Shown piece after piece: positions 1 to 35,677 of a stretch of DNA of 35,677 nt; position 1 is the first letter of the stretch, and the number at the start of each line of letters is the position of its first letter. The notes beneath the pieces were generated by a model. It was not told where the DNA came from. It saw only the letters and a program-made list of their open reading frames with translations, and did no database searches. The translations under genes and the position numbers were made by a program. The stretch comes from Ruminococcus sp. (GTDB taxonomy: Bacteria; Bacillota; Clostridia; Oscillospirales; Ruminococcaceae), in the NCBI GenBank assembly GCA_014799675.1, contig JAAVHM010000032.1, positions 1 to 35,677 of the forward strand, read 5' to 3'.

Positions 1-450
1 CTTGACGTGGGGGGGAGGTTCTTCCATAATTTTCAAAAGAGCATTGAAAGCCTCCTTTGAAAGCATATGAACCTCGTCAATGATGTAAACCTTGTACCTG
101 CACCGTTCGGCGGTGTAAACAGCCCCGTCCCGCAGGTCGCGGATATCGTCAACGCCGTTGTTTGAAGCGGCGTCTATCTCAATAATGTCGGAAAGAGCGT
201 TTTCCTCCGCGTCGCGGCAGATATCACATTCAAGACAAGGGTTGCCGTCGACAGGATTAAGGCAGTTCAGAGCCTTTGCAAGAATTCTCGCGCAGGTGGT
301 CTTTCCCGTACCCCTCGAACCCGTGAAAAGGTAAGCGTGGGCGGTCTTTCCGCCTACAAGCTGATTACGCAGAGTGGTGGTGATGTGGGGCTGTGAAACA
401 ACGTCGTCAAAGGTCATGGGACGGTATTTTCTGTACAGCGCCTTATACAT
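1..450 (-). CDS. dnaX: DNA polymerase III subunit gamma/tau, N-terminal part (runs off the window)
   Basis: This is the clamp-loader ATPase of the replicative polymerase; gamma/tau subunits load the sliding clamp and couple the replisome. Translating the minus strand from the ATG at 450 gives 150 residues of open frame to the window edge. They begin MYKALYRKYRP, the classic DnaX start. A Walker A motif (GSRGTGKTT, about residue 45) follows, then a zinc-binding cysteine cluster (NCLN..NPCLECDIC) and a Walker B/DExH segment (VYIIDEVHMLS). The start is preceded by AAGGAGTG at good spacing. The gene lies 27 nt downstream of the TPR gene, which in turn follows the SRP RNA gene, so the classic SRP RNA-dnaX neighbourhood of Firmicutes is kept. 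Domain III and any tau extension are outside the window. Family assignment is very secure. Confidence 0.97.
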   Translation of the reverse strand, partial: MYKALYRKYRPMTFDDVVSQPHITTTLRNQLVGGKTAHAYLFTGSRGTGKTTCARILAKALNCLNPVDGNPCLECDICRDAEENALSDIIEIDAASNNGVDDIRDLRDGAVYTAERCRYKVYIIDEVHMLSKEAFNALLKIMEEPPPHVK

Positions 451-477
451 TTCACTCACTCCTTGTATATCCAAAAA

Positions 478-1425
478 TTACCTTATAATTTCATCATCAT
501 CGTCCCTGCCAATACCCGAACGCCGCTTTATGTTGGGGTCTATCTCGTCGTAAAGTCCCACGGACTCCGCAATATTGCAGTAAAAGATCTTAAACCCGTT
601 TATGTCGTCCATGTTGCACATAAGAGCCTTTTTGTAATACTTGTTGCTCTCTTCAAGGTTTTTCATCTGTAAGTACGCAAGAGAACAGCCTCCCAGCGCA
701 AAGGAGTAGTTCTTTCCCTCGTCCACGGACTTTTTGAAATACTCCAGAGCGTTCTCGCTGTCTCCCTTTTTAAGGTAAGCAATTCCAATATCTGTATAAA
801 TAAAATCAAAATAACAATTTCTTTCCAGCAGGACTTTATAGCAGTCCACAGCCTCGTCAAACCTGCCGTTTTGCGTAAGACATCTTGCTTCCAGCAAATA
901 GGTGTCGTTCAGTTTAAGACCGTTGTCAATGGCTTCGCGGAAATATTTCGCGCCGTTGGCAGGATATCCCATAAGCTGGTAACATCTTCCCATATAAAAA
1001 TTCACCACGGAAAGCCTGCCCTCATCCTCTTCTTCCTCCTCAATTTCTTTCAGAGTGTCCAAAGCGTCGTTAAAGTTGTAAAGATGAAGCTCAATAACAG
1101 CTTCTTTGAGCTTTTTGGAATTTCTCCCGCCGCCGAACCTGCCGTACACCATCATTTTATCAAAATCGCCCAGCTCAATGTTCCTCTCGGGGTCGCGTCT
1201 TCCCAGAAAAAGCCATGAAATAAAAGCCACCGCCATAGAAACAAACGCCGCCGCCGCCAAAGGCTTGTAGTAAATTTCCGCCGCCTCGAAGCCCTGCTCA
1301 TCTGCAATAAAATACGCGCACAAAACAACGCCTATAACCACATGAACCGCAAGCCACGGCAAGAAGCCGCTTATCTCGGAAGCCAAACTGAAAGTACGCC
1401 TGCCGCCGTATCCGCGCATAGGCAT
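478..1425 (-). CDS. Two-TM membrane protein with cytosolic-type TPR repeats
   Basis: A 315-residue protein with no assigned function. Two hydrophobic helices near the N terminus (about residues 21-41 and 54-74) form a hairpin anchor. After a charged linker, residues 105-300 carry helix-turn-helix repeats of TPR type, for example NFYMGRCYQLMGYPANGAKY, YKVLLERNCYFDFIYTDIG and ALEYFKKSVDEGKNY. A short Glu-rich stretch (EIEEEEEDEG) precedes the repeats and the C terminus is acidic (GRDDDDEIIR). TPRs are protein-protein interaction scaffolds, so a membrane-tethered adaptor is a fair inference, but the partner is unknown. The ATG at 1425 has a GAGGGTGG site upstream. The gene starts only 27 nt past the SRP RNA hairpin and ends 27 nt before dnaX, so it probably shares transcription with both. 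Confidence 0.8.
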   Translation of the reverse strand: MPMRGYGGRRTFSLASEISGFLPWLAVHVVIGVVLCAYFIADEQGFEAAEIYYKPLAAAAFVSMAVAFISWLFLGRRDPERNIELGDFDKMMVYGRFGGGRNSKKLKEAVIELHLYNFNDALDTLKEIEEEEEDEGRLSVVNFYMGRCYQLMGYPANGAKYFREAIDNGLKLNDTYLLEARCLTQNGRFDEAVDCYKVLLERNCYFDFIYTDIGIAYLKKGDSENALEYFKKSVDEGKNYSFALGGCSLAYLQMKNLEESNKYYKKALMCNMDDINGFKIFYCNIAESVGLYDEIDPNIKRRSGIGRDDDDEIIR

Positions 1426-1452
1426 AGATTACCACCCTCAAAATAAAAATAA

Positions 1453-1578
1453 ATCCGATACATAGGCGTGCAGGCTTGCTGCGGCACACGAAACGTTCCG
1501 CTTAATGCTGCTCGGTTCCCCGCCTGACATGGTTCACGGTGTTCCGTTGCACAGGGCCCGCACACCTATATATCGGAT
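1453..1578 (-). ncRNA. ffs: Signal recognition particle RNA (small 4.5S type)
   Basis: On the minus strand this stretch contains the conserved apical domain of bacterial SRP RNA: ACCATGTCAGGC, then GGGGAACCGAGCAGCA, which holds the GGAA-type tetraloop and the internal loop bound by Ffh. The ends form a continuous 23-bp helix (5' side ATCCGATATATAGG..., 3' side ...CCTATGTATCGGAT) that closes the hairpin. A T-rich tract (TTTATTTTTATTTT) follows the 3' end and could terminate transcription. The RNA directs ribosomes making membrane and secreted proteins to the translocon together with Ffh. There is no Alu domain, so this is the short form. The exact ends are inferred from the helix, so the 5' end may be a few bases off. 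Confidence 0.95.
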
Positions 1579-1598
1579 AAATCCGTTAAGTAATTAAT

Positions 1599-1627
1599 AT
1601 TATACCACACCTTTTCCCTTTTTGCAA
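1599..1627 (-). promoter_or_regulatory. SigA-type promoter of the SRP RNA gene
   Basis: Reading the minus strand, TTGCAA (1622-1627) and a perfect TATAAT (1599-1604) are separated by 17 bp. A start around 1591 would place the SRP RNA within about 15 nt. The TPR gene and dnaX may be transcribed by read-through from it. Confidence 0.75.
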
Positions 1628-1659
1628 GTATTTTTTCAAAAAAAATGCAGAAACGAAAC

Positions 1660-1687
1660 AAGTCCCCCGACAAATGTCAGGGGACTT
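1660..1687 (-). terminator. Hairpin terminator after the RRXRR-like gene
   Basis: AAGTCCCC and GGGGACTT-type arms around the loop ACAAATGT form a strong GC-rich stem between the stop codon of the gene at 1724 and the SRP RNA promoter. In the minus direction the stem is followed by TTGTTTCGTTT, a moderately T-rich tract. It probably insulates the SRP RNA/dnaX unit from the upstream gene. Confidence 0.6.
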
Positions 1688-1723
1688 AGTTTTGCTAAAA
1701 ATTATTCATCACCGTGAGTATAA

Positions 1724-2893
1724 TCATTCAAATGTACCGACCAAACTGTCCAAACCTGTTTTCAAGCCGTTCATAGTCGCTTCGAGCGCACTCTTTTCGG
1801 GACTGCCGTCGGGAGCAGATTCGTAAAGCCACCTTGTATGCTCATAAGATTCCTTTAATTTCTCCCTTACCATCACGTAATCTCCGTTGAAATTCTTCCA
1901 TTTTTCATCGGCTTCAGCAGCAAGTTTGTCGTACTCTTCCGCTTTAGCGTCGGCTTCTGCCGCCAATCTGTCCCATTCAAATTCATCGTCATCATCGTCA
2001 TCGTCGTCATCATCGTCACCGAGTACAGCGCCGCTTAAATTAATGTAATTTCCCCTTTCGGCTAAATCCATTAACTTTTTGACCATGCTGCTGTTTTTTA
2101 TCACAGCCCCGCTTAAATTAAGAAAACAGCCTTCTTCGTTTCCTTGGAAACCGTTCATGTTTCCACCAAACCGTTGTTGAATTTCCTGCCACAACTGATC
2201 GTAGGTCTGATCTTCAAGCTCGGCATAGGCTTCAAGCTCTTTGGCGGGCATAATGGTTTCAACAAAATGAAGCGCATTGAATATGAACGTAACATTGCCG
2301 CTTTCGCCGCTGTTAAACGGTATCTCATAAACTCTGAGAAAACCGTCCTTGGATTTCTTGCTCAACGTTGGCTTGAAACGGCTTCTTTCAAGCGGATATT
2401 CCAGACTGTTGTCCCAATCCTTGCCCTGCATGATTATGAAGCGGGACTGCCCGTCCCCCGTGTTGTTTACGCCGCCCTGCACCGCAAAGCGGAACACATA
2501 GCCGGTATTGGGTTCAAGCTGTTTTTCGCACTTTATCTGCGACCACGTCCAGTTCCAGTCGCCGATCTCAAAGACCTGAACATTTTCTCCGCTGAAATCG
2601 GAAATAAACATTCTGCTGCCTGCATGGACAGCTGGATCGCCGTTCCATGACTGACAATTCTGATCGAATTTAAACTCTCCGGCGTTGAAATTTATAACAT
2701 TACTCATTTTAAAATCCTCCGTATCGTTATTCGCGGACGGAGCATGAGCGCCTTTGAGCAACCTTATCCGGTCGTCCGAGACGTACTCCGCCCGACCGTT
2801 TTTTATCAGTCCCCGCGCCCTTTTCGGGTGCGTCAGACCGATCTGGTTATCAAATTCGTCTGTAACAATAACGTTTTTTGCTATGGGTATCAT
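1724..2893 (-). CDS. Acidic protein with N-terminal RRXRR/PLMP-like module
   Basis: A 389-residue protein of unknown function. Residues 1-50 contain the motif HPKRARGLIKNGRAEYV followed by IRLL. This resembles the RRXRR/PLMP domain found at the start of IscB-type proteins and as a stand-alone module in many Clostridia. Residues 63-260 look like a beta-rich domain (GDWNWTWSQI, NVTFIFNALHFV) that might bind a ligand. Two short LNLSGAV/INLSGAV repeats follow, then an 11-Asp tract (about 300-311) and a charged helical C terminus. I chose the ATG at 2893, where the module begins. A longer frame reaches a TTG at 2992 but runs through leader repeats. A second in-frame ATG at 2707 has a far better ribosome-binding site (GGAGGA, 7-nt spacing), so a 327-residue product lacking the module is also likely. 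No nuclease or transposase motif is visible. Confidence 0.7.
   Translation of the reverse strand: MIPIAKNVIVTDEFDNQIGLTHPKRARGLIKNGRAEYVSDDRIRLLKGAHAPSANNDTEDFKMSNVINFNAGEFKFDQNCQSWNGDPAVHAGSRMFISDFSGENVQVFEIGDWNWTWSQIKCEKQLEPNTGYVFRFAVQGGVNNTGDGQSRFIIMQGKDWDNSLEYPLERSRFKPTLSKKSKDGFLRVYEIPFNSGESGNVTFIFNALHFVETIMPAKELEAYAELEDQTYDQLWQEIQQRFGGNMNGFQGNEEGCFLNLSGAVIKNSSMVKKLMDLAERGNYINLSGAVLGDDDDDDDDDDDEFEWDRLAAEADAKAEEYDKLAAEADEKWKNFNGDYVMVREKLKESYEHTRWLYESAPDGSPEKSALEATMNGLKTGLDSLVGTFE
2707..2720 (-). promoter_or_regulatory. Internal ribosome-binding site and start within the RRXRR-like gene
   Basis: On the minus strand GGAGGA (2715-2720) lies 7 nt before an ATG (2705-2707) in the frame of the larger gene. 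The encoded product would begin MSNVINFNAGEF. The upstream start at 2893 has AAGGGGG almost touching the ATG, which is poor spacing. The internal site decides between a full-length and a module-free protein. Confidence 0.6.
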
Positions 2894-3037
2894 CCCCCTT
2901 GTTACTTTTCTTATTCGGTTTTTGGTAAAAATGTCCTGCTGTTTTTTGTTATGGGTGCCGTCCCCGAATAGAAGCAAGAAATTAAGACGCAAGAGGCAAG
3001 AATTCTTTCCGTTTTTTGTTATGGGTGTCGTCCCCGA
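2873..3037 (-). repeat. Three imperfect 27-bp copies of the translation-initiation region
   Basis: Copies lie at 2873-2899, 2941-2967 and 3011-3037 (period 68 and 70 bp). On the minus strand the copy nearest the gene carries GGGGGATGATACCCATAGC, the actual start. The other two read GGGGACGGCACCCATAAC and GGGGACGACACCCATAAC, so the ATG is ACG there, and all three end in AAAAAAC. The arms AGGCAAG/CTTGCCT and GAAGCAA/TTGCTTC flank the farthest copy and could fold a hairpin around it. Both upstream copies fall in the predicted 5' leader. Confidence 0.75.
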
Positions 3038-3065
3038 CTTGCCTGCTCTTTTTGCTTCTTTGTTT

Positions 3066-3094
3066 ATTATAGCATATTATTTTTCAATTGGCAA
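3066..3094 (-). promoter_or_regulatory. Promoter of the RRXRR-like gene
   Basis: Minus strand TTGCCA (3089-3094), a 17-bp spacer, then TATAAT (3066-3071). Transcription would start near 3058, giving a leader of about 165 nt that contains the two pseudo-initiation repeats. Confidence 0.65.
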
Positions 3095-3275
3095 GACTTT
3101 TTCGCACATTTGTGCAATGTCGTTTCGCACAATTTTTTAAAGAAATTTTGTGCAACCCGCAGAAAAATTTTGGCAAATGAAAAATTACGGGCTCTTGAAT
3201 TGTATTATATTTAGGAACGTGAGACCCGTCCCATACGAAATCCCAAAACACGGAAAATGAAAGGAAATGGTAAAA

Positions 3276-4655
3276 ATGAAAAAAATCTTATGTACCCTTT
3301 TTGCCGCCGCTGTTGTCGCCGCAATGTCTGCAGTAACGGCTTTTGCGGAGGATAATCTTATCTTTATCAAGACCGCGCCCACGCCGAAAGAAGTTACCGA
3401 ATATGCCGAAAAAGAATTTAAGGAACACCCAAACAGAGCATTTATTTTTAAAGGTATCCTTACCGAGGAACAGCAGAAAACGGCGCAGCTTGGCAGCCCG
3501 ATCATTGTAAAGGGAATTTACGATGATGACGATGAAAAAGATTTTATAAGCTGTGATTTTCCTATCATGTGCGGCGGAAAGTTTACCGCATTTATGTCGG
3601 TATCAACTTATGCAGGTATAGGTGGTTTTACTGTGGGTAAGATGGAATTTGAAGACAAGCTGAACAAGCTTGTTACTTCTCCCGCTACGCCTGCGGAAAT
3701 TTACGCCGAGGGCGACAAATTCGGCACAACGTTCGCCGCAGTGGGCGATGAAGTTATCGTACTCCGCAATATGTTCAACGAGGATAAATCCGAACAGATA
3801 GAAGCCCTTAAAAAGCTCCGCTACGAGGATAACCTTGACGAAGAATACGTTATAAACGTTTACGGCTACTCAAAAACTGGCTGGATAACCGTTGACGGCA
3901 GCAAATATTTTATCAGGAAAAACGGAACTCTTGCCACGGGAAACCTCACCATTGGCAGCAAGCGTTACAGATTTGACGAAAACGGCAAATACCTCGGCAC
4001 GTTCACAGGCTTTGTGCGTTCCAGCGGGAAACGCTGCTACTACAAGGACGGAGTAAAGCAGACAGGTGATTTTACAGTAAACGGAAAGCCTTACCGCGCT
4101 GACAAAAACGGAAATATTCTCACGGACGAAAAGCCTGTTTATGTAAAAACCTCACCCGTTCCCGAGGAAGCAGCCGCTTATGCCAAGGATATTTTTGAGA
4201 ACCTCGGCACATACGACCTTACCTCAATCGGTCTTACAAAGGCGGAAGCGAAGTCCGCAAAGCTTGGCAGTCCCTTTGTTATAACAAGCTTATCCTCCGA
4301 CGGCAAGTCCGTTGAAAAGCCGGAAATTTACTACTGCCCTATCCTGTGCGGCGGCGAGACAAGAGCATTTTTAATAGTAAGCAGGCAAGACAGCGGAAAA
4401 TTCGGCTGGCAGTTGGGAATTAATGGTATTGAGGAAAAATTTAACGCTCTCAGCACCTCCTACGGCGACCCTGCGGAGATTTTCTTTGTGGACGGCATTT
4501 GCATAGCCGCAACAAACGCTGGAATGACCGTGCTTTCAAACGTTTCCAATTACGACGCTTCACCGCAGACCGCCGCGCTTGAAAAGTTCCGCAGCAAAAA
4601 TAATTCGGGGGACTTTGTTATCAACGTGTACGGTAATTCAAAGGTGTCTGTATGA
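3276..4655 (+). CDS. Secreted protein with two related domains around wall-binding-type repeats
   Basis: The product has a signal peptide (MKKILCTLFAAAVVAAM...TAFAED, cleavage after about residue 25) and is probably exported to the wall. It contains two homologous domains of about 170 residues. Each begins (I/V)KT(A/S)PxPxE and shares LGSP, CPI(M/L)CGG and a final FVINVYG-type motif. They flank a central block of about 90 residues with choline/cell-wall-binding-type repeats (GWITVDGSKYFIRKNGTLATG, YYKDGVKQTGDFTVNGKPYR). Such repeats (CW_binding_1-like) bind wall polymers or glucan in other proteins. The function of the flanking domain is not recognised. I prefer the ATG at 3276 because AAGG lies about 11 nt upstream; an in-frame ATG at 3267 is only 2 nt from that site. 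It is a single-gene unit ended by the hairpin at 4706. Confidence 0.8.
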   Translation: MKKILCTLFAAAVVAAMSAVTAFAEDNLIFIKTAPTPKEVTEYAEKEFKEHPNRAFIFKGILTEEQQKTAQLGSPIIVKGIYDDDDEKDFISCDFPIMCGGKFTAFMSVSTYAGIGGFTVGKMEFEDKLNKLVTSPATPAEIYAEGDKFGTTFAAVGDEVIVLRNMFNEDKSEQIEALKKLRYEDNLDEEYVINVYGYSKTGWITVDGSKYFIRKNGTLATGNLTIGSKRYRFDENGKYLGTFTGFVRSSGKRCYYKDGVKQTGDFTVNGKPYRADKNGNILTDEKPVYVKTSPVPEEAAAYAKDIFENLGTYDLTSIGLTKAEAKSAKLGSPFVITSLSSDGKSVEKPEIYYCPILCGGETRAFLIVSRQDSGKFGWQLGINGIEEKFNALSTSYGDPAEIFFVDGICIAATNAGMTVLSNVSNYDASPQTAALEKFRSKNNSGDFVINVYGNSKVSV

Positions 4656-4699
4656 TATTTGTTTCATATTTCTGTACTATTTATTAACGATTTATTATT
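4656..4699 (+). repeat. 11-bp tandem array A (4 units)
   Basis: Units TATTTGTTTCA, TATTTCTGTAC, TATTTATTAAC and GATTTATTATT follow one another without a gap, starting at the base after the TGA of the secreted-protein gene and ending shortly before the terminator hairpin. They belong to the same family as the arrays at 7666, 26406 and 34917. Confidence 0.7.
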
Positions 4700-4705
4700 T
4701 CCATT

Positions 4706-4739
4706 TTTCCCGCAGAAATATTTGCGGGAAATTTTTTTT
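4706..4739 (+). terminator. Rho-independent terminator after the secreted-protein gene
   Basis: TTTCCCGCA and TGCGGGAAA form a 9-bp stem with an 8-nt loop, followed directly by eight T residues. This is a strong intrinsic terminator on the plus strand. Confidence 0.9.
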
Positions 4740-4749
4740 GCAAAAATAA

Positions 4750-4778
4750 TTGAAATACGGAAAAAAATATGTTATAAT
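4750..4778 (+). promoter_or_regulatory. Promoter of the 4829-7663 operon
   Basis: TTGAAA (4750-4755), 17-bp spacer, TATAAT (4773-4778). Transcription starting near 4785 would give a leader of about 45 nt ending in CCGGAGGG before the ATG at 4829. Confidence 0.75.
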
Positions 4779-4828
4779 AGATTGTATATTGAAATTTCCG
4801 AAAAATTTTTATCCGGAGGGCTTTTTGA

Positions 4829-6502
4829 ATGGAAAATATAGTCAGATTTGCCGTGAACGACAACAATAACTTTTATAAGATAGAGCTTTCAAAAACCCTG
4901 CTTCATTTTATAGAGTTTGATTTTACATATTTCTGGGAGCAGTGTATCGAGGCGGGACGCACCGCAAGAAAGACGGGACGTCTCCCCCAGAACATCATTG
5001 CCAACTCCAAAGCCATAATCAGCAAGGCTCACCCTTTTATCGAAGCCTGCATAAGCACTGATTACTCCGAGATTGCAACGGATTGTATAATCGAGTACAT
5101 CTGCCACAGCGAGCGCATCGGTCTGGAGGAGCTTTGGGCAAGGTGTATTTCCCCGAAAAATCTTTACGAAACGGCAATTTTCCGCCGCATTTCCGAGTAC
5201 AAGACCAACCGCGCCGCAAACCGCTGGACAAGCATTGTCCGCTTGCAGGAGTACGCGCGGAACAAGGTGGATTTCATTTTCAGCCCCGACGAAAATCAAA
5301 GCGTTATCACAAACGAGACTTTCCGCGTCCGCAAGGAGTATTTTGACCTTGCGGTGTCGGTTGCGGCAAACGAATTGGGCTGTCCCAACGATTCCCTGCC
5401 GACGGTAAAGGTTTTCAGCCCCGCAAATCTTCCCAATGCCGCGTTTGCTATCGGCAAGGTTGCAAAGGGCATTTACAGGCGTTTTTCCGAAGTTCTTGCA
5501 CAGGCGCAGGATATGTCCAAGCTGAAAAACACCGAACATCTCGGCGACCAGCTTGCTATGGAGGCTTACAGTTACATCAAAAATATGCCCCGCCCCGGTG
5601 AGCTTGACATGAAATTCGCTCTTGAAACAATTCGGAACAATCCTCCCCTGCTCTATATGCCCGACAGCCTTAAAGCTGCCATAGATCTGGAATTTGAGCT
5701 TATGTACCAGTGCGACGTGGTTTTCCGCAAATGCGAAAACTGCGGAAGATATTTTACCGCAAAAGACAACAACACCCGCTGCGACAGGGTGAACAGCTCG
5801 GGCAAGACCTGCCGCCGCCAGTACGAGGAGCTTTGCGAGGCAATTGCTCTGGAAACTGCAAAAGCCAACGAGGAGGAACTGAAAAAACAGCGGGCGGAAC
5901 AAGAGCAGCAGGCTCTGTCAGCGGCTTCTGCGGCGACCGCCGCCGAGACACAGACAACGCTTATTCCCGAGCCGCCTAAGCCTGTCCCCGTGGAAATTCC
6001 CAAGGAGACGGAAAAGCGGGGTCAGAAGCTTTACAACGCCCTTTACAAGCGTGTTGGCAGGGGCATTGACGAAAATGAGTTCAAGGAATGGTCGCAGTAC
6101 CTTTCAAATATGAAGCGAAATCTGAAGATAGGCGAGGCGACCCTTTCCCAGTTTGAGGAATTTCTGGATTATTCCGACAAGCTGTATGAAGCGGTAAAAA
6201 TCGCGAGCAAGAACAAGACAACCTATGCGCCTACCGAAAAGCCTTACGGCAAAAACGGAAAGAAAAAGGCGTCCAAGGAAGAGAAAAACGACGAACCCGT
6301 TTCCCTTATTTCCTCGGAGAATGTAGACGTTAAGCCGTTTACGCCCCAGACCTTTGACTCGCTTTCGGACGCTGTTGCCGCATTCGGAGACGGCGAAGAA
6401 AGCGCACCGAAAAAGAAGCCCGTTGAAGTAAAAGCGCCCACATGGGAACGTCTTTCCCGCGAGGACGCATACGGCAAAAACAACGATAAAGGAGAGAACT
6501 GA
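4829..6502 (+). CDS. DUF6076-like protein with a four-cysteine zinc-knuckle
   Basis: A 557-residue protein, first gene of a three-gene operon. The N-terminal 290 residues are mostly helical with no motif I can name. At about residues 301-328 lies a C-x2-C-x12-C-x9-C cluster (CENCGRYF ... CDR ... GKTC), a probable zinc-binding knuckle. This cluster resembles the one in the uncharacterised clostridial family DUF6076, but I give that name only tentatively. A Glu/Gln/Ala-rich coiled-coil-like linker (about 340-380) follows, then a second helical block and a Lys-rich, Pro-containing tail. There is no signal peptide or TM segment, so it is probably cytosolic. A strong GGAGGG site precedes the ATG. 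Its TGA overlaps the next ATG by one base (TGATG), implying translational coupling and a joint role with the 214-residue protein. Confidence 0.7.
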   Translation: MENIVRFAVNDNNNFYKIELSKTLLHFIEFDFTYFWEQCIEAGRTARKTGRLPQNIIANSKAIISKAHPFIEACISTDYSEIATDCIIEYICHSERIGLEELWARCISPKNLYETAIFRRISEYKTNRAANRWTSIVRLQEYARNKVDFIFSPDENQSVITNETFRVRKEYFDLAVSVAANELGCPNDSLPTVKVFSPANLPNAAFAIGKVAKGIYRRFSEVLAQAQDMSKLKNTEHLGDQLAMEAYSYIKNMPRPGELDMKFALETIRNNPPLLYMPDSLKAAIDLEFELMYQCDVVFRKCENCGRYFTAKDNNTRCDRVNSSGKTCRRQYEELCEAIALETAKANEEELKKQRAEQEQQALSAASAATAAETQTTLIPEPPKPVPVEIPKETEKRGQKLYNALYKRVGRGIDENEFKEWSQYLSNMKRNLKIGEATLSQFEEFLDYSDKLYEAVKIASKNKTTYAPTEKPYGKNGKKKASKEEKNDEPVSLISSENVDVKPFTPQTFDSLSDAVAAFGDGEESAPKKKPVEVKAPTWERLSREDAYGKNNDKGEN

Positions 6503-7146
6503 TGGATTTTATTAACGAAACCAACGCTATCACGGGGCTTGCCGATACTATTATAAAGGGCGGCGTGAGCCTTTACAATGCTATAAAATACATCTATTCC
6601 CTGTCGGAAAGCGATTTTTACAACGTCAACATAAAGGACGCTTTCAAGGTGGTGCTGAACAACATCACCGATTCCGACAGCTTGCAGGCGCTTGGCTTGC
6701 GGATAAACGACGTGACCTGCGGCGAAATGCAGAACGACGAATACAACCGCGTTCTGCCCCTTATTGTGTACTCCTTTGCGGTACGTATCCCCACCCTCAA
6801 AACGGTTCGCGTAAACGACGACTGTATGTCGGACGACCAGCTGTACAAGCTTTACAACACCGTTATGGAAAAGGGCGCGGAGAATTACAACGACCTTATT
6901 GCGGAAACTTTCCTTGAAACAAAATACCTTGTCCGAAAGGGCAAAAAGCTTCCGCCGTTTACTGCGGACTGGTACAAGACTTACATCTACACCTGCGTGC
7001 CGTCTCTGGCGGAAATTACCAATAAAAATATGTTTTTGCTGGGATTTTCGGACGTGCTTTTTGCAATGTTTTACTCCTGCCTTGAGGAGGAGCTGAAAAA
7101 CAAAATGCTTGAATACACCGCCGACCTCCCCGAGGAAACAAAATAA
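6502..7146 (+). CDS. Uncharacterised helical protein coupled to the upstream zinc-knuckle protein
   Basis: A 214-residue soluble protein of unknown function. It begins MDFINETNAITGLADTI and is predicted mostly alpha-helical, with many acidic and aromatic positions and two cysteines near residues 74 and 173. No signal peptide, transmembrane helix or enzyme motif is visible. The start overlaps the stop of the preceding gene by one base and is served by GGAGAG within that gene's 3' end, so expression is coupled. The aroK start follows 19 nt after its stop. The pairing with the DUF6076-like protein suggests a complex or a shared pathway, but nothing in the sequence shows which. Confidence 0.65.
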   Translation: MDFINETNAITGLADTIIKGGVSLYNAIKYIYSLSESDFYNVNIKDAFKVVLNNITDSDSLQALGLRINDVTCGEMQNDEYNRVLPLIVYSFAVRIPTLKTVRVNDDCMSDDQLYKLYNTVMEKGAENYNDLIAETFLETKYLVRKGKKLPPFTADWYKTYIYTCVPSLAEITNKNMFLLGFSDVLFAMFYSCLEEELKNKMLEYTADLPEETK

Positions 7147-7165
7147 AGCAAGAAAAGAAAGAAGC

Positions 7166-7663
7166 ATGATCATGAAAACAATTTATCTTTGCGGATTTAT
7201 GGGCTGCGGAAAAACCACTGTGGGAATGCTCTTAGCGCAAAAGCTGGGCTGTGAATTTTACGATATGGACGAGTATATCGTCCAGAGGGAAAAAATGAAA
7301 ATTCCCGAAATATTTGCGGAAAAGGGAGAAAAATATTTTCGTGAAACGGAAACGGCGGCAATAAAAGAGCTTGCCGAAAAGCATGGAGTTATAGCCTGCG
7401 GAGGCGGCGCAATGCTCAAAAAGGAAAACTCGGAAATAGCTTCGGAAAAGGGAATTGTGGTCTATATAGACGTTCCCTTTGAGGACTGTTATTCCCGAAT
7501 TTCCGGAGACAAAAACCGTCCCATAGTTATGAGCAACACCAAGGAGGAGCTTGAATTTATCTATGACAGCCGCGTGCCGCTTTACAAGGAAAACTCGGGA
7601 CTGACGGTCTCGGGGGACGGTTCGATAATTGAGATTACAGACAGGATAATCAAACAATTATGA
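7166..7663 (+). CDS. aroK: Shikimate kinase
   Basis: It phosphorylates the 3-OH of shikimate with ATP, the fifth step of the shikimate pathway to chorismate and aromatic amino acids, in the cytosol. The 165-residue length is typical. From the ATG at 7166, the P-loop is GFMGCGKT (residues 10-17). The shikimate-binding Asp lies in YDMDEYI (33-35), Arg in FRETE (58-60), and GGGA (79-82) plus the lid sequence DKNRPIV complete the family pattern. The frame stays open upstream to 7109, but those residues overlap the previous gene and have no family match. ATG 7166 and ATG 7172 (MKTIYL) are both possible, with a weak AAAGAAG site. It is last in the operon with the two uncharacterised genes and is followed by array B and a strong terminator. 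Confidence 0.95.
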   Translation: MIMKTIYLCGFMGCGKTTVGMLLAQKLGCEFYDMDEYIVQREKMKIPEIFAEKGEKYFRETETAAIKELAEKHGVIACGGGAMLKKENSEIASEKGIVVYIDVPFEDCYSRISGDKNRPIVMSNTKEELEFIYDSRVPLYKENSGLTVSGDGSIIEITDRIIKQL

Positions 7664-7665
7664 AA

Positions 7666-7698
7666 TATTTACTAACTATTTATAGAATAATTATTAAA
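7666..7698 (+). repeat. 11-bp tandem array B (3 units)
   Basis: Units TATTTACTAAC, TATTTATAGAA and TAATTATTAAA run contiguously from 2 nt after the aroK stop up to the first base of the terminator stem. TATTTACTAAC is identical to a unit in array C at 26450-26460 (minus strand). Confidence 0.7.
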
Positions 7699-7729
7699 GG
7701 ATAGGAATGATATATTCCTATCCTTTTTT
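7699..7729 (+). terminator. Bidirectional terminator between aroK and metH
   Basis: GGATAGGAAT and ATTCCTATCC form a perfect 10-bp stem with a 5-nt loop and six T residues downstream on the plus strand. On the minus strand the stem is followed by TTTAATAATT, so it may also end the converging metH transcript. Confidence 0.85.
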
Positions 7730-7743
7730 GTTTTCCTATTGTG

Positions 7744-10143
7744 TTATACTCCGTAAACCTTTCTTGCAACGTCAACCGTGTCCTTTGCGTCCTTTGCGTA
7801 GAAATCCGCGCCGATTTTTTCCGCATATTCGGGTGTGAGAACGGCTCCCCCTACCACAATTTTACAGGGGACGTTGTTGTCATGGAGAAGCTTTACAGTT
7901 TCTTCCATTGAAGCAAGGGTGGTTGTCATCAGCGCGGAAAGTCCCACAAGCTTTACCTCGTGCTTGACGGCGGCTTCAAGGACGTTTTCGGGGGGAACGT
8001 CCCTGCCGAGGTCGATAACGTCGAAGCCGTAATTTTCCAAAAGAACCTTGACAATGTTCTTGCCGATGTCGTGAATGTCGCCTTTTACCGTGGCAAGCAC
8101 CACCTTGCCCTTGCTGACGGACTCGCCGCCGCTTTGCGCCATGTGAGTTTTTATCACGTCAAACGCCGCCTGTGCAACGCTTGCCGCCATGATAAGCTGT
8201 GGCAGGAAAATTTTCCCGCTTTCAAATTCCGCCCCCGCTTTGTCAAGGGCGGGAATAAGCAGATTGTCAACAATTTCCATACTGTCCATAGTTTTAAGCA
8301 ATTCCTCGGTAATTCGTGCGCCCTCGTCCTTTAAACCGTTTGCGATTGCCGACGGCAGGTCGTTCCCCTCGGATTTTGGGGCGGAAGCCGCGCCTGTACT
8401 GCTTACGGAGGTTGTAAAATTGCTTCCCGAATATGCGGCAATGAATTCTGTGGAATTTTTGTCAATATTTGTTAGAAGCTTATACGCCCGCACCGCGCCT
8501 GTCATAAGGGCGGCGTTGGGGTTGATTATGGGCAGGTCGAGACCGTTTGTCAGCGCCATTTGCAGGAAATTGCAGTTCACAAGCTCACGGTTGGGAAGTC
8601 CAAAGGAAATATTTGACACACCGAGGACGGTTTTGAGCCCCAGTTCCGTTTTAACACGGTGAAGCGCATTGACCGTCTCCATGACCGCCGCCTGCTCCGC
8701 GGAAGCCGTCAGCGTGAGGCAGTCAATGAAAACGTCCCGCTTGGGAATGCCCGTTTTTTCGGCGTTTGCAAGGATTTTTTCCGCAATTTCAAAACGTCCC
8801 TCTGCGGTTTTGGGAATTCCTCCCTCGTCAAGGGCAAGTCCCACAACAGCCGCGCCGTACTTTTTCACAAGGGGCAAAATTGCCTCCATGGAAGCCTTTT
8901 CGCCGTTTACCGAGTTGACGATAGGCTTGCCGTTGTAAACCCGCAAAGCCGCTTCCAGAACGTCGGGACGGGTCGAGTCCAGCTGCAAGGGCAAGTCCGT
9001 TACGCCCTGCAAAGCCTTGACAACTTTTACCATCATTTCCTTTTCATCAATGTCGGGCAAGCCAACGTTTACGTCAAGAATGTCCGCGCCCGCGTTTATC
9101 TGCTCGATTGCTTGACCAAGAATGTAGCCGATGTCCTCCGACTTCAAAGCCTCCTTGAAACGCTTTTTGCCCGTTGGATTGATACGCTCGCCGATAATTC
9201 TCGGCTGGTCGATAACCACGGTCTTTGCGGGACTGCACACCGCCGCTTCAAGCTTCGGGGTCTGCCGGACGTACTTCATATCTTTGAGACGGCTCACAAC
9301 CGAGCGTATGAAATCGGGAGTTGTTCCGCAGCAGCCGCCTGCTATTTTTACGCCGTATTTGACAAGATTTGCCATGCTTTCCGCAAAATCTTCGGGGGTA
9401 ACGTCGTACTTGTTGGTGATTGGGTCGGGAAGTCCCGCGTTGGGCTTGACCGCAAGGGGCAGGGTGGTCCATTTGGAAAATTCAGCCACAACAGGTTCAA
9501 GCTCCTTCGGTCCGAGAGAACAGTTCACGCCGATAGCGTCAACGCCCAGACCCTCCATGGTAAGAGCCATTGCGGACACCGAACAGCCTGTGAACGTCCG
9601 CATATTCTGCTCAAAGGTCATAGTGGTTATTATTGGCAGATCGCTGTTTTCCTTTGCCGCAAGGACAGCCGCTTTCAGTTCGTAAAGGTCGGTCATGGTC
9701 TCACAGGCGATAAAGTCAGCGCCCGCGTTTACGGCGGCAACGACTTGCTCCTTGAAAATTTCGTATGCTTCCTCAAAGGTCAGTCCCCCCGTGGGTTCAA
9801 GAAGCTGACCTATGGGACCCATGTCAAGGGCGACCAAAGCCTTGTCCCCGCAGGCTTTTTTAGCAATTCCCACAGCCGCCGAGATTATTTCCGCAACACT
9901 TTTTCCTGTCTTTGCCATTTTGTAACGGTTACAGCCGAAAGTGTTTGCACAAACGATTTGCGAACCCGCGTCCACATAGGCGGAATGTATTTCCTCTATC
10001 CAATCGGGCTTGTCAAAGTTGAGCATTTCGGGAATTCCGCCCATTTCCATGCCTTTTGCCTGAAGCATTGTACCCATTGCGCCGTCCCAGAAAACGAACT
10101 CGTTATCCGCCAGAAGCTTGTAAAACTTTTCCTTTTTATTCAT
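7744..10143 (-). CDS. metH: Cobalamin-dependent methionine synthase lacking the activation domain
   Basis: It transfers the methyl group of 5-methyl-THF to homocysteine through methylcobalamin, giving methionine and THF. The 799 residues cover a homocysteine-binding barrel (about 10-290, zinc ligand motif GGCCGT near 268) and a pterin-binding barrel (about 315-560). A four-helix cap and a Rossmann B12 domain follow (about 590-799), with the lower-ligand signature DIHDIG near 691. E. coli MetH has about 1,227 residues; the missing C-terminal AdoMet-binding activation domain is encoded separately just upstream at 10238-10909. The ATG at 10143 is preceded by GGAGAG. The 94-nt gap to the activation gene is mostly filled by a palindromic repeat. 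I saw no SAM or cobalamin riboswitch immediately upstream. Confidence 0.95.
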   Translation of the reverse strand: MNKKEKFYKLLADNEFVFWDGAMGTMLQAKGMEMGGIPEMLNFDKPDWIEEIHSAYVDAGSQIVCANTFGCNRYKMAKTGKSVAEIISAAVGIAKKACGDKALVALDMGPIGQLLEPTGGLTFEEAYEIFKEQVVAAVNAGADFIACETMTDLYELKAAVLAAKENSDLPIITTMTFEQNMRTFTGCSVSAMALTMEGLGVDAIGVNCSLGPKELEPVVAEFSKWTTLPLAVKPNAGLPDPITNKYDVTPEDFAESMANLVKYGVKIAGGCCGTTPDFIRSVVSRLKDMKYVRQTPKLEAAVCSPAKTVVIDQPRIIGERINPTGKKRFKEALKSEDIGYILGQAIEQINAGADILDVNVGLPDIDEKEMMVKVVKALQGVTDLPLQLDSTRPDVLEAALRVYNGKPIVNSVNGEKASMEAILPLVKKYGAAVVGLALDEGGIPKTAEGRFEIAEKILANAEKTGIPKRDVFIDCLTLTASAEQAAVMETVNALHRVKTELGLKTVLGVSNISFGLPNRELVNCNFLQMALTNGLDLPIINPNAALMTGAVRAYKLLTNIDKNSTEFIAAYSGSNFTTSVSSTGAASAPKSEGNDLPSAIANGLKDEGARITEELLKTMDSMEIVDNLLIPALDKAGAEFESGKIFLPQLIMAASVAQAAFDVIKTHMAQSGGESVSKGKVVLATVKGDIHDIGKNIVKVLLENYGFDVIDLGRDVPPENVLEAAVKHEVKLVGLSALMTTTLASMEETVKLLHDNNVPCKIVVGGAVLTPEYAEKIGADFYAKDAKDTVDVARKVYGV

Positions 10144-10168
10144 TTTTGTTCTCTCCTATCAAAAAGTT

Positions 10169-10237
10169 TGTAGGGGCGAATCCTGTATTCGCCCGAAAAT
10201 CTATCCATCTCGGGCGGATATGGAATCCGCCCCTACA
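10169..10237. repeat. Palindromic intergenic element, copy 1 (TGTAGGGGCG family)
   Basis: A 69-bp element with imperfect 27-bp terminal inverted repeats: TGTAGGGGCGAATCC...CGCCCG and CGGGCGG...GGATT/AATCCGCCCCTACA. It lies exactly between the TGA of the activation-protein gene and the ribosome-binding site of metH. A related copy is at 20692-20768. It is MITE-like in form, and its transcript would fold into one long hairpin. Confidence 0.8.
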
Positions 10238-10909
10238 TCAACAGCAATGTTCCCCGTTCTTTCTGAAATTGCATTTTTCACGAATTGCACAAGTCCCGCA
10301 GCCGCGGCGTTTTTGGGGGACGGGCTTTTCCGAAATTCCAATAACTGCCGTAACCGATTTTGTTGGGGTAAGCAAGCCGCCGTCCGTCACGCACACGCCA
10401 ACGGTTCGCATGGCATTCACCGCCGCAAGGAAGTCCCCCTGACATTCAAGGGGGAAATCGCCGTACCCGGGGGAGAACCGCCATGTGGTAAATTTTTCCG
10501 CAAACCGTTCCCCTATCTCCTTTTCGGCAATATCGCAGACCTGCTCCACCGCCGCGGAAGCCATAGCGTCGGCAGTGAGAGCCTTTGCCATATCCTCCGC
10601 CTGCACCGTTCGGAGAAGCTTGTCAACGCCGTCGCCGAGGGTCGCGCACAAAAGAACCGCCCCGAAACAGCCGTCCAAGTGGGCGGAAATGTCCCTGCCC
10701 CGCAGGACAAGCTTGTGTCCCGCAAGAGTAACAGTTTCCTCGGAAATGTCCGCAATATCGGCGTATATCCAATGGAATTTCGGATTTGCCGCACTCAAAA
10801 GGCGGCTTTCGCACTCGTCCGCCAGCACAGAAATATTTTCGGGAGGTTCTCCCCGCAGACCCATGTACCGAAAGGCTTCGGCACGGTTTATTTTCGTTAA
10901 TTCTATCAT
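10238..10909 (-). CDS. Methionine synthase reactivation (activation-domain) protein
   Basis: A 223-residue stand-alone version of the MetH activation domain. It is expected to bind AdoMet and re-methylate cob(II)alamin formed when MetH is accidentally oxidised. The key signatures are RFSPGYGDFPLECQ (144-157), which in the family forms the AdoMet pocket, and LTPTKSVTAVIGIS (180-193). The C-terminal tail carries five cysteines (204, 207, 213, 222, 223: CGTC...C...CC), which may hold metal or reduce cobalamin. It is placed directly upstream of metH in the same orientation, as expected for a split enzyme. The start ATG at 10909 has AAAGGA upstream. The TGA abuts the palindromic repeat. Assignment is strong; the role of the Cys tail is inference. 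Confidence 0.9.
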   Translation of the reverse strand: MIELTKINRAEAFRYMGLRGEPPENISVLADECESRLLSAANPKFHWIYADIADISEETVTLAGHKLVLRGRDISAHLDGCFGAVLLCATLGDGVDKLLRTVQAEDMAKALTADAMASAAVEQVCDIAEKEIGERFAEKFTTWRFSPGYGDFPLECQGDFLAAVNAMRTVGVCVTDGGLLTPTKSVTAVIGISEKPVPQKRRGCGTCAIREKCNFRKNGEHCC

Positions 10910-10954
10910 AGTTAAATCCTTTTATTTGGTTTGGAAATTTATTCAATATGGTCT

Positions 10955-11401
10955 TTATACCTTAAATAATGGTGAGTTTATTTTATCTGTTATTGCTTTG
11001 CTGTAAAATTCCAAAAAATCTTTCTTTTCCCATCCTTTGCCGACCCAGAATTTTTTCCCTTGCTCATTTGTTTTCATTACATTTAGACAAACCCTTGTAA
11101 TGCCCTCTTTCTGCAATGCTTCAACAGCCGCTTCCACTAAAGCTGTTGCAATTCCCCTGCCTCTGTATTCGGGCAAAACAACGGTATGATAAATATATCC
11201 CCTCCTGCCGTCATGTCCGCACAAAATTGCTCCTATTAATTTCTCATCTTCATATGCAACAAAATTCGTGTCAGGATTTCGTTTCAGAAAGCAAGAAATT
11301 CCCTCTTTGGAATCGTCTAAACTGCGCAGACCCATATTAGGTGTATTTTTCCACATTGCAAAAAGATTTTCATAGTCGCTTATTGTCATTACTTTTATCA
11401 T
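10955..11401 (-). CDS. GNAT-family N-acetyltransferase (1 of 5)
   Basis: A 148-residue single-domain acetyltransferase. The acetyl-CoA-binding motif A is clear: VVLPEYRGRGIATALVEAA (R/Q-x-x-G-x-G/A). It is followed by the C-terminal beta strand ICLNVMKTNEQGKKFWVGKGWEKKDFLEFY typical of small GNATs. The N terminus (MIKVMTISDYENLFAMW) is the usual GNAT beta1-alpha1. The substrate cannot be read from sequence; small amines or protein N-termini are common in the family. GAGG lies 7 nt upstream of the ATG. It is the first gene of the small-enzyme block next to the methionine synthase genes, and only 45 nt separate its stop from the activation-protein start. Confidence 0.85.
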   Translation of the reverse strand: MIKVMTISDYENLFAMWKNTPNMGLRSLDDSKEGISCFLKRNPDTNFVAYEDEKLIGAILCGHDGRRGYIYHTVVLPEYRGRGIATALVEAAVEALQKEGITRVCLNVMKTNEQGKKFWVGKGWEKKDFLEFYSKAITDKINSPLFKV

Positions 11402-11423
11402 ATCAAAACCTCAAAATTTTTAT

Positions 11424-11870
11424 TTAAATAATGTCTTTTATCTTGCCGATAACATATTCTGCCCTGCTTTCCAGTTCGGGAAGAGCATTTAGTGGGAAAA
11501 ATTGCAGACAGCGGCTCTCGTCGTCATTTATCCGCAATTCTCCCGACACGCCCACCGCCTTGTACAGAACAATTACAGTATAGGTCTCGTCGCCGTTGGG
11601 GTAACGGAAAAACAGTTCCCCGCCCGACAATACGTCAAGCAGTTCAAAGCGTTCCGCTTTCAGTCCCGCTTCTTCCCATAATTCGCGGGCGGCGGTTTCC
11701 TCAAGACTTTCGCCAAGCTCCATGCCTCCGCCGATAATACCCCATGTATCGGTGTCACTCCGCAAATTCAGGAGTATTTCATTTTTATCATTCAGTACAA
11801 TAATTGTTGCGCCGATATTTATTATCGGCTGATGTCCGATATATTTCCGCAGTTCCGATATGTAGCTCAT
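11424..11870 (-). CDS. Nudix hydrolase (1 of 2)
   Basis: A 148-residue Nudix protein that should hydrolyse a nucleoside diphosphate linked to another moiety. The Nudix box is complete: GGMELGESLEETAARELWEE-AG (G-x5-E-x7-R-E-U-x-E-E-x-G-U). The N terminus PIINIGATIIVLNDKNEILL is the standard beta-strand entry to the fold. The exact substrate is not predictable. A strong GGAGGACACT site precedes the ATG. It is transcribed with its neighbours (22-nt and 17-nt gaps), so it is probably one cistron of a long polycistronic unit. Confidence 0.9.
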   Translation of the reverse strand: MSYISELRKYIGHQPIINIGATIIVLNDKNEILLNLRSDTDTWGIIGGGMELGESLEETAARELWEEAGLKAERFELLDVLSGGELFFRYPNGDETYTVIVLYKAVGVSGELRINDDESRCLQFFPLNALPELESRAEYVIGKIKDII

Positions 11871-11887
11871 AGTGTCCTCCTTATATG

Positions 11888-12409
11888 CTACAGCACTTTT
11901 TCAAGAAATAAATGTCCGTCATGCTCTATAACTCCGCCAACTTTCATGGAAGCTTCCGCAGCAATTTCAAAGCCTAATTTTTTATAGAGCGACACCGCGG
12001 GAACGTTCTGGCTTCCAGTATCAAGGCGCAGCACTTTGCATGAATTATTTTTCGCCAATTCAACAGCATATTTAACAAGAGCAGAAGCAATTCCTTTCCC
12101 CGCCATGCTCGGACGTACTAAAAGTAAATGAATAACGCATACTTCGTCGTCCGAAAAATCATGTCCCCAAGCAATTCCCGAATATTCTTTCGGCTGAATT
12201 TTATCAACAATTATGCTTCCCGCTATAGCGTTATTTTCTTCATACACATATAACGCGCCGTTTTGAACGGCTTTTACCGCGTCGTTTTTGGTGGGATATA
12301 CGCCTCTTTTGAATACTGTAAACGCCCCGTGTTCGGCTTCATATTTGAAATGCTCGTTGTATGTGTCCTCGACCTGTTCAATGTCGGCAAGGGTTGCTTT
12401 TCTTATCAT
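11888..12409 (-). CDS. GNAT-family N-acetyltransferase (2 of 5)
   Basis: A 173-residue acetyltransferase with motif A LLVRPSMAGKGIASALVKYA and the downstream VLRLDTGSQNVPAVSLYKKLGF segment. This is the common asparagine-anchored N-x-x-x-x-x-x-Y-x-K-x-G-F ending of GNAT domains. It begins MIRKATLADIEQVEDTYNEH, typical of the fold. AAGG lies about 7 nt upstream of the ATG. The substrate is unknown. It follows the tandem methyltransferase genes with a 22-nt gap. Confidence 0.87.
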   Translation of the reverse strand: MIRKATLADIEQVEDTYNEHFKYEAEHGAFTVFKRGVYPTKNDAVKAVQNGALYVYEENNAIAGSIIVDKIQPKEYSGIAWGHDFSDDEVCVIHLLLVRPSMAGKGIASALVKYAVELAKNNSCKVLRLDTGSQNVPAVSLYKKLGFEIAAEASMKVGGVIEHDGHLFLEKVL

Positions 12410-12431
12410 AACTATACCTTTTCAAATCACG

Positions 12432-13226
12432 TTATTTTCTGAATATGTCAAGCGAATGGCTTGTAATTCCCAACAAATCCTCCCGTTCGCAAGTTGCAAA
12501 ATGATACTTCAAAAACAATTCAAAGGTATCGTTATCCATATTATCTACTGCATCACGTATAAGCCGCGCGCAGCCGTCGGTCGCGACATAGTGCAGACGT
12601 GTTACGGGAAATGCCGACATAAGGTTGTCAATATCCTCCTTGCGGACAAGCTCGAACAAGTCCTTGGGTTCGGACGTTGCGGCAAATGTAACAGGGTCAA
12701 GCAGTCCGTTTTTAATGTAGTCGGCAACGCTGAACCCGCCCAGTCTGAAGCCCTCGTCAATAAGACTTCCGTCGGAAATAACATACGCGGCAAAAACGAT
12801 ACCGCCCGGCTTCGTCACGCGAATTGCCTCGCTCAAAGCCTGCCGCTTGTCCTCGTCATTGTAAAGATGATACAGCGGACCCAACAGCAGCGTGATGTCG
12901 TACTGATTATCGGGGAAAGCCGACAAGTCCAAAGCGTTGCCCTGGGTAACGGTTATTTTTTCATCGGGCAGGGTGTTTTTGCGGAAAACCTCAATGTTAT
13001 GCTCCACCAGCTCCACTGCGTCAACAGTATAGCCCTGCCGTGCCAGCGTGTGGGAATACCGTCCCGTTGCCGCGCCTATTTCAAGCACACGGTCGCCCTG
13101 ACGTATGTATTTTTCGATATACCGCATAGTTGTGAGAAACTCCACCGTTCCGTGCTTTAAGGTTGACAGACGGCTGTCCTCGTCGTAAGAACTGTAGAAA
13201 TCTATCAAATACTGATTTGTTTCCAT
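12432..13226 (-). CDS. Class I SAM-dependent methyltransferase, tandem copy A
   Basis: A 264-residue methyltransferase of unknown substrate. Motif I is VLEIGAATGRYS (about residues 46-57). An acidic motif II follows (VDAVELVEHNI), then QGNALDLSAF and the post-motif LLGPLYHLYNDEDKRQALSEA. This pattern is seen in many clostridial UbiE/BioC-like stand-alone methyltransferases. The upstream gene at 13253 is a close paralogue. Residues about 21-145 are nearly identical between the two (three differences by eye) while both ends diverge. The GGAGG site and the flanking ACATTATG are also shared, so the duplication carried the start region with it. Confidence 0.87.
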   Translation of the reverse strand: METNQYLIDFYSSYDEDSRLSTLKHGTVEFLTTMRYIEKYIRQGDRVLEIGAATGRYSHTLARQGYTVDAVELVEHNIEVFRKNTLPDEKITVTQGNALDLSAFPDNQYDITLLLGPLYHLYNDEDKRQALSEAIRVTKPGGIVFAAYVISDGSLIDEGFRLGGFSVADYIKNGLLDPVTFAATSEPKDLFELVRKEDIDNLMSAFPVTRLHYVATDGCARLIRDAVDNMDNDTFELFLKYHFATCEREDLLGITSHSLDIFRK

Positions 13227-13252
13227 AATGTGCCTCCTTAGTAAATTTCCAT

Positions 13253-14044
13253 TTATTTTCTGAATATGTCAAGCGAATGTGTTGTAATTCCCAACAAATC
13301 CTCCCGTTCGCAAGTTGCAAAATGATACCTCAAATACAAGTCAAATGTATCGTTGTCCATGTTATCTATTGCGTCATTCAAAATCGGAGCGCAGCCGTCG
13401 GTTGCAACATAGTGCAGTCGGGTCGTGGGAAACGCCGTCATAAGCTTGTCAATTTTCTCCTTGCGGACAAGCTCGAACAAGTCCTTGGGTTCTGACGTTG
13501 TCTCAAATGTGACAGGGTCAAGCGACCCGTTTTTAATGTAATCGGCAACGCTGTGTTTTCCCTGACGGAAATCATTGAAAAGACAGCCGTCAGATATAAC
13601 ATATGCGGCAAAAATAATACCGCCCTGCTTTGTCACACGAATTGCCTCGCTCAAAGCCTGCCGCTTGTCCTCGTCATTATAAAGATGATACAGCGGACCC
13701 AACAGCAGCGTGATGTCGTACTGATTATCGGGGAAAGCCGACAAATCCAAAGCGTTGCCCTGGATAACGGTTATTTTTTCGTCGGGCAGGGTGTTCTTGC
13801 GGAAAACCTCAATGTTATGCTCCACCAGCTCCACCGCGTCAACAGTGTAGCCCTGCCGTGCCAGCGTGTGGGAATACCGTCCCGTTGCCGCGCCTATTTC
13901 AAGCACACGGTCGCCCTGACGTATGTATTTTTCGATATACCGCATAGTTGTGAGGAACTCCACCGTTCCGTGCTTTGAATCCGCCAGACGGCTGTCCTCG
14001 TCGATAGAATTGTAGAAGTCTATCACGTACTGATTTGTTTCCAT
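13253..14044 (-). CDS. Class I SAM-dependent methyltransferase, tandem copy B
   Basis: A 263-residue paralogue of the product at 12432, sharing motif I VLEIGAATGRYS and the LLGPLYHLYN segment. It differs mainly in the first 20 residues and after residue 145, for example SDGCLFNDFRQGKHS versus SDGSLIDEGFRLGGFS. That region usually contacts the methyl acceptor, so the copies may differ in substrate. GGAGGT lies 6 nt before the ATG. Its own promoter is upstream at 14071-14099, so this gene probably begins a transcription unit that continues through copy A. Confidence 0.87.
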   Translation of the reverse strand: METNQYVIDFYNSIDEDSRLADSKHGTVEFLTTMRYIEKYIRQGDRVLEIGAATGRYSHTLARQGYTVDAVELVEHNIEVFRKNTLPDEKITVIQGNALDLSAFPDNQYDITLLLGPLYHLYNDEDKRQALSEAIRVTKQGGIIFAAYVISDGCLFNDFRQGKHSVADYIKNGSLDPVTFETTSEPKDLFELVRKEKIDKLMTAFPTTRLHYVATDGCAPILNDAIDNMDNDTFDLYLRYHFATCEREDLLGITTHSLDIFRK

Positions 14045-14070
14045 AATGTACCTCCTAAGAAATTATAATA

Positions 14071-14099
14071 ATTATATCATTATAATGTGTAATTTTCAA
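14071..14099 (-). promoter_or_regulatory. Promoter of the methyltransferase pair
   Basis: Minus strand TTGAAA (14094-14099), 17-bp spacer, TATAAT (14071-14076). The following ATTATTATAATTTC is AT-rich and leads into TTAGGAGG and the ATG at 14044. Confidence 0.65.
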
Positions 14100-14121
14100 C
14101 TGTTTTCCTATACTCTATGAA

Positions 14122-14676
14122 TTATTTAAAATCGTCTCTGATATAACCGTAAATATTATAAGTGCAGTATCTGCTTCCCATTTTTCCGTTCCTGATACAG
14201 CCCTCGTGTGTAAAACCGCATTTTTTCAGGACAGCGTTTGACGCGGCATTCTCTATGTCAGCCTCTGCGTTCAGCCTGTCTATTTGGGTTTCCGAAAAAA
14301 TGAACTTTGTGACGCGCTTTAAAGCTTCGGTGCAAATACCTTTGTTCCAGAAATCAGGGTCTAATCTGTAGCCCACATTGCCAAGCCTGTCATTTTCCAC
14401 GTCAAAAACTTCTATCATTCCAATTACCTTGCCGTTTTCCTTGTTTACGATACCCCATATAAAATCGTGAGAGGGCTTGCGCTTAACGTGCGGGCGCGGG
14501 TCGATAAACAAAAGCTCTGGATTTTTTTCTCCCTTGCCTGCGGGACGTCCCCAATATTTGTAAACAATATCCAGTCCAAACCATTTGCGCAGGTCGTCGG
14601 CGTCGTTCGCCGTCAGCTTCCTGAGAAAAAGCCTCTCAGTTTCAAGCGTTGGTATCCACAAACATTCTCTAATCAT
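14122..14676 (-). CDS. GNAT acetyltransferase of RimJ/RimL type (3 of 5)
   Basis: A 184-residue acetyltransferase. The opening LETERLFLRKLTANDADDLRKW, the motif RLDPDFWNKGICTEALKRV and the ending ADIENAASNAVLKKCGFTHEG are the hallmarks of the RimJ/RimL/PaiA-like GNAT branch. Members acetylate ribosomal proteins, polyamines or antibiotics; the sequence does not tell which. A GGAGGAAAG site lies about 5 nt before the ATG. The stop is about 20 bp beyond the -35 of the methyltransferase promoter, so the intergenic region is short. Confidence 0.87.
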   Translation of the reverse strand: MIRECLWIPTLETERLFLRKLTANDADDLRKWFGLDIVYKYWGRPAGKGEKNPELLFIDPRPHVKRKPSHDFIWGIVNKENGKVIGMIEVFDVENDRLGNVGYRLDPDFWNKGICTEALKRVTKFIFSETQIDRLNAEADIENAASNAVLKKCGFTHEGCIRNGKMGSRYCTYNIYGYIRDDFK

Positions 14677-14701
14677 AAAGCTTTCCTCCTAATTTTATCT
14701 C

Positions 14702-15196
14702 TCACCTAAGCTCTTTATAATACGGACAAATATCCTCATAATGCCCGTCCTTCATTCGGAAGCCCTTGGGGATAGTCCCCAACTGCGTAAACCCAAGACG
14801 CTCGTAAAGATTTCTTGCGTGGGTGTTGGTTGCCACAACCGCATTGAATTGAAGCACCCTGAACCCGCACCGTTTTCCCTGAACAAGACAGTCCTCCACA
14901 AGCTTTCTGCCGATATGATAGCCGCGGAAGCCCTTTTTCACCGCATAGCTTGCGTTGCAGATATGACCGCACCGTCCCACATTGTTTGGGTGGAGAATGT
15001 ACAGACCCAGAACCTCCTGCCTGTCAATATCGAAAGCAACTCCGCAGTAGCTCTGCTCCCTGAAAAAGTTTGCGCCCGTGACCTCGTTCAGAAGCTCCTC
15101 CTGCGGGAAAGCTATGCCCTCCTCTACGATCTCGTTCCAGATCTCTATCATTTCGGGCAGATATTTTCCTATGTAAGTTCTTATTTCGATTTGCAT
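14702..15196 (-). CDS. GNAT-family N-acetyltransferase (4 of 5)
   Basis: A 164-residue acetyltransferase resembling the Pat/YhhY-like branch. It begins IEIRTYIGKYLPEMIEIWNEI with the characteristic IVEEGIAFPQE segment. The CoA motif appears degenerate but recognisable in VKKGFRGYHIGRKLVEDCL, and the ending NAVVATNTHARNLYERLGF is canonical. The YILHPNNVGRCGHICNASY strand pair fits the fold. A GGAGGAAAC site precedes the ATG. Substrate is unknown. Confidence 0.87.
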   Translation of the reverse strand: MQIEIRTYIGKYLPEMIEIWNEIVEEGIAFPQEELLNEVTGANFFREQSYCGVAFDIDRQEVLGLYILHPNNVGRCGHICNASYAVKKGFRGYHIGRKLVEDCLVQGKRCGFRVLQFNAVVATNTHARNLYERLGFTQLGTIPKGFRMKDGHYEDICPYYKELR

Positions 15197-15226
15197 AAAT
15201 GTTTCCTCCTGTTATTTCATTAATTT

Positions 15227-15838
15227 TCAATCTTTAAACTCAAATATTTTTGTAAATTTCAATCCTGTTATGTTGTTTTCTTCAATGAAATCTTTAAATT
15301 CATCATCACAATACCAATCTATAAACATACGACTTTTACCATTGTTATACATTAATCTGAAAAGATGATGTCCCTTAGTTTTTTCCAAAAAGACATAACG
15401 GCGAATTTTATATATTCCTTTACTTTTATCGTCGGAAAGATATTTGATTTCTGTATTTTCCATATCAAGATAGTCCGATAATTCAAGGTAAACAAGTGGT
15501 ATTATTATGTAATATTTTTCGTTTGGCAAATCCTCTAAAATTATAGAAAAGAAACGGAACAATTCACTATACTTGTTTTCAATCAAGCACTTGGATTTTT
15601 CGTTCACAAGCATTGTTACGTCACCTTTCATTATATCAGCAGGACGCAGTTTTCGGTATCCTCTTCTGCCCTTGTCTTTATTATAAAAAACAGTTTTTTC
15701 GGGCAATATTTCAGATAGTTTATCTTCATCTTCATTTGAGAACAGCGTTATAAAATCTAAGCTGTCGATTTTCTCAGTAGCCTTAAAAATGCACCACCAA
15801 TAATTGTTTACATCAGGATATGCATGCCATATGTTCAT
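15227..15838 (-). CDS. Imm11-like (DUF1629-type) putative immunity or hypothetical protein
   Basis: A 203-residue soluble protein, rich in Tyr, Lys and Asp and more AT-rich than its neighbours. The C-terminal segment DWYCDDEFKDFIEENNITGLKF-type (about 174-195) resembles the closing motif of the Imm11/DUF1629 family of polymorphic-toxin immunity proteins, where a strand-helix-strand ends in TGLxF. The rest shows no nameable motif. No toxin gene is visible next to it. It may be an orphan immunity gene or simply belong to an uncharacterised family. The ATG overlaps the stop of the upstream zinc-ribbon gene by 4 nt (ATGA), so translation is coupled. The family call is tentative. Confidence 0.5.
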   Translation of the reverse strand: MNIWHAYPDVNNYWWCIFKATEKIDSLDFITLFSNEDEDKLSEILPEKTVFYNKDKGRRGYRKLRPADIMKGDVTMLVNEKSKCLIENKYSELFRFFSIILEDLPNEKYYIIIPLVYLELSDYLDMENTEIKYLSDDKSKGIYKIRRYVFLEKTKGHHLFRLMYNNGKSRMFIDWYCDDEFKDFIEENNITGLKFTKIFEFKD

Positions 15839-16299
15839 AAAACGTCCTCCTTACAGCTTCGCTCGGAAAGATATTTTTTTATTTCCCCCGCAGTCAGTTT
15901 CCTGACCTCGGTGTTAGGATACTCTTTGTACTCCCCCACCTCAAACAGCGGGGTCATTTTTTCGCAGGACTTGTCCGTATTCTTTTTCAAAAAAGCGTTC
16001 AAATCGGAAATATCCGCAAAAATCTTGTAAGACTTCCTGCCGCCTTTGCCTGTTATTTCGTATATCCCGCAGGACTTTTTCATTGTAAAGTCCGCCGTCC
16101 GCAGATAAAGCATTGCAGTTTCAAGAGACTTGAACGGGAAATTCCACCTCTGCAAGCCTCGGACTTTATCCCTCTCAATGCAGATACACCTGCCGCAAGT
16201 CCCGCATATATACTGGGTGTGGTTTTTAAGGCAGTCCTCCGCTTTCAGTAAAGGGGTTATCCTGCTTTTTTCCGAATAACATTCGGGACACATTTTCAT
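15835..16299 (-). CDS. Small zinc-ribbon protein
   Basis: A 154-residue protein of unknown function. The N-terminal 45 residues contain CPEC...C...CGTCGRCIC, which looks like one or two treble-clef or ribbon zinc sites. The body is a mixed alpha/beta domain (WNFPFKSLETAMLYLRTADF, KSYKIFADISDLNAFLK). The C-terminal helix TAGEIKKYLSERS is reminiscent of short interaction motifs. Its start overlaps the upstream methyltransferase stop by 4 nt and its own stop overlaps the next ATG, forming a coupled three-gene set (16907 to 15227). A nucleic-acid or protein-binding role is plausible but not shown. Confidence 0.6.
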   Translation of the reverse strand: MKMCPECYSEKSRITPLLKAEDCLKNHTQYICGTCGRCICIERDKVRGLQRWNFPFKSLETAMLYLRTADFTMKKSCGIYEITGKGGRKSYKIFADISDLNAFLKKNTDKSCEKMTPLFEVGEYKEYPNTEVRKLTAGEIKKYLSERSCKEDVL

Positions 16300-16907
16300 A
16301 CACCTCTTTGCTTTTTCCGCAATTTCTTTGACAATTTATTTACAGGCTTTTCCTTTTTCTGTAACCTTTCCCCGCGCTTTTCCGAAATAAAAACATAGTA
16401 CCCGTCAATTTCCCGTACCCTTACCCCGCCGAAAACGGAGGTAAGCTTGTTCCTGTACCAGTCAAGGCGTTTGGTAACCATAACCATTTTTCCGCCAACA
16501 GCCAATTTTTTGAAACCCACCTCAATAAAACGCTTCGGCACGGAAAAATCCGCATGATACGGCGGGTTTGACAGTATCAAGGTGAAGCCGTTGTCCTGTA
16601 TTTCGGAAAAACCGTCGCTTATTTTAATTTCTATGTTCGGCACGCCGTTCAGCTCCGCGTTGATTTTCGCCTGCTTCACGGCGGCTTCGGAAATATCGCA
16701 CATGGCAACATTTTCCTGACCTATCAGCTTTGCCGCAAGAATTCCCACAACGCCGTATCCGCAGCCCATGTCCAACACTTTATCGCTCGGTAAAAAATCC
16801 ACAGCGGACAGCATAGCCAACGTCCCAACGTCAATGTTATTGGGAGAAAAGTTGGACGGGTCTGTTTCAAACTTCAGGCTCACATTTTTTATTTCTGCTG
16901 AAATCAT
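16296..16907 (-). CDS. RsmC-like class I methyltransferase
   Basis: A 203-residue methyltransferase of the small-domain MTS family related to RsmC/RlmG (16S/23S rRNA guanine N2). Motif I is VLDMGCGYGVVGILAA (about residues 45-60), the acidic post-motif is MCDISEAAVKQAKINAELNG, and the catalytic loop is SNPPYHADF (N-P-P-Y). The domain is single, unlike RsmC, which has an inactive N-terminal copy. It has a Lys-rich tail (KKEKPVNKLSKKLRKKQRG) that would suit RNA binding. AAAGGA lies 5 nt before the ATG. It is the first gene of the coupled set with the zinc-ribbon and Imm11-like genes. RNA modification is likely, with the exact base unknown. Confidence 0.87.
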   Translation of the reverse strand: MISAEIKNVSLKFETDPSNFSPNNIDVGTLAMLSAVDFLPSDKVLDMGCGYGVVGILAAKLIGQENVAMCDISEAAVKQAKINAELNGVPNIEIKISDGFSEIQDNGFTLILSNPPYHADFSVPKRFIEVGFKKLAVGGKMVMVTKRLDWYRNKLTSVFGGVRVREIDGYYVFISEKRGERLQKKEKPVNKLSKKLRKKQRGV

Positions 16908-16938
16908 TTTATCCTTTTCCCTCCGAAAGCGTGTATTC

Positions 16939-17499
16939 CTACATAGGTCTTAAATTTTTATCGAGCCTGTCCACTATCCATGCGAGACGCTTTTCACGTC
17001 CCGCGTCTGTCTTTGCGTCAAAATATGCCCGCGTATAAGTTTTCTTCACCGATAAGGGCATGGCTTGAAAATTTGTGAAAGCAGGTTCGTACTTTTTCAA
17101 AAGCTCGGATAAACAGGCAATATGCTCCTCCGTAAGCAACATAAGGTCGGGAGCGTCCCATTGACCGTTCTTTTTGGCTTCCTCTATTTTCTTTCTGCCG
17201 TGGTCGGTCATAAGACCACGTTCTTCAAGGCTTTGAACCAGCTTCTTGTTTTTATCCGACCACTTGCTTTTCTCCCTGCGGGCGGAAAAATATTTCTTAT
17301 AGGTCTTATCGTCAAGACTTTGCATCTGTCCGTCTATCCAACCAAAGCAGAGAGCTTCTTCAAGGGCTTCCGCCGCTTTTATTGTTTTCGTGCCTCCCGC
17401 TTTGCCGAACAAAAGCCACACGCCCTCGCTTGTCAGGCAGTTATCGTTAAGCCATTTCCTGAATTCTTCTCTGTTTGCAAACTTTATTGTATCGCTCAT
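16939..17499 (-). CDS. YdeI/OmpD-associated (bacteriocin-protection) family protein
   Basis: A 186-residue protein matching the YdeI/OmdA family. The opening FANREEFRKWLNDN, the central GKAGGTKTIKAAEALEEAL followed by CFGWIDGQM, and YKKYFSARREKSKWSDKNK are family-typical. Members have been linked to protection from bacteriocins or peptides, but the biochemical activity is uncertain. The C-terminal TNFQAMPLSVKKTYTRAYFDAKT with KRLAWIVDRL is the standard ending. A strong AAAGGAGAG site lies upstream of the ATG. It sits between the methyltransferase set and the CHAP amidase gene. Confidence 0.87.
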   Translation of the reverse strand: MSDTIKFANREEFRKWLNDNCLTSEGVWLLFGKAGGTKTIKAAEALEEALCFGWIDGQMQSLDDKTYKKYFSARREKSKWSDKNKKLVQSLEERGLMTDHGRKKIEEAKKNGQWDAPDLMLLTEEHIACLSELLKKYEPAFTNFQAMPLSVKKTYTRAYFDAKTDAGREKRLAWIVDRLDKNLRPM

Positions 17500-17538
17500 T
17501 ATGTGCTCTCCTTTAGTTGTATTAAAAAATATGGTTTT

Positions 17539-18060
17539 TTAATATCTATAACCATCAGGTATTCTGATATATGCCCGTATATGTTCATCTATCGGTCTAT
17601 GCAGAACTCTTGATATATTATCATTAAAAGTATTTCCCTCCGCTGTGACGATCTCGCCCTCTTTGACCTCCAAAACAATACCTATGTGATCATGCTCCTG
17701 ACCAATAAAAACCCGATCAAAAAGAACAATATCTCCTGCTTCCGGAAGAAAAGCCTCATCAGGCTTATGATACTCTATCCGACTGTCTCCAATCGCGTAT
17801 TCTTCCCAAGCGATACAACCTGCTAAGTGGCACGTAACACATTCATTCGGTCTATACGGAATTACAAATCCTGCCTCAACGCAGCAATAATAAACAAATG
17901 CTGCACACCATAATTTATCCGCATCTCTTAAGTTCCATTTGGGAAAATATTTGATGATCGGGGCAATGTTTGATTCCTTGCCCTCAATATATCCATGGAA
18001 AGGCTTTTGCGCTTTTTCCCTTGCAATCGCTGCCAACTTTTGTCTTGTTGCGTTTTCCAT
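17539..18060 (-). CDS. CHAP-domain amidase/peptidase
   Basis: A 173-residue CHAP (NlpC/P60 clan) domain, expected to cleave amide bonds in peptidoglycan or a related substrate. The catalytic Cys is in KLWCAAFVYYC (WC-A-x-F) and the His in EHDHIGIVLEV. The third polar residue is probably Asn in VTAEGNTFND. There is no signal peptide, so it acts in the cytosol or needs another route. The frame also allows an upstream start at 18120, but GGAGGAAGTT lies right before the ATG at 18060 and the extra N-terminal residues (MCEKCADERR) have no family support. Its neighbours are YdeI-like and a phosphatase. Confidence 0.85.
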   Translation of the reverse strand: MENATRQKLAAIAREKAQKPFHGYIEGKESNIAPIIKYFPKWNLRDADKLWCAAFVYYCCVEAGFVIPYRPNECVTCHLAGCIAWEEYAIGDSRIEYHKPDEAFLPEAGDIVLFDRVFIGQEHDHIGIVLEVKEGEIVTAEGNTFNDNISRVLHRPIDEHIRAYIRIPDGYRY

Positions 18061-18157
18061 AACTTCCTCCATTAAGTTCCGATTTATTATTCTGCGCTCA
18101 TCAGCACATTTTTCACACAACGTCTTTAAGCCTCCTATAAATTTTGATATAGCCGAT

Positions 18158-18721
18158 CTATAACAGTTCCAATAATTTCTCCATATTCTCCCTGTGCGGA
18201 ATAATAATTTCTATATCCACTTCGGGGTGAACTTTCACGTAAGCCGTAAGCATATCCATTAAATTATCCTTAGACTTCATATAATCGTCAATGATAACCT
18301 CATCACTGAAACCGAGCCGTTTCAGAATGACAGCCGACACCACGCCTGTGCGGTCTTTTCCCGCCGTGCAGAAATACATTACGTTGGACTTCGCGTTCAT
18401 TATAGTATCAATAACTTTCTCCATTTGCCCGTCAAGCATCTGCCGATAAACCGTATACAGATGTTCACGGGATTTCGGAGTACCGCCCCCGCCCGTAACG
18501 GGAAGATGAAAATAGCTGAAACCGTCCCGCTGTTTAAGACCGCAGGGCTTTGCCGCGACCTCCTCGTCGGAACGCAGGTCAACTATCGTAGTTATATTAT
18601 TATCCAAAAGCCACCGTACTTCCGTATCTGTCAGGTTCTCGGGAAAGTCGCTTCTGAAATATCGGTTTGTACCTGTGGGCAGTACGCGTGTGTTTCTTGT
18701 GGATTGCAGTAAAGAACTCAT
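18158..18721 (-). CDS. Protein-tyrosine/dual-specificity phosphatase (MptpB-like)
   Basis: A 187-residue phosphatase of the PTP superfamily. The active-site loop is FCTAGKDRTG, C118-x5-R124. The N-terminal RVLPTGTNRYFRSD and TTIVDLRSDEE (residues 44-54) match the MptpB/Siw14-like branch, which dephosphorylates tyrosine, serine or phosphoinositides. The usual His before the Cys is replaced by Phe (F-C rather than H-C), a variation that may lower activity. It has no signal peptide. GGAG lies 9 nt before the ATG. Substrate is unknown. Confidence 0.88.
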   Translation of the reverse strand: MSSLLQSTRNTRVLPTGTNRYFRSDFPENLTDTEVRWLLDNNITTIVDLRSDEEVAAKPCGLKQRDGFSYFHLPVTGGGGTPKSREHLYTVYRQMLDGQMEKVIDTIMNAKSNVMYFCTAGKDRTGVVSAVILKRLGFSDEVIIDDYMKSKDNLMDMLTAYVKVHPEVDIEIIIPHRENMEKLLELL

Positions 18722-18775
18722 ACAAACGGTCTCCTTTCAAATTACTGTTTATATATTTGTTCACAGTTTGATTGA

Positions 18776-19252
18776 TCAACCCCTTGAAACAAAATGTTTC
18801 ATCGGCTCATTCAGATGATATATTTCTTCTTTCAGAAATTCGGGATATATAGTCACCTTTTGAATTTCTTCGACAGGCAGCCACCCAATAACAACATTGC
18901 TGTTATCTTTATGGGGCAAAAATTCATCTTTATCCGGAATAACAGCTCCTTCACACAAATTGATCAAATAATAAAAGCAAATATTATGCGCTCTCTTTCC
19001 GTTCCATTCCCAAAAACACTCTTCCGTCCATAATAAGCGTTCACATTTTACATCTGCGCCGGTTTCTTCTTTGTACTCACGAACAAGCGCTTCCTCTGTG
19101 GTTTCTCCTATTTTGACATGCCCGCCCGGTATCGCATATTCGCTTCCGTTTTTATCTCTTTGAACTGCAATTTTATTGTTTTTAATTAGTATTCCTGCGG
19201 CTCTCAAATCACAGATATATTCGTCACTTGTAAATAACCAGTCTTTGTTCAT
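18776..19252 (-). CDS. Nudix hydrolase (2 of 2)
   Basis: A 158-residue Nudix protein. The box is GGHVKIGETTEEALVREYKE-ETG (G-x5-E-x7-R-E-x2-E-E-x-G). The YAIPGG entry and the following CFYYLINLCE strand are standard, as is the later GWLPVEEIQKVTIYPEFL segment. It is not closely similar to the Nudix at 11424. An ATG four codons upstream (19267) is possible, but GGGAGAG sits 6 nt before the ATG at 19252, so I prefer that start. Substrate is unknown. Confidence 0.88.
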   Translation of the reverse strand: MNKDWLFTSDEYICDLRAAGILIKNNKIAVQRDKNGSEYAIPGGHVKIGETTEEALVREYKEETGADVKCERLLWTEECFWEWNGKRAHNICFYYLINLCEGAVIPDKDEFLPHKDNSNVVIGWLPVEEIQKVTIYPEFLKEEIYHLNEPMKHFVSRG

Positions 19253-19318
19253 AACATTCTCTCCCATAGCTTAAAATTTTCTCAAAGCGCGTCCTTAACT
19301 CTTTCATTTGTAAAATTC

Positions 19319-19702
19319 CTAATATGTTTCCATTTGCCCGCATAGCATATTATAAAACCCAAATCGCTCATAAAACGGCTTCAAGCCTTCTTCATAAACC
19401 ACTGAAATCATGTAGATACGCTTTTCCTTCAGATATTCAAGCATTTTATCCATAAGCTCTGTGCCGATCCCTTTGCCTTGGTAAGCCGGACAAACCATCA
19501 GATCCTGAATATAAGCGTCTGTTACCCCATTTGATACACTATCAATATATCCAATCAGTTTATCATCTTCATAAACTGCAATATGGTAATAAGATGTCAT
19601 CAAGGGGTTTGTATACTCTCTTTCCATTCTGTTCCAGCCAACCGACTCACGCAGATCCGCCAATGCTTCTACAGACACTTTTTCGTTGAATTTGTATATC
19701 AC
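19319..19702 (-). CDS. GNAT-family N-acetyltransferase (5 of 5)
   Basis: A 127-residue minimal GNAT. Motif A is DLMVCPAYQGKGIGTELMDKM (Q-x-x-G-x-G) and the C-terminal FYERFGFYNM closes the fold. The substrate is unknown. It starts with GTG at 19702, preceded by GGAGGA with a 9-nt spacer; there is no nearby in-frame ATG. A copy of a dispersed repeat (about 19725-19810) lies between it and metF. Confidence 0.83.
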   Translation of the reverse strand: MIYKFNEKVSVEALADLRESVGWNRMEREYTNPLMTSYYHIAVYEDDKLIGYIDSVSNGVTDAYIQDLMVCPAYQGKGIGTELMDKMLEYLKEKRIYMISVVYEEGLKPFYERFGFYNMLCGQMETY

Positions 19703-19724
19703 TATGTTTTTCCTCCTCGTTGTT

Positions 19725-19810
19725 CCCCTCCCCCTTGATAGGGGCTTGATAAACGATAGAATTTCCGTATCTTACCATATGGCAGAACACGCCCGCAGGG
19801 GCTTCCCCGC
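19725..19810 (-). repeat. Dispersed ~80-bp repeat family R2, copy 1
   Basis: On the minus strand it begins right after the metF TAA (GCGGGGAAGCCCC...) and contains TGTTCTGCC, ATACGG and CCCCTATCAAGGGG in order. The same blocks appear in the same order and near-equal spacing at 22303-22392. The element contains small palindromes and sits in the metF 3' region, ending before the GNAT ribosome-binding site. Confidence 0.65.
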
Positions 19811-20671
19811 TTACAAAAGCGACTTAACGCTCTCGCTTATCTTCCTCGCAACATACGGATTATTCATAGTGTACAGATGTATGCCGTCCACACTGCTTGA
19901 AATAAGGTCAACGATCTGGTCAACGGCGTAGGCAATTCCCGCGTCGCGGAGAGCCTCGGGATTATTTTCATATTTCTGCATCATTTTGGAAAATTTCGCA
20001 GGCAGACTTGCCCCGCACATGGAAACCATACGCTCGATCTGCTTTTTGTTTGTAACAGGCATGATACCCGCCTCCACGGGGACGGTCACACCCGCAATGG
20101 CAAGCATTTCACGGTACTTGTGGAAAGCGGCGTTGTCAAAGAAAAGCTGGGACATAAGGTGCTCCGCCCCCGCTTCTATCTTGATTTTCAGATTGTTGAT
20201 GTCCTCGGAGAAGCTTTTCGCCTCCATATGACACTCGGGATAGCAAGCCCCCGACACGTGGAAATCGCCGTTTTCCTTGATAAATCGGGTCAGGTCGCTT
20301 GCGTACTCAAAATCATGGAGACGGGGTATTTCGGGGTTCACGTCCCCACGCAGGGCGAGAATATTTTCAATGCCGCGCTCCTTGAACTGACCGAGGATAG
20401 TCCGAACGCTTTCCTTTGTGCTGTAAACGCAGGTAAGGTGCGCCGCCGAGGGAATTCCCAGCTCGTTCTGAATATAAGCGGCAATGTCGCAGGTCTTGGT
20501 GTCCGAGGCGTTTCCCCCCGCGCCGTAAGTCACGCTGATAAAATCGGGGGAAAGGTCTTTCAACTCCGCAAGAGTGCTGTATATCGTTTCAATTGAACTT
20601 GTCTTTTTCGGCGGAAAAACCTCAAATGACAGGACAGTCCTGCCGCCTTTAAAAAGTGATGATAGTTTTAT
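19811..20671 (-). CDS. metF: Methylenetetrahydrofolate reductase with a non-AUG start
   Basis: It reduces 5,10-methylene-THF to 5-methyl-THF, the methyl donor for MetH. The barrel motifs are FEVFPPKK (16-23, with E17 matching the catalytic Glu of E. coli MetF), VTYGAGGN (about 46-53), HLTCV and IMPVTN. Total length is 286 residues, normal for the family. No ATG, GTG, TTG or CTG occurs between the in-frame TAG (20684-20686) and the FE-PP motif. A near-ideal TAGGAGGAT site is followed by ATT ATA AAA CTA, and MKLSSLFKGG is the family's usual start, so initiation must be at ATA (20669-20671) or ATT (20672-20674). A TTG at 20563 would delete the catalytic Glu. A palindromic repeat lies directly upstream of the ribosome-binding site. 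Confidence 0.88.
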   Translation of the reverse strand: MKLSSLFKGGRTVLSFEVFPPKKTSSIETIYSTLAELKDLSPDFISVTYGAGGNASDTKTCDIAAYIQNELGIPSAAHLTCVYSTKESVRTILGQFKERGIENILALRGDVNPEIPRLHDFEYASDLTRFIKENGDFHVSGACYPECHMEAKSFSEDINNLKIKIEAGAEHLMSQLFFDNAAFHKYREMLAIAGVTVPVEAGIMPVTNKKQIERMVSMCGASLPAKFSKMMQKYENNPEALRDAGIAYAVDQIVDLISSSVDGIHLYTMNNPYVARKISESVKSLL

Positions 20672-20691
20672 AATTTTATCCTCCTATTTTT

Positions 20692-20768
20692 TGTAGGGGC
20701 GGATTCCTTATTCGCTCGTTATTTTCCAATAATTTGTGCGGCGGGCGGATAAAGAATCCGCCCCTACA
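20692..20768. repeat. Palindromic intergenic element, copy 2 (TGTAGGGGCG family)
   Basis: A 77-bp element with terminal inverted repeats TGTAGGGGCGGATTCC...CG and CGGGCGGAT...GAATCCGCCCCTACA. On the minus strand the first bases of the element (CTG TAG GGG) provide the stop codon of the 100-residue protein gene at 20764. The other end runs into the metF ribosome-binding site. It is related to 10169-10237. Confidence 0.8.
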
Positions 20769-21066
20769 GGTTTTCAAGATTATGGCGTAAATCGTCAATT
20801 TCCCTTTGCAGTTTTAAAATTTCCGACATAACATTTTGTTCGGTCTTTATGCGTAATTCCTCGGCAAGCTTTTTTTCTGCCAAATAAAGGTATTTGTCCA
20901 TAACGGCAATGATCTCCGCATCGGTCATATCGGAGGTTATTTCGGCGTTGTCCAGTTTCATAAGAGCCGCCGCACGGTATTTCAACGACTCTATCTCGTC
21001 AATTATTTCCGCCGTTTCGGGCGGAATTTTTGTATGCACTTTTTTGGCTTTTTTCTTTCCGCCCAT
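20764..21066 (-). CDS. Small coiled-coil protein
   Basis: A 100-residue basic-then-acidic protein with no assigned function. The N terminus is Lys-rich (MGGKKKAKKVHTK). The rest is almost entirely helical, with heptad-like leucines (EIIDEIESLKYRAAALMKL, AEKKLAEELRIKTEQ, SEILKLQREIDDLRHNLENL), so a coiled coil is likely. An ATG at 21066 follows AGAGGAAAACGCT. The TAG lies inside the palindromic repeat, so the C terminus may have been longer before the repeat inserted. The next gene upstream ends 25 nt away. Confidence 0.6.
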   Translation of the reverse strand: MGGKKKAKKVHTKIPPETAEIIDEIESLKYRAAALMKLDNAEITSDMTDAEIIAVMDKYLYLAEKKLAEELRIKTEQNVMSEILKLQREIDDLRHNLENL

Positions 21067-21091
21067 AGCGTTTTCCTCTGAATTTCCTTAT

Positions 21092-21571
21092 TTATCCTTT
21101 AATTTCCTTTATTCTTATTTCCGTCATTTTTTCAAGGAACAGCAAATCGTCCAAATCGGGATTGTCAACTCGGAAAGTACAGCAGCAGACATCATTAAAT
21201 TCTTTCCCGAATATTACCTTGCGCCGTCCGCCGCCGCAGGAGCCGCAGTTTCCGCAATGGTCAACGTGTTTCCACGCCGTTTCCTTTATTTCCTCCGCAT
21301 AAGATGATTTTTCAAGCCATTCCGAACCCATATCGTCAGACCAGACCGTCCAGCGGTTGTCCTCCTCGTCAGGGTCGTTTACTGCAATAAAGCATACGCA
21401 TTTGTCACCCAATTTTACCCAATAGTATATTTTGTCTTTCCAGCAATCGCAGTTATCCTTGTAAAAAGTCAACCGGTTATCTTCAAGATAGTTTACAAAC
21501 TTCAAGGCAATTTCCCTGTCAGCCGAGGATAATTCTCTGTTAATGTAGTCCTTGATATTTAACTCTGCCAT
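21092..21571 (-). CDS. Cysteine-rich uncharacterised protein
   Basis: A 159-residue cytosolic-looking protein. The C-terminal half has a cysteine cluster, HCGNCGSCGGGRRKVIFGKEF followed by NDVCCCTFRVDNP, a pattern I recognise as recurring in clostridial proteins of unknown function. It could bind zinc or another metal. The N-terminal half is a strand-helix domain (YYWVKLGDKCVCFIAVNDP). GGAGGAAAAGC precedes the ATG. It is in a set of small minus-strand genes with short gaps. No function is claimed. Confidence 0.65.
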   Translation of the reverse strand: MAELNIKDYINRELSSADREIALKFVNYLEDNRLTFYKDNCDCWKDKIYYWVKLGDKCVCFIAVNDPDEEDNRWTVWSDDMGSEWLEKSSYAEEIKETAWKHVDHCGNCGSCGGGRRKVIFGKEFNDVCCCTFRVDNPDLDDLLFLEKMTEIRIKEIKG

Positions 21572-21587
21572 GCTTTTCCTCCATATT

Positions 21588-22235
21588 TTACCGCTTCAGC
21601 AAAGGAAGCAAAAAGTCAATAATTTCCGCCATTGCGCCGCATTCCTCGGAAAAAAGCTTCTCAAACCAGTTTTCACAAGGTACTGTCCGCAATTCTCCCC
21701 TTTTGCGGTACGCCGTACCCGCAGGCGGCATTGGCTTGTTGTTGACAGCCCACACCGCTTCAAGGACTGTCCACGAATTTATATGGGCAAGGTATCTGCT
21801 TTTCAGTCCGTCAGCCGCTTCAAGCTTTATCTTTGCCGTCATAAGCCAATGGTACAAGCCGTCCCTGACCTTTTGCGGAGTGCGGTAATTCTCGTATTTT
21901 TGCTTTGCAAGAGCCATTATTTCGGATAACCGCCCGTCGCGGTCGAAGGCGATTTCCGCGTCAAGATAGTGATAAACGTCCATAGGTTCGGCGTTTAGCT
22001 TTTCCACAGCGTATTCGTAAGTCAAAAACGAGGTCTCCACAAGAATACCGTCGGTAAAATGGGTTTCAAAGCAATGCCTGCCGCACAGCACAATAATATC
22101 AACGTCAGAATTTTCAGAAGCGCAGCCGCAAGCAACAGAGCCGGTAAGCAGTACTCCGCTTACCGTTTTGTCGTTGGTAAGATTTTCAAGCTCACAAGCA
22201 AATATACTGCGCTGTTTTACATTTGGCTCTGCCAT
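21588..22235 (-). CDS. Nucleotidyltransferase-domain protein
   Basis: A 215-residue protein with the nucleotidyltransferase signature GSVACGCASENSDVDIIVL (G-S-x7-S-D-x-D), the MNT/aminoglycoside adenylyltransferase-like fold. A helical C-terminal part (HWLMTAKIKLEAAD, FEKLFSEECGAMAEIIDFLL) resembles the HEPN-like or substrate-binding half of such enzymes. The substrate may be an antibiotic, a nucleotide or a protein; none is evident. An upstream ATG four codons earlier exists (22247), but GGAGGG lies 4 nt before the ATG at 22235. It is the second gene after the esterase on the minus strand. Confidence 0.82.
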   Translation of the reverse strand: MAEPNVKQRSIFACELENLTNDKTVSGVLLTGSVACGCASENSDVDIIVLCGRHCFETHFTDGILVETSFLTYEYAVEKLNAEPMDVYHYLDAEIAFDRDGRLSEIMALAKQKYENYRTPQKVRDGLYHWLMTAKIKLEAADGLKSRYLAHINSWTVLEAVWAVNNKPMPPAGTAYRKRGELRTVPCENWFEKLFSEECGAMAEIIDFLLPLLKR

Positions 22236-22261
22236 GTTTCCCTCCAAGCCTTAATTAATAA

Positions 22262-22283
22262 GGGGACGGGTACGCCCGTCCCC
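22262..22283 (-). terminator. Strong GC hairpin downstream of the esterase gene
   Basis: GGGGACGGG and CCCGTCCCC form a perfect 9-bp stem with a TACG loop. In the minus direction it is followed by TTATTAATTAAGG, a weak T tract, and on the plus strand by a CAAAAAATTATAG run. It probably ends transcripts coming from the sialate esterase gene, although it may instead be part of a dispersed palindromic repeat. Confidence 0.55.
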
Positions 22284-22302
22284 CAAAAAATTATAGTAAT
22301 TA

Positions 22303-22392
22303 TCCCGCCCCTTGATATGGGCTATACAGAGTAACGGTATGCCGTATTCAACCTTGGGGTAGAACAAGGGTCAAGGCTCAGCCTTGCTCATC
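22303..22392 (-). repeat. Dispersed ~80-bp repeat family R2, copy 2
   Basis: It shares ordered blocks TGTTCTACC, ATACGG, TAT..GCCC and TATCAAGGGG with copy 1 at 19725-19810. The palindrome AAGGCTGAGCCTT in its leading end supplies the TGA of the esterase gene. Confidence 0.65.
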
Positions 22393-23907
22393 ATTACGGC
22401 TCGTCCTGAACGGCGCAAGAGGAATACCGTTCTTGCTGTAAACAGTTACCTCACCGTAATTCGTCCAGTTATAACGCAGATAAACAGGCTCGGCGACCTC
22501 GGCAGAACGGACAAAAATCTTGTCCTCCTTGAACCAAGCGTCGGCAGGGTGGTATTTCCTATCCTTGCCCGCAACCTCAAAGCCCGCAGCCTTTTCACCT
22601 TTAAGCTCGAAGCCGTCCTCCGCATGGTCGAAGCTAAGCATAATTCCGCCGTCGGTGTACTCGTGGGACTTGTAAATTGCGCCGTAAGCCTCGTCCGCAG
22701 AAATTTTTCCGTAAACATGGTACATCGCCTGCAAAGCAAGACGTTCGCCAACGGGCTCTTTATCGATAGGGTGAATGTTGTTGAACTCGCCCCTGTCAAG
22801 AATTACCGCAATGCCCGTGTTTGCCGTGGTTTGGTGTACTCTCATCTGCGCCTCGCGGATCTTGCACCAGTGCTTGAAGTCCTCGTCCCCCTCGTTCATG
22901 AACATGGGAAGCTGAACAAACAGGAACGGCAGACGGTCGTCCTCCCAATCGCCGCGCCACTGCTCGATAAGCGCTTTGAAAAGCTTGTAGTATGTGTCGG
23001 GCTTGTGGTCGTCGCTTTCGCCCTGATAGTAGATAAATCCCGCCAGCGTGTAGGGGCAGATACGTGTTACCATGGTCTCATAAAGCCCGCCCGGACGGAA
23101 CTGCGATCTCGGTCCCATTGGCTCGGGCCAGCGGCAGGGACCCGCATATTCCTGCGCGCCCTCCCATGTCGGGTCGGGAGTGTTTGCGTAATATTCGTCA
23201 ATTTTCGGCTGCCAAGCGTTGTGCCATTCCTCGTATTCAGCAAGCTCCTTTAAGTAACCCTCCATGGTTTTTTCTTCCATAGTCTTGTCGTACTCGTCAA
23301 CATAGCTTTTGGTGTCCGCGTCCTGCTCCAGAGCCTTTCTGCTCATCCATGAGGAAGCGGAAGTTCCGCCCCAGTTGCAGCCAATAACGCCGACAGTAAC
23401 TCCAAGCTCGGCGGCAAGCTTACGTGCAAAATAATATCCCACCGCGGAATAATTCGCCGCAGTATCGGGGGCGGCAACGCTCCAACAGCTGTTCCGTTCG
23501 GCAAAGTTGAAATAATCGTCTATGTAGGCGATTTTCTGCGTGTAGTAGAACCGCACGTTCACGTCCTTGATATTTTTCAGAACCTCTTTGCCGTTAAGTG
23601 CGTTCTGGAGTTCCAGCTCCATGTTGGACTGACCGCCCGCAAGCCACACTTCGCCTATCATAACATCGTGGAGGACGATTTCTCCGCCCCTGTTGTCAGT
23701 AACTTTCAGCTCGTAAGGACCTCCCGCTTCCATTGGCGGGAGAACGGCTTTCCATTTACCGCTTTCGGCACGGGCGGTAACGGATTTCCCGCAAAGCTCC
23801 ACGGTAACGTCGGTAGCGGTGTAAGCGCAGCCCCAGATGTTGATATTTTTGTTTCTCTGCAAAACCATGTGGTCAGTGAAAACAGCAGCAAGATTAAAGC
23901 AAGCCAT
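22378..23907 (-). CDS. Sialate O-acetylesterase (SGNH family)
   Basis: A 509-residue esterase expected to remove O-acetyl groups from sialic acids, which would help use mucin or glycan sugars. The catalytic Ser lies in AGGQSNMELELQ (about residue 93), the block-II Gly in GVIGCNWGGTSASSWMSRKAL, and IYYQGESDDHKP plus the late DxxH region complete the SGNH set. The N-terminal 90 residues form the usual beta-sandwich (VFTDHMVLQRN..IWG). There is no signal peptide, so it is intracellular unless exported otherwise. GGAGG lies 8 nt before the ATG. The last codons lie in a dispersed repeat, so the natural C terminus may be altered. It has its own promoter at 23947-23975. Confidence 0.92.
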   Translation of the reverse strand: MACFNLAAVFTDHMVLQRNKNINIWGCAYTATDVTVELCGKSVTARAESGKWKAVLPPMEAGGPYELKVTDNRGGEIVLHDVMIGEVWLAGGQSNMELELQNALNGKEVLKNIKDVNVRFYYTQKIAYIDDYFNFAERNSCWSVAAPDTAANYSAVGYYFARKLAAELGVTVGVIGCNWGGTSASSWMSRKALEQDADTKSYVDEYDKTMEEKTMEGYLKELAEYEEWHNAWQPKIDEYYANTPDPTWEGAQEYAGPCRWPEPMGPRSQFRPGGLYETMVTRICPYTLAGFIYYQGESDDHKPDTYYKLFKALIEQWRGDWEDDRLPFLFVQLPMFMNEGDEDFKHWCKIREAQMRVHQTTANTGIAVILDRGEFNNIHPIDKEPVGERLALQAMYHVYGKISADEAYGAIYKSHEYTDGGIMLSFDHAEDGFELKGEKAAGFEVAGKDRKYHPADAWFKEDKIFVRSAEVAEPVYLRYNWTNYGEVTVYSKNGIPLAPFRTSRNDEQG

Positions 23908-23946
23908 AGTAAAAACCTCCGAAAAAATATAATAATATACCTATTA

Positions 23947-23975
23947 TTTTACAGCAAAATCCCCATAAAATCAAT
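23947..23975 (-). promoter_or_regulatory. Promoter of the sialate O-acetylesterase gene
   Basis: Minus strand TTGATT (23970-23975), 17-bp spacer, TAAAAT (23947-23952), about 40 bp before the ATG at 23907. Confidence 0.6.
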
Positions 23976-23992
23976 AGGTTTTAAAAAATTAA

Positions 23993-24020
23993 AATAAAAA
24001 AATGTCCCATACGGAACATT
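23993..24020 (-). terminator. Terminator after the acidic surface-protein gene
   Basis: AATGTTCC and GGGACATT pair over an 8-bp stem with a GTAT loop, followed in the minus direction by TTTTTTATTTTAATTTTTT. It lies about 235 bp beyond the stop at 24255. Confidence 0.7.
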
Positions 24021-24254
24021 TTAAAACCTATATTATTAAATTGACAGCAATTAATTATTGCCGCACAAATTTTTATCACAACAACAACTGACCCATGCCG
24101 TTTTAAAATTTTACACAATAATGCACAAAACTATAAAAACATAGGTCTAAATAAAATTATAAGAAACACAGCATAATTTTGCCGCTTTTTAATACTAACT
24201 TATTTTGAGCATAGGAAAACAAAGCTCTTTTACGAACTCGCTAAAGGAAATCTT

Positions 24255-26246
24255 TTAAGCTGCAAACTCCTGAAAATTCTCGCTATTTTCTGTGTTTTCA
24301 GAACCTTCAACATTTCCTTCATTTTCAGTATTTTCAACGTTTTCAGTATTTTCGTTATTTTCTACATTTTCAGAATCTTCAACGTTTTCTGTATTTTCGT
24401 TATTTTCTACATTTTCAGAATCTTCAACGTTTTCCGTATTTTCGTTATTTTCAACACTCTCAGTATTTTCAACGTTCTCAACATTTTCAATATCTTCGGT
24501 GTTTTCCGCATTTTCAATATCTTCAACGTTTTCAGAATTTTCTGTATTTTCAAGATCTTCCGTTTCTTCAACTGCATCATCTGAATCTACAAACTTACCA
24601 ATAGGTTCAATATCAAAAGTAATTACCATGTTAAGCATAGCTTGACTTGAATACTGCACGCCCTCAGGAAGCACAGCCCGACCTACGATTTTAAAATATC
24701 CGGTAGTTTCGCCATTTGAACCGTCAGCAAGCGTAAGTATTTCCTTGGACACAGCTTCGCATGAAAATACAAGCTGATTATCACTATTATTATACGTATC
24801 GAAATATACGTTACTCTCATTTGTAGCTTCAATGTAAGCAAACGCAGTAAACTCCGTTTCATTGCCGGTCAAATCATAAGGAGAAATAACCATTCCTCCA
24901 TCAGCCGAAGCCGATGTCGTAGCAACGATCGAAACAGCACAATTACTGTAATTTTTTATAGAATATTCAGGACTTGATATAGAATAGTGAAAACCACTCT
25001 CATCAACGACCTTAAGATTATACGGATTAATTACAACAGAAATCGAAACAGGCAATACCACGCTAATTATAGGATTATCGTCTTCCTCCAAAGCCTCGCT
25101 GTCAGAGTCATCGGGATTTTCCTCATCTGCCGTATTGTCAGAATTTTCTTCATCAGAACTATCATTGTTTTCTTCATCTGCCGCATCGTCAGGGTCATTT
25201 TCATCTGTTATATCGTCTGAATTCTCGCTGTCGGAATCATCGGGATTTTCCTCATCTGTTATATTATCCGAATTCTCATTGTCAGAATTATCGGAATCAT
25301 CTTCGTCTCCTGCATTATCTGAATCCTCAATATCGGAATCATCATTGTTTTCATCATCTGTTGAACTGTCTTCATCTTCTTCGCCGGGATTATCGGAATC
25401 CTCTTCATCCGGTTCACTGTCGGAATCATCGGAAGTTTCAGAGTTTTCATCATCTTCTAAATCTTCATCATCAGATATGATTTCCTCTTCATCTGTAAAA
25501 TCATCACCATATATGATCTCTTCTTCATTTTCATCATCATTGTCTTCGTCGGTATCTCCAATCAAGTCATCGTCTGTAGAGCTATTATCACCTTCGGGCT
25601 GATAATTGTCTTCGGGATTTTCAGGAATTACTATATTATTATAATAGTCATCGGGGAAAATCGGCTTATTGGGATCCACAGGCATTATGTTCTCATTATC
25701 ATTAGAATTTGTAAATTCGTCTGTGTGGTCAACAATAATTTCATCATCGGGATCGCTAAGATTTTCCTCTTCCTTTGAAGTATCATCGGTTTCATTATCA
25801 ACGTTATCAGGCAGATCAGTACCCGCAAGCTCGTCACCGAAGTCATATTCGGAATTGTCGGGAACATTAATATTAATAATAGTACACATATCACAGCAAG
25901 TACCATTACAATTTTCGTCGCAAGCCGCACAGCATATACCATAACAATTATCACTTGGAATAAAAGGGTTTTCCGGTTCTGTATTTTCTGTATAATCAAC
26001 AGAATCTTCATCTTCCGTCACAGCCGGCAGCTCAGTATTGAAACCAAGCGTACTATCAGTACTATCAATATTATCACTATTTTCATCAATGCCGTTTTCA
26101 ACCTCAACATTGACTGCTGTATCATTATCAATTATATCTGTATCATCAGCAAATGCAGTGGCAGGCATTACAAACATTACAGCCAAAGCAAACAGTACTG
26201 CCAATGTAGAATTTCTCAATTTTTTTCTTAAATTAAAGAATTTCAT
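24255..26246 (-). CDS. Highly acidic secreted surface protein with Cys cluster and tripeptide-repeat tail
   Basis: A 663-residue exported protein with no recognised function. The signal peptide is MKFFNLRKKLRN...LAVMFVMPATAFA (about 1-33). A tight cysteine cluster (residues 101-121, pattern C-x3-CC-x2-C-x3-C-x3-CC-x2-C) follows. Residues about 140-400 are a low-complexity Asp/Glu/Ser/Asn stretch. A beta-rich domain (about 395-560, SVVLPVSISVVINPYNLKV, SPEYSIKNYSNCAVSIV) resembles the WxL-like beta-sandwiches seen in clostridial surface proteins. The tail (565-663) repeats a triplet x-E-(N/D), with a 15-residue unit (ENTENVEDSENVENN type) three times over. There is no LPxTG or C-terminal TM, so it may be freely secreted or attach through the beta domain. 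An Asp-rich chain could bind calcium; this is inference. Confidence 0.78.
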   Translation of the reverse strand: MKFFNLRKKLRNSTLAVLFALAVMFVMPATAFADDTDIIDNDTAVNVEVENGIDENSDNIDSTDSTLGFNTELPAVTEDEDSVDYTENTEPENPFIPSDNCYGICCAACDENCNGTCCDMCTIININVPDNSEYDFGDELAGTDLPDNVDNETDDTSKEEENLSDPDDEIIVDHTDEFTNSNDNENIMPVDPNKPIFPDDYYNNIVIPENPEDNYQPEGDNSSTDDDLIGDTDEDNDDENEEEIIYGDDFTDEEEIISDDEDLEDDENSETSDDSDSEPDEEDSDNPGEEDEDSSTDDENNDDSDIEDSDNAGDEDDSDNSDNENSDNITDEENPDDSDSENSDDITDENDPDDAADEENNDSSDEENSDNTADEENPDDSDSEALEEDDNPIISVVLPVSISVVINPYNLKVVDESGFHYSISSPEYSIKNYSNCAVSIVATTSASADGGMVISPYDLTGNETEFTAFAYIEATNESNVYFDTYNNSDNQLVFSCEAVSKEILTLADGSNGETTGYFKIVGRAVLPEGVQYSSQAMLNMVITFDIEPIGKFVDSDDAVEETEDLENTENSENVEDIENAENTEDIENVENVENTESVENNENTENVEDSENVENNENTENVEDSENVENNENTENVENTENEGNVEGSENTENSENFQEFAA
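24320..24460 (-). repeat. Coding tandem repeat in the surface-protein tail
   Basis: A 45-bp unit (15 codons, near ENVENNENTENVEDS) occurs about three times within a longer stretch built on a 9-bp x-E-N triplet. Near-identical DNA (TATTTTCGTTATTTTC-type blocks on the plus strand) makes slippage and length variation likely. Confidence 0.65.
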
Positions 26247-26301
26247 AATACCTCACCTTTCATATAAATTTGCATAAAAATACCTACATTTATTTAGTAT
26301 C

Positions 26302-26330
26302 AGTATATCACCTTTCAATGCATTTGTCAA
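26302..26330 (-). promoter_or_regulatory. Promoter of the acidic surface-protein gene
   Basis: Minus strand consensus TTGACA (26325-26330), 17-bp spacer, TATACT (26302-26307). AAAGGTGAGG precedes the ATG at 26246, leaving a leader of about 50 nt. Confidence 0.8.
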
Positions 26331-26405
26331 TACCTAAAATCAATATTTTTTATTATTTTTCAGTTCCAATTTCAATGCTGAATAGGCAACCTTTATTATC
26401 ATAAT

Positions 26406-26510
26406 TTTAGCAAATAGTATGTAAATTATATATAATTACTTAGTAATTAGTTAGTAAATATTCTGTAATTTCTTAATAAATACAGAATTAAAGTAAATAA
26501 TCGGTAAATT
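26406..26510 (-). repeat. 11-bp tandem array C (7 + 2 units)
   Basis: Reading the minus strand from 26510: AATTTACCGAT and TATTTACTTTA, a 6-nt break (ATTCTG), then seven contiguous units: TATTTATTAAG, AAATTACAGAA, TATTTACTAAC, TAATTACTAAG, TAATTATATAT, AATTTACATAC, TATTTGCTAAA. It lies downstream of the AI-2E permease stop and about 75 bp upstream of the -35 box of the surface-protein promoter. Confidence 0.75.
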
Positions 26511-26527
26511 GTTTCAGAATTTACCGA
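26501..26527 (-). terminator. Possible terminator hairpin after the AI-2E permease gene
   Basis: TCGGTAAATT and AATTTACCGA form a perfect 10-bp stem with a 7-nt loop (CTGAAAC on the minus strand), starting 7 nt after the stop codon region. The following minus-strand bases (TTATTTACTTTAATT) are T-rich but also part of array C, so the hairpin and the array overlap. Confidence 0.5.
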
Positions 26528-26533
26528 TCATAT

Positions 26534-27619
26534 TTATATATTTGCTTTTTCCTCACAGAATATTTTTTCTCGGCAAACTGCGTACAGAACCGACATCACG
26601 GGAACTCCCAAAAGTATTCCCGCTGCGCCGCCTATGCCTGCCCCCAAAAGAATGGCAAGAAGTACCAAAATAGGAGGTATTCCCAAGCTTTTTCCAACCA
26701 CTCGGGGGTAGATGAGATTATTTTCCAACTGCTGCAATACTATTATAAATACCACGAACCACACGGCTTTTATAGGTTTTATCAGAAGTAAAAGAAACGC
26801 CGCGGGAACTGTCCCGATAATCGCTCCAACTACGGGAATAAGCGCGGTTACACCGATTATTGTGCTTATCAGGAGAGCGTACTCGAAACGGAAAAGCTTC
26901 ATGCCGATAAAGCAGAGGACGCCGAGAATGACCGCCTCGGTTATCTGACCGCTGACGAAGCGGCTGAACGTGCTGAAAACCAGTCTGTAGCCGCTGCGTA
27001 GCTTTTCGTAACGCTCCCCCGCAAGTCGTTTTGCGGTGACGGAGACCGCTTTTCTGATATTTTCCTTGTCAATAAGGATATATATGGAAATTACAAAGCC
27101 AATAAGCAGGTCTACCACGCTTCCGATCATGTCGGAGGTCTTGGCATAGGTTGTCCCCAAAATGGCAGGAAGACGTTCCCCCAGACCCGTTACTGCGCTC
27201 TTTAGGGAGGAAAAAATCCCCAGCGTGTCGCGCTTTTCCAATGCGTCGCAGTAGCCTATAAAATTGCTGTAGTAGTAATCGGCGTTGCTGATAAAAAGCT
27301 TCACGCTGGCGGCAAGCTGGGGGACGATTATCCAGACAATTCCAACAGCCAAAGCGGCAAGAAGCAGGTAGGACACCGCCACGGACAGTATAGTCACGCA
27401 CCGACTGCAATTTCTGAACTTTCCCGAAAAAAGCTTCTGGAAGCGGCAAACGGGCATATTCATGACGAACGCAATGGCAAGCCCCAAAAACACGGGCATG
27501 AGGACGTCCAACAGCCTTGAAATAATTCCCATAAAAAATTCGGGCTTTATCACGGCGGCGACTGCTCCCGCTGCCAAAAATACTGCAATTATTATAGTTC
27601 TTACCGTTTTTTTATCCAT
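26534..27619 (-). CDS. AI-2E-family transmembrane permease
   Basis: A 361-residue integral membrane protein of the AI-2E (PerM) family, proposed transporters or ion antiporters, with substrates seldom proven. It has the usual 7-8 hydrophobic segments. The family signatures ALIPVVGAIIGTVPAAFLLL and NNLIYPRVVGKSLGIPPILV, followed by a Gly-rich final pair of helices (GAGIGGAAGILLGVPVMSVLY), are present. A central helical loop (about residues 95-150) contains FISNADYYYSNFIGYCD. The length fits the family. The ATG at 27619 has only GGCGGG as a possible ribosome-binding site, and that lies in a hairpin (27627-27662). Confidence 0.92.
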   Translation of the reverse strand: MDKKTVRTIIIAVFLAAGAVAAVIKPEFFMGIISRLLDVLMPVFLGLAIAFVMNMPVCRFQKLFSGKFRNCSRCVTILSVAVSYLLLAALAVGIVWIIVPQLAASVKLFISNADYYYSNFIGYCDALEKRDTLGIFSSLKSAVTGLGERLPAILGTTYAKTSDMIGSVVDLLIGFVISIYILIDKENIRKAVSVTAKRLAGERYEKLRSGYRLVFSTFSRFVSGQITEAVILGVLCFIGMKLFRFEYALLISTIIGVTALIPVVGAIIGTVPAAFLLLLIKPIKAVWFVVFIIVLQQLENNLIYPRVVGKSLGIPPILVLLAILLGAGIGGAAGILLGVPVMSVLYAVCREKIFCEEKANI

Positions 27620-27626
27620 AAAAACA

Positions 27627-27662
27627 CCCGCCTTGCTACTATTTTATGTAACAAACGGCGGG
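27627..27662 (-). promoter_or_regulatory. Leader hairpin over the permease ribosome-binding site
   Basis: CCCGCC and GGCGGG pair around a loop that can extend further (TTTGTTAC with AGTAGCAA, imperfect). In the minus direction it is followed by TGTTTTT and then the ATG of the AI-2E gene. It may terminate the transcript from the 70-residue gene, or hide the permease ribosome-binding site. Confidence 0.5.
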
Positions 27663-27667
27663 GGTTA

Positions 27668-27856
27668 TTACAGGGAAATTTTTGATAATTTTTTGTCACG
27701 ATTTTTGAAACAAGTTTTACAATTTTTAATATTCAATCTTCCATATGCCCTTGCTTCGTCCTCGCTTTTAAACTCCTTTTTTTCGTAAGGATTACTTTTA
27801 GAACACATATTCTCAATATGCAAAGTACCTGTTTTGGTATTTAATATGTATTTCAT
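27668..27856 (-). CDS. Small Cys/His protein of Ada-metal-binding-like type
   Basis: A 62-residue protein beginning MKYILNTKTGTLHIENMCS. The His and Cys of LHIENMC and the later NCKTC (C-x2-C) could form a four-ligand zinc site. This arrangement is common in very small clostridial proteins with a T/H-x-C...C-x2-C layout similar to the Ada N-terminal zinc domain. The function is unknown. An alternative upstream start at 27880 would add MLTKGDDK, but GGAGATG lies 6 nt before the ATG at 27856, supporting the shorter form. It follows the lipoprotein gene by 17 nt and precedes the AI-2E permease. Confidence 0.65.
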   Translation of the reverse strand: MKYILNTKTGTLHIENMCSKSNPYEKKEFKSEDEARAYGRLNIKNCKTCFKNRDKKLSKISL

Positions 27857-27873
27857 TTTATCATCTCCTTTTG

Positions 27874-28521
27874 TCAGCAAATTCCCAAATCTTCAAGAGT
27901 TATTCCAAGACCGCTATCTTTTAAGCTTTTTTCAAAACTTAAATATGAGGTTTGAAATGTAGCATCAAAAACTTTAACTGCTAATTTATTTAACTCATTT
28001 ACTTTCTCGGTTAAATCATATTTCGTTTCCTTAGTAAAATCTAAGTCATTATTAATATTCCAGTTCAATGATTCAATAATTTTGTATCCGCTTAAATCTA
28101 CAGTTGTCGTTCCAGAAAAATTGTCTTTTATTTCAGCATTCACATTTACCTCTTTGGGATTTTCTTTATTAATTGTATAACTTAATTCAATATTTCCAAC
28201 GTCGTTCTCTATAAGAAAAAGTACATTTAACCCCTCACCATTACTTTCTGTACTCACTTCAAAAATTGAAAATGGTTTTGTTCTCATATCTTTATACTTG
28301 TTCTTGTAATAATTTAACACAATTTCCCAATTACAATTATAAATAAGATCTGCACTATCTTTATAATCTTTTAATTCAGTAAGAATTGCTTTTGCTTCCT
28401 CATAATTTCCGCTTTCCATTAACTTTACTGCTTTTTTATAATTAGAACTGTCACACGCTGTAAACATACTTAAAATAATTATCAACGTTACAAAAAAAGG
28501 AAATAATCTTTTAAATTTCAT
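27874..28521 (-). CDS. Lipoprotein with a TPR-like N-terminal helix pair
   Basis: A 215-residue exported lipoprotein. The signal peptide ends in a lipobox (MFTAC-DSS, Cys 23). Residues about 28-62 (YKKAVKLMESGNYEEAKAILTELKDYKDSADLI) form a TPR-like helical pair found in many clostridial lipoproteins. The remainder is a mixed beta domain (NIELSYTINKENPKEV, TTTVDLSGYKIIESLNWNI) with no recognised family. The function is unknown, perhaps envelope binding or stress related. AGGGAG lies about 12 nt upstream of the ATG. The promoter is shared back-to-back with the Xre gene on the opposite strand (28577-28605). Confidence 0.72.
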   Translation of the reverse strand: MKFKRLFPFFVTLIIILSMFTACDSSNYKKAVKLMESGNYEEAKAILTELKDYKDSADLIYNCNWEIVLNYYKNKYKDMRTKPFSIFEVSTESNGEGLNVLFLIENDVGNIELSYTINKENPKEVNVNAEIKDNFSGTTTVDLSGYKIIESLNWNINNDLDFTKETKYDLTEKVNELNKLAVKVFDATFQTSYLSFEKSLKDSGLGITLEDLGIC

Positions 28522-28550
28522 TTAGAAAACGCTCCCTTAAATAATTGTAT

Positions 28551-28624
28551 ATACATCTAAACGATAGTACAAACTTATTATAACGTACAAACGAACAATT
28601 GTCAATACATCTATTTGATTGTAT
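28551..28624. promoter_or_regulatory. Repeated sequence pairs, candidate Xre operators
   Basis: Two 20-bp boxes, ATACATCTAAACGATAGTAC (28551-28570) and ATACATCTATTTGATTGTAT (28605-28624), share ATACATCTA and GAT.GTA. Two copies of GTACAAAC lie at 28567-28574 and 28585-28592, 18 bp apart. All overlap the two divergent promoters between the Xre and lipoprotein genes. The second box is a near palindrome (ATACA...TGTAT). Confidence 0.55.
28577..28605 (-). promoter_or_regulatory. Promoter of the 28521-27668 lipoprotein unit
   Basis: Consensus TTGACA (28600-28605), 17-bp spacer, TATAAT (28577-28582) on the minus strand, giving a leader of about 45-50 nt. The -35 overlaps that of the plus-strand Xre promoter. 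Confidence 0.85.
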
Positions 28625-28627
28625 GAT
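28599..28627 (+). promoter_or_regulatory. Promoter of the Xre-family regulator gene
   Basis: TTGTCA (28599-28604), 17-bp spacer, TATGAT (28622-28627). It shares its -35 region with the divergent lipoprotein promoter. Confidence 0.75.
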
Positions 28628-28665
28628 AAAATTCAAATAAACAACAATTATTAGGAGTGGTTTTT

Positions 28666-29019
28666 GTGTATTGTTACCAAAGAATAAGAGACCTGCGGGA
28701 GGACGCGGATTTACTTCAAAAGCAGGTATGCGGTATAGTTGACTGCAATCAGCAGCAATATCATCTCTACGAAAGCGGCAAACGGGAAATCCCATTTCAC
28801 TGCGCCGTAAAGCTTGCGGATTTTTACGGCGTTTCGCTGGACTACATCGCGGGGCGCACCCACAACAAAAAGGGGCTGAATCGCTCCGAGCTGCCCGAAA
28901 AGGAAACCGAGCTTATAAACAAATTTCGCTCGTTGTCGGACGAGCGAAAAGGCAGATTATTAGAGCGTTTGGACGTACTTTTTGAAGAGCAGGCGCAGGA
29001 TACTAAATCAAACCGTTGA
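28666..29019 (+). CDS. Xre-family helix-turn-helix regulator
   Basis: A 117-residue DNA-binding protein. The HTH_3 domain (about residues 3-60) reads YQRIRDLREDADLLQKQVCG, then CNQQQYHLYESGKREIPFHCAVKLADFYGVSLDYIAGRT, with the Q-x-x-Y-x-x-Y-E-S-G-K-R recognition helix. A C-terminal helical tail (NKFRSLSDERKGRLLERLDVLFEEQ) probably dimerises. The GTG at 28666 is chosen because TTAGGAG lies 8 nt upstream; a GTG at 28657 would overlap that site. It is divergent from the lipoprotein gene and probably controls the shared promoter region and itself. Its 3' end overlaps the converging DUF4358 gene by 17 nt. Confidence 0.87.
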   Translation: MYCYQRIRDLREDADLLQKQVCGIVDCNQQQYHLYESGKREIPFHCAVKLADFYGVSLDYIAGRTHNKKGLNRSELPEKETELINKFRSLSDERKGRLLERLDVLFEEQAQDTKSNR

Positions 29020-29545
29020 TTATTTCCTTTGCCCTGTCGTTGTCGGCACAAATTGTAAGAATTACCCAATTGTCTTTCTCGATAAGGTTTGCGCCGTCAA
29101 GCTTGTACACCTCGTCGGGTGTGTAATCGGTATAAAGGGCGATCTGGCTGTCAAGACGCTTCTGAACGGCTTCCTTGCCTGCCGCCGCGCCGCCGTCCTT
29201 GAATTTGAACACAGCCAGCTCATCGGGATACGCGCCGCTGCCGCAGATAAGCACGGACATTTCCTCAACGGTGGACGTGTCTATATCGTAAAATGCGCCG
29301 ATATTTTCCACGGTTTTCTCTACCGCGGAGGGTATCTCGATCTCCGCTGTGACTGCCGCTGTTATGTCCGCGGCGGAAACGTTCTGCTGCGCCTCTGCGG
29401 AGGCGGGGACGTTTTCCACGGTATCGACCGTACCGTCCGTCGGAATGGTAGCGTCCACCTGAACGGAAGCGTCATTCCCATTGCAGGCGGTGAAAAGCGA
29501 TACGGCAAGAATTGCAGATAAAATTACAGATATTGACTTTTTCAT
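29003..29545 (-). CDS. DUF4358 lipoprotein
   Basis: A 180-residue lipoprotein. The signal peptide ends in SLFTAC-NGN (lipobox Cys about residue 21). A Thr/Ala/Pro-type linker follows, then a DUF4358-like domain with VLICGSGAYPDELAVFKFKD, EAVQKRLDSQIALYTDYTPDEVYKLDGANLIE and WVILTICADNDRAKEII. The family is of unknown function and is common next to envelope genes in Clostridia. Frame and AAAGGA spacing favour the ATG at 29545 over the one 11 codons upstream. It ends overlapping the Xre stop by 17 nt on the opposite strand. The SGNH hydrolase gene ends 13 nt upstream, so the two are likely one unit. Confidence 0.85.
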   Translation of the reverse strand: MKKSISVILSAILAVSLFTACNGNDASVQVDATIPTDGTVDTVENVPASAEAQQNVSAADITAAVTAEIEIPSAVEKTVENIGAFYDIDTSTVEEMSVLICGSGAYPDELAVFKFKDGGAAAGKEAVQKRLDSQIALYTDYTPDEVYKLDGANLIEKDNWVILTICADNDRAKEIINGLI

Positions 29546-29558
29546 ACTATTTTTCCTT

Positions 29559-30611
29559 TCATTGGATAATTTCCTCATTTTCGTTTATAACAGCGGTCTG
29601 AACCACCGTTTCTTCCTGCTGTTGAATTGTCTCGGGTACAGCGGCGGGTGTTTCTGCGGGAACGGTTGGGACGGTCTCCGAAACTGCTGCGGCGGAAGTC
29701 TCCGTCGGTGCGGTAACGGGCGCGGACGTGGGAACGTATCCCTCGCTTTCCACCGCCGCTTGAATTGCACTCAATAAAACAGGATATGCTGCGCCTTTCA
29801 AATGCAGACCATCATGTTCCGCATAATCTGCCGCAAGGTAGCCGTCGCTGTCCTGCAAAAGCATAAATATATTGACAAAGGTTACGGATTTTTCCTCCGC
29901 AAGCTTTGCTATATGCTCGTTATATTTGGTAATATTTTCAATTTTCTCGGGCTTTTCGCTTTCGTGAGCAGCCGTTACGGGCGGGATAGACACAAGGAAA
30001 ATTTTGGCGTTTGGACAAGTCTGCCTTAGACCGTCTATGAACTCGCCCATTTTTTCCGCCATATAATCCTCGGAAAGATAGGAAAGACCGTTAGTTCCAA
30101 GCATTATACATATATAATCGGGATCAAGCCCCGCAGCTTTAGTGTAAACGGTTGTCCCGTCGATATCCGCGGTCAGGACGGAAGCGGGGGTAAGACCTAT
30201 CTGCGCGAACACGTTCTCGGGCTTTAAATAACCGTAATTTACCAATCCAACGGAAATAGAGTCGCCGATAATAAGTCCCCTGCCGAAAAATTCGGGGTTG
30301 TATTCCTTTGAAGCGGCTATTGTCTCGGCTTTTTCGGTCTCGGAGGTCTCCTCTGTGGTCGCTTCGGTCTCTGTGGTCGTCACGCTTACCGTGGTGGCTT
30401 CCGTGACTGTTGTCTCGGGGGGAATTACTGATGTTTCCGTGCCGATAACGTTAATTCCCGTTGTTTCATTAACTGCGGAGGAAACGTCCGCAAAGCTGTG
30501 ATTGCGCCAAAAATACACCCCCACCAAGGCTGCAAGGACTATCGCCAGAAAAACGATCGCCCAGACAGCGGCAGCGTCCGCGGGGGAAGCTTTTTCGTTA
30601 TAACTTGCCAT
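29559..30611 (-). CDS. Membrane-anchored SGNH/GDSL hydrolase
   Basis: A 350-residue extracellular esterase-like enzyme. An N-terminal TM anchor (about 14-35, AAAVWAIVFLAIVLAALVGVYF) is followed by a Thr/Glu-rich linker (TETEATTEETSETE). The SGNH core has GLIIGDSISVGL (catalytic Ser near residue 117), MLGTNG (block III) and DGLHLKGAAYP (Asp and His, block V). The C-terminal 60 residues are Pro/Ala/Thr-rich (TAPTETSAAAVSETVPTVPAETPA) and look like a wall-spanning or linker segment. Substrates could be O-acetylated peptidoglycan or teichoic acid; not proven. The ATG at 30611 is preceded by AAGAAGG at 7 nt; an upstream in-frame start at 30638 adds only poorly supported residues. Its promoter lies at 30650-30678. 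Confidence 0.88.
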   Translation of the reverse strand: MASYNEKASPADAAAVWAIVFLAIVLAALVGVYFWRNHSFADVSSAVNETTGINVIGTETSVIPPETTVTEATTVSVTTTETEATTEETSETEKAETIAASKEYNPEFFGRGLIIGDSISVGLVNYGYLKPENVFAQIGLTPASVLTADIDGTTVYTKAAGLDPDYICIMLGTNGLSYLSEDYMAEKMGEFIDGLRQTCPNAKIFLVSIPPVTAAHESEKPEKIENITKYNEHIAKLAEEKSVTFVNIFMLLQDSDGYLAADYAEHDGLHLKGAAYPVLLSAIQAAVESEGYVPTSAPVTAPTETSAAAVSETVPTVPAETPAAVPETIQQQEETVVQTAVINENEEIIQ

Positions 30612-30649
30612 AAAAAACCTTCTTAAAGAAAATTTCAAAACACTATATT

Positions 30650-30678
30650 ATTATACAACATACTTCGCTGTTTTTCAA
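30650..30678 (-). promoter_or_regulatory. Promoter of the SGNH hydrolase/DUF4358 unit
   Basis: Minus strand TTGAAA (30673-30678), 17-bp spacer, TATAAT (30650-30655). Confidence 0.75.
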
Positions 30679-30930
30679 GCATTATTTTAATTTTCGCCTA
30701 TAAATTTTTTACAATTACAGCGGCTGTTTTTAGGCAATTTTTTATAGTTTTTCGGCAACAATTTTTCTGCCAAAAAATAGAAACAGCGGCTCATCTTTCA
30801 ACGCTCCGCTGTTATCATAAGCTATATATCACCTTTCTGTCGGTTCCAAATTCCTCAATAAACCTTTTATGCAAAGATACCTGACGCTGCAATTTTCATC
30901 ATATTATCACAAGAAAATTTTAAGAAAGTA

Positions 30931-30959
30931 TTCACTTTTTACCGAAAATATGTTATAAT
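30931..30959 (+). promoter_or_regulatory. Promoter of the ABC exporter operon
   Basis: TTCACT (30931-30936), 17-bp spacer, TATAAT (30954-30959). The leader then contains CTGATCT-GCA-AGATCAG, a perfect 7-bp hairpin (30980-30996), followed by AAGGAGA about 11 nt before the ATG at 31017. Confidence 0.65.
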
Positions 30960-31016
30960 TGTTGTAACTATTTTTAATACTGATCTGCAAGATCAGGATA
31001 AGGAGATATTTCCGAA

Positions 31017-31718
31017 ATGAGCTATGTTGAATTTAAAGATGTTTACAAACGCTACAAAATGGGGGAAGTTACCATTTCTGCCTCGGACGGGGTGAATTTT
31101 GAGATACAAAAGGGCGAATTTGCCGTTATCGTGGGGGCTTCGGGCGCGGGAAAGACCACCGTTCTGAATATGCTTGGCGGCATGGACACCTGCGACGAGG
31201 GCGAAATTATTGTGGACGGCAAAAATATTGCGGCGTTTTCAAAAAAGGAAATGACAAGATACAGGCGGCAGGATATTGGGTTTGTTTTCCAGTTTTACAA
31301 CCTGGTGCAGAACCTTACCGCAAAGGAAAACGTGGAGCTTGCCACGGAGATTTGCTCCGACGCAATGGACGCGGAGGAAGTGCTGAAGCAGGTGGGGCTT
31401 GGGGAGCGTATAAACAATTTCCCCGCCCAGCTTTCGGGGGGCGAGCAGCAGCGTGTTTCCATTGCAAGGGCGTTGGCAAAGTCTCCCAAGCTGTTGCTGT
31501 GCGACGAGCCAACAGGCGCGCTTGATTACGCCACGGGTAAAAATATTCTGAAGCTTTTGCAGGACACCTGCCGCGAAAAGGGCATGACGGTGGTCGTAAT
31601 TACCCACAATCAGGCTATCGCGCCAATGGCTGACCGTGTTATAAAAATCAAGAACAGCAAGGTTTCCCGCGTCACGCTGAACGAAAATCCTGTTGCTGTT
31701 GAGACCATAGAGTGGTAA
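31017..31718 (+). CDS. ABC transporter ATP-binding protein (MacB/LolD-like)
   Basis: A 233-residue ATPase that would power the adjacent FtsX-type permease, hydrolysing ATP in the cytosol. Motifs are Walker [10 protein letters not shown] (about 40-48), Q-loop [20 protein letters not shown], signature [15 protein letters not shown] (about 140-154), Walker [13 protein letters not shown] (about 160-171) and the H-loop ITHNQAIA. Together with the large permease it resembles Firmicutes exporters of the MacB/BceAB/YtrBE class, which export or sense antimicrobial peptides, lipids or cell-wall precursors. The stop is 24 nt before the permease start. Confidence 0.95.
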
Positions 31719-31742
31719 AATTTTACATATAAAGGTGAAATA

Positions 31743-34700
31743 ATGAAGAAAAAATTAATTCTGAACACTTTAAGAAGCGTTAAAAACACGAAGAGCCGAT
31801 TTTTTGCAATTATGGCAATTATTGCTATCGGCTGCGGTTTTTTTGCGGGAGTAAAGTCGGCGGGTCCCGACATGAAGCTAAGCGCGGCGGATTATTTTGA
31901 AAAGCAGGGCTTGGCGGACATACATATGATGTCAGCTCTCGGCTTCGACGACGAGGACGTGACGGCGGTCTCCGACACGGGAATTGCCGATGAGATCTAT
32001 GCGGGATATTCCGCAGACCTTATTATAGAGGGCGGCGACAACAACGGAAAAATTGTCAAGACCTATTCCTATAACAAGGACAGCGGCATTAATTTGCCAT
32101 ATCTTACCGAGGGGCGGCTTCCCGAAAAAGCTGACGAAATCGTGGTGGACGAAAAATTTTACTCGGCTGTCACGCCGAATATCGGCGACAAGATAACCCT
32201 TACTGCCGACGGTGACAACGATATTTCCGATTATCTTTCCCGCGCCGAATTCACCGTTGTGGGAAAAGCCCGTCTGCCTGTTTATGTGGCTTACGACAGG
32301 GGCAGCGCAGGCTTCGGAAACGGCGTTATAAACGGCTGGCTGCTTATTCCCGAGGAAAATTTTTCCTATGATATCTACACGGATATTTATGTACGGCTTT
32401 CGGAAACAGCGGACGTTGACCCATTTACCAATAAATATGAGGAAATTATTGACAGCAGCATTGACCGTCTCGAAGAGCTTGGGGAGGTTCAGATAGAACA
32501 CCGCAAAAACGTAGTTCTTGAGGAAGCTTACGAGGAGATAGACGATGCAAAGGCGGAGGTTGCTGACGGTGAAGCTGAAATTGCTGAAAACGAGCAGAAG
32601 CTTGCTGATGCGGAAAAGGAAATTGCCGACGGCGAGGCGGAAATTTCCGAAAATTTGCAGAAAATTGCCGACGCCGAAAAAGAAATTGCCGACGGTCAGG
32701 AAGAGCTTACAGACAGAGAAATTGAGTACCATGACGGCGAAAGATTTATAAACATAATGAACGGCACTGTAAATTGGATAAACGGAATTATCGATGATTA
32801 CGCTGTCAACGCTGCGGCAAATGAAACGGAGATTTCCGAAAAAATAGAAAGTTACCCCTCCAATGACTTTTTTGCCGTGGACGAAACTTTGCAGCAGCTT
32901 ATAACAGGGTATATGTCCATACCCGCGGCGTATGACGACGGCACGAAATCCGCCTGCGGACAGGGTTTGCGGCAATATTCGGCGGAGCTTTCCGCACAGG
33001 CGCAGGAGTTGGAAACGACCCTTGCAGAGTCAAGAATACAGCTTGACAATGCCAAAGCGGAACTTGACAACGCCCGCGCGGAGGTTGCCGAGGGAAAAGA
33101 AGAAATTGAAAAGGCAAGAACGGAAATTGCTGACGGAAAACAGGAAATCGCGGACGGCAAAAAAGAAATTGCCGACGCAAAAAAGGAAATAGAGGAAGCA
33201 AAAGAGGAAATTGCCGACGCGGAGAGAGAGGCCCACGAGGCTGTTGATGATGCGGAATGGTACGTTTTCGACCGCGACTTCAACCCGTACTACTCCCACT
33301 ATGCGGAGGACTGCGAGCGCGTGGACGCTATCGCGGCGGTGTTCCCTATCTTCTTTATTCTGGTGGCGGCGTTGGTTTGCTGCACCACAATGACCCGAAT
33401 GGTTGAGGAACAGCGTACCCAGATCGGAACGCTGAAAGCCCTCGGTTACAGCAGATTTACCATTATTTCGCAGTACATTCTATACGCTTTGGCGGCAAGC
33501 ATACCCGGCGGGTTTGTGGGGCTTCTGATAGGCTTCAACACGCTTCCCCGAGTAATTTTCGTGTGCTATCAAAGTATGTACACTCAACCTTATCTTATTG
33601 CGAATTTCAAGTGGGATTACGCTATCGGCTGCATTACGGCGGCTTGTCTTTGCACGGGGCTTTCCGCGCTTTACGCAAGCAGGCAGGAACTGGTTTCCTG
33701 TCCCGCCCAGCTTATGCGACCCAAGCCACCAAAGGACGGCAAGCGTATACTATTAGAAAGAATAACCTTTATATGGAAGCGGTTAAAGTTTACCACAAAG
33801 GTAACTTTCCGAAATCTTTTCAGATACAAGGCGCGGCTTCTTATGACAGTTATTGGAATTGCAGGCTGTACGGCTCTTTTGCTGACAGGATTTGGATTAA
33901 AGGAGTCAATTTCGGCGATAGTTGACAGGCAGTACGGCGATATTTTCAGATATGACGCACTTGCGGCTCTGGACGAGGATTCCGGGGCGGAATTTTCCGA
34001 AATAATTTCCGACTGCGAAAGCTCGGGTATCGTTACCGAAAAAATGCTTGTTATGCAGGGTACGGAGGACGTTTGGAGCGATTTATCAAACGGTGAAAAA
34101 TTTGAAGCATATATAATGGTACCCAGCGAAGCGGAGAATTTCAGAAGCTTTATCGACCTGCACACGCGGCAGGGCAAGTCTCCAATTGAGCTTGGAGACG
34201 GGGTTGTGCTTGGTGAAAAGCTTGCAAGATTTCTCGGTGTCAAGGTTGGGGACGAGGTTTATTTTGCGGAAAATAAGCCTATCCGCGTGGACGGAATTTG
34301 CGAAAACTACACCTTTAACTATGCGTACATGAAGCCAGAGACTTACGCAAAGACGGGGCTTGGGGAGTTGAAAAACAATATCCTGCTGATGAATATGACG
34401 GACGAAAACGCAAGCGACCAGCTTTCGGAAGTGCTTTTGGAGCATGAGGCGGTGCTTGGCATAAGCTACTCCAGCGGCGGCGGAGACAAGTTCCGCGACC
34501 TTGTGGACAGCCTTGCGCTGATAGTTGTTGCGATAATCGCTTCGGCGGGGGCGCTGGCGTTTGTGGTACTGTTCAATCTTTCCAACATCAACGTGAACGA
34601 GCGTATCAGGGAGCTTGCCACCATAAAGGTTCTTGGCTTTTTCGACGGCGAGGTTGCGGCGTACATATATCGTGAGAACATTCTCTCCACTATAATGGGT

Positions 34701-34913
34701 ACGGGCGCGGGACTTATACTGGGAATTTTCCTTGAAAAATTTGTAGTGCAGACCGCCGAGGTCGACGCGGTAATGTTTGCCCCGGGAATTGCGGCGTACT
34801 GCTTCTTTGCGGCGGCGGCAATAAGCGTATTCTTCTCGGTTTTGGTGAATATTACGCTGTATTTCAGGCTTAAAAAGATAGATATGGCGACGTCCTTAAA
34901 GGCTATAGAGTAA
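31743..34913 (+). CDS. FtsX-type ABC transporter permease with large extracellular coiled coil
   Basis: A 1056-residue permease. A first TM helix lies near residues 19-38. A long extracellular part follows, containing Asp/Glu/Ala/Lys-rich coiled-coil arms (about 265-335 and 418-496, repeats such as ADAEKEIADGEAEI and AKKEIADAKKEIEEAKEE) joined by a small central helical region. The first FtsX core (about 525-650, FPIFFILVAALVCC, TLKALGYSRFTI) and the second (about 915-1056, SNINVNERIRELATIKVLGFF) carry the transmembrane parts. Coiled-coil arms of this kind reach from the membrane into the wall in other FtsX-like proteins, suggesting mechanotransmission. AAGG lies 5 nt before the ATG. The substrate is unknown. 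Confidence 0.88.
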   Translation: MKKKLILNTLRSVKNTKSRFFAIMAIIAIGCGFFAGVKSAGPDMKLSAADYFEKQGLADIHMMSALGFDDEDVTAVSDTGIADEIYAGYSADLIIEGGDNNGKIVKTYSYNKDSGINLPYLTEGRLPEKADEIVVDEKFYSAVTPNIGDKITLTADGDNDISDYLSRAEFTVVGKARLPVYVAYDRGSAGFGNGVINGWLLIPEENFSYDIYTDIYVRLSETADVDPFTNKYEEIIDSSIDRLEELGEVQIEHRKNVVLEEAYEEIDDAKAEVADGEAEIAENEQKLADAEKEIADGEAEISENLQKIADAEKEIADGQEELTDREIEYHDGERFINIMNGTVNWINGIIDDYAVNAAANETEISEKIESYPSNDFFAVDETLQQLITGYMSIPAAYDDGTKSACGQGLRQYSAELSAQAQELETTLAESRIQLDNAKAELDNARAEVAEGKEEIEKARTEIADGKQEIADGKKEIADAKKEIEEAKEEIADAEREAHEAVDDAEWYVFDRDFNPYYSHYAEDCERVDAIAAVFPIFFILVAALVCCTTMTRMVEEQRTQIGTLKALGYSRFTIISQYILYALAASIPGGFVGLLIGFNTLPRVIFVCYQSMYTQPYLIANFKWDYAIGCITAACLCTGLSALYASRQELVSCPAQLMRPKPPKDGKRILLERITFIWKRLKFTTKVTFRNLFRYKARLLMTVIGIAGCTALLLTGFGLKESISAIVDRQYGDIFRYDALAALDEDSGAEFSEIISDCESSGIVTEKMLVMQGTEDVWSDLSNGEKFEAYIMVPSEAENFRSFIDLHTRQGKSPIELGDGVVLGEKLARFLGVKVGDEVYFAENKPIRVDGICENYTFNYAYMKPETYAKTGLGELKNNILLMNMTDENASDQLSEVLLEHEAVLGISYSSGGGDKFRDLVDSLALIVVAIIASAGALAFVVLFNLSNINVNERIRELATIKVLGFFDGEVAAYIYRENILSTIMGTGAGLILGIFLEKFVVQTAEVDAVMFAPGIAAYCFFAAAAISVFFSVLVNITLYFRLKKIDMATSLKAIE

Positions 34914-34916
34914 GTT

Positions 34917-34982
34917 TATTTGCAGATTATTTACAGAATATTTATAGACCATTTGCTGAATATTTATGTATTATTTGCTAAC
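34917..34982 (+). repeat. 11-bp tandem array D (6 units)
   Basis: Six contiguous units beginning 3 nt after the permease TAA: TATTTGCAGAT, TATTTACAGAA, TATTTATAGAC, CATTTGCTGAA, TATTTATGTAT, TATTTGCTAAC. The array ends 24 bp before the ATG at 35007, so it also occupies the upstream region of the PASTA/SxxK gene. Confidence 0.75.
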
Positions 34983-35006
34983 AAAGTAAACGATTGGGGG
35001 AATTTT

Positions 35007-35677
35007 ATGAATTACAGACGGGAAAAAATCATCAGAATAATTGTAATTATCGTTTCCTTTGCGATTATTATTGGGATTACACTGTACATTTTCTTTAAAC
35101 CCGCAAAGCTGCCTGATTATGAAATCGGCGTTATGCCGAATATAGTGGGTTACAGCTATATGGAAGTTCGTAATTACTACTCACAACAGTTTGACCTTGA
35201 AGTGACGGGAGAAGATTACTCCGAAGAATTTCCCGACGGAGCAATTTTGTCACAAATTCCTGCTGAAGGGTTAGAGTATCTCGTTGGAAACACAACAGTA
35301 AAAGTCACCGTCAGCAAGGGCGCAAAGCCTGTTGAGCCAACGGTTACAGAGGTAACTGTTACAGAGGAAATTCCAACCAAGACGGAAACAGAGGTTACCG
35401 AGGAAATTCAGCGGGTAGACGGTCCGATAGAAAACCCCGAAGCGGCGTTTGAACACAATTATCCCGAAATGGAACTGGAGCTTACTGCCGTGGGAATGGA
35501 AATCCCCGACAGCGCAAAGGAGCTTGCGGACGAGTTGTACGCTGTTCTGCGGCGGCACGGCGCGGACGCGGGGTTTCTTTACTACAACCCTCACACGGGG
35601 GGAAGTCTCGAATACAATGCGGACGAAAAGTTTTCCTCGGGAAGTATCATAAAGGCGATCTATGCGCGGAGTATTCT
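35007..35677 (+). CDS. PASTA plus SxxK-hydrolase (class A beta-lactamase-like) protein, 5' part
   Basis: The window holds the first 223 residues of an envelope enzyme that continues beyond the edge. An N-terminal TM anchor (about 9-30, IIRIIVIIVSFAIIIGITLYIF) is followed by one PASTA-like domain (about 42-107: VMPNIVGYSYMEVRNYY, AILSQIPAEGLEYLVGNTTVKVTVSKG). A Thr/Glu/Val-rich linker leads into a serine-hydrolase domain with DAGFLYYNPHTGGS and SGSIIKAIYA, where S-x-x-K would be the catalytic Ser-Lys. This fits a class A beta-lactamase-type or D-Ala-D-Ala peptidase fold. PASTA domains often bind muropeptides or beta-lactams. A GGGGGAATTTT site precedes the ATG. Whether it is a hydrolase or a sensor needs the missing C terminus. 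Confidence 0.82.
   Translation, partial: MNYRREKIIRIIVIIVSFAIIIGITLYIFFKPAKLPDYEIGVMPNIVGYSYMEVRNYYSQQFDLEVTGEDYSEEFPDGAILSQIPAEGLEYLVGNTTVKVTVSKGAKPVEPTVTEVTVTEEIPTKTETEVTEEIQRVDGPIENPEAAFEHNYPEMELELTAVGMEIPDSAKELADELYAVLRRHGADAGFLYYNPHTGGSLEYNADEKFSSGSIIKAIYARSI

Follow-up and report, generated by a model that had tools for sequence, protein, structure and literature searches.

Lineage-restricted arrays of 11-bp direct repeats at Ruminococcus gene junctions, tentatively read as rows of protein-binding sites

The window, meaning the whole analysed stretch of 35,677 nt, is part of contig C32 of a 2.24-Mb Ruminococcus draft genome (G000). Four arrays of tandem 11-bp units (A to D) are present in it with an 11-bp step, as seen by eye and in a tandem profile scan that recovered all four; arrays C and D were also detected by Tandem Repeats Finder. 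At the gathering score, a small SRP RNA was the sole Rfam match in the window, and the arrays had no match. Genes without a Pfam match were called as the longest open reading frame, and the start codon of aroK was picked within a longer frame (7109-7663). The arrays and their neighbours are listed by position and strand.

3267..4655, + strand: choline/cell-wall-binding repeat gene, upstream of array A (Pfam PF19127, PF01473)
4656..4699, + strand: array A, four units, TATTTGTTTCA TATTTCTGTAC TATTTATTAAC GATTTATTATT in order, immediately 3' of the stop codon of the cell-wall-binding-repeat gene
4706..4739, + strand: terminator-like hairpin and T tract just 3' of array A, from the sequence
7169..7663, + strand: aroK, shikimate kinase, upstream of array B (Pfam PF01202)
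7666..7698, + strand: array B, three units, after the aroK stop
7699..7729, + strand: terminator-like hairpin and T tract just 3' of array B, from the sequence
26406..26482, - strand: array C core, seven units, between the end of the AI-2E transporter gene and the promoter region of a gene for an acidic secreted-type protein
26499..26528, - strand: terminator-like inverted repeat between the AI-2E gene and array C, from the sequence
26534..27619, - strand: AI-2E family transporter gene, upstream of array C (Pfam PF01594)
31743..34913, + strand: FtsX/MacB-type ABC permease gene, upstream of array D (Pfam PF02687, PF12704)
34917..34982, + strand: array D, six units, taking up most of the space from the permease gene to the PASTA-domain gene
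35007..35677, + strand: PASTA-domain protein gene, downstream of array D and running off the window (Pfam PF03793)

An earlier note on this DNA had described four arrays, with array C reaching 26510, all lying directly behind a stop codon in an exact 11-bp period. Positions and stop-codon contact hold for arrays A, B, and D, which begin 0-3 nt from the stop, and array B has four units if the in-register stretch 7655-7665 at the end of aroK is included. Array C is supported over seven units only up to 26482; its tail is weak, and the last presumed unit, AATTTACCGAT, is one arm of the inverted repeat (arms at about 26499-26510 and 26518-26528), which resembles a terminator for the AI-2E gene. 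The array starts 51 nt past the AI-2E stop, behind this terminator-like hairpin, and by reading, a candidate promoter of the next gene (TTGACA-N18-TATACT) lies about 75 bp downstream of it. The step of 11 bp was found at all four arrays, while some arrays of the family contain a single 10-bp step.

The gene beside array C (24255-26246) encodes a very acidic secreted-type protein with coding repeats of 27, 45, and 72 bp and no Pfam match. At 12432-14044, two neighbouring, highly similar methyltransferase-like genes appear by eye to be a tandem duplication, and the stretch around them is rich in acetyltransferase-like genes.

Four arrays in the window scored ≥16, compared with one in total over 100 local, dinucleotide-preserving shuffles at the same cut-off. 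With the profile built from the window, five further arrays were identified in 800 kb of the own genome (0-2 in shuffles) and 15 in 117 kb of G015, a Ruminococcus MAG (0 in shuffles); as the G015 stretches, like those of G020, were selected by pattern matches, the unbiased figure for G015 comes from the whole-genome count relative to the reversed pattern, given below. Over all sampled stretches, 26 arrays scored ≥20 at step 11 against 0 to 5 at steps 8-10 and 12-18, and the five at step 14 probably stem from a separate 7-bp repeat. The spacing between strong single units, for which arrays were not preselected, peaked at 11, where 52 pairs stood against 4 at 10 and 5 at 12, and again at 22, 33, 44, and 55; a second peak, at 7 and 14, comes from the 7-bp repeat. 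That the arrays are a chance cluster or a low-complexity artefact in AT-rich DNA between genes would agree with the profile scan of the first 213 kb of the own genome outside the window, which held no comparable array, although the wider sample had some. The shuffles, the step and reversed-pattern controls, and the orthologous positions described below refute this reading, which we regard as virtually impossible. The arrays are real and the positions within their units are constrained; the excess over matched controls (shuffles, other steps, reversed pattern) that had been proposed as a check was found.

The arrays consist of 3-7 direct repeats with the consensus T-A-T-T-T-R-Y-D-R-A-N, and 140 units gave 8.1 bits against an AT-rich background, with constraint read from the variation across units. 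T occurred at positions 4 and 5 in 96 and 93% of units, respectively, a pyrimidine at position 7 in 98%, and A at position 10 in 89%, position 11 being nearly free; because the profile was refined on arrays found with it, these unit statistics lean towards the consensus. AAA at positions 8-10 was observed 3 times against 19 expected, and the final unit tends to end in TAA (GCTAA in 9, ATTAA in 7, and CTTAA in 2 of 27). Unit identity was 0.580 within an array and 0.583 between loci, which, together with the constrained positions, fits selected sites and not fresh local duplication. Local tandem duplication was rejected as the only recent origin on the same ground, the similarity of units being no higher inside one array than across loci. 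Unit order was partly kept in orthologous arrays, where 6 of 500 shuffles attained the score of the real order. For unrelated loci the order test was negative (93 of 200 shuffles), so that whole-array copying was rejected as well; one unrelated pair, the pilX and permease arrays of G015, looked alike in unit order (7 of 200 shuffles).

Whole-genome counts of a three-unit pattern over its reversed control were highest in G015 and the own genome, with 34 versus 3 and 19 versus 1, respectively. G020 and G018 followed with 6 versus 0 each and G011 with 4 versus 0, and counts in the other congeners were near the control. Some matches in G011, G016, and G018 resemble real arrays, including those near secA and purA in G016 and G018. 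Few others among 297 genomes of the family exceeded the control, and those inspected carried a different unit, mostly upstream of genes. The matches listed in a wider scan of genome contigs were mostly perfect 11-bp minisatellites and chance matches; at least two among them were clear members of the array family, both from Ruminococcus sp. NALB_7823_30, which is taken as G015. The arrays are thus a lineage-restricted family of a few related Ruminococcus species. In the pattern scan of viral contigs, no member of the array family was recognised among the matches.

Other 11-bp rows appeared in these scans. G023 and G304, of a genus with 28% GC in the same family, carry rows of four TTTGTTAAY repeats, mostly upstream of genes (L333-L340), which look like ordinary regulator sites. 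Four viral contigs (L264, L280, L281, and L287) carry heterogeneous rows of 6 to 13 AATTTGTRAAC units that could be replication or regulator sites.

At least six array positions are common to two or three species, namely those at the cell-wall-binding gene, aroK, the permease gene, and the lipoprotein-pilC, pilC-pilX, and ybaB-recR junctions. In G015, array A corresponds to six units after the same gene (L124:13333-13398), array B to L124:16442-16507, and array D to five units after the same permease gene (L126:13894-13948). The antisense array at pilC-pilX aligns over four sequences from three species, with the end units conserved, and two indels, one of exactly 11 nt and one of 1 nt, separate the ybaB-recR arrays of G015 and G020. 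Position and period are therefore kept in related species, as the earlier note had asked to see. The relA array occurs in G015 only. The spacer between the transglutaminase-like lipoprotein gene and pilC measures about 15 nt in G001, G016, and G018 and 70 nt in G015, where it is made up of a 55-nt array and 15 nt; this comparison of spacer sequences shows that the array was gained by insertion at that junction. At aroK (G001, G006, G016, and G018), pilC-pilX, and ybaB-recR, too, there are relatives that lack the array and have a shorter spacer or a different one.

The majority of arrays occupy the interval that runs from a stop codon to either a terminator or the following gene's ribosome-binding site. 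Many abut the stop codon at 0-8 nt, in sense orientation at about 12 loci and in antisense at 3 in a tally made by eye, the antisense loci being pilC-pilX, a response-regulator gene, and an oxidoreductase locus. Abutment is partly forced in short operon gaps that the array fills; it is informative where the gap is longer, namely at the cell-wall-binding gene, at ybaB-recR, and, in G015, at the PASTA gene. No abutment was found at array C, secA, or prmA, and the prmA array lies between divergent genes. G000 holds roughly ten arrays on five contigs, with four on one contig; four or more on one contig has a probability of about 6e-5 under random placement, computed with the retrieved lengths of 61 stretches and the mean for the rest. 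A cluster near the replication origin may be doubted, since dnaA lies on other contigs of the draft genome.

We tentatively read the arrays as lineage-specific inserted rows of one-turn binding sites for a putative protein, with a probability of about 0.42. The arrays would have entered gene junctions by insertion in an ancestor shared by a small Ruminococcus group, and their units would form tandem sites for a DNA-binding protein that binds cooperatively, as regulators of the ArcA/OmpR/PhoB type do on rows of 11-bp direct repeats. Of the three readings first proposed from the sequence (a regulator-binding series, a phased bend, and a 3' RNA element), the regulator-binding series fits best given the one-turn direct repeats, the position-specific constraint, and the presence of both orientations. 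An ordinary regulon is unlikely because the neighbouring genes have no common pathway and most arrays lie off promoters. As the arrays are found mostly at unrelated gene ends and on few contigs, our guess is that a bound protein would more probably insulate gene ends, form a roadblock, or organise the chromosome locally than serve as a classical promoter regulator. The stronger version, a dedicated array-binding protein that labels the ends of genes in one chromosomal region as an insulator or domain organiser, a previously undescribed kind of non-promoter operator system, is quite unlikely. A role in DNA alone leaves the sense bias unexplained.

Several known systems resemble the arrays in part. 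The parC site of plasmid R1 contains rows of about five 11-bp direct repeats (iterons) that are bound by ParR. The arrays share the row of 11-bp direct repeats with parC but are dispersed over the chromosome, whereas parC is one locus beside parMR; the ParM-type actin profile PF06406 matched in 0 of 21 genomes of the genus and gave no match in the control genomes either. The direct-repeat element of E. coli ArcA, of the OmpR/PhoB family, is a degenerate element with 7.6 bits and an 11-bp step that occurs as 3-5 elements at most sites (PMC3798270). With about 8 bits, one-turn direct repeats, and a degenerate element with position-specific conservation, the arrays resemble such operators. ArcA sites, however, lie at regulated promoters, while the Ruminococcus arrays have up to 7 units and are mostly placed at unrelated gene ends, with array C and the prmA array as possible exceptions, and membership of the ArcA type is not claimed on account of this placement. 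A search for an OmpR-type regulator with a matching motif had also been suggested. One OmpR-type candidate, the Pho box of the genus (core TTHAYA-N5-TTHAYA), reads TTTACA-N5-TTTACA and TTTACA-N5-TTAACA at the pst loci of G015 and G001, respectively; its unit differs from that of the arrays, and no array-unit pair scored ≥12 at these loci. The TAACTGA heptamers of Beggiatoaceae and cyanobacteria are intergenic direct repeats of 2-6 copies in Maribeggiatoa and likewise stand at junctions between unrelated genes, in some cases overlapping the stop codon (PMC4679880). They differ in having a period of 7 and identical units mostly just before start codons, as opposed to a period of 11, degenerate units (58% identity), and positions mostly after stops.

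The main rival remains a passive dispersed extragenic repeat of REP-like kind, inserted or expanded at gene ends where it does little damage and having no sequence-specific partner. A functionless, insertion-born repeat could give much of the pattern, including the restriction to one lineage, the insertion into a short spacer at lipoprotein-pilC, the presence or absence by species as for the relA array in G015 only, the independence from neighbour function, and the clustering (P of about 6e-5); a second short-tandem element (TAATTRT heptads) also sits at junctions of the own genome. REP/BIME elements are likewise extragenic, lineage-specific, and in part located no more than 15 nt from a stop codon (PMC12306157), but they are folding, hairpin-forming palindromes, while the arrays are direct repeats without a fold. 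The copies of the array family moreover share neither unit order nor flanks, whereas the 7-bp element is near-identical between copies, and constraint differs sharply among unit positions, which is not expected from neutral decay. We consider a passive repeat rather unlikely.

Phased bending, in which T-tracts every 11 bp would curve the DNA and help to package the nucleoid or to place supercoils at gene ends, draws on a predicted curvature above shuffles (mean z 1.9, computed from wedge values), on an AAA/TTT period of about 11.3 bp outside the arrays in the own genome and G015, and on the avoidance of AAA half a turn away. Two papers describe a period of ~11 bp as usual in bacterial genomes (PMC4132750, PMC516772). 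The order within positions 6-11, however, adds little curvature (mean z 0.43 in within-unit permutation, 17 of 27 positive), the predicted 12 degrees per turn are below half of the 26 degrees of a phased A5 reference, and T-tracts alone leave the purine-pyrimidine constraint at positions 6-7 unexplained, making a bend improbable as the main role. If the units instead acted in mRNA, as tandem sites after the stop for a putative RNA-binding protein that influences termination, decay, or how the next gene is translated, the sense bias of ~12 to 3 loci and the abutment of stop codons would follow, and arrays A and B do lie within transcripts, between the stop and a terminator-like hairpin. A REP element located no more than 15 nt from a stop can reduce translation (PMC12306157). 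A 3' RNA element is nevertheless decidedly improbable, as the antisense copies at pilC-pilX are conserved in three species, array C lies behind a terminator-like hairpin, and the prmA array lies between divergent genes. RNA hairpins between units were rejected, as no fold signal was found (mean z -0.47 in sense and 0.09 in antisense).

If a protein binds the arrays, they would represent multi-site one-turn binding at gene ends rather than at promoters; if none does, they are a clear case of a family of extragenic repeats kept in 11-bp register. Junctions that gained an array and those where close relatives kept the short spacer form a natural before/after comparison, in which the effect of an array on termination, read-through, and operon coupling is directly testable.

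The second short-tandem element of the own genome, TAATTATTAATTGTTAATTATTAATTA, consists of four heptads and occurs in near-identical copies at gene junctions, several of them just before a ribosome-binding site. Ten copies were present in 835 kb of the own genome and none in 117 kb of G015. They are located at L010:5077, L013:2688, L028:10864, L036:2041, L038:7606, L056:2268, L058:4767, L061:11230, and L137:10696 and 10821. Between secA and the next gene in G016 (L130), a 7-bp GAGTTRA repeat stands beside the 11-bp array, and most of this repeat is missing in G018.
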